A DNA stretch of 64,000 nt, taken from positions 57,051,159-57,115,158 of the forward strand of contig OX031059.1 in the NCBI GenBank assembly GCA_943736015.1, given 5' to 3'. Origin of the DNA: Tridacna crocea. Lineage: Eukaryota; Mollusca; Bivalvia; Cardiida; Cardiidae. Positions 1-64,000 of this stretch are shown here, piece after piece; position 1 is the first letter of the stretch, and every line of letters begins with the position of its first letter. A program made the position numbers and the translations under genes. The notes under the pieces were generated by a model. The model saw only the letters and a list, made by a program, of their open reading frames with translations, did no database searches and had not been told where the DNA came from.

Positions 1-343
1 AAATGATAGTGATCTATGAATTCCTGCAGAAAGTCTTGCTGTAACAGCAGTTGCAACAATAAAATTATTTAATCTATCACCGGAAGGTATGACAGCAGAC
101 TGATTCAGTGGATGAGTTTAATCGGAAGATGATATACGACTTCTATCAAATGTTACAGACTGTATTTTATAATGCATGTCTGCTTTACCCTCATTCAAAT
201 AATCCTGTATTTCACAATCGATGGCTTTTGTACGCAACCTGTGTGAAAAGGAGAAGAGGCAGGCAAACGGCATTTCTTCTTCTTTTTCCTTGAAATTTAT
301 CTATCTGTCAAAACACAAGCCACACTGTCGTTTGAGGGTACAT
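1..343. other. no recognisable feature
   Basis: Unique-looking AT-rich sequence. Two short open frames overlap here, but neither has protein-like composition or a known motif. I see no repeat. Confidence 0.5.
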
Positions 344-571
344 TTAACCCTTTACCAAACAATCCCTACTTTTGACGCCCCTGAGAAAGAAGCCTGTAGA
401 AAACATTGTGGGAAAAGGAGAAAATGCTGGTAACCAGCATTTTCTCCTTTTCCCACAATGTTTTCTACCCTACTGGAAACGAATTTCAATTTTTGTACTA
501 TGTTTATTTTGTCGTCTGCAAGTGCTTTCAATTTGGACCAGTCTGAAATTTTGTTGTTTGGTAAAGGGTTA
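344..571 (+). mobile_element. hp-A MITE, near intact
   Basis: The left end TTAA-CCCTTTACCAAACAATCC is intact. The full 67-nt hairpin is centred on GCTGGTAACCAGC near 432. The right end reads GTTTGGTAAAGGG followed by TTAT, so one base of the right TTAA has mutated. It is the clearest first example of the family: non-coding, with a fold-back core and short terminal inverted repeats. Confidence 0.92.
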
Positions 572-636
572 TTAATTCATGATGTGGAAAGGCTGTTGAT
601 ATGGACCAGTCTAAAGGTGCATTGCACGATAAAGGA

Positions 637-863
637 TAAACTCTGCCTGACAACAAAATCTTAGACAAGTCTAAATTCAAAGCATTTGAAGATGACAAAA
701 TAGATGTGACTCAAAGATTAAAATTCCCTATGGGTAGGATAGAAAACATTGTTGAAAAAAGGAGAAAATGCTGCTTACCAGCATTTTCTCCTATTTCTAC
801 AGTGTTTTCAGAAGCCTCTTTGCTGTGGTTGTTAAACCGTGGGATTGCATTGTAAAGGATTAA
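637..863 (-). mobile_element. hp-A MITE, diverged
   Basis: The right-hand arm comes first (CAACAAAATCTTAGACAAGTC), followed by the hairpin AAAATGCTGCTTACCAGCATTTT, which now has mismatches. It ends GGATTAAGG with TTAA at 860-863. The left TTAA has decayed to TAAA. Confidence 0.8.
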
Positions 864-1029
864 GGAGTTCTGTCATTCAGAGGGTAGACTTAAGCATCGT
901 GAGTTGTCTAAATTAGTATCGGATAATGATCAGGGCCTGCTAATACTGTCTGTGGTTTTCTGATGTCGTACTTTCCTGATTGGCTCATTTCAGATGATGC
1001 CCAAACTTGAAAGTTAAAAGCTTTTACCC

Positions 1030-1092
1030 CTGTACCACATGTTAGGAAAACAGAAAATACTGCTTTCTAGCATTTTCATACAATATTTTTTT
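1030..1092. mobile_element. hp-A hairpin relic
   Basis: Only a decayed hairpin (GGAAAACAGAAAATACTGC / CTAGCATTTTCATACAATA) remains, abutting the next intact copy. Confidence 0.45.
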
Positions 1093-1095
1093 TTC

Positions 1096-1324
1096 TTAAC
1101 CCTTTCCCAAACAATCCCTGGTTTTTATGGGTCAGGAACAGAAGCCTTTTGAAAACATTGTGGGAAAAGGAGAAAATGCTGGTAACCAGCATTTTCTCCT
1201 TTTCCTACAATGTTTTCTACCCTATCATACAGAAAAATCATCTTTTTAGCAACTGTTAATTTGTCATCTGCAAAATGCTTTCAATTTGGTCTGGTCCAAA
1301 ATTTGCCGTTTTGGAAAGGGTTAA
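1096..1324 (+). mobile_element. hp-D MITE, intact
   Basis: Both TTAA duplications are present (1096-1099 and 1321-1324). The termini are CCCTTTCCCAAACAATCCC and TTGGAAAGGG. The arms differ from hp-A (CTGGTTTTTATGGGTCAGG; CAATTTGGTCTGGTCC), but the hairpin is the hp-A one, so hairpin and arms have evolved semi-independently. Confidence 0.92.
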
Positions 1325-1371
1325 CCTGCATCTCTAGAGGTTGCTAATGCACAAAACCTTGGTGAAGGGCA

Positions 1372-1573
1372 TTAACCCAATACCACACAATCCCTACTGA
1401 CGACCCCGAGAAAGAAGCCTTTGGAAAATTGGTGGCATCAGTTTCTTCTTTTCCCACAATGTTTTCTACCTTTCAAAAAACTAATTTCAAATTTTCAGTC
1501 ACTTCTGATTTGTAGTCTGCATATGCTTTTGATTTGGACAAACCTAAAATTTTGTCGTTTGGTAATGAGTTAA
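1372..1573 (+). mobile_element. hp-A MITE, half hairpin deleted
   Basis: TTAA is present at both ends (1372-1375 and 1570-1573). The left half of the hairpin is replaced by GGAAAATTGGTGGCATCAG, while the right half (CTTTTCCCACAATGTTTTC) is intact. Deletion at the palindrome centre is the usual fate of long hairpins. Confidence 0.9.
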
Positions 1574-2074
1574 GTGTTTTCTTGATGCTGGAAATTTATG
1601 AATTAAGATCATATTGTTAATTGGTTTTGTCCAATACTTTAGGCCAAATATATTTGCTAAAATTTCTAGAACATGAAGAGGGAAATAAAATTTATTTTCT
1701 TTTTCAGAAAGCCGAGATGTTAAGAGAGTGTTTTTCATGTCCAAATATAAAACAGAATTGATTTAGTTCAAGATAACCATTGTTGGCTTTATTGACTTCC
1801 AATATCTGTGTTTCTTCAAAGGTGCCTTAACTGTACCATGTTAAATGTCTGTGCCTACTCAGATTTCTATAGTTTCAACCGTCATGTTCTGCAATAGAAC
1901 TAGATTTGTTTTATGGTTGGAATGATCATAGGTCCGAAGTTTTTTTCAGCAATATCCTACCCTACCCATGATCTTGATGTCAACATGGTGGACTTATAAT
2001 ATCTTGGTCTACACTTTCTGATACATCAAAGTTTCACAATATCGTTTTTTAGGGCTTTATAGATTTTCCACCAT
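1574..2074. other. no recognisable feature
   Basis: About 500 bp of AT-rich, apparently unique sequence. No long open frame, repeat or RNA gene was seen. Confidence 0.5.
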
Positions 2075-2305
2075 GAACTGTTTACCACACAATCCTGACT
2101 TTTAACGACCCTGGGAAAGAGGCCTTTTTGAAAACATGGTGGGAAAAGGAGAAAATGCTGGTAACCAGCATTTTCTCCTTTTCCCACAATGTTTTCTACC
2201 CATTGAAAAAAAAAAAAATCAGTATTTTAGCAACATTTAATTTGTTGCCTGCTAATGCTTTTAATTTTGACCAGTCTAAAATTCTGTTGTTATTGGTAAA
2301 ATTAA
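2075..2305 (+). mobile_element. hp-A MITE
   Basis: The left end is decayed (CTGTTTACCACACAATCC). The hairpin is complete apart from one arm substitution (CATGGTGGG). A 13-nt A run lies in the right arm. The right end is TTGGTAAAATTAA. Confidence 0.88.
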
Positions 2306-2783
2306 GAGTTAATGAGCTACTTGATTCATATATATATTCGACCTGATGATAAGTACATGTCCAAACTTTTATTGAGCGATACCTTAGTCATGTCCATACT
2401 TATATCAATGTCAAGGTCCCAACTTTTGGATTTACATTAAATTTTTTCTAGAACTTACTTTTCAGACAAAACAATAGTCAGACTGACCCATTCCTACACC
2501 TCATCCAAATTTTCAAAAAATTTTATAATCTTACAGAAACTTGACATTTGGATTTTTACTAACTCCAATACAGTGTAATTCTTATATAATTTACAGTTGA
2601 TTCATCAAAGCATGGCAAAACTGATTACATTTTTGGCCAATTATTGTGCTTGCAGGTCTCGTAATAAAGATTTTGCCTAATGGATCTAATTTGATTTGGT
2701 CAAACATCAGCAAAATGGCCCTTCTGAAAAAAAAACACAGGAAAGCATAGAATACTGTCATGCATGTTTTCACTTTGATCAAG
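2306..2783. other. no recognisable feature
   Basis: AT-rich spacer with no repeat or coding signal that I can support. Confidence 0.45.
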
Positions 2784-3363
2784 CAGTTAGTACAGGTAAT
2801 TGTCCCCAAAGGGGATGTTACTTTTTGGCTGGTCGCCTCTGGGCACACAGACAATCAGGACAAAATCAGTTGAAAGCTCCACACAGATTTTGTGCGCAAG
2901 TTTGAACTTTTATAATTTCCCAAATAAAGCACAAAACTAGGATTTAAACATACCTGTGGCTGCGTATTCAATATTCCTTTGTTTAAAATACAAATATTTT
3001 CAATATTTTCGAGTTGTTTACTTTCCCGAAAACATACAAAATGACAGCCATGCAAGATAAATTTCGTCCGTGTTTTTTCCGAGATAAACATGTTATAAAC
3101 GACTTCTACAAGCTCATTATGTAATGAATGGTTTATTAATTTGTTTTTGGTCATATTTATTACTAAGAGTTAATTGCAGGTCATGTTTATTACTAAAAGT
3201 TAATTGCATTTCGCTTGCAATACAGATAAAACCGACGAAACAGAAAGTCAGCGTAGCGCTCTATATTTGCTACCAGAAAATTTACAATGGACTTGAGACA
3301 GTATGGTGTATTGTAAATGTCCAAATATGAAAACAATCACCAGAACTTCTCATTATTGAGAGT
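2784..3363. repeat. dispersed ~570-bp repeat, copy 1
   Basis: This aligns along its length with 18405-18985. Shared blocks include TGTCCCCAAAGG, GACAAAATCAGTTGAAAG, CACAGATTTTGTGCGCAAGT, CCGAGATAAACATGTT and TTTACAATGGACTTGAGAC. There are no obvious terminal inverted repeats. A short plus-strand frame (ATG at 3041, ending at TAA around 3121) and a longer minus-strand frame both stay partly open in the two copies. I cannot tell whether this is a transposon or a captured 5' gene region. Confidence 0.75.
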
Positions 3364-3394
3364 AATCAAGCAGTATGTGTTGCAAAATAGTATC

Positions 3395-3560
3395 ATACCT
3401 TTTCAAGATGACAAAATTTCAGTCTTGTCCAAATCAAAACTATTTTCAGTGGGCATATTTTATGTTTATTAAAACATGACTTGGCCTTTCAAAGTTAAGA
3501 AAACATTGTGGGAAAAGGGGAAAATGCTGGTTACCAATATTTTCTCAGCCTAAGATCTTT
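3395..3560 (-). mobile_element. hp-A MITE, truncated
   Basis: The right-hand arm (AAATTTCAGTCTTGTCCAAAT) and the first hairpin half are recognisable. The second hairpin half breaks off after GCTGGTTACCAATATTTTCTC. Confidence 0.7.
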
Positions 3561-3659
3561 TCAAAATGGGTCTCCCTGAGGATCAGTCAAAATGATAAAG
3601 CCTGAAGATTATTTTTAAGAATATTTGAATTTCATTTAGTTCAAGAATACTGTGTCCCC

Positions 3660-3887
3660 TTAAGCCATTACCACACAATCCCTACTTCTGACGACCCTGA
3701 GAAAGAAGCCTGTAGAAAACATCGAGGGAAAAGGAGTAAATGCTGGTTACCAGCATTTTCTTCTTTTCCCACGATGTTTTCTGCACTTCACAAAACAAAT
3801 CTCAAATTTTCAGTCACTTTTATTTCGTCATCTCCAAATGCTTTTGATTTGGACCAGCCTAAAATGTTGTCGTTTGGTAATGAATTC
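3660..3887 (+). mobile_element. hp-A MITE with hairpin centre in reverse phase
   Basis: TTAA at 3660-3663 starts the element. The arms are in '+' order, yet the hairpin centre reads GGTTACC, the form otherwise seen in '-' copies. Either the palindrome flipped or the central base mutated. The right end has decayed to GGTAATGAATTC. Confidence 0.88.
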
Positions 3888-4029
3888 AATCATTTTCTGT
3901 GCCTCAAAGTTTTCTGAAGAGGGCTCAGGTATTCCTTTGGGAGTAAACCCTATGAAGTGCATTGAAATTTGGATATCAATTTTCCTGTTTGATCCTCTTT
4001 ATATGTGAGGGAAAGTCTGTATACTTTTT

Positions 4030-5110
4030 TATACGCCTGAAGGGTCGTATTATATTATGTTATACACCAGGTCGTCCGTCCGTTAGCAATTTCTTGTTTG
4101 CGCAACTCCTCCTACAGTTTTCATCGGAATTATTTGAAACTTGCCACAATGAATCTCCATGATGTCTAGTTGTGCACCTGACTCTCAGAATTTGGAAAAC
4201 TGTTTGCATTCTAAAATTATCTGCCCATGATTTCTGAAATAAACATCTTTTCACTTAGAATTTTGTTCAGGCCATAACTTCCATACTATAAAAGGTATCA
4301 ACTTGAAACTACATACACTGATAGAACACATTATGGAGAAGTGCACTGCACATGAAACATAACTCTGCCTGCCACCTTTATTTTTTGAGTTATTGCCCTT
4401 TGTTAATTTTCAGTTTTAATTTTTGTCCAGGCCATAACTTCCAAACTATAAAAGCTAATAACTTGCAACTTCATACACTGATAGAACACATTATGGAGAA
4501 GTGCAGTGCACATGAAACATAACTCTGCCACGTTTATTTTTTGAGTTGTTGCCCTTTGTTAATTTTCAAATTGAATTTTTGTCCAGGCCATAATTTCCAA
4601 ACTATAAAAGCTATTAACCTGGAACTTCATATGCTGATAGAACACATTATGGAGAAGTGCAGTGCATATGAACCATAACTATGTGACCTTTATTTGTTGA
4701 GTTATTGCCCTTTGTTAATTTTCAGTTTAAATTTTTGTCCAGGCCATAACTTCCAAACTATAGAAGCTATTAACTTGGAACTTTATACACTGACAGAACA
4801 CATTATGGAGAAGTGAAGTGCACATGAACCATAACTATACCACCTTTATTTTTTGAGTTATTGCCCTTTCTAAATTTTCAGATTGAATGTTTGTCCAGGC
4901 CATAACTTCCAAACTGTAAAAGCTATTAACTTGGAACTTCATGCACTGATAGAACACATTATGAAGAAGTGCATTGCACATGAACCATAACTCTGCCAAC
5001 TTTATTGTTTTAAGTTATTGCCCTTTGTTAATTTTTAGTTTGAATATTTGTCCAGGCCATAACTTTCAAACTGTTAAAGCTGTTAACTAGGAACTTCATA
5101 CACTGATAGA
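4030..5110 (+). mobile_element. HINE-like element with 156-bp tandem array
   Basis: It begins TTTTTATACGCCTGAAGGG..CGTAT, a small hairpin, followed by GTCCGTCCG. Six tandem units follow, marked by GGCCATAACTT near 4270, 4430, 4586, 4742, 4899 and 5054 (155-160 bp period). Each unit carries ACTGATAGAACACATTATGG and TTATTGCCCTTTGTTAATTT. The same TTATTGCCCTTTGTT unit recurs in the 33.7-37.2 kb element. No 3' terminal hairpin was found, so the element is probably 3'-truncated. Confidence 0.75.
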
Positions 5111-5305
5111 GTGAAAAAGCATTTCTTAAGTGTTAAAGACTGATACACATTTCAATTTCAAGCTTTTCCTCTAAGAATATTTCTTTTAATCTAAAGACTT
5201 GATAGAAGATCAAAATCACACAATTTGTGTTGAATAATCTTAATCTTCACAATTCTCTAAAGTGCACCTGGAGTTGTCATCATGCTAAAATTTCCATGGT
5301 ATCCC

Positions 5306-5523
5306 TTGACCCATTACCACACAATCACAAGTTTTAACGACCCTGAGGGAAAAGTCTATTGAAAACATTGTGGGAAAAGTAGAAAATACTGGTAACCTTT
5401 TCCCAACAATGTTTTCTACCCTATCAAAGACTAATTCTATCAATTGAGCCCCATTTGAATTAACATCTGCTAATGCTTTGAATCTGGACAAGTCCAATAT
5501 TTTGTGGTTTGGTAAAGAGTTAA
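5306..5523 (+). mobile_element. hp-A MITE
   Basis: Left flank TTGA, right flank TTAA (5520-5523). The hairpin is shortened at its centre (ACTGGTAACCTTTTCCC). The right arm belongs to the CAATTGAGCC subfamily. Confidence 0.88.
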
Positions 5524-5718
5524 AGTACATATGGGTTATTTTAGTGCCTGTGCAGGCAGTATAAGACAAGATCAGGCTGCACTTTTTTTGCATTCCAATC
5601 TTTGATCAAGTTTGCTTGCTTTGCAGAAACTTTTTGAACAAAAGCAACAAATTGCTATTGCATTTATTTGCAGTTTTTATTCCGGACTGAAGATGTGCTT
5701 CAGGGTTTATTTGGTGCT

Positions 5719-5938
5719 TTAACTCTTTACTACACAATCTTGACTTTTTTCAGCGCTTTTAGATGGCTTTTGAAAACACTAAGGAAACAGGAGAAAATGC
5801 TGGTAATCGGCATTTTCTTCTTTTCCCACAATGTTGTCGAAGCTTTCAAGTACAAATTTCATCAATTAGGCTACAATTGTCGACTGCAAATGCTTCTATT
5901 GAGAACCATCTATAAATCTGATGTTTGGTAAAAAGATA
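5719..5938 (+). mobile_element. hp-A MITE, diverged
   Basis: TTAA at 5719-5722, then CTCTTTACTACACAATC. The hairpin reads GAAAATGCTGGTAATCGGC. The right end is GTTTGGTAAAAAGATAA without an intact TTAA. Confidence 0.8.
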
Positions 5939-6364
5939 AAGGTTAGCGTCTAATGCTTCATACATGAAAATCTCATCAAATTGAATGCTTTCAGATATTC
6001 CAGTGGGAACTGAATTTAATTTTTGGCTTTCCTATGACATATTGGAAACAAAATCCGATGATAATTGAACTTTCGCCCCTAGAGTGCTCTACATAAATGA
6101 AATTGATATTTTTATCTTAGTAAAGAGAATTAAACATTGCTTCTAGGTGTTATGTTATCTAGTATATCATCGCAAAGTATCATACAGTGTAGATCAAGAT
6201 CAGAATGATGATTTTCATCCAGGGCAACAATCTGATCTTTGGTTGCATTGTTTCGGTATGAGTTGTGTCTAAAAAGTCAACTCCACAGCTTTTTATAATG
6301 ATTATACCAGCTTATACAATACAACTTGTTATAATATGATTATAGCTTATACAAATCAAATTTT
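5939..6364. other. no recognisable feature
   Basis: AT-rich spacer. A fragment AGTGTAGATCAAGATCAGA (about 6188) resembles one arm of the palindromic K element described at 60255-60335. Confidence 0.4.
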
Positions 6365-6520
6365 TTCCAAAAAATCCACGGTTTTAACGACCCTACTGGA
6401 GAAGGCTTTTCAAAACATTTGTGGCAAAGGAGAAAATGTTGGTAACCAGAAATTCCTCATTTTCAGTAATATGAGCTATATGCTTGTACAGTTTGCTGCC
6501 TACAAAATTAATGCTATCAG
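6365..6520 (+). mobile_element. hp-A relic
   Basis: A decayed left arm (TTTTAACGACCCTACTGG) and hairpin (GGCAAAGGAGAAAATGTTGG) are visible. The right arm is barely recognisable. Confidence 0.55.
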
Positions 6521-6670
6521 TTTGCTACTTATGTTTTGCATGAAATTTGTAACTGTTGATGTTCACTTCTGCCATGTTCTCTGGGAAGAAGGAGGAGACC
6601 TGGTTGGAATACTTGTACAGCCTGAAGTTTTGAACAACATTATTTTGTAAATTTGAATAATGACGCTACT

Positions 6671-6899
6671 TTAACCCTTTCCCAAACGACAAACTTTTGG
6701 ACTAGACCAAATTGAAAGCATTTGCAGATGACAGTTCAACTCTTGCTGAAAAGATGATTTCTGTCTATGATATGGTAGAAAACATTGTGGGAAAAGGAGA
6801 AAATGCTGGTTACCAGCGTTTTCTCCTTTTCCCACAATGTTTTCAAAAGGCTACTATTCCAGACCCGTAAAAACCAGGGATTGTTTGGGAAAGGGTTAA
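6671..6899 (-). mobile_element. hp-D MITE, intact
   Basis: TTAA at 6671-6674 and 6896-6899. The termini are CCCTTTCCCAAACGAC and GTTTGGGAAAGGG. Complete hairpin with a GGTTACC centre. It is the reverse-orientation counterpart of 1096-1324. Confidence 0.93.
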
Positions 6900-6998
6900 G
6901 ACCTGATTTCTACTTGTATTTCAGTTGTATTCAGTCTTGTGTGTTAATGAGCTACCGGTTGTGCTGTTGTAATATCTTTTAGCAAAGCTGGTACTAGT

Positions 6999-7136
6999 TT
7001 AACTCTTTTCACATGGCAAAATTTTAACATGCCCAAATTAAAAGCATTTGCAGACAACAATGCTGGTCACCAGCATTTTCTCCTTTAACCACAAAGTTTT
7101 CAAAAGGCTTCTTTCTTAGGGTTGTTTAAGGGTTCA
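6999..7136 (-). mobile_element. hp-A MITE, internally deleted (138 bp)
   Basis: TTAA at 6999-7002. The first half of the hairpin is mostly missing: the arm GCATTTGCAGACAACA runs directly into ATGCTGGTCACCAGCATTTTC. It ends GTTTAAGGGTTCAA. Confidence 0.8.
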
Positions 7137-7146
7137 ACTGGTTTTC

Positions 7147-7373
7147 TAAAACCTTTACTACATACGATACTCATTTCTAGGCATTGCTTGTAGGAGCCTG
7201 TAGAAAACATTGTGGCAAGAGGTGAAATTGCTCCTGACGAGCAATTTCACCTTTTGCCACAATGTTTTCTACACTATCAAAAGGTGTCATATACACATCA
7301 ACGGCTTCATCCTTACTTTTATTTAGGGTCAGTTAGAGATACCATAGAAATGCCTTATGGGGTAAAGGGTTAA
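7147..7373 (+). mobile_element. hp-B MITE
   Basis: The arms are CGATACTCATTTCTAGGCATT and AGGGTCAGTTAGAGATACC. The hairpin is AGGTGAAATTGCTC/CTGACGAGCAATTTCACCT. Right TTAA at 7370-7373; the left has decayed to TAAA. Termini ACCTTTACT/GGTAAAGGG. Confidence 0.9.
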
Positions 7374-7737
7374 CCTAAACTATTAACAGCAGCCAACTTT
7401 AAAAAAATAGATCGAGATGTGATATTCATGAAAAAGAAAATCTCCCCACAGTCATGTTTCTTGGTACCAATTTGGTTGTTTCTTGTAGCCTAGATATTTT
7501 TATGATCCCATGAATATTTCAATCCTGACAGAAACAGGAAAGAAGTGGACTGCCTCATAGCAATTTCACAGCAGTTATTAGCTTGACTACTGACTTGGAA
7601 GAGAGTAATAATATACTTTATTGCCTAATAGAGCAAAAGCAAGGTCTACAGAATGGGAGAAAAAGATTTACATCTTGAAGGTCAAGGTTCTTATTGAACC
7701 TAACATCAAGGCCAAGGATAACATCAGATATTGTTGT
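7374..7737. other. no recognisable feature
   Basis: AT-rich spacer between two MITE families. No coding or repeat signal was recognised. Confidence 0.45.
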
Positions 7738-7739
7738 CT

Positions 7740-7933
7740 AGAGCTGCATAATATGGGGTGTGACAATATTTTAAATCCATTAATTCTCGATCAAACTTTA
7801 TGTTGTGGGTACTCATTAGAATCACCTCCTTGAGACAATTCTAATGGGCATCTGTAACATAGGGTGTGGTGGAGAGTACTTAATATTTTTCATTTTAAAA
7901 TCAAAATCTCTGCCTTTAACAGGACCTCTGGTT
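7740..7933. mobile_element. E-type foldback MITE, decayed
   Basis: The core ATGTTGTGGGTACTCATTAGAATC pairs imperfectly with GAGACAATTCTAATGGGCATC. The ends are an eroded AGAGCT / AGGACCTC. It is the same family as 11405-11593 and 17344-17533. Confidence 0.65.
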
Positions 7934-8112
7934 GTTGATAGTGAAGTTTAAGGTAAGACGGATTAGTGTATTCCATCTTATCAAAATGTGCATCAGTCTT
8001 ATTCAAGCCACATTTAATTAGAAATCTACCTGTGTTTTCAATTTGAGCTAGACTAAAATCTCATGGTTTAGTTAAGAATGAATATCATATTTCATTGTAC
8101 AAAAGGCATTTC

Positions 8113-8325
8113 TTTACCACGTGAAAACATTTTATACTTGTCAAAGTTAAAAGTATTTGCAGATGATAATTTAAATTTGACTCTAATGATTGAAATGGTC
8201 TTTGAAAGGGTAAGAAATATTATAGAAAGAGGAGCAAATGCTGGTTATGAGCATCTTCTTCTTTTCCTAAATTTTTTGAAAAAGAAAAGGCTTCCTCCTC
8301 AGAGTTGTTAAAAGGGAGATTTTGT
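8113..8325 (-). mobile_element. hp-A MITE, decayed
   Basis: The right arm (TATACTTGTCAAAGTTAAAAG; TTTGCAGATGATAATT) comes first. The hairpin GCAAATGCTGGTTATGAGCATC has mismatches. A separate scrap of an hp-A right end (TTTCAATTTGAGCTAGACTAA) lies just upstream at about 8038-8074. Confidence 0.7.
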
Positions 8326-8332
8326 GAAACCC

Positions 8333-8561
8333 TTAACCCTTTACCCCATAGGGCATTTCTGTGGTATCTCTAATTGACCCTAAATAACAGCAAGGATGAA
8401 GCTGTTTCTTATGTGTATATGACACCTTTTGATAGCATAGAAAACATTGTGGCAAAAGGTGAAATTGCTCGTCACGAGCAATTTCACCTTTTGCCACAAT
8501 CTTTTCTAAAGGCTCCTACAAGCAATGTGTAGAAATGAGTATCTATGGAGTAAAGGGTTAA
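8333..8561 (-). mobile_element. hp-B MITE, intact
   Basis: TTAA at both ends (8333-8336 and 8558-8561). Termini CCCTTTACCCCATAGGGC and ATGGAGTAAAGGG. Hairpin AGGTGAAATTGCTCGTCACG fully paired. Confidence 0.93.
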
Positions 8562-8703
8562 AGCAGATTTCACAATCGTAGTTACCATTGTAACCAGTGT
8601 AAATAAAAATTTGCAGCCCAATCTTTGATCCATGCTATACCCTTTGCTGAAACATTGTAGACAAAAGCAGCCATAAAATTGCAGTTATTTGAGTCCTATA
8701 AAT

Positions 8704-8998
8704 CCTTTTTACCAGGCGACATAATTCTGACTTGTCCAAATTAAAAGCATTTGCATACAACAAAAAAGGTTTGACTCGGAAAATTGCAATTTGCTTATGG
8801 AAGGGTAGAAAACATTGTTGGAAAAGGAGAAAAAGCATTTGCATACATCAAAAAAGATTTGAATCAAAAATTGCTATTTGCTTGTGGAGGGGTAGAAAAC
8901 ATTGTGGGAAAAGGAGAAAATGCTGATTACCACATTGTTTTTCAAATGGCTTCTGTCCTAGGGTCTTAAAAACCAGGGGTTGTTTGGTAAAGGTTTAG
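8704..8998 (-). mobile_element. hp-A/D MITE with internal tandem duplication
   Basis: The segment from AAAGCATTTGCATACA through GTAGAAAACATTGT.GGAAAAGGAGAAA occurs twice in tandem (about 8740-8831 and 8832-8925), so the element has two copies of one arm plus half-hairpin and lacks most of the other hairpin half. The right end is TTGTTTGGTAAAGG. Confidence 0.85.
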
Positions 8999-9210
8999 AC
9001 TTGCAATTCCTGAATAGTTTCTTGTACAGAGCTGCCTTAATATTGCACTTTGTGCCAAACTAGATTTAAACCTGCAATTCCTGGATAGCATCCTGTACAA
9101 AGCTGACTGATCATTACTCTTTGTGTCAAACTGGATTTTTAACCTGCAATTTCTGAATATCATCCTGGACAAAACTGACTGAGCATTGGCCTTCTGTGCC
9201 AGACTACGAA
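8998..9210. repeat. three-copy ~72-bp tandem repeat
   Basis: The unit begins ACYTGCAATTCCTGRATAG near 9000, 9071 and 9143 and contains TGTACAAAGCTGACTGA and GTGTCAAACTGGATTT. The period, 71-72, is a multiple of three in the last pair, which keeps a minus-strand frame open; I do not regard that frame as a gene. Confidence 0.8.
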
Positions 9211-9256
9211 ATATTACACTCATCCAAATTCATAGCACTTGCAGATCATGTTGGGC

Positions 9257-9485
9257 TTGACCCTTTACCAAACAATCCCTGCTTTTTACAATCCTAAGAT
9301 AGAAGCCTTTTGAAAACATTGTGGGAAAAGGAGAAAATGCTAGTAACCAGCATTTTCTCCTTTTCCCACAATGTTTTCTACCCTGCTGGAAACAAGTTTC
9401 AATTTTTGAGTTGTGTTTATTTTGTAGAATGCAAGTGCTTTCAATTCCGACCAGTCTAAAAATTTGTTGTTTGGTAAAGGGTTAA
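9257..9485 (+). mobile_element. hp-A MITE
   Basis: Left flank TTGA (9257-9260), right TTAA (9482-9485). Hairpin complete with one mismatch (GCTAGTAACCAGC). The right arm reads TTCCGACCAGTCTAAAAATTT. Confidence 0.92.
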
Positions 9486-9523
9486 GTAATGAAATATGTA
9501 TTTGAAAGTGAAGAAAAGATTGT

Positions 9524-9743
9524 TTAACTTGTTACCAAACAACAAAATTTTAGACTTGTCCAGATGGAAAGCACTTGCAGACGACAAAATAAAAGTGATC
9601 ACAAATTTGAAATCTGTTCTGTGAAGGGTTGAAAAATTGTTGGAAAAGGAGAATACTGGTTACCATAATTTTCTCCTTTCCCCACAATGTTTTCCTCTTT
9701 CTCAGGGTCATCAAATGCAGGGAGTCTATGGTAATGGGTTTAA
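9524..9743 (-). mobile_element. hp-A MITE, shares TTAA with next
   Basis: TTAA at 9524-9527; right TTAA 9740-9743 is also the left TTAA of the hp-B copy that follows (GGGTTTAACCC). The hairpin is shortened (GGAGAATACTGGTTACCATAA). Confidence 0.88.
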
Positions 9744-9966
9744 CCCTTTACTCCATAGATACTCATTTTTACGCATCGCTGGCAGGAGACTTGGGAAAAC
9801 ATTATGGCAAAAGGTGAAATTGCTCGTGACGAGCAATTTCACCTTTTGTCACAATGTTTTCTATGCTATCAAAAGATGCCATATACACATAAGAACGGCT
9901 TTATCTTGTTGTTATTTAGGGTCAGTAAGAGATACCATAGAAATACCTTATGGGGGAAAGGGTTAA
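9740..9966 (+). mobile_element. hp-B MITE, intact
   Basis: TTAA 9740-9743 and 9963-9966. Hairpin AGGTGAAATTGCTCGTGACG paired throughout. Ends CCCTTTACTCCATAG and GGGGGAAAGGG. Confidence 0.92.
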
Positions 9967-10060
9967 AGGAGAAAATGCTGTTTACCTTCTTTTCCACACT
10001 GTTTCAAAAAACATTGTTTCTTGGGGCTGCTGAAACACAGAAAAGTTTGGGAAAGGGTAA
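9967..10060 (-). mobile_element. hp-A fragment
   Basis: Starts inside the hairpin (AGGAGAAAATGCTGTTTACC) directly after the hp-B TTAA and ends near GTTTGGGAAAGGG. The first arm is absent. Confidence 0.6.
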
Positions 10061-10397
10061 AAATTATAGGAGCTTTATAGGTGAAAGGTTAAGTAAAGAT
10101 TAGTAAATGGGATGTGATAATTGGGTCTGGCATCATATCATAGACAGTAAGTGTGTTCTTTCTTGGAATCCTGGTATCCAATATCTATAGTCAGTCTCAC
10201 TAGTTCATTTCAGTTTGGCATTTTGCTTTTGTGATACCTTAAACAATTATTGAATGACAAAACTTATGGCTTTGTCAAACAAGCTTACGGAAATATAATG
10301 GCAAGAAAACGAATGATACCATGCAGAATTAAGGTGTCAGATGACAAAGTTCCTCTCCTCTGCAACTCGAGACTGGCACAATCATTGTGTGTGGCGT
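10061..10397. other. no recognisable feature
   Basis: Spacer of about 340 bp. Nothing recognised. Confidence 0.4.
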
Positions 10398-10625
10398 TTA
10401 ACCCTTTACCACACAATGCCGACTTTTGACGACACTGAGGAAGAATCCTTTTGAAAACATAGTGAGAAAAGGAGAAAATGCTGGTTTCCAGCATTTTCTC
10501 CTTTTCCCACAGTGTTTTCTACTCTTTTGAAGAGAAAATTGCACCATTTGAGCCACTAGAAATGTTGTCTGCAAATGTTTTCAAGTTGGAACAAGGCTGA
10601 AATTTTGTCATACAGTAAAGGGTAA
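10398..10625 (+). mobile_element. hp-A MITE (GCACCATTTGAGCC subfamily)
   Basis: TTAA 10398-10401, end GTAAAGGGTAAA. Hairpin near perfect (GCTGGTTTCCAGC centre). The right arm carries GCACCATTTGAGCCACT, diagnostic of a subfamily also seen at 11718, 17733, 45396 and 58561. Confidence 0.92.
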
Positions 10626-10637
10626 AGAAGCCACACA

Positions 10638-10889
10638 ATGACCACACAACTATCACACATGTTACGGAGAAAACGAAAATGCATGTTTACTGGATATGTA
10701 CTGGATAATGAATGGTCTACTATGAGGGATATCACTGTACAAGTAAAGGACTTGTACGGTATAAAACAAGTGAAAGGCATGAGAACCAAATACAAAGTTC
10801 TTCCCATGTATGATGAGCAGAAAATTAATGTAACAAACACTTGCCTAGAGGAACGTACTGGTCAGGTGATATGCAGCGAGTACAAATAA
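10638..10889 (+). CDS. possible coding fragment, unknown function
   Basis: An 83-codon frame from ATG 10638 (a second ATG at 10659 precedes LRRKRKCMF) to TAA 10887-10889. It lies between MITE copies and does not overlap one. The composition is protein-like, with basic runs (RRKRK), mixed hydrophilic sequence and few rare stretches. I recognise no domain, and the length is compatible with chance in this AT-rich DNA. It could be an exon or retroposed piece; no splice signals decide it. Confidence 0.15.
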   Translation: MTTQLSHMLRRKRKCMFTGYVLDNEWSTMRDITVQVKDLYGIKQVKGMRTKYKVLPMYDEQKINVTNTCLEERTGQVICSEYK

Positions 10890-11069
10890 TCAGATGCGTC
10901 TGAAAGTCTGTCATTGAAACAATCTCTTGTCGTTTTTGTCAAGTGGAAATTTTTGAGTATGCTCAAAACAAGTAGCGGATTCACAGGATAAGAAACGGAT
11001 AGAAAAAGGATGCGAATGGACACAAACTGATGAAATTATTTATCAGTTACTTGTCCATTAGCTTATTGT

Positions 11070-11240
11070 GACCAAACCTTGTCGAAATACAAATCATATA
11101 CAGATGACAAATCTTATGGCTTGGCCCTCTATGAAACAGTAAAATATTGTGGGAAAAGGTAAAAATGCTGGTAAGCAGTATTTCTCTTTTACCAACAATG
11201 TTTTCTATCCTATCAAAGAAAAATCTCAACACATGAGACT
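11070..11240 (-). mobile_element. hp-A MITE, decayed
   Basis: Hairpin halves (ATTGTGGGAAAAGGTAAAAATGC; TTTACCAACAATGTTTTCTA) are clear. Both termini are lost. Confidence 0.65.
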
Positions 11241-11336
11241 TAAGGATTGGTCTAAAAGAAGGATTTTGGATTCCAGCATTGTCTCACCACTTATTTAAAG
11301 CCTTCTTTCTGTATTATAGAGACACTGCTAGGTATT

Positions 11337-11721
11337 TTAACTCTATACCACACAATCACGAGTTTTAACAACCCTGAAGAAGTGAGCCTTTTGAAAACAT
11401 TTTCAGAGCTCCAGATAGGAGGGAGTGATGGCAATCTAAATCTGTTATTTGTTTTCAAACTCTATGTTGTGGGTACTAATTAGAATCTTCTTGATGAGAC
11501 AATTCTAATGAGTACCCACAACATAGGGTTTTGAAGAGGATAAGTGTTATTTCCAATTTTGAAATCAAAATCACTCCCTCTATCTGGAGCTCTACTTTTC
11601 CCAAAATGTTTTCCACCCCTTTCTGATATAAAATTCCATAGTTGAACCACATAGAAATTGTTGTCTGCAACTGCTTTCAGTTTTGATCAGTCTAATATTT
11701 TATTGTTTGGTAAAACGTTAA
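11337..11721 (+). mobile_element. hp-A MITE carrying a nested E element
   Basis: TTAA 11337-11340 and 11718-11721. The left arm and first hairpin bases (CCTTTTGAAAACATTTTC) stop at 11404 and resume at 11594 with CTTTTCCCAAAATGTTTTCC. The 189 bp between them are a foldback MITE. The missing hairpin bases suggest the insertion replaced or deleted part of the palindrome. Confidence 0.9.
11405..11593. mobile_element. E-type foldback MITE, intact
   Basis: Terminal inverted repeats AGAGCTCCAGATAG..GGGAGTGAT / ATCACTCCCTC.TATCTGGAGCTCT (about 22 bp). An inner palindrome holds ATGTTGTGGGTACT and AGTACCCACAACATAGGG. Inserted inside an hp-A hairpin. The superfamily is unclear because no convincing target duplication is visible. 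Confidence 0.88.
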
Positions 11722-11938
11722 TCCTTTACCACACGATGACGACTTTCAACACCCCTGAGTGGAGAAAACATTGTGGAATAAGGAGAAAATGCTTGTAACC
11801 AGCATTTTCTCTTTTTCCCCACAAAGTTTTCTACCCTATCAAAGTAAAATTGCACCATTTGAGCCAATCTGAAGTTGTTATCTGCAAATGCTTTCAATTT
11901 GGATAGGTCCAAAATTTTGCTGTGTGGAAATGGGTTAA
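11718..11938 (+). mobile_element. hp-A MITE, abutting previous copy
   Basis: Shares TTAA 11718-11721 with the upstream element; right TTAA 11935-11938. Hairpin with few mismatches (GCTTGTAACCAGC). GCACCATTTGAGCC subfamily. Confidence 0.9.
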
Positions 11939-11943
11939 AGACA

Positions 11944-12116
11944 AGAGAGCCTTTTAAAACATATTATGAAAAGGTTACCAGCATTTTCTCCTTTTCCCAA
12001 AATGTTTTCTACCCTTTCTGATTAGATTTTCTATAGTTGAACCACATTGAAATTGTTGCCTGGAACTGCTTTCAATTTTGATCAATCTAATATTTCATTG
12101 TTTGGTAAAGAGTTGA
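11944..12116 (+). mobile_element. hp-A MITE, 5'-truncated
   Basis: Starts in the left arm (GAGCCTTTTAAAACATAT). The hairpin left half is mostly deleted, the right half is intact, and it ends GTTTGGTAAAGAGTTGA. Its right arm matches the outer element 11337-11721 (ATAGTTGAACCACAT), so the two are close relatives. Confidence 0.8.
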
Positions 12117-12564
12117 AGACAATGGACATGAAACATGGGGTTGGCATATTAGCACTAAGACTTCCAAAGGTTACTTCCGAATGGTGACATCAAAACTGTT
12201 TATGGTCTATTAGTTACTATAAATTCATTTGTCAGGCAATAGATCCATGGATTTAAATGGAAAGCAAATTCAATAATTTTTGTAGCCGTGTAATAGGAAT
12301 TACTTTCTCGCATTTTGCAATTGGAAATTATGGAGATGAGTGTGAGCTTTGCGTGATCTGTTAAAATCTTTATCTGAAATGGGAGGAAAAAGTGGCTTTT
12401 TTTTAAAATTTTGTAATTTTATGAGATATGTTTCCAGAAAAGAGGGCATTATGCATCTTCAAATGGACTGGACCCATGTCAGCTTGTGCATCTGCTTGGG
12501 TTGACATCGGCCAAAAGTTTTCTGCATGTCGAAGGACCACTCTTACTTTAGATTCAATTGATTA
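12117..12564. other. no recognisable feature
   Basis: About 450 bp of apparently unique AT-rich sequence. Confidence 0.45.
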
Positions 12565-12861
12565 TTAATTCTTTTCCAAAAAAAGCCCTGGTTTTTGGGT
12601 GTCTGCAGTAAAAGTCTTTAGAAAACACTGGGAAACACTGTTTCCCAAAGAAGCCCTGGTTTTTACGTGTCTGCAGTACAAATCTTTAGAAAACACTGTG
12701 CGAAAGGGAGAAATTGCTCGAAACGAGCAATTTCTCCTTTTCCCACAGTGTTTTCTAGCCTGTCGGAAAACTTTTTGCTATTCTCATCAAATTCAAAATT
12801 GTCATCTGCAAACACTTTGAGTTTAGGACAGTCTAAAATTTGTCATTTCAGAAAGGGTTAA
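12565..12861 (+). mobile_element. hp-C MITE with duplicated left arm
   Basis: TTAA 12565-12568 and 12858-12861. The left arm GCCCTGGTTTTT.GTGTCTGCAGTA..CTTTAGAAAACACTG occurs twice (starting about 12584 and 12652). The hairpin GGGAGAAATTGCTCGAAACGAG is intact. It is the longest hp-C copy because of this duplication. Confidence 0.9.
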
Positions 12862-13012
12862 ATTGAGTGGCTTGTATGGGTCAAATCACATTTTTGATCG
12901 ACTTTCCTGGTATCATGCACCTCTTCTTGCCTTAGCTGCCCTCATTTGCATTTTAAGGGTATGGAAACGAGAGAAAAAGTAAATTTCTAGTTGTCGGGTT
13001 GTCTAAATTTTG

Positions 13013-13190
13013 GGCTCCAGATAGAGGAAGAGAATTTAATTTCAAAATTGAAAATATTTATTTTTTTTTTTTCCACTAAACCCTATGTTGTAGGTACCCA
13101 TTAGAATAGTCTCATCGCAATGATTCTAATGAGGTTTCAGAGAGAAATAATGGTTTTAGAATACCGTCACAGCCTTTTATCTGGAGAGCT
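13013..13190. mobile_element. E-type foldback MITE, decayed
   Basis: Ends GGGCTCCAGATAGAGG and TTATCTGGAGAGCT. Core ACCCTATGTTGTAGGTACCCATTAGAAT with partner GATTCTAATGAGG. A T11 run lies in the left arm. Confidence 0.8.
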
Positions 13191-13324
13191 GGTTGGTAAT
13201 AAGATGCATGGTAGATTCTCAGGTGTTTTTTGTTCCAGTAAGTTGCACTGGACAGTGTAGCCAAATCATGTTGGATGTTTATAGTGAACCCTGTCAAGAA
13301 GAGTTGTTTTCATATACCTCAAGT

Positions 13325-13523
13325 TAAACCTGTATTGCATACTCATGCTTTTAATGAACCTAAGAAAAAATAGCTGTCAAAGGAATTGTAGAAGGAGAAA
13401 TTGCTGGTTACAAGCATTTCCTTATTTTCCCACATTGTTTTATATCCTGCCAAAGAAATTCATTGTTTACAAATGCTTTCAGTTTTGATATCTCTGAAAA
13501 TTGTGTCTCTGATAAAGCTTTAA
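13325..13523 (+). mobile_element. hp-A relic
   Basis: Recognisable hairpin (GAAATTGCTGGTTACAAGCATTTCC) and right arm (TTTACAAATGCTTTCAGTTTTGA). The right end has decayed to GATAAAGC and abuts TTAA 13520-13523. Confidence 0.65.
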
Positions 13524-13745
13524 CCCTTTACCAAACAATCAAGACTTTTAACCTGAGAGAGAAGCTGATAGAAAACATTGTGGGAAAAGGAGAAAATGCT
13601 GGTAAACAGCATTTTCTCCTTTTTCCACAACATTGTGTACCTTCTAAAAGTAGGAAATCATCATACAATAAAGATTCAATTTGTTGTCTGCAGATAATTT
13701 TGAATTTGGCCCAGTCCAGAAAACTGTCTTATGGTAAAGAGTCAA
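13520..13745 (+). mobile_element. hp-A MITE
   Basis: TTAA at 13520-13523, then CCCTTTACCAAACAATC. Hairpin with GCTGGTAAACAGC. The right end is TATGGTAAAGAGTCAA. Confidence 0.88.
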
Positions 13746-13782
13746 TCTGACAATGACAAAAAAGCGATAATGTTTGACTGTA

Positions 13783-14073
13783 TCAGGAATAGTTTCTGAA
13801 CTTGTAACTTGTGTGGAAGTAAGTTTGAAAATATTGACACCTGTGAATAAGACAAGACTTCAGCACCATACTGAACTCTTGAATTCTGGATAAAATTTGA
13901 AATATGATGTCACTTCTAGCAGTGCCAGAAGAAAAGCTACCAGAGAGACGTCGGCACTCTTGGGTTTGGTATGACTTATTTATCTTTGCCTGATGTTTTC
14001 TGTAATCTTGTGGAGACTCACTTCTATCTAGTTTTTGGAAGGCAAGATTTTCATTCTCGCCTTCATATGTCAA
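13783..14073 (-). CDS. candidate coding exon, unknown function
   Basis: A minus-strand frame of about 97 codons with no repeat overlap. It is open upstream for some ten codons beyond 14073 but has no in-frame ATG, so it would have to be an internal exon or use an upstream spliced start. The residues are protein-like: an acidic stretch around EGENENL, then RSESPQDYRKHQ and RRLSGSFSSG. No domain was recognised. The tail after about codon 70 looks less coding-like. A CCAAT/CRE-rich block lies about 270 bp upstream (14336-14480). Chance remains possible. Confidence 0.25.
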   Translation of the reverse strand: MTYEGENENLAFQKLDRSESPQDYRKHQAKINKSYQTQECRRLSGSFSSGTARSDIIFQILSRIQEFSMVLKSCLIHRCQYFQTYFHTSYKFRNYS

Positions 14074-14335
14074 CGCTCGGCAGCTTGCTGAAAATGCCTC
14101 TGAACAACATTATCAAAACGCCTTTCAAATAGTTCGATACTTCTCGAGTACATTAGAACAAAATAATGTCGAGACCATTGTAAATTTAATCAGAACAGCA
14201 AGAAGAAACTTCAAGTTCCTAGAAGGAATGAAATAGAATTCGTAAAAAACATCGTTTTCGACAAATGCAAAATACTTTGGATCAGTTCATTGATATAATC
14301 ACGTTGCTACAGCAACAAATAAACCATAGCTATTA

Positions 14336-14480
14336 TAAGCCAATCGAAAGCTACTAACATGACGTCATTCGGACCTACTTCCACTTCACAACGCATAAAC
14401 AACTAACCAGTGGGATCGTACATGTAAATTTACTATCCCAGAACTAACCAATGGGATAGCTTCTTTGAATGACGTACCGC
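14336..14480. promoter_or_regulatory. candidate promoter: CCAAT boxes, CRE, repeated motif
   Basis: A perfect palindromic CRE (TGACGTCA, 14360-14367) and a half-site TGACGTA (14470-14476) sit with CCAAT at 14340-14344 and 14448-14452. The motif ACTAACCARTGGGAT occurs twice, 41 bp apart (from 14403 and 14444). The block is MITE-free and less AT-rich than its surroundings. It could drive the minus-strand frame at 13783-14073 or an unseen plus-strand transcript. The motifs are seen; the promoter role is inferred. Confidence 0.35.
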
Positions 14481-14946
14481 TGATAGGCCCCTTTCCTCTG
14501 TTGGCAACCTTATTCTGTCTTTGTGAGAAGTAAAATTTCAATGAAATAAATTCCTTTGAATCATCAAGTGTTTAAACAAAATTTTATTCTTTCAAAGAAA
14601 TATTTTTTGTTTTTATCAAAGTTGTGCTTGACGTTATGATTAATGACTAGGTTATTGTTACGCATGGGCGAGGCCGAGTTTTGATTACGGAGACCCGTGA
14701 AAAGAAAAAAGGTAAATCAGTTGAAATCACAATATGTGTCATTTCGAAGTAGTTCTGGTCAGTATAATGTATCGATGTATAGCCTGGGTTACAAGCTGAT
14801 CATCTCTTTCCTTATATAAGAGTATGATCGGATTTTACTACGTCAAAAATGACAATATGATCTGTAACCGTTTTAACATGCAAAGAATTTTATTATCTTC
14901 TTTTGGTCGTCACATTGCTTAACGTTTAGCAATTACTCATAAATAT
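14481..14946. other. no recognisable feature
   Basis: Unique-looking sequence downstream of the candidate regulatory block. No open frame longer than about 60 codons and no repeat. Confidence 0.45.
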
Positions 14947-15181
14947 TTAACCCTTTACCGCTCACTTGAAACGACTCTGAAAATCAAGCTTATAAAAACA
15001 TGGAGAGGAGAGGGGAAATTACAATCGGAAACCGGCATTTTTTTCCTTTTACCACAATGTTTCTACCCTATCAAGAACAAATTTCGTCGCTAATTTGGGC
15101 CACCCTGAATTTGACATCTGTATGAATCAGTGCTTTCAGTTTCAACTTAGTCTGAAATTTCTTTGTCATGTAAAGAATAAA
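14947..15181 (+). mobile_element. hp-A MITE, old copy
   Basis: TTAA 14947-14950 then CCCTTTACCGCTCACTTG. Arms and hairpin are strongly diverged (GGAAACCGGC centre; CACAATGTTTCTACCC retained). The right end TGTAAAGAATAA lacks TTAA. Confidence 0.75.
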
Positions 15182-15874
15182 CGCTTATCGCAATGAATTG
15201 TTATCATAATCACTTACCTCCGTCATTATTAGAACTGAAATCTTTACCTTATAATTCCCATTTATTTTCCTCGAAAGAATTTCCTTCATCTATACACTTT
15301 TTTCCAAAACTGAATAACACAATGATAAAATTAACTTGACAGGGAGAATCCCACTGTCCTAGAGTGCATCAGACGTGTTCATGATTTTCTAAAAGAACAC
15401 GGACCAAGGGCCTGTATCTGTGTAACTGTACATGATATATTTTTGTCGAACAAAGGAATAGGGTGTATCTCAATATTGAAGAATTGGCAATCATTTTGCT
15501 TTCATGTTTGCCGACAAGCTGAACGTACATTCCGGTTACGCGGGATTAATGAAAGACAAGCGTTAATGTCAATGAACCCTTAAATCGTTTATTATGCCTG
15601 TCTCTTTTGAAGACAAGGCAGACGATTCTATAGTCTGCACAGAATATGCAATCTTATAAATTTCGGATTAGCTATATTGTAATAACCCGACCAAAACAGC
15701 CCAGGGTGAGGTTGCAATAATTAAGCATTTTTCCCGAGATGTAAAATGCCATTTTCATCAATCCAGCACTCTAGTATAAGGGTTAACAGAGTCATAGATT
15801 ACAAGAATCGTATAAACGAAGAACACCTTCCGACGTTCCTTATAGGACCTAAGAAGTCAACCGTCAAATGATGT
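15182..15874. other. no recognisable feature
   Basis: About 690 bp without a repeat, RNA or coding signal that I can support. Confidence 0.45.
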
Positions 15875-16960
15875 TGGTTGGTTATCCTTGATAGGATGGT
15901 AAACATTGCGCAAAACGGAGAAAACGTTCGTTTTTCTAAAAAGCCCCCTTCTTTAATGTCATTAAAACCCAGCACATGTATTGTAATTTAAATGTTAAAT
16001 CTCCGTTTTGAACATTGGAAGTCGTTTGTTTTGAGAGTCTTTTTCAGTCTTGATAAAGTATATTTCAAATAAGATGGTAAACAAATATAAAAGAAGAAGC
16101 CTTTTAACTGAACGACACTGAAATTTTGACAACCTCAAGGTGAAAAAAAATCAAAATACTTTTGGAAAAGGAAAAAACGCTAGCTACCAGTATTTTCTTT
16201 TTTTACCACTATGTTTTGTACTTTTTCCCAGCCAAACGGTACATTTTCAGCTGCTCTTAACTTAATATTATCTGCTAATTGCTTTAATGTAGACGGCCCT
16301 AATTTTTTGTTATTTTCTGAAGGGTTTTGTAAAGGGTTTCTAAGATGGAAAACATTGTAGGAAAGTCAAACAAAAGGTTGATTATCATTATTTGCTACTT
16401 TTCCTACAATCCTTTAAAAAGCCTCTTCTTCAACATTGTTGAAAGTCAGTATTGTGATCTAAAAGGCTGAATCTCAGTTCCTATACTCTAAAATGTACCT
16501 TTCTAAAAAGTCTTTGCTCTCTCAATAAAATTATCCATGGAATAAAATGGTAAAGACTTTCAAGAAATTAATCATCTCATTACAGAGTTACAGTTTTAGA
16601 TCTATCAAAATTGATTGCATTTTGAAGCAAAAACTATTCTTTAATCCTTTACCATACCCTATCAAGTACAGTTTTAACAACCCTGAGAAAGAGGCCATTT
16701 AAAAACTTAATTTTGAAAAGGAGAAACTTTCTTGACTCTTTACACGAAGAAAAAAATTCAGACTTTCCAAAATTGAATGCATTTTCAGGTAGCAACAGTG
16801 ACTTTCTGATCTGGCACCATTGATGGAACCTGTATGAAATAGGATGGAAGACATTTTAGGAAAAGGAAAAAATGTCAATTAGCACCGTATTCTCCTTTTC
16901 AGACCAAAAGTTCTTAAGACTTCTTCTTAGACCTTTTAAACAACACATTTTCACAAGCCT
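15875..16960. mobile_element. cluster of five decayed hp-A relics
   Basis: Relics at about 15880-15985 (GGATGGTAAACATTGCGC), 16075-16340 '+' (GGAAAAGGAAAAAACGCTAGC with ACCAGTATTTTC), 16335-16470 '-' (GATGGAAAACATTGTAGG with CTACTTTTCCTACAAT), 16636-16735 '+' (ATCCTTTACCATACCC, AACCCTGAGAAAGAGG) and 16733-16960 '-' (CTCTTTACACGAAG, TGCATTTTCAGGTAGCAA). The hairpins have lost full pairing and only the last 16733 copy keeps a TTGA-like flank. They are visibly older than copies elsewhere. Confidence 0.6.
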
Positions 16961-17188
16961 TCTTCAATTTTGTTAAAACTCAGGATGGTAAACTGGTCTT
17001 CATTGCACAGGAACATTGCACAACTCTATAGACTTTGATGTATCAGGAGAGGCGATTTAATACAGGAAAATGTATTGCAATATGTTACGGCTATATTCTA
17101 AACTCGCCTTCCAACAGTACTTTCAGTACTTTGATTTTGATCTGATTGAAGGAAGTTGTTCTTTGATTTTCAGACATAAAATACTCCA

Positions 17189-17330
17189 GGGCCTGTATTC
17201 ACCAACCATTCTTAAGAATATTCTTTGTCTTATTCTCTAGAATTTTCTACGTTTGAAAGTAACACAACTTCTGATTGGCTAAACGAAATGGTTTAGCCAA
17301 TCAGAAGCTGTGTTTTTTCAAATCAGGGAA
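17189..17330. mobile_element. F-type CCAAT foldback, 3'-truncated
   Basis: Begins GGGCCTGTATTCACCAACCA and contains the palindrome CTTCTGATTGGCTAAAC..GTTTAGCCAATCAGAAG. The second terminal repeat is missing and an E element begins 14 bp later. Confidence 0.85.
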
Positions 17331-17343
17331 CATACTATTTACC

Positions 17344-17533
17344 AGAGCTCTGGATGGAGAGAGTGATTTTGATTTTCAAAGTTTAGAATATTAATTATTC
17401 TCCAGTAAACTCTATCATTTGGTACTCGTTAGAATTGTCTCATTGAGATGATCCTAATGAGTACCCACAACACAGTGTTTCGAAGAAAAATAATGGATTT
17501 AGAAAACCATCACTACCTCTTATCTGGAGCTCT
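17344..17533. mobile_element. E-type foldback MITE
   Basis: Ends AGAGCTCTGGATGGAGAGAG and CTCTTATCTGGAGCTCT. The inner palindrome holds TGGTACTCGTTAGAATTGTC and GATCCTAATGAGTACCCA. 190 bp, almost the same length as 11405-11593. Confidence 0.88.
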
Positions 17534-17732
17534 GATTAACAGACAAATACAGTTTATGAAAAATATTTTATTGCCATACTATAAAGCCATCTAGTGATAG
17601 TAATCTTGCAAGCTGTATGGAAGAGTACATAGAAAACCAGGCTTTACTGTCCATGTATGCAAGCTGTGCAGTCCTGTTTCTAAACAATCCTGTGTTTAAA
17701 TAGGCATGAGAAAAGGACTTTGAAACACATCA

Positions 17733-17955
17733 TTAACCCTTTACCACACAATGACGACTTTTGATTCCCCCGTAGAAGTAGCCTTTTGAAAACATTGAGA
17801 GAAAAGGAGAAAATGCTGGCTACCAGCATTTTCTCCTTTTCCCAGTTTTGTACCCTATCAATGCAAAATTGCACCATTTTGAGCCACTTTGAAATTGTCT
17901 GAAAATGCTTTCAATTTGGATAGGTCTAAAATTTTGCTGTGTGTTAATGGGTTAA
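17733..17955 (+). mobile_element. hp-A MITE (GCACCATTTGAGCC subfamily)
   Basis: TTAA 17733-17736 and 17952-17955. Hairpin centre GCTGGCTACCAGC. The last part of the second hairpin half is deleted (TTTTCCCAGTTTTGTACC). Confidence 0.92.
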
Positions 17956-18122
17956 ACAGGGAAAAAATGTTTGTCTCCAGTATTTTTTTCCCTTTTTTGC
18001 ATGATTTTTCCTAGCTTTTAAAAGACTAAAAGATAAATTTAATTCTGTCACCTGAGCCACATTTTATTTGTTTTCTGCTGATGCTTTCACTTTTGATTCA
18101 GTTGATTGTTAGAGGAAAAAGG
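17956..18122 (+). mobile_element. hp-A relic, left arm missing
   Basis: Begins inside the hairpin straight after a TTAA (GGGAAAAAATGTTTGTCTCC). The right arm is visible as CACCTGAGCCACATTT and TGCTGATGCTTTCACTTTTGA. Confidence 0.6.
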
Positions 18123-18149
18123 GTTTTTGGAATGATAGAAGGATCCATA

Positions 18150-18382
18150 GTCTTTACGAAACAACCAAAAAGTAGCCTGGTCCAAGTTGAAATTACTTGC
18201 AAATGATACATTGGATGTAGAACAAGGAATGTGATTTGTCTATGAAGGGATAGAAAACATTGTGAAAAGAGGGATGAAAATGCTGGTTACCCATGCAGCA
18301 TTCTCTCCTATTACCACAATGTTTTCAAAAGTAATTTTTTCCTTGGGTCATTAAAATTTGTGATTGTTTGGGAAAGGGCTAA
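18150..18382 (-). mobile_element. hp-D MITE
   Basis: AGTCTTTACGAAACAACC start; hairpin with inserted bases at the centre (GCTGGTTACCCATGCAGCATT). The end GATTGTTTGGGAAAGGGCTAA has a CTAA flank. Confidence 0.8.
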
Positions 18383-18404
18383 TGATGATGTATGGGTAAT
18401 ACTA

Positions 18405-18985
18405 GTACAGATAACTGTCCCCAAAGGCCATGTTACTTTTCGACTGGTCGCCTCTTGGTACAATCTGGACAAAATCAGTTGAAAGTTCCGCACAGATTTT
18501 GTGCGCAAGTTTGAAATCTTATAATTTCCTAAATAGAGCACAAAGCTAAGATTTAAACACACCTGTGGCTTGCGTATTCATTATTCTTTCATTTGAAATA
18601 CAAATATTTTCAATTCAAACGCTGATCGTGAGAAAATACCGTGCATTTCATCAGCGACCCAAGCTGTTTACGTTCCCGAAAACATTCAAAATGGCCGACA
18701 CGCACGATAAATTTTGTCTGTGATTTTTCCGAGATAAACATGTTGTAAACGACTTCTACAAGCTTTTTATGTAATGAATGGTTTAACAATTTGTTTTTGG
18801 TCATGTTTAGTACTAAAATTTAATTGCATTTCACTGCAATACAGATAAAACCGACGAAACCAAAAGTAGGTATAGTGCTCTATATTTGCTACCGGAAAAT
18901 TTACAATGGACTTGAGACGGTACGGTGTACAGTAAATATCCAAATATGAAAAAGATCACTGGGGCATCCCATTATTGAGACTAGG
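18405..18985. repeat. dispersed ~570-bp repeat, copy 2
   Basis: Matches 2784-3363. Relative to copy 1 it carries an extra insertion near 18615-18650 (CAAACGCTGATCGTGAGAAA). The plus-strand frame begins ATGGCCGACACGC here but meets TGA after ten codons, whereas copy 1 stays open at that position. Confidence 0.75.
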
Positions 18986-20442
18986 GTAATATATGATCAA
19001 GATCTGTAGGAATGTAAGCTCAAATAGAATTAGACAGTTTCAGAAGCTCTATAGGCAAGCTAAAGTTTGTGAGTAGAGGCCACAGTAATGAATTGTAAAT
19101 TTTATCAACTCTTTACCAAGGGACAGTTTTTACCATCATCTATCAGGGCATAACAAGTATATCTGTATGGTACAGATGTTTTATGTGCAGTCTAATTCAG
19201 AACCTCAATCGCCTATAACAGTCAATCTCTGATAATGTCAAAATTTTACTGCATCAATTTCTCAGAATGCCTTATCCTGATTTACTTGGGACATAAATCT
19301 ATGATGTCTGCAGTTATTTCCTAGTGAACGTAAACGAGTCCAAGCCTTTGAAATTCACGCACAATTTATGAGAATGTTTCTCTTGGAATAACAAATAAGA
19401 CTTCCTTGCGGAAGTAGTTGTCCAAAGAGCTTTACTCTCTGTTCAGATTCACTGTGCAGATGAAACATAACAAAGTAAGTTTCTGCATTCACAACATAGT
19501 TTTGTTAGCTCACCTGAGCACAAGATGAGTTGTTGTGATCACTCACCGTCAGTCAGTGTCTGCCATCTGCCTGTCGTTTGTCCGCCCGTCCCTATGGTAT
19601 CTGTCCCTTTACTATATTTGACTTTGTTTAAACTCTAACATCAAAAAATATCAATGGTCAAAATAAACATAACCAAGATCTTGGCTGATTTCAATATGAA
19701 AATTAATTTCAAACTGAGGTTCAAAGTTCTTGAGTACCACTCCCAAGTAATTTGTTCCAATTCTTCATGTGACATTGACATGTGGTGCAGATGGCAATGT
19801 TCTTTTGCACTTTAATTAGATAAGATTACACAGTACTTGATAATATATTGACACTGGAAAAAACTGATTTATACTGTATCTGACATTCCTGCCAAAATAA
19901 TCTTATAAAAAATGTCCTGAAAACTTAAACAGCCTTTTCCACTGATTGTGTGTACACCAAATATACCATAAAGGTGTGTTACCTAACACTATTCCGCCAG
20001 TGAAAACTTCTAGCAAAAAAAAGATCTGTGAAGACATAATGACTGCAATATGCATGAAATATTACCTGACTTGTCAATTTTAATTGCAAAGGTCTTGATT
20101 ATGGTGCCATAGAAACTCATTTTATCATGGTTCTAGATTATTGTCTGGATGAATTATAGTCTCGGAAATTGCCCTGAGACACAGCAAGATTCAAGCATTA
20201 CAGATCATTTATGTTAAATCAGCAACTATCACAGTCTCTGTTACAGTCTGTAGTTCCTTTTGTAGCTAGTGAATTTCAAAATTAGGTACCACTGAACATA
20301 ACTTTGTTCTGCTCTTGGATCTTCACTGCTAGTTGCGTGAAAATAGCCTCAAAATGTCCATGTATAATTTATGTCAATGCTAGATATGTACTTGTTTTAT
20401 TTGGCTTTCTGTGAGTAGAGGCCTCATAAATTGTGAATTTAA
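18986..20442. other. mostly unique sequence
   Basis: About 1.45 kb with no gene recognised. Two local signals: a HINE-like head at 19505, and a block around 19064-19130 (GTGAGTAGAGGCC..CTCTTTACCAAGGGACAG) that recurs at 20411-20470, overlapping the start of the next MITE, which indicates a local duplication of about 60 bp. Confidence 0.5.
19505..19580 (+). mobile_element. HINE-like 5' end fragment
   Basis: GTTAGCTCACCTGAGCACAA followed by TTGTTGTGATCACTC, then GTCCGCCCGTCC. This is the diagnostic head of the AGCTCACCTGAG elements. No matching 3' hairpin follows, so this copy is truncated or decayed. Confidence 0.7.
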
Positions 20443-20673
20443 TTAACTCTTTACCAAGGGACAGTTCTTGAGACATGTCTAATTTTGAAAGCAGTTGCAG
20501 ATGACAAAATCAGTGTGACTCAGAAATTGAAATTTTGTTTATGGAAGGGTAGAAAACATTGTGGGAAAAGGAGAAAATGCTGGTTACCAGCATTTTCTCC
20601 TTTTCCCACAATGTTTTCAAAAGATGTCTTTGGTAGGGTTGTTAAAAGTCGGGATTGTGTGCTAAAGAGTTAA
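20443..20673 (-). mobile_element. hp-A MITE, intact
   Basis: TTAA 20443-20446 and 20670-20673. A perfect 67-nt hairpin with GGTTACC centre. Ends CTCTTTACCAAGGGAC and GTGTGCTAAAGAG. Confidence 0.93.
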
Positions 20674-20796
20674 GGTGTAACTTAAAAGTCTTTTAACAAA
20701 TGCAGCTGAGTAGAAACTTATTTAACCCATTGTGTCAAGAAGTATGAAATGAAAAGCTCAAAAAAAAGAACTGTTATTTGTAAGAAGCCTTTTTCA

Positions 20797-20925
20797 GGGT
20801 TCGCTCTGGGTCTAAAAAAGTTGTCGCCAGCTCTTTCGCCAAATGAAAAGGTTGGAGCCAATCTAGGGACAGTTGGGGCCAAATTTTCAGGAGTTGGGGC
20901 CAGATGAATATCATAATGCAGCATG
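20797..20925. mobile_element. hAT-like terminus (CAGGGTTCGC)
   Basis: CAGGGTTCGC starts the segment, followed by AAAAAAGTTGTCGCCAGC and TTTCGCCAAATGAAAA. Nearly the same internal motif occurs at about 22596-22628, and GCGAACCCTG closes the region at 22693. Such CAGGG ends are common in hAT-type elements. One 1.9-kb relic or two separate ones cannot be distinguished by eye. Confidence 0.45.
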
Positions 20926-20927
20926 CT

Positions 20928-21095
20928 GGACAAAATTTTAGACTGGTCGGAATTGTAAGGAGTTGCAGTCCATTCATAATGTATAATGTGTGTTAAGGCC
21001 TAAGGGGTAGAAAACTTTGTTAGAAAATGAGAATTATTTATGAAAAAGAAAAAGTAACACTTTCTTAGGGTCATATGAACAAGGTTTTCCAAATT
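20928..21095 (-). mobile_element. hp-A relic
   Basis: Arm GGACAAAATTTTAGACTGGTCGG, then GGGGTAGAAAACTTTGTTAGAAAA and CACTTTCTTAGGGTCAT. The hairpin second half is lost. Confidence 0.6.
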
Positions 21096-21126
21096 TTTTT
21101 TTGCCTGTTTGATTTTGATTCTTTCT

Positions 21127-21354
21127 TCATGACAGAGCAGCCAGTGGTGAACGAATTTGTTTACTGACATTGTAGACATGATATTTTACATAGCATGACT
21201 TTTTGCAAGCATCGTATTTGAGAAAGCTAGAAAATTCAGGGTCAGAAAGCCAATAGTTCTTAAATAATCGTTTTGCAACTTTCGAAGGCGTGCCAAGTTG
21301 GCTAGATTCACTTTCATTAAGGGAGGCATTGGCTTTACTTTTTCTCACAGACAT
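21127..21354 (-). CDS. possible transposase-like N-terminal fragment
   Basis: A 75-codon frame from a true ATG (21352-21354). It begins MSVRKSKANASL and contains FKNYWLSDPEFSSFLKYD followed by a Cys/Lys/Tyr-rich stretch ending in VYNVSKQIRS. A W-L-x-D-P-E-F block followed by a cysteine-bearing segment is the layout I associate with N-termini of hAT-related proteins in animals. Here the expected CxxC pair is incomplete and a stop follows at once. It lies between hAT-like ends at 20797 and 22693. A relic or single exon is likely; an unrelated host exon is possible. Confidence 0.35.
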   Translation of the reverse strand: MSVRKSKANASLNESESSQLGTPSKVAKRLFKNYWLSDPEFSSFLKYDACKKSCYVKYHVYNVSKQIRSPLAALS

Positions 21355-22384
21355 TAACGTAGCGATCCATTTTTACAGACATGTAGAAAGAAAGAGCTAA
21401 AAAGTTACCTATTTATGACCTATCAAATTGACAGCATTTGCAGCAGGCAAATACCGGTAGATAACCGCTCAAAGGCTGTAACTAATGTTTAAAGATACAT
21501 GTATATAAAAGAAATATATAGTCTGTCAAATGTAGAAAAGCTTACTTCCAGCATTTTCTCATATTGCCACGATGTTTTCAACTTTCTATTGATAAGTTAG
21601 ACCCAGTTTCAGAGTGCGAGAGACATCGAAAATACAGCTGTCTGATTAGCGTTTGTCTTTGATTAATATCGGATAAATCGTAAATAAAACCATCATTCAA
21701 CAACTAAATCTAACACCTAATTTACTTTCAAAGCCTTGTAGATATGCGGTTCACAGCCCAATCAAGGAAATACTACAAAATCAACAGAGTACTTAGATCA
21801 ATCTAGAATAAAAAAAAATAACTTTTTTTTTTATTTTATCTTTTAGTTAGTGTCATAGAATATATTCGATTTCATCCAAACGCTGTTGCAGTGACGAGCT
21901 ACCATTTTGAAGTTGAATCATGTGACTTCACTAAATTCGCCGAAATCTTTGTAACGTGATACTACATTGGCGCCAAATTATAGTCACATGATCTGATCGT
22001 TTGGAAAACTGCGAGTAGAGTCTAATAACTAATTAGGATGGAGTAAATGGTGATAAGCAAGTAGGTACCGATTCCATGGTTTTTAAAACTGGGATATTTG
22101 AAACTTTGGAAATAAAAGTTGACGAAGATATCCGGGGTAGGACTTCCACTTTCATATAGTTACTAAATTTAGCAAACCGTGTTTCAAAAATAGAGGTCCG
22201 ACAAACACTGATAGGTGGCGCTGATATTTGTCAACAATATGGGTTATCCCATGGTGTTGTAAATGTTAATTAACAATGACTTGTCAATCAGAATCTCGGT
22301 ATGTTGTAAACTAATTAAACTCGCTGATTGGGCACTTACTAAATCGGGTATGGCACACGCTGATTTGGTACATTAGACACAGGA
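21355..22384. other. no gene recognised; one MITE hairpin relic
   Basis: About 1 kb of mostly unique sequence. A half hairpin (ACTTCCAGCATTTTCTCATATTG, about 21545-21580) is the only recognised repeat. An A9/T9 inverted run lies near 21810-21832. Confidence 0.5.
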
Positions 22385-22693
22385 CGCTTTGTCAATGGAC
22401 GCGAGGCGACTTCCCGACTTTTTCAGGCGACTTTGACTTCGCTTTTCTTGGCAAAATGAGCGAAGTTTTTTGAAATCAGGCGACTTCTTCGCCCAAGTCG
22501 CCCACTCGACCGAGGCCTGCATTGAACTCGCTTAGCTCGCAGACGCTTACGAGAATGAATTTCAAAAGAATTTCTTTTTGGGGCCAGCTTGTAAAAAGTT
22601 GTCGCCACGCATTTTCGCCAAATGAAAAAATCTTGCGCCAAATTTTTATTTTTGTCGCAAATGGCGACAATGGCGATCGGCAGCGCGAACCCT
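22385..22693. mobile_element. hAT-like terminal segment (GCGAACCCTG)
   Basis: GC-richer than its surroundings, with AGGCGACTT repeated (about 22402, 22424, 22478) and imperfect palindromes of GGCGACAA/TTGTCGCC. Ends AGCGCGAACCCTG. The motif AAAAAGTTGTCGCCAC..TTTTCGCCAAATGAAAA is shared in direct orientation with 20812-20850. Confidence 0.5.
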
Positions 22694-22724
22694 GCTTTTT
22701 AGTGCAAGGTACAAATAGTTTCTC

Positions 22725-22955
22725 TTAGCCCTGTCTTTACAAAATCCTGAGTTTTAATGACCTAGAGAAAGAAGTATTTTGAAAACATTGAAAGAAAAGA
22801 AGAAAATGTTGGTAGCAAGCACTTTTTTCTGCTGACAGTCTTTTTCCATCTAATCAAAGAACAAGTCCATTGTTTGAGCTACACTGAAATGGTTTTGTTT
22901 GAAAATGTTTTCAATTTGGACAATTCTGTTTTTTTTGTTGTCCAGTAAAGAGTTA
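22725..22955 (+). mobile_element. hp-A MITE, old
   Basis: Left flank TTAG, right TTAA 22952-22955. The left arm (TTTTAATGACCTAGAGAAAG) is clear; the hairpin has largely lost pairing. Confidence 0.75.
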
Positions 22956-23123
22956 ATGAAGAATTTTGTCAAATGCAGACTTTTGAAACATATTTTTCTA
23001 TTTTCTCTTTTCATGTGATGTTCACCCTGTTAGGTAAGTGTTTTGATTCATTCCTTTTGTCCATTTCGTTAATGTGACACTGTACTGCCAGTTTGGGTAC
23101 AACAGCCATTTTCAATTGATTGT

Positions 23124-23347
23124 TTAACTCTTACCAAACAACAAAATTTAAGGTTTGTCCAAATTGAAAGCATTTGCAGACGACAAAAATGAACTGAAAA
23201 TTTGAAATTTGCTTTGTGAAGGGTAGCAAACATTGTGGGAAAAGGAGAAAATGTTGGTTACCAGCATTTTCTCCTTTTCCCACAATGTTTTCCGAAGGCA
23301 TCTTCTGGAGGGTCGTCAAAAGTAGGGATCGTGTGGTAATGGGTTAA
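23124..23347 (-). mobile_element. hp-A MITE, intact
   Basis: TTAA 23124-23127 and 23344-23347. Hairpin near perfect (one change, ATGTTGGTTACC). End GTGTGGTAATGGG. Confidence 0.93.
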
Positions 23348-23414
23348 CAGCTGACCAGTGTACTGCTGTGGAATAAGTTTGAAAAAGTAATATACAAGTG
23401 ATATATCCATAATC

Positions 23415-24938
23415 TGCAAGTGCACTTCCTCCTGCAAACAACTAACTGCACTTTCTCCTGCAAACAACTATGTGCACTTCCTCCTGCAAACAACTGAGTG
23501 CACTTTCTCCTGCAAACAACTAACTACACTTTCTCCTGCAAACAACTATGTGCACTTCCTCCTGCAAACAACTGAGTGCACTTTCTCCTGCAAACAACTA
23601 ACTACACTTTCTCCTGCAAACAACTATGTGCACTTCCTCCTGCAAACAACTGAGTGCACTTTCTCCTGCAAACAACTAACTACACTTTCTCCTGCAAACA
23701 ACTATGTGCACTTCCCCATGCAAACAACTAAGTGCTCTTCCTCCTGCAAACAACTAAGTGCACTTCCTCCTGCAAACAACTAAGTGCTCTTCCTCCTGCA
23801 AACAACTAAGTGCACTTCCTCCTGCAAACAACTAACTGCACTTCCTCCTGCAAACAACTAAGTGCTCTTCCTCTGGCAAACAAATAAGTGCACTTCCCAT
23901 GCAAACAACTAACTGCAGTTCCTCCTGCAAACAACTAAGTGCCCTTCCTCTGGCAAACAAATAACTGCACTTCCTCCTGCAAACAGTTAAGTGCACTTCC
24001 ATTGGCAAACAAATAAGTGCACTTCCCATGCAAACAATTAACTGCACTTCCTCTGGCAAACAACTCACTGCACTTCCTCCTGCAAACAACTAAGTGCACT
24101 TCCTCTGGCAAACAAATAAGTGCACTTTCTCCTGCAAACAACTAACTGCACTTCCTCCTGCAAACAACTAACTGCACTTCCTCCTGCAAACAACTAACTT
24201 CACTTCCTCCTGCAAACAACTAAGTGCTCTTCCTCTGGCAAACAAATAAGTGCACTTCCCATGCAAACAACAAACTGCAGTTCCTCCTGCAAACCCTTAA
24301 GTGCACTTCCTCCTGCAAACAACTAAGTGCTCTTCCTCCTGCAAACAACTAACTGCACTTCCTCCTGCAAACAACTAACTGCACTTCCTCCTGCAAACAA
24401 CTAACTTCACTTCCTCCTGCAAACAACTAAGTGCTCTTCCTCTGGCAAACAAATAAGTGCAAACAACAAACTGCAGTTCCTCCTGCAAACCCTTAAGTGC
24501 ACTTCCTCCTGCAAACAACTAAGTGCTCTTCCTCCTGCAAACAACTAACTGCACTTCCTCCTGCAAACAACTAAGTGCACTTCCTCTGACAAACAACTAA
24601 CTGCACTTCCTCCTGCAAACAACTAAGTGCACTTCCTCTGGCAAACAAATAAGTGCACTTCCCATGCAAACAACTAACTGCAGTTCTTCCTGCAAACAAC
24701 TAAGTGCACTTCATCCAGCAAACAACTAAGTGCACTTCCTCTTGCAAATAACTAAGTCCACTTCCTCCTGCAAACAACTAAGTGCACTTCCTCCTGCAAA
24801 CAACTGAGTGCACTTCCAATGCAAACAACTGAGTGCACTTCCTCCAGCAAACAACTGAGTGCACTTCCTCCAGCAAACAACTAAGTGCACTATCTCTTGC
24901 AAACAATTAAGTGTATTTTCTCCTGCATACAACGAAGA
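23415..24938. repeat. 26-bp minisatellite, ~58 units
   Basis: The unit is TGCACTTCCTCCTGCAAACAACTAAG with variants (CTCTGGC, CCATGC, TTTCTCC). A 78-bp three-unit higher-order repeat runs at 23466-23710. An eight-unit block ending at AAACCCTTAAG (24291) recurs ending at 24487, with an 11-bp deletion. Because 78 is divisible by three, a 103-codon frame stays open in the first part. It is a repeat shadow, not a gene. Confidence 0.95.
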
Positions 24939-25072
24939 GCTTCCTTTCCGACAGAAGACCACTTCCAAAAAAAATTTTCAAGGTCATCTGCTCAAACTTC
25001 TTTCAACTGTAAATGAGAAAGTTCCCTCGTTGATTGTGAATCACCATATAGGTTTGGAGTCACCATGAATCT

Positions 25073-25280
25073 GAACTCTTTATCAAACATTTCTGAAGTT
25101 TAATCCTCAGGAAGGGTATCTTGGAAACATTGCATAAAAAGAGTAAATGCTAGAATTAATAGTGCAATTTTCTCATTTTCATATGGTGTTTTCTATCCTT
25201 TCAGACTTTGGTCTTAATTATGTCCTTTCTAACATCATTCAATTTGAACAGTTGTAAAATTTTGCTGTCGGGTAAATAGG
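25073..25280 (+). mobile_element. hp-A MITE, old
   Basis: Starts AACTCTTTATCAAACATTTC. Hairpin eroded (GAGTAAATGCTAGAATTAATAG). Right end TTTTGCTGTCGGGTAAATAGG. Confidence 0.65.
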
Positions 25281-25347
25281 TAATCATTGGCCTATAGAAA
25301 TAAAAATTCTAGGTACGGATACATTTAGTTAAGTAAAATTTGGACAC

Positions 25348-25564
25348 TTGACTCTTTACCAAACAACAAAATTTTAGACTGGTCGAAATTGAAAGCCGTT
25401 GCAGACAAAAAAATAAACTTTAATCAAAAACTGAAATTTGTTTTCAGCAGGGTAGAAAATATTGGAGAAAATGCTGGTTTCAACCATTTTCTCCTTTTCC
25501 CACCATGTTTTCAAAAGGTTTCTCAGGGTTGTAAAAACAAGGGATTGTTTGGTAAAGGGGTTAA
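25348..25564 (-). mobile_element. hp-A MITE
   Basis: Left TTGA 25348-25351, right TTAA 25561-25564. The first hairpin half lost GTGGGAAAA (ATATTGGAGAAAATGCTGG). Ends CTCTTTACCAAACAAC and GTTTGGTAAAGGGG. Confidence 0.9.
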
Positions 25565-25758
25565 AAGACAATAAGAAATGCTCCAGTTGAGTAGATCAAA
25601 GTGATTGTTTTCATTATATCATTATTTCTCCCTGAACCCCTATTTCAGGCATTTGCTTCATTATACAGGTGAAATTCCTACTCATTGTACTGGTTGCTTT
25701 TGTACGGCTCGGTGGGGGATTGAACATTACAATCATAGCCTTGGTCAGGGACAAAAGC

Positions 25759-26029
25759 AAGCCAAAGGTAACGATCCACTATGCTATTCTTCCCTTGACG
25801 GATCGAGCTTGATTTCGACATCCCCCCATACGCATTTTCATTGATTGCAGCTAGCTCTAACTACAGGAATCAAATTGCTCTTAGCATTTCATCTTTGATG
25901 AAAAAAGGAAAAAGGTCAGGACCTTTAGGATAAAAAAAGAATTATAGGTAAAAATGGATAACACGAAATTGAGCTTGATTCGCCAAGGTAAGATCCACAT
26001 ACTGATCGTAACCATGGCTCACGAAGATG
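25759..26029. mobile_element. MULE-like TIR element, copy 1
   Basis: Long imperfect inverted repeats: AGCCAAAGGTAACGATCCAC near 25760 against GATCGTAACCATGGCTCACG near 26004, ending CACGAAGATG at 26029. It is flanked by an exact 18-bp direct repeat, TTGGTCAGGGACAAAAGC (25741-25758 and 26030-26047). Related along its length to 49745-50146, sharing CAGCTAGCTCTAACTAC-type and TTAGCATTTCATCTTTGAT-type blocks. No coding capacity. Confidence 0.7.
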
Positions 26030-26274
26030 TTGGTCAGGGACAAAAGCTAAAATGATGCAGGCAAATAGGACACTTTATATACAAGCATAACCAAACATTA
26101 TTTTCACTGTACCACCCTCACACACTTTTATTCTTCTGCAAACAGATTATAGGGATCAGCAAATTAAATGATGCTGAACTCTCTTTTTTTAAAAACTGGA
26201 AAGTTGCATTGTTTGATTCCATAACAGGAAACACCGTGAGACACAAAAGCTTGGACAATAAATAACAGTTCATC

Positions 26275-26605
26275 ATAAAGTACAGCATCTAAGCGACTCT
26301 GAAGAAGGTTGTTGAAATCATAGAAGGGAAAAGAGAAAATGCTGGTAATCTGGGCCGGTATTCACCAACCATTCTTAAGAATGTTCTTTGTCTTATTTTC
26401 CAGAATTTTCTACATTTGTAAGTAACACAACTTCTGATTGGCTAAACCATTCGGTTTAGCCAATCAGAAGTTGTGTTACTTACAAATTTTGAAAACCTTG
26501 GAGAATAAGACTGAGAATATTCTCAAGAATGGTTGGTGAATACAGGCCAAGGTCTCCTTTTCCTACAATGTTTTCTACCCTTCCAAATACAAATCTTACC
26601 ATTTG
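26275..26605 (+). mobile_element. hp-A MITE interrupted by F element
   Basis: The left part ends GAGAAAATGCTGGTAAT at about 26350; the right part resumes CTCCTTTTCCTACAATGTTTT at about 26554 and runs to TACCATTTGAGG, where a SINE follows. The insertion sits near the tip of the hairpin. Confidence 0.8.
26353..26548. mobile_element. F-type CCAAT foldback, intact
   Basis: TIRs GGCCGGTATTCACCAACCAT / ATGGTTGGTGAATACAGGCC extend about 36 bp. The central palindrome ACTTCTGATTGGCTAAACC / GGTTTAGCCAATCAGAAGT includes a CCAAT/ATTGG pair. Nested in an hp-A hairpin. Confidence 0.92.
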
Positions 26606-26815
26606 AGGGTTCTGTGTGGATCAGTGGTAAAGTGACCGCCTGACAACCTGGAGATCCTGGGTTCAAGCCATCTTGGATCAATGGGTTTTTATCGTGGGAG
26701 TCTCCTTGGGCAAAACATTTCAAAGGGTCAGCCTAGTAGTCGGGTAAAACCCAGGAAATACCTGAATATATAAGCTGTTGCCATGCTATGACTGAAATAA
26801 TATTTAAAGGGCCGT
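26605..26815 (+). mobile_element. tRNA-derived SINE
   Basis: A-box-like TGGATCAGTGGTAAAG and B-box GGGTTCAAGCC are spaced as in pol III promoters. A non-tRNA body follows and ends GGGCCGTAAAACAACA, a tail reminiscent of bivalve SINEs. It is inserted in the right arm of an hp-A copy. It is not a functional tRNA because there is no complete cloverleaf. Confidence 0.75.
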
Positions 26816-27272
26816 AAAACAACATTTCAATCGATCGGCCACCATTTCATCCTATTAGTTCTACAAACGCTTCCATTTTAGATGGGTAGGACATGTTACA
26901 ACGTATAGAAGTCAGTAAGGGGGTTGACCTTGTGTGCTATAGGACACTAATTAATGTACTGATACAACTGAAAGTAGAGGGAGGAAAAAATTCCAGTTTT
27001 TATTGCTTAGTAAATTTGCTGTAGGAAATAATGTTTGTCAGTTCAATTAACAGATGCTGCGAAACCTTGTTTGAATATAATAATTATCTGTTATCCCTCC
27101 AGAGACTTCCAGATAACTGGAGATATGCTTGCCCTAACAGCTTCTGTTCATTACAACAGAGCCCCAGTTGCTCAGGTGACAGGGTGCTTGAAACCCAGGT
27201 CACAAACCAAAGCTTGACCAAATTCTGTCTGAAAGTTGGTGTCGGTCTTTGCCTCTCACTTCTGCACATTGG
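26816..27272. other. no recognisable feature
   Basis: About 460 bp. Overlapping open frames on both strands near 27031-27386 cancel one another as evidence for coding. Confidence 0.45.
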
Positions 27273-27500
27273 TGATCTCTTTACTAAACAACATTTTGAG
27301 ACTTGTCCAAATCCAACATGGTTGCAGATGACAAAATAAGCATGGCTTAAATTGTTGGACTTAATCACGGAAATCAAGAAAAACATTGCGAGAATAGAAA
27401 AAATTGCTGGTTACAAGCATTTCCCTCTTTTTTCCCTCATGTTTCAAAGGCCTCTTGATTAGGATATTAATTCCCAGAAATGTATGGTAAGGAGTTTATA
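27273..27500 (-). mobile_element. hp-A MITE, decayed
   Basis: CTCTTTACTAAACAACATTTT start; hairpin eroded (GAAAAAATTGCTGGTTACAAGC). Ends TGTATGGTAAGGAG. Confidence 0.75.
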
Positions 27501-27547
27501 ATGCTTATGTGGGAAAACAGCCGATGCTCTGGTTGTCACAATATAAT

Positions 27548-27758
27548 TTAACTCTTTACCAAACAACAAAATTTTAGACTAGTCAAAATTGAAAACATTT
27601 GCAGATTACAAAATAAATGTATTTCAAAAATTGAAATTGTTACCATCAGGGTAGAAAACATTGTCGGAAAAGAAAATGCTGGTTGCCAGCATTTTCTTCT
27701 CTTCCCACAATATTTTCTAAAGGTGTCTTTTCTAAGGGATTATTTGGTAAAAGGTTAA
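27548..27758 (-). mobile_element. hp-A MITE
   Basis: TTAA 27548-27551 and 27755-27758. Hairpin shortened (GTCGGAAAAGAAAATGCTGG) but still paired at its tip. End ATTTGGTAAAAGG. Confidence 0.92.
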
Positions 27759-28009
27759 AGAATCTTGAAAACAGTGTTTTGTGAATGTGTATGAATTAAA
27801 CGATACCATCCTAACGCTTCCTGTGCAAAATGGAATGAAATTTCTTATTAGTTTACTAGTTGATAAATAGGGATTTATGCTGATATAATATTTTTGCACA
27901 TTTCTAACCAACCAGAAATTCCCTTGGTGTCTATCTTGAAATTATTTGTTGATATTTTTGTTATATTTCAGGAAAGGGACCATGATATATCCTCTTCTTG
28001 AGATATGTA

Positions 28010-28203
28010 ACGTTTAATTATAAAATGAACACAAGCTTACACAAGCTTTCGGCGGTACAACCGCCTTCTTCAAATGTGATCCTGTGATAGAATGCCTGCA
28101 GTAATGTTCAACTGAACATTACTGCAGGTATTCTATCACAGGATCACACTTGAAGAAAGCGGTTATACCGCCGAAAGCTTGTGTTCATTTTATAATTAAA
28201 CGT
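28010..28203. repeat. large palindrome with hammerhead-like arms
   Basis: ACGTTTAATTATAAAATGAA at the left and TTCATTTTATAATTAAACGT at the right begin arms of about 90 bp meeting near ATGTTCA/TGAACAT at 28109-28122. Each arm, read toward the end, contains TTGAAGAA, then a GGCGG/CCGCC-type stem, GAAA, and GCTTGTG. The left arm has 9 extra bases (ACACAAGCT). TCAGGAAAGGGA occurs at 27968-27979 and 28203-28214 and may be a 12-bp target duplication. Confidence 0.85.
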
Positions 28204-28214
28204 CAGGAAAGGGA

Positions 28215-28754
28215 GATAATTATAGTCTCCTTTTGCAATGAGAATAGAGTGGTCTTAGATTTATAAATGATAATTCTAGGAAGGAAAAAATGGAAAAAAT
28301 AGTACAACAAAACTCCTCATTTTTAATCATAAGCAACTCGTTTGGGATAATATTACAGTGGAAATGGCTGTTTTCCATTAGAATGGTACTGCCTTAAGCC
28401 ATAAGTCGTTGTTGAACTGCACACACAGTTTTCTCAGGCAGCAAGTTGCGAGAATTGCTGTTTCTTCAGTCTATTGAAGAGTTTGAAATTGTGAAAAAGA
28501 TATTTTTCACTGCTTGTAACCAGGAAGTATCGAAACATATTGCACCTTTATTTCTCGATAAACTACCAAAAATCATGAAGTGAAATTAACTTCTTCACCT
28601 TAATAGGTTAATAATTAGAGTGTGAATTCTAATAAGAGTGTAAACAATAATACCCCTATAGGTTTTTGTGAATAAATTGATATACCCAATATGATTTTTT
28701 TTTTTACACATTTAGAATTGATATGACTTTTGAAAACTTTACCATAACGTATGT
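28215..28754. other. no recognisable feature
   Basis: About 540 bp of AT-rich unique sequence with a T11 tract near 28697. Confidence 0.45.
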
Positions 28755-28982
28755 TTAACTCTACCAAACAACAAAAATTTCAGCTTGTCCAACTTAAAGG
28801 ATTTGCAGACGTCAAATTAAATGCAACTGAAATTATCATTTTTATCTTTGATGGGGAAGAAAACACTCTGGGAAAAGGAGAAAATGCTGGTTACCAGCAT
28901 TTTCTCCTTTTCCCAAAATGTTTTCAAAAGCCTTCACCTACAGGGTTGTAAAAACTTTAGATTGTCAGTGGTACTGGGTTAT
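28755..28982 (-). mobile_element. hp-A MITE
   Basis: TTAA 28755-28758; right flank TTAT. Hairpin perfect at its tip (AAATGCTGGTTACCAGCATTT) with one change toward the base (CACTCTGGG). Confidence 0.9.
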
Positions 28983-29335
28983 CAGACCCAAGCAGGAAGA
29001 TTTATAGTTTTACATACAAGAGAAGAATCTTCTTCCTTGAATAAGGTGATACCTATTCTTGTTCTCACATGCGTTTTTATGATGGATGGAACTTGAAAGG
29101 AAAAATATCATCTATTGTCAATGCTCTCCAGACATCTAGTCATACATTTATACAGGACTTTGTAAATGGACCTCTGCAAGATTACATGTTTCTGAGGATA
29201 AGTTTAGATTATGGTGCTTTCAGAAGGAAGCAAAATCTATAATTATTGTAATTACATGTTTGTAGGAATGGTATTCTTTCTTATTCATTATCTACTCTCA
29301 CTGCATCTTGTTGTTGTGAGTAGGAACCATAATCC
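28983..29335. other. no recognisable feature
   Basis: About 350 bp spacer; nothing recognised. Confidence 0.4.
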
Positions 29336-29779
29336 TTAAATCTTTACCACACGACAAAAAAATAGACTGGTCTACGATGAAAGCATTTGCAGACGACATT
29401 TAACTCAGTACCAAACAACAAAATTTTAGGCTTGTCCAAATCGAAAGCATTTGCAGACGACAAAATAAAAGTGACAGAAAATTTGAAATTTGTTTCGTAT
29501 AGGGTAGAAAACTTTGTTGGAAAAGGAGAAAATGCTGGTTACCAGCATTTTCTCCTTTTCCCACAATGTTTTCCAAAGGTTCTGTCTCAGGGTCGTCAAC
29601 AGTTGGGATTGTGTGGTAATAGGTAAAAATGTAGTTGAAATGATGGCATTTGTCTTTCATAGAGTAGAAAACATTATTGGAAAAAGAAGTAACAGGTACT
29701 ATCTCCTTTTCCAACAATGTTTTCAAAAGGCCTTTATCTCAGGGTTGTTAAAACTTGGGATTGTGTAATTAGGTATTAA
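29336..29779 (-). mobile_element. hp-A MITE, outer member of a nested pair
   Basis: The first arm (29336-29399) ends GCATTTGCAGACGACAT. The rest resumes at 29628 with ATGTAGTTGAAATGATGGC and runs through a hairpin (AAAACATTATTGGAAAAAG / CTTTTCCAACAATGTTTTC) to TTAA 29776-29779. The break falls exactly on TTAA. Confidence 0.92.
29400..29627 (-). mobile_element. hp-A MITE, inserted in an hp-A copy
   Basis: Left flank TTAA 29400-29403, right flank TAAA 29624-29627. Complete hairpin (one base differs, ACTTTGTTGG). Inserted at a TTAA inside the arm of the older outer copy, in the same orientation. Confidence 0.94.
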
Positions 29780-29807
29780 CTCTCACTTCTAAATAAATGA
29801 ATTCTAG

Positions 29808-30132
29808 AGGCCACATTTTCTGCCTGATACTGTTCAAACTTGGTCAGAATGTTTGTTTTGGTGATGAGTTTGATAATGGGTAAATGTCAGGTCCAAAACT
29901 AGGTCACTTGGTCAAATCTTAAAAAAACCTTTTGTACGCTGTAGAGGCCACATTTTCAGCCCAGTACTGATGAAACTTGGTCGGAATGTTTGTCTTTTTG
30001 ATATCGCAAAAGTGTTAGATAATGGGTAATGTCTGATAAAAAACTAGGTCAATGGGAAACTAGATTGAAAATGGTTCATGTTTGGTCAATAGACTCAGGT
30101 GAGCGATTTCAGGGCCATCATAGCCCTCTTGT
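29808..30132 (+). mobile_element. HINE-like 3' portion
   Basis: Two diverged 145-bp monomers (TCTAGAGGCCACATTTTC; AACTTGGTCAGAATGTTTG), then CTCAGGTGAGCGATTTC and the hairpin AGGGCCATCATAGCCCT (30111-30127, one stem mismatch) and CTTGT. The 5' end is absent. Confidence 0.85.
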
Positions 30133-30207
30133 CTAAGTTTCTAAGTTTTGCTCTAAGTTTTGCCAGTTTTTAGGATCAATCTGCAAAGAATGGTTTTATC
30201 AGGTTCA

Positions 30208-30419
30208 CCAAAGTATTAGATGGGTCCAAATTGCAAGGACTTACAGATGACAAAGATAAATGTTTGCCAAAAATTGAAATTTGCGTAGGGAAGGGGAGAA
30301 AATGTTGTTGGAAAAGGAGAAAATGCTGGTCACCAGCATTTTCTTCTCTGCCAACAATGTTTTCAAAATGTGTGCTTTACAGGATCATTAAAACTTAGGA
30401 TTTTGTGGTAAAGGGTCAA
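30208..30419 (-). mobile_element. hp-A MITE, 5'-truncated
   Basis: Starts in the first arm (GGGTCCAAATTGCAAGGAC). Hairpin nearly intact (GCTGGTCACCAGC). Ends TTGTGGTAAAGGGTCAA. Confidence 0.85.
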
Positions 30420-30801
30420 AGTTGTTCTTTCATCAAAAGGGTTTAATAAAATGAAAGATGCAGCCAGTTTTGAAAATGTTGTGTGCAAGCCATGCAGTTT
30501 ATTGCCAGAACCGTTGATAGTTTCAATACAAAGCGCTGAAATTGCATGTTTCAATTTGTTATGAAGTATTTCTAGGGACTTTGATTAAATAAAACAGCTA
30601 AAAGCTTTTGAATTTCCTGATCTCATCTGCAACTCTGTATGTGAATGTTTGACCCTTCACCACATGAAGAAGTTACAGACTATATTGAAAGCTCCTGCAT
30701 TTCAACATGAATGTACTAATGTCAGAACTTGAATGTTTCCCTCCTCTGCTTGTAATGATGAGTGGACTTAGGGTCTTGACAATTGGTCCATTGCTCTTAT
30801 C
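30420..30801. other. spacer with an hp-A end fragment
   Basis: TTGACCCTTCACCACATGAAG near 30649 resembles an hp-A end. Otherwise nothing recognised. Confidence 0.4.
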
Positions 30802-31668
30802 ATACCCCAGCAAAACAAATGTTTGCAGGGGTATACTGGAATCAACCTGATTGTCAGTGTGTCCTTCTGCATGTCCGTCTGTATACAAAATACTAGTAAT
30901 TTTGTGTCGCGTACTCCTACAGTTTTCCTTCAATTGTATTGAATCTTGCCACATATACTGATCGTATGTTGAAGATTTGCAAGACGCAATGTTCAAGTGT
31001 CAACTCTTCATTGTTGAGAATTATCTCCCCTTGAACTTGACACTTTTTAGCTCACCTGAGTATGAAGTGCTCATGGTGAGCTTTTGTGGTCGCCCAATGT
31101 CCGTCGTCCATTGTGCGTTGTGCGTTTCCGTCCATCGTTCACAATTTCTTTAAACATCTTCTCCTCCTAAACTACAGGGCTAATCTTGATGAAACTTGGC
31201 AGGGATGTTCCTAACAAAGTTGTTAAAGAGATTGAATTCCAGCCATAACTCTGGTTGCCATGGCAACCAAAAGGAAAATAAGCAAAATCTTGGAAAATCT
31301 TCTCTGAAACTAGAACGTGTAGATTTTTGATGTTTGGTATGTAGCATCTCCTAGTGGACCTCTACCAAGATTGTTCATATGATGCCTCTGGAGTCAAAAC
31401 TGGCCTGGCCCCAGGGGTCACAAGTTTGAAACATAGAAACAAAGGAGGAAAACTTTAAAAATCTTCTCTAAAAGTAGAAGATGCATTTTGCACAGTTACA
31501 TACCTTGTCAGAATTATTTGACCTTGAACTTTGATATTTGGTAGTTATCTTCATTGTAGACCTTTACTGCTTAGTACTCAGGTGAGTGATGTAGGACCAC
31601 AGTGGTCCTCTTGTTTCTGTCAAAGCGCTGGCGGGGGAATAAAGTCACATTCAGTGACAGCTCTAGTT
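30802..31668 (+). mobile_element. HINE-like element (ATACCCC..CTAG) with nested insertion
   Basis: Head hairpin ATACCCCAGCAAAACAAATG / TTTGCAGGGGTAT, then GTCCGTCTG. The tail GGCGGGGGAATAAAGTCACATT..CAGTGACAGCTCTAGT forms a small stem-loop before CTAG. The body is broken at 31048/31615 by another element. The related copy 45882-46168 is uninterrupted at that point. Confidence 0.88.
31049..31614 (+). mobile_element. HINE-like element (AGCTCACCTGAG..CTTGTT), nested
   Basis: Head AGCTCACCTGAGTATGAAG / GTGCTCATGGTGAGC hairpin; GTCCGTCGTCC microsatellite-like stretch; one unit of the CTAGTGGACCTCTACCAAG repeat. Tail CTCAGGTGAGTGATGT + AGGACCACAGTGGTCCT (31593-31609) + CTTGTTT. It lies in the T-run of CACTTTTT/TTCTGTCAAAG of the host element. 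Confidence 0.92.
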
Positions 31669-32084
31669 CTTCCTGTTGGACAACTGAAAAAACAGAGACA
31701 TTACAATGTGAAAACTTTGGTACAGTTATATTAAATAATCAATTGGATCAAAGACTATCCTCAAATCAAGTACTACAGAAAAAATTTTAGCATGTGTATA
31801 ATGATAAATACAATGCATGGTTCATGATCAGAAAAACGCCGAAATGGAACAGATGCATTGTCTTGGTTTTGTGTATAATTCAGACATTGATGTAACTGAA
31901 CTCAATTTGATTCCTTATTCGAACATGACACATAAATTTGGCACTATCAACACAGTGCAACGAAAGCTTGATAAAATCTATGTTATTCTATATAGAGTGA
32001 TGTCATTCTGTATAAACTAAGTTATTCAATGGAATATTATCTGCATCCGCTTTTTACACTAAGTATGAACTTGTTTTCCTTTCA
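31669..32084. other. no gene supported
   Basis: About 415 bp. A 67-codon plus frame (31817-32020) has somewhat protein-like composition but no motif, partner exon or repeat overlap. It is left uncalled. Confidence 0.4.
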
Positions 32085-32306
32085 TTAACCCTTTCTCAAA
32101 CAGCAAATTTTGGACCCGACCAAATTAAAAGCATTTTGCAAATGACAAATTAACAGTCGCTAAAAAGATAATTTGTCTATATTGTAGGGTAGAAAACATT
32201 GTGGGAAAAGGAGAAAATGCTGGTTACCAGCATATTCTCCTTTTGCCACAATTTTTCCAAAAGGCTTTGTTTCCTGACTCGTAAAGATTGTTTGGGAAAG
32301 GGTTAA
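32085..32306 (-). mobile_element. hp-D MITE
   Basis: TTAA 32085-32088 and 32303-32306. Ends CCCTTTCTCAAACAGC and GTTTGGGAAAGGG. The second hairpin half has two changes (CATATTCTCC; TTTTGCCACAAT). Confidence 0.93.
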
Positions 32307-32330
32307 GTGTTGGTCATGTTAGAATTGAAA

Positions 32331-32502
32331 TAATCTTCCTTCCATCATGGTTTATCATTCAATAAACCACACCATGAATTATGAGACACAATGAATAAAC
32401 CACTAAGGCTTTCACCCTAATGTGGATTATTTATTGTGCCTCATAACTTACAACAGTTTACTGTGGTTTATTGATTGATAAACCACATCAGAAAGAAGAT
32501 TA
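32331..32502. mobile_element. foldback MITE (AATCTTC ends)
   Basis: TAATCTTCCTTCCATCATGG and its near-complement ending GAAAGAAGATTA enclose a second inverted set (ATAAACCACA / TGTGGTTTAT; TTATGAGACACAATGAATAA / TTATTTATTGTGCCTCATAA). The whole 172 bp can fold on itself. Flanking TA could be a target duplication. Confidence 0.8.
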
Positions 32503-32600
32503 TATCTGAAATATACAACTGAAATAAAAGAACATTGTAATAATTTGTGACCGTTGTAAAGTGGTAATTTAGAAACAATAAAACAAGTATTTTCCTTGCA

Positions 32601-32835
32601 TTAACCCATTACCACACAATACCAAACTTTTGATGACCCTGAGAAAGAAGCCTTTAGAAAACATTGTGGGAAAAAGAGAAAATGCTGGTAACTAGCATAA
32701 ATTTTTATCCTTTTCCCACAGTGTTTTCTACTCTTCACAAAACAAATTTCAAATTTTCACTCACTTTTATTTTGTCGTCTGCAAATGCTTTAGATTTGGA
32801 CAAGCCTAAAATATTGTCGTTTGGAAATGAGTTAA
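32601..32835 (+). mobile_element. hp-A MITE
   Basis: TTAA 32601-32604 and 32832-32835. A 9-nt insertion at the hairpin centre (AACTAGCATAAATTTTTATCC) breaks the tip. Confidence 0.92.
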
Positions 32836-33099
32836 AAAAAACCTCTATTAATTTTTTGTTATCAGATATTGGTCTTTGGTTTACCACCTTTTTGCAATGT
32901 TTTAGTCAGGCCCGTTTCATCTATACATACTAAAAAGAAAGTCAGACGTGATTATGAAGCCTTTTTGCAGTAATTGAATGGAAGTGTACCTGCTTTTCTT
33001 TTCTGTACAACAAGTAAACGAAAATGATTTATTGGCTGAATGGTGTTTTATGCCACTTTCAACATTATATCAGTTATATCATGGCAACAACTTGCATAT

Positions 33100-33255
33100 T
33101 CATACAGGTTTCATGAGCACTGTTTGGGTTCTGAAGTGTCTTAACCAAGGACTCTTTTGCCACAAACAAAGCACAGTGCATCCAGTGAGGCTTGAATCTG
33201 GGACCTCCAGGTTACATGTACTGTAACACTTTACCACTGAGTAAAGCCAGATCCC
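33100..33255 (-). mobile_element. tRNA-derived SINE
   Basis: Read on the minus strand: GGCTTTACTCAGTGGTAAAG (A-box), then CCAGATTCAAGCCTC (B-box). The body extends through AGAGTCCTTGGTTAAGACAC. Related to 26605-26815. Confidence 0.65.
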
Positions 33256-33717
33256 AAATGAAAATTAATAATTTGTAACCCGTCACACAAAGAGGGACCA
33301 TCTGGGAATTCTGTACATCAATTAGATGAAAACAGATCCACAATAGTGCAGGTTAGTAATAGCTGATAAATCAAAACTTATTGTATAACAAGGTATGATG
33401 ACCATTTTTCATGCAGAAAATATCATCAAAGTGAAACATGTAAACCATGGTCAATTCACAAAGTCCGACCAGGGTTGACAAGTTTCAAAGTTCTCAGAGG
33501 GTTACCCTTTTTGCATGATGGGTCACATTTTCTTTTCAATTCATTTAGAATTTGCACTTAGAACTTGCACTATAGGACATTGGTCTTGAAAACATGTTTA
33601 AGCTCAGGATACATTTTTCCAGAGTTTCATTTGACAAACTGATGTAAAGCCTATGAAAACATTGAGAGAAAACGCTAACTATTTGACATTGAAGACTCCA
33701 GATCAGACTGCACTTTT
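33256..33717. other. no recognisable feature
   Basis: About 460 bp spacer. CCAGATCAGACTGCA at about 33699-33713, just before the HINE head, is one arm of the K palindrome. Confidence 0.45.
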
Positions 33718-34419
33718 TATACCCCCCCAAAACTCTGTTTGGGGGGTATATAGGAGTCAGCTTGTCGGTTGGTCCGTCCGTCGGTCGGTCGGTCTGTAGC
33801 TTTTTGTCCGCTCTGTTTCTCATAAACTACTGGACAAATTTTATTCAAACTTCACAGGTAAACTCAGTATCAAGCAGAGATGTGCATATGAAATGTTGGT
33901 TATGGTTCATTGATTTTTCACTGAGTTCTGGCCCTTTCATGAAATTTCTCGTCCGCTCATTTTCTCATCAACTATTGAACAGATTTGGTTCAAACTACAC
34001 AGATAGACTCAGTATAAAGCAGAGATGTGCATATTTTATTTTGGTTATAGTTTATATAGGTTTCATGGAGTTATGGCCCTTTGATGATTCTGGACAAATT
34101 TCTTTTTCATACTTGAATTTTGTCCGGAGCATATCTCCAAAACTATACTAACTAGGGTTATGAAATTTCATGGGTGGATAGATCTCAACGAGGGGGAGTG
34201 GCTTGCACACGAATCATAACTCTTGCTAGCTTAATTTTTGAGTAATTGCCCTTTGTTGTTTTTCATACTTGAATTTTGTCCGGAGCGTATCTCCAAAACT
34301 ATACTAGCTAGGGTTATGAAATTTCATGGATGGATAGATTTCATCAAGGGGGAGTGCAGTGCACAGGAATCATAACTCTTGCTAGCTTAATATTTGAGTT
34401 ATTGCCCTTTGTTGTTTTT

Positions 34420-36586
34420 AGCTCACCTGAGCACGAAGTGCTCATGGTGAGCTATTGTGATCGTGCTGTGTCCGTCGTCCGTCGTCCGTCGTCAACTTTT
34501 TACCTTGTGTACGCTCTACAGGCCACAGTTTTAGTCGGATACTCATGAAAGTTGGTCAGGATGTTTGTCTCGATAAAATCTCGGACGAGTTCGAAAATGG
34601 GTTATGTGGGGTCAAAAACTAGGTCACTAGGTCAAATCTTAGGAAAACCTTGTGTACGCTCTAGAGGCCGCATTTTGAGTCGGATACTCATGAAAGTTGG
34701 TCAGGATGTTTGTCTTGATGATATCTCGGACGAGTTCGAAAATGGGTCACGTGGGGTCAAAAACTAGGTCATCAGGTCAAATCTTAGAAAAACCTTGTGT
34801 ACGCTCTACAGGCCGCATTTTGAGTCCGATACTCATGAAAGTTTGTCAGGATGTTTGTCTCGATGATATCTCGGACGAGTTCGAAAATGGGTCACGTGGG
34901 GTCAAAAACTAGGTCACCAGGTCAAATCTTAGAAAAACCTTGTGTACGCTCTAGAGGCCGCATTTACAGTCGGATACTCATGAAAGTTGGTCAGGATGTT
35001 TGTCTCGATGATATCTCGGACGAGTTCGAAAGTGGGTCACGTGGGGTCAAAAACTAGGTCACCAGGTCAAATCTTAGAAAAACCTTGTGTACGCTCTAGA
35101 GGCCACATTTTCAGTTGGATACTCATGAAAGTTGGTCAGGATGTTTGTCTGGATGATATCTCGGACGAGTTTGAAAATGGGTCACGTGGAGTCAAAAACT
35201 AGGTCACCAGGTCAAATCTTAGAAAAACCTTTTGTACGCTCTTAGAGGCCACATTTTCAGTCGGATACTCATGAAAAATGGTCAGAATGTTTGTCTGGAT
35301 GATATCTCGGACGAGTTCGAAAATGGGTCACCTGGGGTCAAAAAATAGGTCACCAGGTCAAATCTTAGAAAAACCTTTTGTACGCTCTAGAGGCCACATT
35401 TTCAGTCGGATACTCATGAAAGTTGGTCAGGATGTTTGTCTGGATGATATCTCGGACGAGTTCGAAAATGGGTCACGTGGGGTCAAAAACTAGGTCACCA
35501 AGTCAAATCTTAGAAAAACCTTTCGTACACTCTAGAGGCCACATTTTTAGTTGGATACTCATGAAAGTTGGTCAGGATGTTTGTCTCGATGATATCTCGG
35601 ACGAGTTTGAAAATGGGTCACGTGGGGTCAAAAACTAGGTCACTAGGTCAAATCTTAGAAAAACCTTTTGTACGCTCTAGAGGCCACATTTTCAGTTGGA
35701 TACTCATGAAATGTGGTCAGGATGTTTGTCTGGATGATATCTCGGATGAGTTTGAAAATGGGTCACGTGGGGTCAAAAACTAGGTCACTAGGTCAAATCG
35801 TAGAAAAACCTTTTGTACGCTCTAGAGGCCACATTTTCAGTTGGATACTCATGAAAGTTGGTCAGGATGTTTGCCTGGATGATATCTCGGACAAGAACGA
35901 AAATGGGTCATGTGGGGTCAAAAACTAGGTCACTAGGTCAAATGTTAGAAAAACCTTTTGTAGGCTCTAGAGGCCACATTTTCAGTCCCATACTCTTGTA
36001 AGTTGGTCAGAATGTTTGTCTTGATGATATCTCAGACAGGTTTGAAAATGGGTCAGTGGGGGTTAAAAACTAGGTCACCAGGTCAAATCTTAGAAAAACC
36101 TTGTATATGCTCTGGATGCCACATTTTCAGTCTAACACTCTTGAAAATTAGTCAGAATGTTTGCCTTTATAATATCTTGGATGAGTTTGAAAATGGGTCA
36201 TGTTGGGTCAAAAACTGGGTCAATAGGTCAAATGTTATAAACACCTTTTGTATGCTCTGGAGGACACATTTTCAGTCGGATACTCCTAAAACTTGTTCAT
36301 AATATTTGTCCTGGTGATACCTTGAATGAGTTTGAAAATGGGTCATGTGGAGTCAAAAACTAGGTCAATGGGTCAAATATTAGAAAAACCTTGTGTACAC
36401 TCCAGAGGCTACATTTTCTGCCTGATACTCTTCAGACTTGGTCAGAGTGTTTGTTTTGGTGATGTCTCAAAAGTGTTTGATGATGGGTAATGTCTGATAA
36501 AAAACTAGGTCACTGGGAAACTAGATAGTGCATGTTTGGTCAATAAACTCAGGTGAGCGATTTCAGGGCCATCATGGCCCTCTTGT
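34420..36586 (+). mobile_element. HINE-like element (AGCTCACCTGAG..CTTGTT), nested
   Basis: Head hairpin AGCTCACCTGAGCACGAAG / GTGCTCATGGTGAGC, GTCCGTCGTCCGTCGTCC, a 145-bp array, tail CTCAGGTGAGCGATTTC + AGGGCCATCATGGCCCT (36565-36581) + CTTGTT. Flanks TTGTTGTTTTT / AATACTTGAATTT match uninterrupted units TTGTTGTTTTTCATACTTGAA, placing the insertion in a T-run. Confidence 0.94.
34510..36540 (+). repeat. 145-bp tandem array, ~14 units
   Basis: Unit landmarks are TACGCTCTAGAGGCCACATTT, GGATACTCATGAAAGTTGGT, CAGGATGTTTGTCT, GATATCTCGGACGAG and GGGTCAAAAACTAGGTCAC. The period is a near-constant 145 bp. The central units are very similar; the last four are progressively diverged. Each unit holds a 71-codon open frame that ends in the next unit because 145 is not a multiple of three; these are not genes. 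Two stray monomers occur at 54730-55060 and two at 29808-30060. Confidence 0.95.
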
Positions 36587-37244
36587 TAATACTTGAATTT
36601 GGTCCGGAGCGTATCTCCAAAACTATACTAGCTAAGGTTATGAAATTTCATGGGTGGATAGATCTCACCAAGGGGGAGTGCAATGCACAGGAATCATAAC
36701 TCCTGCTCACTTAATTTTTGAGTTATTGCCCTTTGTCGTTTCTAATATTTGAATTTGGTCCGGTGAATATCTCCAAAACTATACTAGCTAGGGTTATGAA
36801 ATTTCATGGATGGATAGATCTCATCAAGCGGGGGTGCAGTGCATAAGAATCATAACTCCTGCTCCCTTAATTTTTGAGTAATTGCCCTTTGTTGTTTTTC
36901 ATACTTGAATTTTGTCCGGAGCGTATCTCCAAAACTATACTAGCTAGGGTTATGAAATTTCATGGATGGATAGATCTCATCAAGGGTGAGTGCAGTGCAC
37001 AGGAATCATAACTCTTGCTAGCTTAATTTTTGAGTTATTGCCCTTTGTCGTTTTTCATACTTTAATTTGGTCCGGTGTATGCCCCAGCTTAACAACTTGG
37101 GGTAAGACGGGCGTATCTTGCGACAATTTGCCGCTCATGTTCAACTCTTACTTTTGTACTCAACCATTCTGCATTCTGTGACAAAGACCTGTTTGGTGGC
37201 AAGGAGCTGGTGGGGGGTATGATCACGTTGAGTGATAGCTCTAG

Positions 37245-38294
37245 TTTGTCTAGGACTGAAAACCAAAGCACATAAAAGTGTTCATAGCAGAACATTTGAC
37301 AATATAGATCCTGTTTGTTTGTTTTCATTCCTCTGTGAACACACAAAAATGTCTTCATTCCATTTATCTTTCCAAATTGAACAAGTCAAAAAGAATCATG
37401 TGGCAAAAGATTAAGGTTGATACTTTCTATAAGTGTGATTGAAAAGAAATGAATCCTAGAGATTATTCAAGTATCACAAAAGGTTTAATTATCTGGATAG
37501 TGCATCTTGGTTCATTAAAATATGTTAAGAGATATATTTACGCTGAAGAACTTTTTATTTCAAAAGATGTAATCTATCTGTATAAATTACTTTAAAAGCT
37601 TTTCTTTTTTAACTAAACCTATGGCAAAGAGATACATACAATTACAATTACAAAGAAGTATATAATATCACAAAATCATAAAAATGTTGGCAAAATCATA
37701 CTTATTCCTTGCATGCATGATTATGTCAGATGGTCAACTTGTTGGTCTCAACAGTTTTGCTTACCGTGGATTTGTCTGTAAATTTCAGTGCCTTTTGTCA
37801 AGCACCCAAGGTTTTAATGAGCAGGGTACATGTTTACATTATGTGCAAGCATTGTGCAGGGTGCAAGTGTTGTGCAGTGTGCAAGCATTGTGCAGTTTCT
37901 TATGGTATCTTTAGGTGTGGTTTCATTTGCTATCTTTTGGTGACAGGTGGGGACAAAGGGGTACAAAGATTGTTTTTTAACACCACTGCTCAATATTCAT
38001 GTATGCATTGCACAGTCACCACACAGTAGCATTTAAATAGGTGTGCTATATGATTTCTTTTGCTCGAAGTGGCCATCTCAAATCATATGATGTCTGCATG
38101 ATCATCGCTAGGCCTCTGTACAGTTTCAGTCTAGATCTTTGGATACTCTATAATATGGCCATGGATTTGCCATCTTTGACATGTGACAAGGACAAAATTA
38201 TAGAAGCTCCCATGCCTGTAAATTATTGTATTTCTTAAACAGCTGCTATATAGAGGCTGCACGGAAAAAGGAATTCAAGAATCCTTCTTTGGCC
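37245..38294. other. unique sequence with a small 18-bp triplet repeat
   Basis: About 1.05 kb without a gene call. GTGCAAGCATTGTGCAGG is repeated three times head to tail at 37843-37896 (units differ at three positions). Nothing else recognised. Confidence 0.5.
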
Positions 38295-38365
38295 TTAACT
38301 CATTACCAAACTTCATAATTTTAGTCAAGGGTTGTTAAAAGTCAGAACTGTACGGTAGGGGGTTA
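38295..38365 (-). mobile_element. hp-A MITE reduced to its two ends (71 bp)
   Basis: TTAA 38295-38298, CTCATTACCAAACTTCATAA, then directly AAGGGTTGTTAAAAGTCAGA, TACGGTAGGGGG and TTAA 38362-38365. The hairpin and inner arms are completely missing while both termini and TTAA flanks persist. Confidence 0.88.
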
Positions 38366-38565
38366 ATGTTGACCATTTCTTAAGAGAACTTTGAAATTAA
38401 TGGGACATATTGTAAGAAAGCTATGTCACTGTTATACACTGATTCAAGCTGAGTGGAAAAGTAGCACTATCCATAGAAAATTCCATAATCTTTTCTGTAA
38501 TACAGAGCAATGCATTATCTCTGTTGGTAGCCAAAGTCAACAAACTTTCATAACATCCATCTCTA

Positions 38566-38950
38566 TGATTAATTTACCTAACAAACCCTAGTTTTAAGAA
38601 ACCTGAGAAAAAAGTTTTCAGTATGTTATGAGATAACAAGCCTTCTGAAAACATTGTGGGCAAAGGAGAAAATGCAGGTAACCAGCATTTTCTCCTTGTC
38701 CAACAATGTCTAACTAATCTTCCAAAGTCAAATTTTAATTTTTGAGCCACATTGATTTTGTTGTCTGCAAATGCTTTAAATTTTGACAAGTTATTGTTTG
38801 GTAAAGAATTAATAATTTTAAATACTTGTCCCACACTGTTTTTTAATCTTCCAAAGTAAAATTTCAGTTTTTTAGCCACATTCATTTTGTTGTCTGCAAA
38901 TGCTTTAAATTTTGACAAGTCTAAAATCTTATTGTTTGGTAAAGAGTTAA
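38566..38950 (+). mobile_element. hp-A MITE with duplicated right half
   Basis: The left arm carries an extra insertion before the hairpin (TTTTCAGTATGTTATGAGAT). After the first right end (GTTTGGTAAAGAATTAATAA, TTAA 38809-38812) the segment from the second hairpin base through the right end occurs again, ending TTAA 38947-38950, an offset of 138 bp. Confidence 0.9.
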
Positions 38951-39200
38951 TAATTTTAGATGCAATGATTTTGTATTCTGAAAATCTCAAGCATGCTCAA
39001 TTTCACTTAGTGATTGATTTTCAAATCTCTAGCAATAGGGAAACTTTTGTGGTGAATTAGCCAACGTGTAATTTCTTGTAATTTCCTTGTCTTTTCAAAC
39101 ATCATTGGATATGAACATTAACCATTTTGAATTATATGTGAACTCAAAATATGAGCAGTAACTTCTGATCTAAAGAATAGACAGGATTGTTTCATGACAA

Positions 39201-39385
39201 GCCTGTATTCACCAACCACTGCTGATTTCAGCAAGAGTTGAATTCTAGGTCTAGAAAGTTATACAACTTCTGATTGGCCAAATAATTTGGTTTAGCCAAT
39301 CAGAAGTTGTGTTACTTTCAGATTTATTTAATTCTTGAGAATAAAGACTGAAAAGGTTCTAAAGAATGTTTGATGAATAATTATG
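39201..39385. mobile_element. F-type CCAAT foldback, diverged
   Basis: GCCTGTATTCACCAACCACT at the left; palindrome ACTTCTGATTGGCCAAAT / TTTAGCCAATCAGAAGT; eroded right end (AAGAATGTTTGATGAATAA). Confidence 0.85.
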
Positions 39386-39842
39386 GATCCTGGTTGAAAC
39401 TTATGTTTTGTTGATTGTAATGTATTTTACAAAGACTTTTCAAGTATGTGATTTGGTCAGTGAGACATCAGATACCATGTTGAACATGCTCATCAAAATG
39501 CAAACAGAGTGCTGTTATCAAATTACCTTTTATCTTTGATGGTATTTTTTTTATCCTTGGTAGTATTGATGTTTTAATTGTCAATATTTAATCAGTTAAA
39601 ACCTTTTTACTCTCTTTTCAGAAACATAATGTTAAAAGGCAAAAAGACGGAAGATACACATAATATAATGTCACTGGGCTTTTGTCCTAATTCTTCTAAA
39701 GTGCAAAGCACTTCTGTGCTGTGGAGCTTTTGTCCTAGGGGGCCATGTCCAAACCCTGTAGGGTCATTTTTTAATGACTGGAAGTTTCATTTTCATGTAT
39801 TTCACAGTTAAAAGTAGTATTCTTGATAGATCTAGTTCAGTT
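39386..39842. other. no recognisable feature
   Basis: About 450 bp; nothing supported. Confidence 0.45.
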
Positions 39843-39986
39843 TTAACCCTTTACCACACAATTCAGATTTTTAATAACCATTGGGAGAAAAAGTTGCTGA
39901 AACCATTGGGTGAAAAGGAGAGAATGTTGGGATTGTCTTCTTGTCCCACTATGTTTTATTATAACACTACCTCAGACAAAATTTAA
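39843..39986 (+). mobile_element. hp-A MITE, right arm lost
   Basis: TTAA 39843-39846, then CCCTTTACCACACAATTC; an eroded hairpin (GGTGAAAAGGAGAGAATGTTG / CTTCTTGTCCCACTATGTTTT). It meets TTAA 39983-39986, which also begins the next copy. Confidence 0.8.
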
Positions 39987-40284
39987 CTCTTTACCAAACG
40001 ACAAAATTATAGACTGGTCGAAACTGAAAGCATATGCAGACGACAAAATTAACAAACTTAAAAATTGAAATTTGTTTCCAGCAGGGTATAAAACATTGTG
40101 GGAAATGGAGAAAATGCTGGCAAATCAAAAGTGACCCAAAATTTGAAATGTGTTTTGTGAAAGGTAGAAAACATTGTGGAAAAAGGAGAAAATGCTGGTC
40201 AGCAGCATTTTCTCCTTTTCCCACAATGTTTTCTAAAGGCTTTTTTCTCAGGGGCGATTGTGGGATTGTGTGGTAATGGGTTAA
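39983..40284 (-). mobile_element. hp-A MITE with internal duplication
   Basis: TTAA 39983-39986 and 40281-40284. The arm-plus-half-hairpin segment (AAATTGAAATTTGTTTCCAG..GGAGAAAATGCTGG) occurs twice (ending about 40120 and 40198), the same type of event as 8704-8998. The final hairpin is complete. Confidence 0.92.
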
Positions 40285-40308
40285 TCTCAAAACTTAATCC
40301 ACCTTTTT

Positions 40309-41734
40309 AGCTCCACTGGCCCAGTGAAGGCCAGCAGGCTTATGTCATGGCCCGTTGTCCGTCGTGCGTCCGTCCGTTAACTTTTTCTTTAAACATCTTC
40401 TCTGAAACTACCCATCCAATTTTGATGAAACTTCACAAAGATAATCCTGCCATGGTCCTCTTCAGAATTTCTTGAAAGAATTTAATTTCTTCAAAAACTG
40501 AAAAATTTTGAAAATCTTTGAAAATCTTCTTGTCTGAAACCGTAAGGCCTTAGGGCTACCAAATTTGGCATGTAGCTTTATCTAGTAGATCTCTACCAAG
40601 TTTCTTCAAATTATAGCCCTGGGGGTCAAAATTGGCCCCACCCTCAGGGGTCACAAGTTTTACATGGGCTTATATAGGGAGAACTTTAAAATTCCTCTTC
40701 TACCTAGGCATAGGGCCTAGGGCTACCAAATTTGGCATGTTGTTTTATCTAGTGGACCTCTACCAAGAGTGTTTAAATTATAGCCCTGGGGTCAAAATTG
40801 GCCCCGGGGGGGGGGGGGGGGGGGTAACAAATTTAACATGGGCTTATATAGGGAGAACTTTCAAATCTTCTTGTACCTAGCTATAGGGGCTATGGCTATC
40901 AAATTTTGCATATATCTTTATCTAGGGGGTCTCTACCAAGGGTGCCCAAATTATAGCCCTGGGGTCAAATTTAGCCCCGTCACAGGGGGTCACAAGTTTT
41001 ACATGGGCTTATATAGGGAAACTTTAATAATCTACTTGTACATAGCCATAAGGCCTAGGGCTACCAAATTTTGCATGTAGCTTTATCTAATAGGCCTCTA
41101 CCAAGAGGGCCCAAATTTTAACTTTGGGGTCACGGGTTTTACATTGGCTTTATAAACCTGTCTCATGGGTCACATATTTTACAGGGCCTTTTTTTGAGCA
41201 AACTTGTGTTACAGGGCTTTTTATTGGGCAAGATTAAAAAATCTTCGTGTTTATAACCACACATTCTAGTTTCATATTGTAGGTTTCGGGTCAAAATTGG
41301 CTCCATCCAGGGATCACAAGTTTAACATGGGCTTCAAAATATAGTCACTTCAACTTAAACATTAATCAAGGGAAATAACTCTTTTTATGAAATATAAAGT
41401 TTGGTACTATTTACCTCCCTTGATTATCAAACTGAATTGATACATGATGGTAGACATTAAGTTTTTTGATAGAAAATATTCTGTTTTCAAGTGTGATTCA
41501 TTTTGATGCTAATAGTTACGCTCACATGAGGTGAATAAAGAGTAAGGTTTCTATCATTCAGCTTATTTTTCCAAGGATTTTACCTTTCATGCTAATGAAT
41601 TAACCTGCTTGTATTGCCTGACAGTGTTCATTGTTTTTGTAGGCCCTCTTTTTCATGGTCATGAACACTTCAATTTGTGTGGTAAAGAATTAAAAAGCCA
41701 GTGGAGTGATACAGGGCCATTATGGCCCTCTTGT
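40309..41734 (+). mobile_element. HINE-like element (AGCTCCACTGG variant)
   Basis: Head AGCTCCACTGGCCCAGTG, then GTCCGTCGTGCGTCCGTCC. Four to five ~155-170-bp units are marked by GGGCTACCAAATTTGGCATG and TACATGGGCTTATATAGGG. Tail CCAGTGGAGTGATAC + AGGGCCATTATGGCCCT (41713-41729) + CTTGT. The subterminal pair CCACTGG/CCAGTGG replaces ACCTGAG/CTCAGGT of the other subfamily. A 19-nt G run lies at 40806-40824. Confidence 0.9.
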
Positions 41735-41739
41735 TTTTT

Positions 41740-41801
41740 CCTTTGCCAACGCTTTCAAATTGGAAAAAATCTGAAATACTGCTGTATGGTAGGGAGTTAA
41801 A
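41740..41801 (+). mobile_element. hp-A right-end fragment
   Basis: CCAACGCTTTCAAATTGG..GCTGTATGGTAGGGAGTTAA is an hp-A right terminus starting at the HINE 3' border. No left half is visible at the HINE 5' border. Confidence 0.7.
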
Positions 41802-41879
41802 TTATTTCACTCTGTATTGGATTGGAATTTTTATGAAATGATATCTTAACCTTTGTAGTTCTAAATCCAGATTTCATTG

Positions 41880-41950
41880 CTGATGTGGACAGGGGAGATG
41901 AAGATCAAACTGCACAGAACATGCAGTCTGGTCTTAATCCACAGTGGTAG
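41880..41950. repeat. K-type palindrome (diverged)
   Basis: GAAGATCAAACTGCACAGAA and ATGCAGTCTGGTCTTAATCC form imperfect arms of the family best preserved at 60255-60335. Confidence 0.6.
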
Positions 41951-41994
41951 CTTCTTTGCCAGAGCTTCTGTAAGAAAAAGCATTCGGTAGGGCA

Positions 41995-42223
41995 TTAACT
42001 CTTTACCGAACCACAAAAATTTAGACATGTCCAAATCGAAAGCACTTGCAGACGACAATTTCAGTGTGGCTCAGAACTTGAAGTTTGTTTTGGGAAGGGT
42101 AGAAAACATTGTGGGAAGAGGAGAAAATGCTTTTTGCCAGCATTTTCTCCTTTTCCTACAATGTTTTCAAAAGGCGTCTTTTTCAGGGTCGTTAAAAGTC
42201 GGGATTGTGTGGTAAAGAGTTAA
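41995..42223 (-). mobile_element. hp-A MITE, intact
   Basis: TTAA 41995-41998 and 42220-42223. Hairpin intact except for its tip (GCTTTTTGCCAGC). End GTGTGGTAAAGAG. Confidence 0.93.
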
Positions 42224-42270
42224 AAGCATAGACTAAAGATTTCCATTTCATTTCTTTCACACTACAAGAG

Positions 42271-42498
42271 TTAACCCTGTACCACACTATTCCAAGTTTT
42301 AATGGCCTTAAAAAAATAATACTGCTTTCTTTAAACATTCTTGGAAAAGGAGAAAAAGCAGGTAACCACAATCCTTTTCCCATATTGCTGTTTACCTTTT
42401 TCCAAGGAGTTACATCATTTTAGGCTTACCTGATTTGTTGTTCATAAACACTTTAAATTTTTCCCAAGTAAAAAATGTTCTTGTCTGGTAACCAGTTT
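42271..42498 (+). mobile_element. hp-A MITE, diverged
   Basis: TTAA 42271-42274, CCCTGTACCACACTATTCC. Hairpin eroded (GGAGAAAAAGCAGGTAACC). Right end GTCTGGTAACCAGTTTA. Confidence 0.8.
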
Positions 42499-42680
42499 AC
42501 TCATTACCACACAATCCCAACATTTAACGACACTGAGAAAGAAGCCTTTTGAAAACATTGTGGGGAAAAGAGAAAATGCTGGTAACCAGCATTTTCTCCT
42601 TTTCCAAAAATGTTTTCTGCCATACCTAAACAAAATTTTAATTTTTTTGTCACATTTATTTTGTTGTCTTGTAACAAGTT
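42495..42680 (+). mobile_element. hp-A MITE, 3'-truncated
   Basis: CTCATTACCACACAATCCC start; hairpin tip intact (AATGCTGGTAACCAGCATT). Breaks off in the right arm (TTTATTTTGTTGTCTTG) where the next copy begins. Confidence 0.82.
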
Positions 42681-42898
42681 AACAAAATTTTAGACTGATC
42701 CAAATTGAAAACACTTGCAGACTGTAATAAACTAAAAGTAAATCAAAAATTGAATTTCTTTTCCAGCAGGATAGAAAAAATGGCGGGAAAAGGAGAAAAT
42801 GCTGTTTATCAGCATATTTCTCCTTTTCCCACATTGTTTTTTTTTTTCAAAAGGCTTCTCTCTCAGTCATAAAAACCAAAGATTTTTGGGATAAAGAT
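42676..42898 (-). mobile_element. hp-A MITE, 5' end truncated
   Basis: Begins in the arm (AACAAAATTTTAGACTGATCC). Hairpin with CTGTTTATCAGC centre, then a T11 run. Right end decayed (TTTTTGGGATAAAG). Confidence 0.78.
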
Positions 42899-43000
42899 AA
42901 TAATGAAAATATTGAAGCCATAGGAAATAGGAAATATTTTGCAGGGTCTTCTCTCTAGGTATTTATTTTACAGCTACTTTTCATTAACTCATTTTCCTCT

Positions 43001-43228
43001 GTACTCTTTCCCAAACAAACCCTGGTTTTTACGTGTCTGCAGTACAAGTCTTTAGAAAACACTGTCGGAAAAGGAGAAATTGCTCATAACGAGCAATTTC
43101 TCCTTTTCCCACAGTGTTTTCTAGCCTATCTGAAAACTTTCTGCCATTCTCATCAAATTCAAACATTGTCATCTGCAAACACTTTGACTTTGGGACAGTC
43201 TAAAATTTGTCATTAGGGAAAGGGTTAA
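43001..43228 (+). mobile_element. hp-C MITE
   Basis: CTCTTTCCCAAACAAACCC start with the TTAA flank lost (GTAC); right TTAA 43225-43228. Hairpin GGAGAAATTGCTCATAACGAG paired. Right arm CATCTGCAAACACTTTGAC. Confidence 0.92.
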
Positions 43229-43450
43229 CCCTTTGCCAAAAGACAAATTTTAGACACTACGGAATTGAATGAGTTTGCAGACGACATGTTATTTGATAAA
43301 ACTGGCAGAAAGTTGATCACTCGGGTAGAAACGATTGTAGGAAAAGGAGAAATTGCTGATTACAACCAATTTCTCCTTTTCCCACAGTGTTTTCAAAAGA
43401 CATGTACTGCAGACACATAAAACCACAGGTTTGTTTGGGTGAGGGTTTAC
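43225..43450 (-). mobile_element. hp-C MITE, abutting previous copy
   Basis: Shares TTAA 43225-43228. Hairpin tip changed (AAATTGCTGATTACAACCAATTT). Right end GTTTGTTTGGGTGAGGG without TTAA. The two hp-C copies lie head to head. Confidence 0.88.
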
Positions 43451-43660
43451 GGTTTACATAAAAAAGTTTTAGACTTTTCCAAATTAAAAACTTTAGCAGA
43501 TGACAACTGACTATGACTTAAATGATATGTGACTTGTTTTTGAATAGGACAAAAATTATTGTGGGAAAAGGAGAAATTGTACTGGTTTCTAGCATTTTCT
43601 CGTTTTCCAATAATGTTTTCAAAAGGCTGTAAAATTCTGGATTTTTACTCTTAAAGTGCC
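43450..43660 (-). mobile_element. hp-A MITE, diverged
   Basis: AAGTTTTAGACTTTTCCAAAT arm; hairpin with inserted TGT (GAGAAATTGTACTGGTTTC). Right end lost. Confidence 0.7.
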
Positions 43661-43671
43661 TTTCACACTCG

Positions 43672-43745
43672 TGGTTGCCTTTGGAGCCAGGGCAGATCAA
43701 GATTAGACTGCACAAAATATTCAATCTGATCTCTCTGATTTGAAG
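43672..43745. repeat. K-type palindrome (diverged)
   Basis: CAGATCAAGATTAGACTGCAC / TTCAATCTGATCTCTCTG arms, preceded by CCTTTGGAGCCAGGG. Confidence 0.55.
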
Positions 43746-43841
43746 AGACATTTTGGATAAGAATAACCTTAAAATTACAATCACTCAAGCCTTACTTCTA
43801 CAACTGTGTAAAATGTTGTTTGGCTTATTTGGCGCTCTAAA

Positions 43842-44083
43842 GGATTGAACTTTTACCTTATAACAAAATTTCAGACTTTTTTTAAATTGAAAGCTTTTGC
43901 AGAATGACAAATGTGACTCTTGTGACTTTTGAAGAGTAAAACGTTACTCATAAATTGAAACTTGACTTTTGAGGAGTACAAAACTGTGTAGAAAAAGGAG
44001 AAAATGCTGGTTACCAGTATTTTCTCCTTCTCCCACAATGTTTTCAGAAGGCATTTTCCTTATGGTCATTAAAACCAGGGTTA
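43842..44083 (-). mobile_element. hp-A MITE with arm insertion
   Basis: Arm CAAAATTTCAGACTTTTTTT. TGACTTTTGA.GAGTA occurs twice (about 43926 and 43967), a partial arm duplication. Hairpin tip intact (AATGCTGGTTACCAG). The right end is replaced by a SINE. Confidence 0.82.
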
Positions 44084-44085
44084 GC

Positions 44086-44285
44086 CCACCCTGGGGTGGC
44101 TCAGTGGTGAGTGAGTCAGACTCATGACCTGATGGTTATGAGTTTGATACCCGGTTGAGGTGAACTTCCTCTCCACCGTATTTTCGCCTCTCACCTCTGC
44201 TGAAGCATGTGAGAAAAGTAGTCGGTGGCTTTGGGAAGAAAAGTTGTGTTAGTGCTGGTGTGAGAAAGCCAAGAAACACAAGAAT
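44086..44285 (+). mobile_element. tRNA-derived SINE, 3'-truncated
   Basis: GGGTGGCTCAGTGGTGAGTG (A-box) and GTTATGAGTTTGATACCCGG (B-box). The body (TTCGCCTCTCACCTCTGC; GTGTGAGAAAGCCAAGAAAC) matches 47269-47528 but stops before its GATATGACC tail. Confidence 0.85.
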
Positions 44286-44394
44286 TAATAGAAATTGCTA
44301 AAACAACATATTTTCAGTTTAAGGGATATTGTCAAGACTATTTTGTCCCTAGTATAAATTATTCCTGTCACTATCCAGAAATTGATAGCATAAA

Positions 44395-44619
44395 TATTTG
44401 ATGAAAATGCCATTTGCCAGATATGGCATTTTACCCCTGCAGACAATAGTTAAAAAAGAGGAAAAAGGAGCAGTTGCTTGTTTTAAGCAATTGCCTTTTT
44501 TTTTGCCATCGTGTTTCGAGATCTCTAAAACACCAGATTTTGTCCCCTTCTTTAAATTAATGTTTCTGTATTGCGCTATTTCTTTCATGTTATGTTACCA
44601 AAAAAAGTAATGGGTTAAC
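44395..44619. mobile_element. hairpin element, hp-B/C-like, decayed
   Basis: GGAAAAAGGAGCAGTTGCTTG pairs with AAGCAATTGCCTTTTTTTTTGCC. Ends GTAATGGG + TTAA 44616-44619. The arms do not clearly match a listed family. Confidence 0.55.
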
Positions 44620-44642
44620 CTATTAGTGAACAGTCATGTGTT

Positions 44643-44745
44643 TTAACCCTTTACCCCATGAGGCTTTTCTATGGTATCAAAAGGTGTCATATACACATAA
44701 GAAACTGCTTCATCCTTGCTGTTATTAGGGTCAATTAGAGATAAT
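44643..44745. mobile_element. hp-B derivative with inverted joint
   Basis: Starts like a '-' hp-B (TTAA, CCCTTTACCCCATGAGGC, TCTATGGTATC) but continues after 36 bp in '+' order (AAAAGGTGTCATATACACATAA .. GGGTCAATTAGAGATA) and stops before the terminus. Hairpin and other arm absent. Confidence 0.75.
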
Positions 44746-44792
44746 TGATGACAAAGTTGCTGCAGCTCAAATTTTGTTTAAAGTTGAAAATC

Positions 44793-45014
44793 TTAACCCT
44801 TTACTCAATAAGGCATTTCTATGGTATCTCTAATTGACCCTAATAACAGCAAGGATGAAGCAGTTTCTTATGTGTATATGACACCTTTTGATAGCACAGA
44901 TAACATTGTGACAAAAGGTGAAATTGCTCGTGACGAGCAATTTCACCTTTTGCCACAATGTTTTCCAAAGGCTCCTACAAGCAAGAAATGAGTATCAATT
45001 CAGTAAAGGGTTAA
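44793..45014 (-). mobile_element. hp-B MITE, intact
   Basis: TTAA 44793-44796 and 45011-45014. Hairpin AGGTGAAATTGCTCGTGACG perfect. Ends CCCTTTACTCAATAAGG and TTCAGTAAAGGG. Confidence 0.93.
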
Positions 45015-45180
45015 TGAACCTCAGGATGAAGGCTTTTGAAAGCAATGTGGGAAAAGAAGATACAGGCAACATTTTTATTACATATCATAGAAAGTTGTTT
45101 CTTTCATATGAAGCAAATATCCATTGTTTCATTTGTCCCTACAATTGCTTGGATTTTCCTAAAACAAGTTAGTGTGATCT

Positions 45181-45399
45181 TTAACTCTACGGCACAAGAA
45201 AAATTTACACCTGTCTAAATGGATGACAAAATAAATGTTACTGAAAAATTTAATTTTCCCTTTGGAAGGGTAGAAAACATTGTGGGAAAAGGAGAAAATG
45301 AAATGCTGGTTACCAGCATTTTCTCCTTTTTATACAATGTTGTCAAAAGGCTTTTTCCTAGGGATGTCAAAACTTGGGAATGTGTGGCAAAAGGGTTAA
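45181..45399 (-). mobile_element. hp-A MITE
   Basis: TTAA 45181-45184 and 45396-45399. Five bases (GAAAT) are duplicated in the first hairpin half (GAAAATGAAATGCTGG). End GTGTGGCAAAAGGG. Confidence 0.92.
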
Positions 45400-45626
45400 T
45401 CCTTTACCACACAATGACAAATTTTAACAACCCTTGGGAGGTGGCCTTTTGAAAACTTTCTGGGAAAAGGATAAAATGCAGGTAACCAGCGTTTTCTCCT
45501 TTTCCCACAAAGTTTTCTTCTGTATCAAAGAAAAACTGATTATCATTTGAGCTACTATGAAATTATAATCTGCAAATATGTTCGATTAAGATAGGTCTAT
45601 AATTCTGCTGTGTGGTAAAGGGTTAA
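45396..45626 (+). mobile_element. hp-A MITE, abutting previous copy
   Basis: Shares TTAA 45396-45399; right TTAA 45623-45626. Hairpin lightly mutated (GGATAAAATGCAGG / CCAGCGTTTTCTCC). Confidence 0.92.
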
Positions 45627-45774
45627 ATCAGCTGTAAGCTGTGAATATAGGTTGTGAAGAGTCACTATACAGGATAAATTGATCTTTTGTGGCCCAAAAT
45701 AGTTGGAGACTTTTCATCATTTAAGGCATCTCACAGAGCCTCTCAAATTTTATAACAGTTTAATCTTTTATCTT

Positions 45775-45881
45775 TAAACCTTTACCATGAAATCTGAAGT
45801 GTTAATTACCCAGAACTGAGGATGCTTTTAAACACATTGTTGGGAATGAAGAAAATGCTAATAACCATTTTATTCTCTTTT
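45775..45881 (+). mobile_element. hp-A relic cut by HINE
   Basis: AACCTTTACCATGAAATCTG start, hairpin start GAAGAAAATGCTAATAACC. It ends TTCTCTTTT, where a HINE-like element begins. No right half after the HINE. Confidence 0.65.
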
Positions 45882-46168
45882 TATACCCCTGCAAAACAAA
45901 TGTTTTTGGGGCTATACTGGAATCAGCCTGTCCGTCTTTGAACAAATTACACAATACTAGTAATTTTGTGTCGCAAACTCCTCCTACAGTTTTCCTTCAA
46001 TTGTATTGAAACATTGCGTATATACTGATCATATATTGAAGATTTGCAAGGCTTTATTTTCAAGTGTCAACTCTCTCTGGTTGAGGAATTATCTCCCCTT
46101 GAATTTGACACTTTTTTTCTGTCAAAGGCTGGTGGGGGTATCAAGTCACATTCAGTGATGTCTCTAGT
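45882..46168 (+). mobile_element. HINE-like element (ATACCCC..CTAG), uninterrupted
   Basis: Head TATACCCCTGCAAAACAAAT / GTTTTTGGGGCTATA. Tail GGTGGGGGTATCAAGTCACATT..CAGTGATGTCTCTAGT. At GACACTTTTTTTCTGTCAAAG it shows the empty version of the site occupied in 30802-31668. Confidence 0.9.
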
Positions 46169-46270
46169 TTGACGTCCCATAATTTCATGTAGATATTGTT
46201 TTTATTTATGCAAGACCTTAGTGCTTTCAAATGAAATCATTGTTGTCAAATGCAGGATTAAGCCATGATT

Positions 46271-46732
46271 CATTTTACCTCACAATTCCAAGTTTTAACC
46301 CACCACCACACAATCCCTACTTTTAACACCCCTGAGAAAGAAGCCTTTAGAAAACATTGTGGGAAAAGGAGAAAATGCTGGTAACCAGCATTTTCTCTTT
46401 TTTCCCACAATGTTTTCTACCCTTCACAAAACAAATTTCAAATTTTCAGTCACTTTTATTTTGTTGTCTGCAAATGCTTTCGATTTGGACAAGCCTAAAA
46501 TTTCATCGTTTTGTAATGAGTCAATAATCCACAAGAAGAATGCTTTTTGAAAAGAATATGTGGGAAAAGAAGAAAATGCTGGTCACCAGCATTTTCTCCC
46601 TTTTCCACAATGTTATCTACCCCATCTACCTTATTGAATATGAATTCCATTATCTTAATCACATTGAGTTGTTGTCTGCAAACGCTTTCGATTTGTATAA
46701 ATTGACATTATTGTTTTGTGGGAAAGAGTTAA
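46271..46732 (+). mobile_element. hp-A MITE, outer member of a nested pair
   Basis: The left end CATTTTACCTCACAATTCCAAG stops at TTAA 46295-46298 and resumes at 46525 (TAATCCACAAGAAGAATGC), running through a hairpin with GCTGGTCACCAGC to TTAA 46729-46732. Confidence 0.88.
46295..46524 (+). mobile_element. hp-A MITE inserted in hp-A arm
   Basis: TTAA 46295-46298 and TCAA 46521-46524. Hairpin near perfect (one T added, CTCTTTTTTCCC). The target TTAA belongs to the GTTTTAACGACC-type arm of the outer element. Confidence 0.93.
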
Positions 46733-46742
46733 CAACACACTG

Positions 46743-46971
46743 TTAACCCATTAACACACAATCCCTACTTTTGAAGACCCTGAGAAAGAAGCCTTTTGAA
46801 AACATTGTGGGAAAAGGAGAAAATGCCGGTAACCAGCATTTTCTCCTTTTCCCACAATGATTTCTACCCTTCGCAAAACAAATTTCAAATTTTCAGTCAC
46901 TTTTATTTTGTCATCTGCAAATGCCTTCGATTTGGACAAACGTAAACTTTTGTTGATTGGCAATGAGTTAA
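46743..46971 (+). mobile_element. hp-A MITE, intact
   Basis: TTAA 46743-46746 and 46968-46971. Hairpin with one change (ATGCCGGTAACCAGCAT). Starts only ten bases after the previous copy ends. Confidence 0.93.
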
Positions 46972-47268
46972 GTCAATGGAATGGACCATGTTACTTCTTT
47001 CAATTACTTAATTTTTCAGTTGCCTCCGTGCTGTAAGTTGCCTCCATGCTGTGAGAGACTAACTCCCAAATTATAGTGATTATTGTATTTTTTGTAAGTC
47101 CAAGATCTGTAGTAATGCTTTCTTTTTGTCCTTGTTGGGAAATTCTAGACTTCTCTTTCAAGAAACTAAACCCATTCAAGAAGACATTACAAATTCATTC
47201 AAAAAAAGATGTTTGAAAACCATTTCTCTTTACCAGAAATAACATGTAAGACTTGTACATAATCTTTA

Positions 47269-47528
47269 GGCCCGCAAGGGTGGCTCAGTGGTGAGCATGT
47301 CAGACGCAGAACCTGGTGGTTGTGAGTTAGATACCCGGTTGAGGCAAACTTTCTTTCTGGAGTATTTTCGCCTCTCACCTCTGCTAAAGCATGTGAGAAA
47401 AGTTGAAAGAAAGTTGTATTAGTACCAGTGTGAGAAAGCCAGGAAACACATGTGCGTCACTGACCACCATGATATGACCTTAGCTGTTAAAGTGGAGTTA
47501 AACCGGGGCCAAAACAACCAACCAACCA
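47269..47528 (+). mobile_element. tRNA-derived SINE, full length with 12-bp TSD
   Basis: Exact direct repeats ACATAATCTTTA at 47257-47268 and 47529-47540. A-box GGGTGGCTCAGTGGTGAGC, B-box GGTTGTGAGTTAGATACCC. Body TTTTCGCCTCTCACCTCTGC, then GATATGACC..GTTAAAGTGGAGTTAAACC, tail (CCAA)n. It inserted at the very start of an hp-A copy, so it is younger than that copy. Confidence 0.93.
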
Positions 47529-47532
47529 ACAT

Positions 47533-47731
47533 AATCTTTATGGCACAACAAAAATGTACACTTGCCTGAATTGAAAGGACTTGCAGACAACAATTTACAC
47601 TTGGCTAAGATAATAGAGAATACTTTGGGAAAAAGAGAAAATGTAGGTTACCAACATCATCTCCTTTTCCCACAATGTTTTCAAATCACTCTGGGTTGAA
47701 AAAAGTAAAGGGTTATGTGGTACAGGGTTAA
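47533..47731 (-). mobile_element. hp-A MITE, diverged
   Basis: ATCTTTATGGCACAACAAAA start (partly inside the SINE target duplication). Hairpin eroded (AAAATGTAGGTTACCAACAT). Ends TACAGGG + TTAA 47728-47731. Confidence 0.8.
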
Positions 47732-47732
47732 T

Positions 47733-47885
47733 GCATTTCCAGACAGCACATTAATGAAAAATATTCCAAATAATGAAAATTGTCTTTGAAAGGGTGGAAA
47801 ATAATGTGCGAAATAAACAAAAAATACGATTTTTACCAGCATTTCCTTCTTTTCACACAGTATATTGAAATACCATAACATCTTG
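47733..47885 (-). mobile_element. hp-A relic
   Basis: GAAAATTGTCTTTGAAAGGGTGG, eroded hairpin (ACGATTTTTACCAGCATTTCC), no termini. Confidence 0.55.
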
Positions 47886-47934
47886 AAAACACAAAATCTT
47901 CAGGTCCAAGGCCTACCATATTCCAAATAACTCT

Positions 47935-48006
47935 GTCTTCAGTAACCTACAGAAAAAGCTTTTAAAAGGTGTCTTCAGTAACCTACAGAAAAAGCTTTTA
48001 AAAGGT
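47935..48006. repeat. perfect 36-bp tandem duplication
   Basis: GTCTTCAGTAACCTACAGAA..CTTTTAAAAGGT occurs twice head to tail (47935-47970 and 47971-48006) without a mismatch, so it is recent or under copy correction. Confidence 0.95.
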
Positions 48007-48124
48007 ATGGTGAGTGACGGATAAAATGTTGACAAGTAGCACTTTCACACTGTTTTGTATCCTTTCAAAGTTGGGTTACATTGTATCCTTACAAGAACAG
48101 ATTATGTAAGCCACACTGGATTTG

Positions 48125-48215
48125 TCATCTTTTGTTGGAAAAGTAGAAAATGCTGGTTACCAGCATTTTCTCCTTATCCCATAATGTTTTCATCTTTCTC
48201 ACAGACAAAGTAAAT
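48125..48215. mobile_element. hp-A hairpin fragment
   Basis: GTTGGAAAAGTAGAAAATGC / GCATTTTCTCCTTATCCC remain well paired around GGTTACC. Arms not recognised. Confidence 0.7.
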
Positions 48216-48604
48216 CTCTTGAATCACTTGATCTGATATTTCTTTCAGCTTTCTTGGCCTAAAATGGATGTAGTTTGGTTTAAAAGTTTCCAGAGCATAC
48301 TCAAGAGACTTAAATCTGACTGCTATAGATACGAAATTTTTAGTAGAAGTTATCTCTCTTGGTACTGGCTCATAATGTATAAAGTCAATGCATTATCTGC
48401 CACAGCTGCTGTGTGGGGTATTTTACATGGTTCAGTTGTAAATAGGATTATGTCTATGTTAGTTCATGAAAAGGTCTCCATTTGCATATTGAACTTAATG
48501 CCTTACATTATGCTTATTTTCCTGCCTGTATGAGTCTTACAGTAGTGTCATGTGCCAAATTAACACAAACCAATTAACTCTTAACCCCTCTTCAAAAAAT
48601 TCTG
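48216..48604. other. no gene supported
   Basis: About 390 bp. An 89-codon plus frame (48264-48533) is rich in hydrophobic residues but carries no recognisable motif and is not called. Confidence 0.4.
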
Positions 48605-49076
48605 ATCAATAAACCTTTACCAGATGACAGCATTTTAGGCTATTCTAAATCAAAAGCCATTGAAGGTGACTGTGTTTTTGAAAGGAAAGAAAATATCGTG
48701 GGGGGGAAAGGAGAAATGCTTGTTGCTAGCATTTTCTCCAATTCTCACAATGTTTATTAAAAGGCTTATTTTCTCCCATTCTCACAATGTCTTTTAACTC
48801 TTTACCACACAGTCCCGACTTTTATCAACCCTGAGATAGAAGCCTTTTGAAAACATTGTTGGAAAAGGAGAAAATGCTGGTGACCAGCATTTTCTCCTTT
48901 TCCCGCAATGTTTTCTACCCTTCAAAAGGCATGTTAAAGCTGTTGATTCACGTTTATTTTGTTGTCTGCAAATGCTTTCAATTTGGACTAGACTAAAATG
49001 TTGTCGTGTGGTAAAGGGTTAAAAGGCTTATTTTCTCAAGGATAATGACAGCCAGGATTGTTTGATAAAGGGTTAA
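48605..49076 (-). mobile_element. hp-A MITE, outer member of a nested pair
   Basis: First part 48605-48793: AAACCTTTACCAGATGACAG, hairpin with a GGGGGGG run, AAAAGGCTTATTTTCTC. It resumes after the inner copy with AAAAGGCTTATTTTCTCAAGG and ends GTTTGATAAAGGG + TTAA 49073-49076. TCTCACAATGT is duplicated near the junction (about 48735 and 48781). Confidence 0.85.
48794..49022 (+). mobile_element. hp-A MITE inserted in an hp-A copy
   Basis: TTAA 48794-48797 and 49019-49022. Hairpin with GCTGGTGACCAGC centre and one other change (CCGCAATG). End TCGTGTGGTAAAGGG. Confidence 0.94.
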
Positions 49077-49251
49077 CCCTTTCCAAATAATCCTGTGTTT
49101 AAAAACTGATGACAAATAGTTTAGAAAATATTGTGAAAGAAAAGACAAAAATAGTAGTGACTAGCATTTTCTCCTGTTCCATCAATGTTGTCCTTTTCAA
49201 GACATAGTCGCAAAGTTGAGCCATATTTAATTTTTTGTCAACTTAGTTTAA
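49073..49251 (+). mobile_element. hp-D relic
   Basis: TTAA 49073-49076, CCCTTTCCAAATAATCC, hairpin eroded (GACTAGCATTTTCTCC). It ends without its own right terminus at TTAA 49248-49251, shared with the next element. Confidence 0.7.
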
Positions 49252-49442
49252 CTGTCTACCAAACGACAAAATTTTGGACTAGTCCAAATTGAGAACATTT
49301 GCAGGTGACAAAATAAATGTGAATCAAAACTTAAAATTTGAGTTGGAAAGGGTAGAAAACACTGGGGGAAAAGGAAGTTTGTTGCCTGCAAATGCTTTGA
49401 ATTTGGACAAGTCTAAAATTTTGTTGTGTGGCAAAGACTTAA
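49248..49442. mobile_element. hp-A derivative with two identical right ends
   Basis: The left arm is CGACAAAATTTTGGACTAGTCC..GCAGGTGACAAA and the right arm is TTTGTTGCCTGCAAATGC..GGACAAGTCTAAAATTTTG, each other's reverse complement for about 65 bp. TTAA flanks at 49248-49251 and 49439-49442. The left-type arm is missing and only half a hairpin (AAAACACTGGGGGAAAAGG) remains. Confidence 0.9.
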
Positions 49443-49469
49443 TTGTTTCTTACATTCTAAGGAAGGATG

Positions 49470-49683
49470 CTTTTCCAAACAATATTATCTTACTATACCA
49501 AATGTGGAAGGCAGCTTTTGATAACATGGTTGTTACATGCAAAATTGATGGCAATTTCTACTTTTCCAACAATATATTTTACCCTTGAAAGACAAATTCA
49601 TCGTTTGAGTCCCATTGATTTTGTCATCTGCTACTGCATTCAATTTGGTAAAGTTTAAAAACTTGTCATCTTGTAAAGAGCAA
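49470..49683 (+). mobile_element. hp-A relic
   Basis: GATGCTTTTCCAAACAATATT; hairpin eroded; right arm TTTGTCATCTGCTACTGCATTC and CATCTTGTAAAGAG recognisable. Confidence 0.55.
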
Positions 49684-49744
49684 AGAGGAAGATTCTGTTG
49701 TTAAAGATCACAGACAAATCAAATAAAAATAGCTAATTTACATG

Positions 49745-50146
49745 CATCTTAGCAAGCCAAGGCTGACGATTCAATACGTTACTCTATCCTTGGCAGATTG
49801 AGTTTGAGTTTAACATTCCCCTGATATGCTTTTTCATTGGATGCAGCCAGCTCTAACTGCAACGAATAAAATCGCTTGTAGCATTTCATCTTTGATAAAA
49901 ATAGAGCAAGGTTGCTACCTTTCGAATAGAAGGTAAACATGGAAACCCACATGGACGTCTGCTTATCGCTTCATGTGTATTCGTAAGCGGTTTGTAAAAC
50001 GATATTTCATTGGCTTTTAGAAATATGATGTAAATTGGGGTAATAACCAGCATCCAATAGAGGGTGCGTGGCACGAATCTCGAAATCGGGCTCAATCAGC
50101 CAAGGTAAAATCCACGTAGTGATCATAACCTTGGCTCACGAAGATG
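49745..50146. mobile_element. MULE-like TIR element, copy 2
   Basis: TIRs CATCTTAGCAAGCCAAGG and CCTTGGCTCACGAAGATG. A 9-bp direct repeat ATTTACATG flanks it (49736-49744 and 50147-50155). A second inner inverted pair (TTGGCAGATTGAG / CTCAATCAGCCAAGG) lengthens the terminal complementarity. A 9-bp duplication with long TIRs is the Mutator-like pattern. Confidence 0.78.
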
Positions 50147-50209
50147 ATTTACATGGAGATCTAAAAGGCCTGTTATAAAGCCTTTTGCACAGAGAGAAAC
50201 AAAAGCTTG

Positions 50210-50440
50210 TTAACTCATTACCAAACAACAAAATTTTTGGTTTGTCCAAAGCGAAAGCATTTGGAGACAACAAAATAAAGTTGACCTAGAAATTTTAAAT
50301 TTGTTTTGTGAAGAGTAGAAAACATTGTAGGAAAAGGAGAAAATATTGTTTACCAGCATTTTCTCCTTTTCCCACAATGTTTTTTTAAAGCCTTCTTTCT
50401 AAGGGTCGTCAAAAGCAGGGATTTTGTGGTAATGGGTTAA
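50210..50440 (-). mobile_element. hp-A MITE
   Basis: TTAA 50210-50213 and 50437-50440. Hairpin with ATATTGTTTACCAGC tip and a T7 run in its second half. Confidence 0.93.
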
Positions 50441-51157
50441 AATTCATAGACACAGTTAAAGATGCCTGTCTACAGCCGGTGAGCAGAAACGCTGTTAAAT
50501 TTCAACAAGAAAAATAGAATGGTACAGAAATCTGTCCTTTGTGTACACAAGGATAAATTAAAGAAACACGGGGGTTTGTGTGAAAAACCAAAAATTGTCC
50601 AGAAGAAAACTGGCTGACGATCGAAGGTGTAAACAATGGCGGTGACTCACGGAAATTTATCGTTGGTTTCCGCCTAGAGTCGGATACGGTGTAACTTATA
50701 TATAGGCCTTGATCTCTGTCTAAAAATAGAGCAACAGAGAAGCATCCATTTTCCTTTATTTACCGCATCAAGGCCAAGGCCAAGGCCAAATATAGTCACG
50801 TTACAGAATGCATGATCATCATACGAATCTACCCGAGTGTATAACGGATATCGAAAATCTTCGATTCAAAATCCGGAAACAACCAGTCTGTTTACATTGA
50901 AGGCCGCAGTCCGCGAAATGCATTTTCTATCAGGCGTAATCTAAGCAACTGTGCAACCGTCAGGCGCAATATTTGGCATAGATATATAAGAATGACTATA
51001 TTTTGATAAAAACAAAATGAATTAAAACAGGCTTAAAATGAGTATTATTATTGCCTCTTTAAGTGGTACAAAATATATTTGAGCCATGCTCTGGCAAAAG
51101 GGGCTTAATGTAAGACAAACTTTCAAAGTGGTTCAAATGGTGCAAATTTTCCTTGCT
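50441..51157. other. unique MITE-free block, possible promoter-like motifs
   Basis: About 720 bp, GC-richer around 50580-50960. AACAATGGCGG at about 50632 and TTATATATAGG at about 50696 are promoter-like words. A GGCCAA triplet repeat sits near 50771. The ATG there opens only a 13-codon frame. No gene is called. Confidence 0.35.
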
Positions 51158-51338
51158 AGGGTTATAACATTGTAGTAAAAGGAAAAAAATACTAGTTACC
51201 AGCATTTGCTCCTTTTCTCAAAATGTTTTCCACTTCAATTTTTGATTTGAATTTCAATTTTTTATTCACATTTATTTTGTCATCTGCAAATGCTTTCAAT
51301 TTGGAATTATCTAAAGTTTTGTCGTTTCATTAAGATTT
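51158..51338 (+). mobile_element. hp-A MITE, left arm missing
   Basis: Begins at the hairpin (ACATTGTAGTAAAAGGAAAA), then CTAGTTACCAGCATTTGCTCC, and a clear right arm (CATCTGCAAATGCTTTCAATT) ending TTTTGTCGTTTCATTAAG. Confidence 0.8.
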
Positions 51339-51424
51339 AAGTAATATATGAGAATTTTTAAAGTAACAATAGCTGCCAAAAGTATATTAAGTAAATTAAC
51401 TCATGCCATGTTAAAGAATGGATC

Positions 51425-51690
51425 CTGGTACGGTAGCTCAGTGATTAAGATTCTGGCTCAGGACCTGCAGGTTGCAGGTTTGATACCTCAGGTTGTGCTG
51501 AACTTTTTTTCTAGCCATTTTTCGCCTATCTCCTAGTAGACAGTCCCTTTGGAAAGAAAGTTGTGCTGGTGCTGCTGTGAGAAAGCCAGGAAACATATGG
51601 GTGCTTCATTGACCAACATGATATGACCCAAGTTGTTAAAGTGGCGTCATACTGCTATACAAACCAAAACTAAACCAAACCAAAAGCACG
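51425..51690 (+). mobile_element. tRNA-derived SINE
   Basis: GGTAGCTCAGTGATTAAGAT (A-box) and AGGTTGCAGGTTTGATACC (B-box). Body TTTTTCGCCTATCTCC and GTGAGAAAGCCAGGAAACAT. Tail of AAACC repeats. Diverged from 47269-47528; no clear target duplication. Confidence 0.85.
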
Positions 51691-51750
51691 GAGATTAATG
51701 TGAAGATGAGATGTTATTGTGGGGTTGGTCCAAGTGTTAAGGCCCCCATT

Positions 51751-51835
51751 CACGATCAGAGTTTTCGTCAATTATTTGATGTCAAGTAATTGATATCAAT
51801 TAATTGACAACAAAATTGATCGTGTATGGTGGATA
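51751..51835. mobile_element. small foldback (CCCCCATTCACGATCA)
   Basis: CCCCCATTCACGATCA at the left pairs with TTGATCGTGTATGGTGG at the right; inner GTCAATTATTTGA/TAATTGAC stems. Its first bases resemble the CCCCCCGTTCACAC ends of 53400-54713. Confidence 0.6.
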
Positions 51836-52193
51836 TTGACGGTGAATTATTTGAACGATCAAAGCTCTGTTGATATTTTTTGACGGCTCATCAATGTATG
51901 CTGATATCGCTTCATGCATGATGGTATCTTTTTTTTCTGTATTATTGGCCTCACCAGATTCAGAAGTTCATCATATGATGCAGAGTCCATTCTCAGGAAA
52001 TTCCTGTGATCTTACGGTTCATTGTCCCCTAACTCTCTGAGCAATCAGGCAGAAGAAAAACTTGCCAGGCTGTTAGTATTGTTTACCGGAATGATGTAGA
52101 TACAGAAAAAAACAAATCCTAAGTTATACATGGTTCTTTGACATAATTATGTGGTGTTTACCAGCGTCACATGGAATCTTGGTTTAACTCATT
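51836..52193. other. no recognisable feature
   Basis: About 360 bp; nothing supported beyond possible continuation of the preceding foldback. Confidence 0.4.
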
Positions 52194-52412
52194 ACCGCAC
52201 AACGAAATTTTAGGTTTGTCCAAATCGAAAGCTTTTGTAGACAACGAAATAAATGGGACTGAAAAGTAAAAGTTTACTATGGGAAGGGTAGAAAACATTG
52301 TGGGAAAAGGAGAAAATGCTGGTTACCAGCATTTTCTCCTTTTCCCACATGTTTCCTAAGGCCTTCTCTTTCAGGGTCATCAAAAAGTCGTCATTGTGTG
52401 GTAAAGGGTTTA
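52194..52412 (-). mobile_element. hp-A MITE
   Basis: TTAA 52194-52197; right flank TTTA. Hairpin perfect except one base lost (CCCACATGTTTCC). Confidence 0.92.
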
Positions 52413-52454
52413 TGTCTCATGTGAAAAGGCTTTTAGTAATTTTAGAGTGTCAGT

Positions 52455-52545
52455 CATGGGAATAGAACCCCCACCCTCCAGTGACCCAGAACATCATGTT
52501 CATGAGTGACTGCTCCACCAACTGACCTATGCGGGCAAGTAAAAC
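52455..52545 (-). mobile_element. tRNA-like SINE head
   Basis: On the minus strand GCATAGGTCAGTTGGTGGAGC (A-box) is followed after the usual spacing by GGGGGTTCTATTCCC (B-box). No acceptor or complete cloverleaf was seen. Confidence 0.6.
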
Positions 52546-53182
52546 AAGTTATATTTTGGAAAGAAATAAAGATCGAAAGCAGACAATATATTATTTCGCT
52601 GTATTTAAATAGTGCTTTTTGAATAAATTATGTACCTTTTCAAAGAGAGGGAGTGATAGTATAAGGGAAGAAATTCATGGTCACGAAGAAATTCATGGTC
52701 ACAAACCTTAGGGCAGGCAAAACAGCTGCTGAGAGACACTGTTTATTAACATTATGTAGGTGTGTGTCTTAAGTTCATCAGATTTTATTTTGTTCATTAA
52801 TCTTCAAAGAGCCTTTCACAACTAAAGCTGTCTTTGTTGCCAGTATAGATATAGGTCAGATTGCACAAAACATGGAGTTTGCTTTTTGGCCTTCTCCGAC
52901 TGTGTTACTGAGACATTTATTTTAAGTGCACACTTGAGATTGCAATTATTTTGGCCTCCATTGTAGAATTCAGTTTATTACTGCTTGGTTCCTGTAAGAT
53001 ACAGAATGAAACCCATCCTAAGTTAAGCCTGGTCTTTTAATGTGGTCAATGTGTAGCACCAACATACATGACCTCAGTTGAACACTGTAATTTCAGATGG
53101 CCAGCCCTTGATCTGAACCCACACCCTCTACTGGCCTTACACCAGATGTTTATCATTGATCCATTTAGGCTGGTCATTGATT
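52546..53182. other. spacer with 18-bp doublet and a SINE head
   Basis: GAAGAAATTCATGGTCAC is duplicated in tandem at 52667-52702. A minus-strand tRNA-like head (TAAATGGATCAATGATAAAC; TGGGTTCAGATCAAGG) lies at about 53105-53172. A K-palindrome arm (GGTCAGATTGCACAAAACAT) lies near 52855. Confidence 0.5.
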
Positions 53183-53242
53183 GATCATCTGCAAATTATT
53201 TCAATTTGGACATGTCTAAAGTTTTAAAATTAGGTAAAGAGT
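53183..53242 (+). mobile_element. hp-A right-end fragment
   Basis: ATCATCTGCAAATTATTTCA..ATGTCTAAAGTTTTAAAATT..GGTAAAGAGTA. Confidence 0.65.
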
Positions 53243-53781
53243 AGCATTCTAACATTTGGAAATGAGATGCAATACTTAAAAGTAACAACTTACTGACTAT
53301 GGCTTACTTGCAAAAGCTTTTTTTGGACACAAACTGGGAAGAAATATTTTGATGAAATCTCTAATTATTTTCCTTTAAACATTTTCCAAATGATCCTTAC
53401 CCCCCGTTCACACAGAGCTGCGACTCTAGGACGATCATCCCGATCAAGCCACGATCTGAAAAAGTATTGGATCGGGGCCGATCGGGGCCGATCGGCGTCT
53501 AAATGGAGCAATTTGGCAAATTATGGTCTTCATTACAACTGTACTACGATGCTCCCACGTCCAACACGCTGCTGACACGCTTCTACTACGATGCTACGCA
53601 GACTTGCCGACCAGCGGCCGCGTTTACTGCATATATACTACGCTTCCGCTACGACATTCAAGATCATACTACGACACTAAAAGACTGTAAGACGATATCG
53701 CTACGGTGGTGCCGACCATTTCACGCTTGCGGTACGCTTTTAGTACGATTTCGGCGATGATGTATATATATATCTTGGCTT

Positions 53782-54172
53782 TCAAACATTATTTTTCACT
53801 TCTTTCCAAACAATAGCGGGATCATCAGGCTGAGGAGTTTCTGTGGAAGGAAGAGCACCATCTTAAACGGTCGAAGGCTCGCCATGCTCTTTTCCGGTGT
53901 AATGCAGAGAAATGACCCCCATTACAAAATGACCCATGGGTCATTTCTCGACGTAGAATAATGACCCAGGGATAATTTTTCTATGTCGAGAAATGTCCCA
54001 TGGGTCATTCCTCTACGTCGAGAAATGACCCGGGGGTCATTTTGTAATGGGGGTCATTTTTCTGCATTACACCGGCCTCAGGACTTTCTGCTGCAAGATT
54101 TTCAAGGTCTTGAGTCACAGAGCTTGCAACTGCAGATTTTTCACGGCCTTTACTGCGGGGTTTACGTGGCAT
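53782..54172 (-). pseudogene. exon-like fragment interrupted by a foldback
   Basis: ATG at 54170-54172 in good context (GAAAATGCC) opens MPRKPRSKGREKS..VTQDLENLAAESPE, a basic, AT-hook-like start followed by an acidic stretch. The foldback 53894-54075 then interrupts. Beyond it one frame reads PSTETPQPDDPAIVWKEVK after an in-frame TAA; another frame is open but more hydrophobic. CCAAT (minus strand, 54282-54286) lies about 110 bp upstream. It may be a captured host 5' exon or the element's own protein; now broken. Confidence 0.4.
53894..54075. mobile_element. foldback MITE (CCGGTGTAATGCAGA ends)
   Basis: CCGGTGTAATGCAGAGAAATG and CATTTTTCTGCATTACACCGG are inverted repeats continuing through ATGACCC..ATTACAAAATGACCC. 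Inner repeats of TCGAGAAATGACCC and GGGTCATT alternate, so the whole 182 bp folds. Nested in the exon-like fragment. Confidence 0.9.
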
Positions 54173-54729
54173 TTTCAATTTTTGCAACAATTACTGTAAC
54201 AAGATGTGCAAAATTCGAAGTCTCAACTGCAAATGATTGTGAAGAATGATGCCGCCCTTTGTATGTAGTTGACAGATGATGATTGGTCAAATATCAGCGC
54301 TATAAAAACAAACTGCTGACTGATAGGTCGTAGTATGATTGGCATAAGTTCTTGGTAGGTCTCCGTAGGATCGTCAGGATCGTAGAGAGATCGTAGTGGG
54401 AACGTAGTAAGAACGTAATGGGAGCGTTGTAGGAGCGTACTCGATATGTTCCCGACTGTACTACGCTTTTACTGCGCTCTTACTACGATCATAAAGATCT
54501 CCCCCCAATGCTTCCACGCTGCTTGTACGATTAAGGCACTTCTACTACGCGTAGAGCTTCCCGATCATGAAGACCCTACCATGAAGACCCTACCGCGATC
54601 ATACTGCGCTTATGAAGACTCCACTACGTTATTCCTGCGATTTGTCACGATCGGCCACGTTTTCGGCCACGCTTTGATCGTAGTAGAAGCGGCGTCTATG
54701 TGTGAACGGGGGGTTATGGGCTGATTTAA

Positions 54730-55060
54730 GTACAAAGGTAGGTGTATAGGTCTTCTCTTTCAAACACCTTGTGGACACTCTAGTAGCAGTCCACAACTGT
54801 GAAAGTTGGACAGAATCTTGGTCTTGATAATATCTTAGATGAGTTTGAAAATGGGTTGATTGAAGTTAAAGATTACGATACTGGGACTGTGTACTGAAAG
54901 AAGGTCACTTAGACAGATTCTAAAAAAGCTTTCATACACACCAGAGGCCACATTTCATTCGGATTACTGATGAAAGTTTGTAAGAATGTTATTTTGGAAG
55001 AAACAAATTTTAAATTGGTCATGTGAGGTCAAAGAGGCCTGAGTGAATGACTTTAGGGCA
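54730..55060 (+). repeat. two diverged 145-bp HINE monomers
   Basis: CACCTTGTGGACACTCTAGTAG and AAGTTGGACAGAATCTTGGTC.. GATGAGTTTGAAAATGGG, then TCATACACACCAGAGGCCACA. Same unit as 34510-36540. No head or tail of the element is present. Confidence 0.75.
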
Positions 55061-55504
55061 CTTATGTCTACATTCCCACAGTATGTCTAAAGTTTTTGTG
55101 GTATTTGTATATTTGTAGCACTATGAGTTCAATATTGAATTTTGAAGACCATGATTGTATTGTATTTTTTGCAAAGCCAACAAAAGTAAACCCAATTAAA
55201 CAAAATTTTTCTAAGACAAATGATTTTTATTGTACCACTCGGATACGGAATTTAGGCATGTTGAAATACACAGGATGAGGCCATCGATTGTGGAAATATT
55301 ATTTCTTTATTAAAAAAGAGTTTCACCTGCTGATAGCCCTCTATTGGCACAATGATAAAGACAAATTTTGTGCACCAATTGTTTGGGCTTTTTCATTTCA
55401 AAATCAGTTTGTACCTTGGCTTGTTTGTCCCATGATTGGGTGCTATTCCATTGGATTGTTCATTAATATCTATAGATTTGAATAATGGATTGTAATTTTG
55501 GGAA

Positions 55505-56772
55505 TTAATCCTTTACTGAATGATCTCTGGATTTCAAGAACCTGAGATGGAATCCTTTTGAAAACATTGTGGGAATCAGAGAAACCAGCATTTTCTCCTT
55601 TTCCCTTATTGTTTTCTACCCTGCTTGAAACAAAATTCAATTTTTGGGTTCTGTTTATTTTGTGGTCTGCAAGTGCTCTCAGTCTTGACCAGTCTCAATT
55701 TTTAGCTCACCTGAGCATGAAGTGCTCATGGTGAGCTTTTGTGATCGCCCAATGTCTGTTATGCGTCATGCGTCTGTTGTCCACAATTTCTTTAAACATC
55801 TTCTCCCAAACCACTAGGCCAATCTTGATGAAACTTGGCAGGGATGTTCCTTGGGTGAAGCTCTACCAAAGTTGTTCAAGAGATTGAATTCCATCCTTAA
55901 CTCTGGTTGCTATGGCAACCAAAGGGGAAAAATGGAAAAATCTTTGAAAATCTTCTTCTCTGAAACTAGAAGGCGTAGAGCTTAGATATGTGGTTTTCAG
56001 TATCTCCTAGTGGACCTCTACCAAGATTATTCATAATGATGCCCCTGGGGTCAAAACTGGCCCCGCCCCGCGGGTCACAAGTTTGAAACATAGCAACAAA
56101 GAAGGAAAACTTTAAAATTCTTCTTCTCTGAAACTAGATGGCGTAGAGCTTTGATAGTTAGTATGAAGCATCTCCTAGTGGACCTCTACCAAGAATGTAT
56201 GTATGATGCCCCTGGGGTCACAAGTTTGAAACATAGGAACAAAGAAGGAAAACTTTAAAATTCTTCTTCTATGAAACTAGAAGGGGAAAAGCTTTGATAT
56301 TTATTATGTAGTATCTCCTAGTGGACCTCTACCAAGAATGTTCATATGATGCCCCTGGGGTCAAAACTGGCCCTGCCCCAGGGGTCACAAGTTTGAAACA
56401 TAGGAACAAAGAAGGAAAACTTAAAAAATTAAGGAGTAGAGCTTTGATATTTGGTATGAAGTATCTGCTAGTTGACCCCTACCAACTTTGTTCACATGAT
56501 GTCCCTGGGGTCCAAACTGGCCCAGCCTCGGGGGTCACAAGTTTGAAACACAGGAACAAAGAAGGAAAACTTTACAAATATTTTTCTCTGAAACTGTAAA
56601 TGGTAGAGCTTTGATATTTCATTATGTAGCATCTTCTAGTGGACCTCTACCAAATACGATATGTTGATCTTTTCGGAAAAGAAGAATTTTCATTGTAGAC
56701 CTTTACTGCTTAGTACTCAGGTGAGCGATATAGGACCATCATGGTCCTCTTGTTTTTGTTTGGTAGAGTTAA
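55505..56772 (+). mobile_element. hp-A MITE containing a HINE-like element
   Basis: TTAA 55505-55508 and 56769-56772. Left arm TCCTTTACTGAATGATC, hairpin with a centre deletion (AGAGAAACCAGCATTTTC), right arm to ACCAGTCTCAATTTTT at 55703, then resumes TTGTTTGGTAGAG after the insert. Confidence 0.93.
55704..56755 (+). mobile_element. HINE-like element (AGCTCACCTGAG..CTTGTT)
   Basis: Head hairpin AGCTCACCTGAGCATGAAG / GTGCTCATGGTGAGC. Five units marked by GACCTCTACCAA near 56013, 56181, 56323, 56474 and 56642 (142-168 bp). Tail CTCAGGTGAGCGATAT + AGGACCATCATGGTCCT (56732-56748) + CTTGTT. It sits in the T-run of an hp-A right arm. Confidence 0.94.
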
Positions 56773-57096
56773 ATCTTTATGGCCAAAGATATCTCAAAAT
56801 CATAGTTTTCACATATATTTACATGGTGTCACTCTCTATCCAACATGCATTCTACTGCCGAGGGATGTCACTCTTGACTCTTCCTAATGATCAAAGGGAG
56901 ACCAACGATACACAAATAATTCTAACTACTCCATGAGTACTCCTCCTTCAACTGAAAAAGTACTCATTTGCTTAGTAGGTTGACTTTCTTGCAAATATTT
57001 GAATAACATTTCTTTTTCTCTCAAATTATTAATTCCGCACAATAGTTTCCTTTACAAATACCACTCCAGCATTTTCAACACTTTGATGTAAGACAC

Positions 57097-57608
57097 TGCA
57101 GTTACTTTATACATGGATATTTATGTGTGGCAAAAATTTTGCAAAATACGGATTATGGACATTTTTTGTGCTGAAATGTTTGCGAACTCAAGGAATTCAT
57201 TATTTGTTTGTATACTTTGTGGTAAAATATGCTAAGAGAATTTTCCAAATGCAGGAAATTGCAAAACTTTCTACTTATATAGTATCTTTTTTTGAGCTTA
57301 GCTATACAGTTTCTTTTTCAGCTTAGCTGAATTTTATTTTCTGCAAAATGCTTTCAATTTCAGTGTAAAATTTTAATATTTGGAGTTAAGTTAAAAATCT
57401 TTTTTCTGTTAAATTATATGCTGCTAAGTATGACTCACGGTCCTTTCGCAGACAGTGTAGATCAAGATAAAGTTGCATAGAATTTGAGGTTTAATACTGG
57501 ATCTCCACTGTCTGATAAGGACATATTTCTCTTCCTCCCTCCTCTTAGAAAAAGCAAAAGTTAAGTTTTTACTAATGGCTTGAAGTTTCATATCACTTAT
57601 TTAGCAGG
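57097..57608. other. spacer with hp-A end fragment and K palindrome
   Basis: 57322-57389 is an hp-A right end (TTTTCTGCAAAATGCTTTCA .. TTTGGAG + TTAA). 57450-57525 holds K arms (CAGACAGTGTAGATCAAGAT / ACTGGATCTCCACTGTCTG). The rest is unassigned. Confidence 0.55.
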
Positions 57609-57810
57609 TTAACCCATTAACACAATCCCTATGTTTGACAACCCTGAGAATGAAGCCTTTCAAAAACCAGCATTTTCTCCTTTTCCCACAATGTTTTCTA
57701 CCCTTCACCAAAAAAAAAAAAAATCCAATTTTCAATCACTTTTATTTTGTTGTCTGCAAATGCTCTCGATTTGGACAAACCTAAAGATTTGTCATTTGGT
57801 ATTGAGTTAA
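57609..57810 (+). mobile_element. hp-A MITE, first hairpin half deleted
   Basis: TTAA 57609-57612 and 57807-57810. GCCTTTCAAAAACCAGCATTT shows the deletion ending at the hairpin centre. A14 run in the right arm. Confidence 0.92.
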
Positions 57811-57922
57811 GGGTTGACTTGAACTTCCAATGTTTCTCCAAGAAAATCCAAATGTGAAAATTACAGAAAGTATCAGCTGGACAGAACTCTTACAACTTTT
57901 CTGATTTGAGGGAACCTGCTGT

Positions 57923-58171
57923 TTAACTCTTTTCTCCTTAGATACTCATTTCTACGCATTGCTTGTAGGAGCCTTTGAAAAACATTGTGGCAAAAGGTGA
58001 AATTGCTCGTGACAAGGAATTTTACCTTTTCCCATAATATTTTCTATACTATCTAAAGGTGTCGTATACGCATAAAGGTGTCGTATACACATAAGAAACG
58101 GCTGCATCCTTGCTGTTATTTAGGGTCATTTAGAGATAACCATAGAAATGCCTTATTGGGTAAAGGGCTAA
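57923..58171 (+). mobile_element. hp-B MITE with arm duplication
   Basis: TTAA 57923-57926; right flank CTAA. AAAGGTGTCGTATACGCATA is directly repeated as AAAGGTGTCGTATACACATA. Hairpin right half mutated (GACAAGGAATTTTACC). Confidence 0.9.
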
Positions 58172-58401
58172 CTCTTTACCAGATGCCAAAATGCTACCAT
58201 GGTTTAGATTTAAGAGCATTTGCAGACAACATATTAAATTTAGCTCATGCGATGGAAATTGTCACTGACAGAATAGAAAACCATGTTGGAAAAGGAGAAA
58301 ATGCTGGGTACCTACTAGCATTTTCTCCTTTTCCCACAAGGCTTTCAAAAGGCTCCATCTTCAGGGTAATTAAAACCAGAAATTGTTTTGTAAAGAGTTA
58401 A
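58168..58401 (-). mobile_element. hp-A MITE, abutting hp-B
   Basis: Left flank CTAA shared with the previous copy, right TTAA 58398-58401. Hairpin tip extended (GCTGGGTACCTACTAGC). Confidence 0.88.
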
Positions 58402-58560
58402 CGCTTTACCATTTGATTCCATTTTTCAATGACCTCGAGAAGAAGGCCTTTTTGTAAACAATATGGGAAAAGGAGAAAATGCTGGTAAGCAATTGATCAT
58501 TGAAAAAGAAAAGTTTTCTATTGGACCATATTTAAATTGTTGGTAGCAAATGCTTTCAAG
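58398..58560 (+). mobile_element. hp-A MITE, truncated
   Basis: Shares TTAA 58398-58401. Left arm and first hairpin half present (GGGAAAAGGAGAAAATGCTGG); second half gone; breaks off at GCAAATGCTTTCAAG where the next copy starts. Confidence 0.8.
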
Positions 58561-58794
58561 TCTTTACTACACAATGACAACTTTTAATGCACCTGAGGAA
58601 GAATCCTTCAGAAAACATTGTGGGAAAGGAGAAAATGCTGGTAACCAGCATCTTTTTCCTTTTCCCACAAAGTTTTCTAAGTTTTCAAAGCAAAACTGCA
58701 CCAAATCATTTGAGCCACTTTGAAATTGTCGTCTGCAAAATTAATGCATTCAGTTTGGATAGGTCTAAAATTTTGCTGTATGGTAACAGGTTAA
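58561..58794 (+). mobile_element. hp-A MITE (GCACCA..TTTGAGCC subfamily)
   Basis: TCTTTACTACACAATGACAAC start without TTAA; right TTAA 58791-58794. Hairpin with CATCTTTTTCC in its second half. Confidence 0.88.
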
Positions 58795-58830
58795 TTTAGT
58801 CAAGTACAAATTTCCTTGTTTTGTAAAGAG

Positions 58831-59012
58831 TTAACTTTACCACTCAATGAGATTTTAGACTTGTGCAATTTGAAAGTAACTGCAGACTGCAAATTAGATG
58901 CAGTATAAATGGTTAGTTTCATCTCTAAATTGGTAGAAAACATTATGGTAACAGGAGAAAATGCTGTGGTACCAGCATTTTCTTTTTTTCCCACAATATT
59001 TTCAAAATAAAA
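58831..59012 (-). mobile_element. hp-A MITE, 3'-truncated
   Basis: TTAA 58831-58834 (also ends a scrap TTGTTTTGTAAAGAG). Hairpin tip GCTGTGGTACCAGC. The element stops at CACAATATTTTCAAAAT plus an A10 run. Confidence 0.82.
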
Positions 59013-59078
59013 AAAAAAGCCAAGAGAACATCAAGAGAAGTGAATACAGTATTTAAATTAATGATTTGAAGCAATTTT

Positions 59079-59825
59079 TTGTGGTATTTGTCAAAGACAA
59101 TACCACTATGAGTTCAAGATTGAATTTTGATAACCATGTATCTTATTTTGTACAAAGCCGAAGGAAATAAACCCAGTTAAACTCATTTTTTCTTAGACAA
59201 ATGACTTTTTTACAGTGGCACTCAGATATGTAATTTGAAATGGCATGTTAAAATACATTGGGCAAGGCCATCGATCGTTGAGATACTTATTTTTGATCGA
59301 AAATAGCTTCTCTCGCTCATAGCCTTTTATTGGCGCAATGATACAAATTTGCCAACTGACCCTGGGCTTTTTCGTTTCAAAACCAATTCGTTCCATAGCT
59401 TGTTCATCCTATGATTGCGTGCTACTTTATTTGATTGCTCATGTATAGATCGAGGTAATTGATTGAAATGTTAGAAATTAAATGTAAAAGGCTAGAGATA
59501 TTTCAAAATTATAGTTTTCAGGAACGAACTTAATTTTGTTTGATATATCAACAGGATTTCTCTTTCTATTTGTCATGCATCCTACTATCAAGGGGCATTA
59601 CTCCTGCTTCCTCCTAATGATCAAAGGGAGACCACTTATACAAAAATAAACCAAACTTTGTCAAGAGTACTCTCCCTTCAGCCGAAAAGGCATTCATTTG
59701 CTTAGAGGGTTGACTTTTAAGCCAGTATTTGAACAATATGTCTCTGTTTCTTTCAAACTATTAATTCCACACAATGGGTTTCCTTGACAATTACCATTTC
59801 AGCGTTCTCAACGCTTTGATTAATT
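59079..59825. repeat. J repeat copy 2, uninterrupted
   Basis: Continuous counterpart of 55085-57096. GTGGTATTTGTCAAAGACAA .. GGCCATCGATCGTTGAG .. TCCTAATGATCAAAGGGAGA .. ACTATTAATTCCACACAAT. At 59478-59481 it carries a single TTAA where copy 1 holds the hp-A insertion. Nature unknown. A minus-strand frame (59791-59949 and beyond) looks weakly protein-like near one end. Confidence 0.85.
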
Positions 59826-59949
59826 CTCTGCGCTGGTAGCTTTTTTGCTCAAGATGTGCCTGTACTTTGGCAGTGGTAAAGTGAAAAGGATTTAAGCTGT
59901 TTCTTGCTGGTTCTCCCTGATTCCAGTTATCTTTTATCAGTTTTATTAG

Positions 59950-60155
59950 CTCTTTACTACATTTACCACACAACAAAATTTAATACTTGTCCAAACTGAA
60001 AGGTTTTGTGGACAAAAAATTTATTGAAGGACAGGAAACATTGTGGAAAAGAAAAAAACATATAATACCAACATTTACTCCTTTCTCCATGATATTTTCC
60101 AAAGCAACCTACCTCAGGACCATTGAAAACATGGGAATGTGTGGTTAAAGGTTAG
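59950..60155 (-). mobile_element. hp-A MITE, diverged
   Basis: CTCTTTACTACATTTACCAC start; hairpin decayed (AAAAACATATAATACCAACAT). Right end GTGTGGTTAAAGG. Confidence 0.72.
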
Positions 60156-60254
60156 ACCTGAGCTTGTTCAATAAATCAGATGGACATTTTGTTCTAGTCT
60201 GTAGTCAAATTTCATGCTTAACCCTTTGGCTGCTAAGCGCAACCCAAGAACCTT

Positions 60255-60335
60255 TTGAGGATACTGTAGATCAAGATCAGACTGCATGAAATGTGCAGTC
60301 TGATCTTGGATCTATATTGTCTGATAAGGAAATAG
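60255..60335. repeat. K-type palindrome, best copy
   Basis: GTAGATCAAGATCAGACTGCA and TGCAGTCTGATCTTGGATCTA form a nearly perfect stem around ATGAAATG, followed by TTGTCTGATAAGG. Relatives or single arms occur near 5560, 6188, 33699, 41880, 43672, 52855, 57450 and 61495. Confidence 0.85.
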
Positions 60336-60419
60336 TTTTCCAAAAACTATCATTTTGAAATAGCAACATCAGGTTTTTACTCTCTGCTTGAGATTCTAAC
60401 TTATCTAGCAGGTTACAGC

Positions 60420-60620
60420 TTAACCCATTACAACACAAACCCCTACTTTTGACTACCCTGAGAAAGAAGCTTTTAGAAAACATTGTGGGAAAAGGAGAAA
60501 ATGCTGGTAACCACAAAACTCACAAAACAAATTTCAAATTTTCTGCCACTTTTATTTTGTTATCTGTAAGTGCTTTCGGTTTGTACAAGCCTAAAATTTT
60601 GCCATTTGGTAGAGAGTTAA
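60420..60620 (+). mobile_element. hp-A MITE, second hairpin half deleted
   Basis: TTAA 60420-60423 and 60617-60620. ATGCTGGTAACCACAAAACTC shows the deletion starting at the hairpin centre, the mirror image of 57609-57810. Confidence 0.92.
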
Positions 60621-60845
60621 CTCTTTCCCAAACGAGCCCTGGTTTTTACGTGTCTGCAGTAAAAGTCTTTTGAAAACACTGGGGGAAAAAGGAGAAATTG
60701 CTCATAACGAGCAATTTCTCCTTTTTCCGCAGTGTTTTCTACCCTTTTTGAGAACTTTCTGCCAATTTCTCCAAATCAGCAATTGTTGGCTGCAAACTCT
60801 TTCGGTTTTGAAGGGTCCAAAATTTATCGTTTGGAAATGGGTTAA
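60617..60845 (+). mobile_element. hp-C MITE, intact, abutting previous copy
   Basis: Shares TTAA 60617-60620; right TTAA 60842-60845. CTCTTTCCCAAACGAGCCC start, hairpin GGAGAAATTGCTCATAACGAG paired, end CGTTTGGAAATGGG. Confidence 0.93.
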
Positions 60846-61255
60846 GTTAAGATTAGCCTAAGATCTTACAAAATACCTGACAGTTTCATTTTAGTGATTA
60901 GTTTTACTTACAACATCTTCTGAGCTGTCTGATCCTTACTTAGGCTGTTGCAAAAATGTAATTTCACTTGTACATCGCTTGCTAAAAGTCAAAAGAAATC
61001 TCCAAGTGTACGGACAATTACATAGGATTTATAGGCACATTCTTGGACTCATTTCCTTTCACAGTAAAAATGTTGCATTGTATGGAATTAAAATGTTTTT
61101 TGTCATAGTTTTCTTTCAATGGATTATGTTCGTTTGTGAGGAGCCATGATGAATTCAGTGATTATGCATCCTTCCAAATAGAATGTGTACTGGGAAAGTG
61201 ATACGATTTCTGCCATGGGCAAACACTCAATCTTGTGGTTGTCAAGCGCAAGTTG
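60846..61255. other. no recognisable feature
   Basis: About 410 bp spacer; nothing supported. Confidence 0.45.
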
Positions 61256-61484
61256 ATGAATCTTTTACCAAAAATCAAAGTTTTGGACTGGACCAAATTC
61301 AAAGCATCAAAAGACAACAAATTAAATCTTGGTATTGTGATGATTTCTGACTTTGATAAGGTAGAAAACTTTGTGGGAAAATGAGAAAATGCTAGTTACC
61401 AGTATTTTCTCCTTTTTTACACATTTTTTTCTATAGGCCTCTTCTCAGGGTTGTTAAAAGCCAGGATTGTGTGGCAAAGAGTTC
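61256..61484 (-). mobile_element. hp-D/A MITE
   Basis: ATCTTTTACCAAAAATCAAAG start; hairpin with GCTAGTTACCAGT centre. End GTGTGGCAAAGAGTTCA. Confidence 0.85.
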
Positions 61485-61522
61485 AGCAGATAATGTAGAT
61501 ACAGGTCATGCTGCTTAAGATC

Positions 61523-61746
61523 TTAATCCATTACCACACTATCCCTACTTTGGACAACCCTGAGAAAGAAGCCTTTAGAAAACATTGTGGGAAAAGGAGA
61601 AAATGCTGGTAACCATTTCTCCTTTTCCCACAATGTTTTATACCCTTCACAAAACAAATTTTAAATTTTCAGTCACTTTTATTTTGTTGTCTGCAAATGC
61701 TTTCGATTTGAACAAACCTAAAATTTTGTCATTGGTAATGAGTTAA
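61523..61746 (+). mobile_element. hp-A MITE
   Basis: TTAA 61523-61526 and 61743-61746. The hairpin tip lost GCATTT (GCTGGTAACCATTTCTCC). Confidence 0.92.
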
Positions 61747-61908
61747 ATATCTCCCCTGTGTGTCAGCTACATTCAGAACAGATTTCTGATATTATGGTTT
61801 AGGATTCTAATCAAGTGTTTGAACAAAACACAGGCGTGAAATGAGATATCTACTGTTTTCCCTCACTACAATTTTAGTGTAATCTAATGAAAGATTAGAG
61901 CTAATGAA

Positions 61909-62133
61909 TCAACACTTTACCTGAGACAGCAAAAGTATACATTGGTCGATATTGTAAATATTTACAGACAACAAGTTGAATAATTATCGTCCAAATGATG
62001 GCATTTTCCTGTGAATAGAGAGAAAACATTGGGGAAAAAGGACAACATACTAGTATCCAACATCTCCTTTTCCTATTTTCAGAAAGATTTTTACCCAGGG
62101 TTGTTACAGCTTGGGATTGTAAGGTAGTGGTTT
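61909..62133 (-). mobile_element. hp-A MITE, decayed
   Basis: CAACACTTTACCTGAGACAG; hairpin eroded (GGACAACATACTAGTATCC). End GATTGTAAGGTAGTGG. Confidence 0.7.
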
Positions 62134-62138
62134 ATACC

Positions 62139-62363
62139 TTAAACACTGTGACAGTCACCAGGTTTTAACAAACCCGAAGAAGTCTAAGCCTTTTGAAAAC
62201 ATTGTGGGTAAAGTACGAAATGCTGGTAACCAGCATTTGCTATTTTCCCAGCAATGCTTTCTACCCTTTCCGAAACAGATTTTAATTTTTGAGTCATACT
62301 GAATTTTTTATCTTGAATTGCTTTCAAATTGAAAAAGTCAAGATTCTTGTCCTGTGATTGAAG
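62139..62363 (+). mobile_element. hp-A MITE, diverged
   Basis: TTAA 62139-62142; hairpin (GGTAAAGTACGAAATGCTGG / CCAGCATTTGCTATTTTCCC). Right end decayed (CTTGTCCTGTGATTGAAG). Confidence 0.78.
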
Positions 62364-62661
62364 TGTGACAGAGGAATCTAATAATGGATTCTTGTAACCA
62401 AACAATTTGAGAATTAGCTCTTTACCATCATATGTGTAAGAAAGAAATCACAAAAAATGAGGGCAAATTTCATTGAGTGACAGGAAAATTATAAAATTAT
62501 GATTAATATCTGATTTAGTATAATGGCTGATTGCACTAATAATCTGATACAGCCTCCTGAATGGTTGTATTTCTTTCTTGTTTACCCTTATCTGTCATAA
62601 AAAGCCTTTCACTTCTGAAGTTTTTTCTTTGTAGGAAAAATAGACTAATGTCTCATTATAA

Positions 62662-63575
62662 CCCCATTCCACTATGCTGCGATCTACGGCACTCTGTGTG
62701 CTCATTCAGAGCGCAGTAGAATGCCTCAGATAGCTGCTGGATTGTTGATTATGAGGACACCTCCCCTCCCAGATAATGACTAGATGAAGCTCCACTAGCT
62801 ATCAAGCAAGGACCATTGAGATCCGATAGCGATTGAACTGTACATAGTCACAATTGTAGCCTAGCTAGGAGTTGCGACCTTATACGACCTGGTTTCACTC
62901 CATTATACATGAGGTGTAAACCAACGACTCGCGCAAGGCTACCTCTGGGTTCCAAACCTGTTCAGCTCTAGCTGGATGGGAAATTTAACACAGGGCGTCT
63001 CAGAAAGGTCCTTGTTGAGGCAGGTATTGAACTTCAGGCCTCAGGGTTGAAAGTCTGGCGTTTTACCACTGCACTACCGGCCCATCCTGAAATGATGATA
63101 GCCGAGACAGACACTTTTTTACATAGCCCTTCAAAAGCGAGATCGGCGCGCTATCCTATCGCCGCTTTATCGTAACAGAGCACTATCATATCGCCACTTG
63201 ATCGTATGAGAGCTCGATCATATCGCCACTTGATCACAACAGAGTGCTACTGCATCTCTAAAGGTCGCCATCAGATCACATAAGAGCACAATAAATGGCA
63301 TACTGGAGGAACATTTGCACTCTTGAGTGATCCGATAGTGCTTCATTGACACTGTTTACGTTCAAGTTCATTTCGATAGCGATTTAAGCGATTAAGTAGC
63401 GATGTGTCAGGGTTCTGACCAGATCACCATGGATCTTTGTGCAAGGGAGTAGACTGATTGCAATCTTGGCGATTCGCTTAAGATCTGTTAGCATTTTTGG
63501 CATTCTTGGCGCTCTGCATGCAGATGTACTGCACTCCATGAGAGCGCCGTGGATCGCGGCCTAGTGGAATGGGAG
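62662..63575. mobile_element. 0.9-kb TIR element
   Basis: CCCCATTCCACTATGCTGCG.. ATCTACGGC at the left pairs with GCCGTGGATCGCGGCCTAGTGGAATGGGAG (63546-63575), about 33 bp with few mismatches. Flanks TAA and TAT allow only a TA or decayed 3-bp duplication. The subterminal regions carry many CGATC/GATCG words (for example CTCGATCATATCGCC near 63212). No coding capacity recognised. Similar in style to 53400-54713. Confidence 0.8.
62990..63090 (-). mobile_element. tRNA-like SINE head inside TIR element
   Basis: Minus strand: GGGCCGGTAGTGCAGTGGTAA (A-box) and GAAGTTCAATACCTGCC (B-box). Probably a SINE inserted into or captured by the surrounding element. Confidence 0.6.
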
Positions 63576-64000
63576 TATCAGTAGTGTCCAACTGAATAAA
63601 CAAACTGTTTATAAAATAAAAGAAAACTTTTTTATGTAAAAATAATTATGGTGATTATTATGACTTTCATGATATGTAAAGGTGCAGTACGCAAAAGTTC
63701 CAGTCAATGGCAGAAAACAGAATTTTGAAACTAGAACAGATCCTACCATGCTGCATAATCTGTTTTGATTACATTGATGATCACCGACGATTAGCCAACT
63801 TTTCATCGTGAATGTCCGAAATGACATATTGATGACATAAACACCACATGATCATTCAAAGCATCAAAAAATAAACCCTTGATTCACTTGTTTTGTCCCG
63901 ATTCTAGGCTTGAAAAACATAAATTTTTTGACACAGTAAACAGAGACAATAACACAGGCTGATCATCGCTTGTTAATTTATCATTAACACAGAAAGACTT
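63576..64000. other. no recognisable feature
   Basis: About 425 bp of AT-rich sequence to the window end. Nothing supported. Confidence 0.45.

Follow-up and report, generated by a model that had tools for sequence, protein, structure and literature searches.

Structure of the locus

The window, the whole stretch of 64,000 nucleotides of Tridacna crocea DNA that was analyzed, contains two copies of a repeat, J, in the same orientation, with starts about 4 kb apart and alignable over their full length. The parts described in this paragraph lie on the forward strand. The left part of the first copy, J1 (55093 to 55504), has a 5' T-run and the 5' subTIR GTGGTATTTGT (55098 to 55108) and continues to the target site, and its right part (56773 to 57087) has the 3' subTIR ACAAATACCAC (57054 to 57064) and a decayed 3' palindrome and ends in TTTGAT. 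Between these parts lies a MITE, hp-A, flanked by TTAA at 55505 to 55508 and at 56769 to 56772. The left part of hp-A (55509 to 55703) starts with the TIR TCCTTTAC, contains an internal palindrome that, relative to other copies, is damaged by a gap of 10 nt, and ends in a T-run, whereas its right part (56753 to 56768) comprises a second T-run and the 3' TIR GTTTGGTAGAG. A HINE core occupies 55704 to 56752 between the two parts of hp-A. The second copy, J2 (59076 to 59820), begins about 2 kb past the end of J1 and is uninterrupted, with a 5' subTIR and its inverted copy, a diverged 3' subTIR, a 6-bp 3' palindrome (AGCGTTctcAACGCT), and a single TTAA at 59478 to 59481.

The initial annotation had stated that hp-A splits J1 between two TTAA copies and that J2 has one TTAA at the homologous position. 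All three TTAA sites were present in the window sequence, and in the alignment of J1 with J2, the insert was bounded by TTAA. When the insert was removed and one TTAA was kept, J1 aligned to J2 through the junction without a gap (GGAATTAAATC and GAAATTAAATG), so that coordinates and alignment agree with that statement. Among 52 open reading frames of at least 85 codons in the window, 10 were scanned against Pfam, with one weak match below the cut-off (E = 0.03). The window yielded no tRNA in a scan with bacterial settings and no Rfam match at the gathering threshold.

hp-A as a TTAA MITE

The left part of hp-A in J1 had many matches within the window, the longer ones at 66 to 84% identity, and the HINE is followed by the hp-A 3' end; the assignment of the insert to hp-A thus holds. 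hp-A is about 220 bp long, of which about 67 nt form an internal, near-perfect palindrome. The palindrome at 9310 to 9380 folds at -34.4 kcal/mol, and none of 200 shuffles was as good. The TIRs are exemplified by CCCTTTACCAAACAA ... TTGTTTGGTAAAGGG in the copy at 348 to 568, and the consensus starts with CCCTTTACCAAAC. Exact hp-A palindrome patterns gave no hits in viral_contigs or genome_contigs, neither of which was built from eukaryote genomes.

We examined the flanks of other hp-A copies, scoring TTAA within 3 nt of the element end (expectation, 5.2% per side). Among 47 full-length copies in the window, which exclude the split copy in J1 and include five profile seeds, TTAA was present on both sides of 22, on one side of 19, and on neither side of 6. 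Twenty 10-kb stretches from this genome, including two that adjoin the window, yielded 64 copies, for which the corresponding numbers were 35, 23, and 6. With TTAA on at least one side of 41/47 and 58/64 copies, respectively, the TTAA flanks of hp-A are not due to chance. hp-A accounts for 29% of the window and, in a 180-kb sample from elsewhere in the genome, for about 12%.

The TTAA duplication and a TIR of 12 to 19 bp with a CC[C/T]T end, which is the rule for piggyBac TIRs (PMC2872659), fit a piggyBac-type MITE. Because a TTAA duplication alone is compatible with both superfamilies, and Kolobok elements are known from molluscs (PMC9587614), membership of hp-A in Kolobok was also considered. 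The same source gives 5'-RR and YY-3' as the Kolobok ends, whereas hp-A starts with CC and matches the piggyBac rule. A Kolobok identity is therefore improbable and was rejected on the ends. By description, hp-A resembles the piggyBac-type TTAA MITEs of corals (CMITE) in its TTAA duplication, CC[C/T]T start, and small size; CMITE is about 100 bp, compared with about 220 bp and a palindrome of about 67 nt in hp-A, and is reported to occur in a pair of alleles, one containing the element and the other lacking it.

The HINE within hp-A

The HINE at 55704 to 56752 has the 5' subTIR AGCTCACCTGAG (at 55704) with an inverted copy, central repeats of about 143 to 150 nt, the 3' subTIR CTCAGGTGAGC (56716 to 56726), the 3' palindrome AGGACCAtcaTGGTCCT, and the end CTCTTG. 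As an inverted pair, its subTIRs share 11 nt, one below the lower end of the 12- to 15-bp range, and were counted as HINE subTIRs under the family rule of at least 11 bp (PMC4067079). In 16 genome copies, the 5' end likewise carried the motif of the 5' subTIR, in some cases with substitutions. The 3' palindrome forms a 7-bp stem (-6.4 kcal/mol; 3/200 shuffles as good). A second HINE with similar ends lies at 34420 within a 156-bp tandem array; the T-run site is visible in the intact unit of that array.

Five T residues precede the core (55699 to 55703) and five follow it (56753 to 56757), indicating a T-rich site without target duplication, at which the number of T residues belonging to the element is ambiguous. 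The end at 56755 given in the initial annotation falls inside the T-run, which permits no more exact placement.

J as a dispersed HINE-like repeat

The J consensus has the form GTGGTATTTGTC gaa GACAATACCAC ... GACAAATACCAC and fits the HINE pattern of subTIRs of 12 to 15 bp, the 5' subTIR being accompanied by an adjacent inverted copy. For this arrangement, J1 gave a match of 12/12 nt (as good in 0/300 shuffles and 1/500 real stretches); its 5' inverted copy is decayed. J2 gave matches of 11/12 nt (1/300 shuffles and 6/500 real stretches) and 14/16 nt (0/300 and 1/500), and its 5' subTIR with the inverted copy folds at -8.3 kcal/mol. The 3' palindrome AGCGTTctcAACGCT is present in both consensus types. 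It reaches -5 kcal/mol in J2 (11/200 shuffles as good), and its decay in J1 is reflected in 106/200 shuffles being as good. J also has defined ends and T flanks, with no target duplication seen. However, the distance between the 3' subTIR and the 3' end is about 23 nt in the consensus, compared with the 38 to 60 nt described for mite HINE families, and J is thus named HINE-like rather than HINE.

By description, both J and the HINE at 55704 to 56752 resemble HINEs, or nonautonomous Helentrons (DINE-1, HINE-Mo, Cg_HINE, and Pearl), in short subTIRs, an inverted copy by the 5' subTIR, a short 3' palindrome, and T flanks; no target duplication was seen and no long open frame was found in either. 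The central repeats of the HINE are close in length to those of Pearl (about 160 bp) and Cg_HINE (140 to 180 bp). J differs from these elements in having no central tandem repeats and in its 3' subTIR nearer the end.

J1 and J2 as independent insertions

The initial annotation had explained J1 and J2 by a duplication of J preceding the other events. Their shared orientation, close spacing, and full-length alignment would be consistent with one duplicated host segment, into one copy of which hp-A was inserted, followed by HINE into hp-A. The genome copies, chosen as those nearest to each query (full-length J2 matches being uninterrupted by choice), contradict this account. Among 6,184 first-look candidates, 40 J places were scored, spread over 15 contigs and including J2 itself, which showed 91 to 93% identity with the other 39. 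The left part of J1 showed 74 to 77% identity with its 39 best other places. Compared one by one with 17 copies fetched from elsewhere, J2 differed by 5.7 to 7.3%, but it differed from J1 by 23.2%, a value inside the range that separates J1 from other J copies (20.5 to 29.8%).

In addition, J copies share end positions, and their flanks differ by eye. TTTTT precedes the 5' subTIR in 23/31 aligned copies, and the exact 11-nt subTIR occurs in 23/31. The 3' end was recognizable by eye in 29/31 copies, with no alignment there for L062 and L070; a strict 3' pattern was found in 11/31 copies, with T as the next nucleotide in 9 of the 11. J1 and J2 had no shared flanks, the flank scores being like those of block-of-two shuffles (126/200 and 107/200 reached the score), whereas inside J none of 200 such shuffles reached the J1/J2 score. 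J is a dispersed, sharp-ended HINE-like repeat of about 750 bp and not duplicated host DNA, and J1 and J2 are independent insertions.

Divergence and order of events

The divergence (K) from the family consensus was 0.185 (0.15 to 0.22) for J1, 0.161 (0.104 to 0.227) for hp-A in J1, 0.058 (0.043 to 0.074) for HINE, and 0.040 (0.028 to 0.057) for J2. With alternative references, K was 0.256 for hp-A when 18 copies from the window formed a mixed consensus, and 0.26 for J1 against the young J type; the values for hp-A or J1 are too high if the true parent subfamily is absent from the fetched copies. Nesting and divergence indicate the order J1, hp-A, HINE. The later insertion of HINE into hp-A at a T-run, as originally proposed, is supported. 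Because J2 has a K of 0.040 compared with 0.161 for hp-A, the insertion of hp-A into J1 most likely predates J2, a timing estimated from divergence. The K ranges of HINE and J2 overlap. Thus, of the sequence previously suggested, hp-A followed by HINE stands, and a doubling of J before both does not. The age of J2, together with the dispersal, common ends, differing flanks, and J1-J2 distance, makes a host segment duplication very unlikely.

Ancestry of the TTAA site

TTAA was present at the homologous place in 26/31 other J copies from the same 1.05-Gb genome, comprising 15/16 of type A, 10/13 of type B, and L069, and it was absent from L035. In L055 and L058, TTAA was one column out of register in the alignment, and L062, L064, and L035 were one substitution away from TTAA. 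A further copy, L038, consists of the right half of J starting near the site and has no TTAA; we interpret this copy as truncated and did not count it among the 31. Since 26/31 other copies have it, the single TTAA in J is ancestral, and the J family carries this target by descent. The proposed TTAA duplication upon hp-A insertion into J1 is therefore backed by both the junctions and the genome copies.

Excision of piggyBac can be repaired to one TTAA without a footprint (PMC7351741), and a single TTAA alone thus cannot separate an unoccupied site from a healed one. J2 might accordingly have once held hp-A and lost it by precise excision. However, TTAA at this site in most other J copies and the most likely younger age of J2 relative to the hp-A insertion in J1 both speak against such a loss, and no such event needs to be assumed. 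Excision from J2 is extremely unlikely, and we regard its TTAA as the homologous unoccupied site.

Proposed account and implications

Altogether, the locus very probably consists of three nested nonautonomous elements, with the HINE inside a TTAA MITE that is itself inside the HINE-like J1, and with J2 separate and younger. J1, an old copy of the dispersed HINE-like (nonautonomous Helentron) family, would have inserted first. hp-A, a MITE with CCCTTTACC-type TIRs, would then have entered the inherited TTAA of the J family and duplicated it, probably through a piggyBac-type transposase acting in trans. The HINE with AGCTCACCTGAG subTIRs would later have entered the T-run near the hp-A 3' end, presumably by a rolling-circle mechanism and without recognizable target duplication. 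J2 would be a separate, younger J insertion that displays the unoccupied site; it would not be the sister copy of J1 and would not testify to a doubling of J before hp-A came.

HINE, TTAA MITE, and HINE-like J are all of known kinds, and the locus itself is therefore ordinary. It serves as a clear illustration of how nested insertions can be dated, and as a caution. An empty site in a paralog is evidence for target duplication, but the order of events can be read from it only when the copies are sisters; here the outer layer, J, is itself a mobile family, and J2, with its site empty, is most likely younger than J1. We suggest, tentatively, that hp-A may be among the largest TTAA MITE expansions known, occupying about an eighth of the 1.05-Gb genome, and that the palindrome of about 67 nt common to its TIR types might have a function, as an aid to transposition or as a feed into small-RNA silencing. 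If so, this nest would exemplify a genome where a MITE of this sort and Helentron-type repeats repeatedly land in one another.

A TTAA duplication within three nested elements

Direct reading of the sequence located all three TTAA motifs where the initial annotation had placed them, at 55505-55508 and 56769-56772 on either side of the hp-A element in J copy 1 (J1, 55093-57087), and at 59478-59481 in the uninterrupted J copy 2 (J2, 59076-59820). When J1 was aligned with J2, a long gap started at the left TTAA; its right edge was blurred by a small slip and a short chance match within the HINE. With the insert removed and one TTAA retained, the two copies aligned gap-free across the junction. 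The junction of the HINE (55704-56752) within hp-A (55509-56768) was as clear as that of hp-A within J1: hp-A sequence continues up to 55704, and position 56752 is followed by five T, the hp-A 3' TIR and then TTAA. These results confirmed the TTAA duplication and the three-layer nest, and all three layers are element kinds already known.

J is a dispersed transposable element

J had been described as a duplicated segment, but four results make it a transposable element instead. The similarity between J1 and J2 is confined to J: the 300-nt flanks outside the copies scored like shuffles (126/200 and 107/200 shuffles reached the score), whereas none of 200 did so inside J. Both copies start with a T-run and GTGGTATTTGT, with an inverted copy of GTGGTATTTGT at the other end, matching at 12/12 nt in J1 and 14/16 nt in J2; each match was equalled by 0/300 shuffles and 1/500 real window stretches. 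At 12 nt, J2 matched at 11 positions, a score found in 1/300 shuffles and 6/500 real stretches. The 3' palindrome is present in J2 (11/200 shuffles as good) and decayed in J1 (106/200).

When J2 was searched against the genome, 6184 first-look candidates came up and 40 of them were scored; the 39 places besides J2 were 91-93% identical, and all 40 were spread over 15 contigs. Contigs C1-C18 sum to nearly all of 1.05 Gb, and the genome thus seems to have 18 chromosomes; this number and the bivalve-like HINEs would be in keeping with a mollusc. We compared 31 copies: 16 of the 39 places matched by J2, 14 of the 39 matched by J1, and one from the sample stretch L035. Their ends coincide and their flanks differ by eye. 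TTTTT before the subTIR and the exact 11-nt subTIR were each found in 23/31; the strict pattern of 3' subTIR and palindrome occurred in 11/31, and the 3' end was recognizable by eye in 29/31 (two copies, L062 and L070, were unaligned there). J was also found in two of 20 ten-kb stretches sampled from the genome (L021-L040, at round coordinates except two adjoining the window), in one with its right half only; scaled to the genome, this would amount to thousands of copies, within a very wide margin.

The single TTAA is ancestral in J

TTAA occupied the columns of J2's TTAA in 26/31 other J copies (15/16 of type A, 10/13 of type B, and the copy L069). Among the remaining copies, TTAA is displaced by one column in L055 and L058, and the site reads TCAA in L062 and L064 and TGAA in L035. 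Full-length J2 matches are uninterrupted by choice, and 26/31 therefore reports ancestral letters rather than the frequency of site occupancy. A lone TTAA at this place is ancestral for the J family; thus, hp-A entered a pre-existing TTAA and duplicated it. By itself, the lone TTAA of J2 would also be compatible with a former hp-A lost by precise excision, because piggyBac excision is seamless (PMC7351741), but the ancestral state makes such a loss unnecessary.

The HINE and related elements

The HINE has subTIRs AGCTCACCTGAG and CTCAGGTGAGC, an inverted copy adjoining the first subTIR (fold -14.2 kcal/mol; equalled by 0/200 shuffles), a 7-bp palindrome at the 3' end, and T flanks, all of which are listed as HINE features (PMC4067079; PMC7492417). 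Scoring covered 40 of the 9542 first-look candidates in the genome; apart from the element itself, the seven best matches of nearly full length were 84-89% identical. The same motifs recurred in fetched copies, in 16 at the 5' end and in six at the 3' end, with some carrying substitutions. A second HINE, with similar ends and a central block of about 13.6 repeats (145 bp each), lies at approximately 34420-36586, inside a 156-bp tandem array (array region 34103-37075). The array provides a second unoccupied site, which has a T-run and lacks duplication beyond T. Elsewhere, a diverged element at 40306-41132 has a T-run start, 165-bp repeats and approximately 67% similarity to the HINE, and another tandem array (23418-24937) holds 58 copies of a 26-bp unit.

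Order of insertions

The order J1, hp-A, HINE is fixed by nesting, and Kimura distances from family consensus (K, with bootstrap ranges) agree. For J1, K was 0.185 (0.15-0.22) when measured from the consensus of 13 copies of type B, the older type, and 0.26 when measured from that of type A. For its hp-A, K was 0.161 (0.104-0.227) relative to the 20 nearest copies and 0.256 relative to a consensus that mixed 18 copies from the window. The HINE gave 0.058 in two comparisons, one of its full sequence with the six nearest full-length copies (range 0.043-0.074) and one of its 5' part with 17 (range 0.028-0.094). For J2, compared with the consensus of the 16 type A copies, K was 0.040 (0.028-0.057). 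Because this range does not meet that of hp-A, J1 most likely already contained hp-A when J2 inserted. J being a transposable element, the first step of the initial annotation's history, a J duplication, does not stand. The hp-A value of 0.161 is too high if the subfamily of J1's hp-A is missing from the 20 copies; even so, the HINE lies inside hp-A, which must be the older of the two, and the HINE's own K of 0.058 is not below the 0.040 of J2. The ranges of J2 and the HINE overlap, so that either may have come first.

hp-A is an abundant TTAA MITE

hp-A is a MITE of approximately 220 bp with TIRs CCCTTTACCAAACAA and TTGTTTGGTAAAGGG (copy at 348-568), and intact copies contain a near-perfect internal palindrome of approximately 67 nt (-34.4 kcal/mol; 0/200 shuffles as good). 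Its TTAA and CC[C/T]T end match the piggyBac rule (PMC2872659). Kolobok, likewise a TTAA superfamily, has RR..YY ends (PMC9587614), which do not fit hp-A. At least two hp-A types occur, with different TIRs (CCCTTTACCAAAC at 348-568 and CCCATTACCACAC at 32605-32830) and a common central palindrome. Adjacent full-length copies abut at 45186-45622 and 60424-60840, the two neighbours in each case having one TTAA in common.

A profile built from five of 11 hand-picked copies gave 200 raw matches in the window at E 1e-3, or 110 once overlaps were removed, covering 18,803 bases (29.4%). Among 47 full-length copies, which include the five profile seeds, TTAA flanked both sides in 22, one side in 19 and neither in six, against a chance expectation of 5.2% per side. 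The 20 sampled stretches held 145 non-overlapping matches at E 1e-5, with corresponding counts of 35, 23 and six among 64 full-length copies. TTAA lay directly 3' of the 3' TIR, by eye, in 16 of the 20 genome copies nearest to J1's hp-A; the left TTAA belonged to the query, and this count is thus a test of the right side only. Coverage at E 1e-5, taken over the 18 of these stretches that are distant from the window, was 12.1% (bootstrap 8.2-16.3%). hp-A, one TTAA MITE group, may account for roughly an eighth of the genome.
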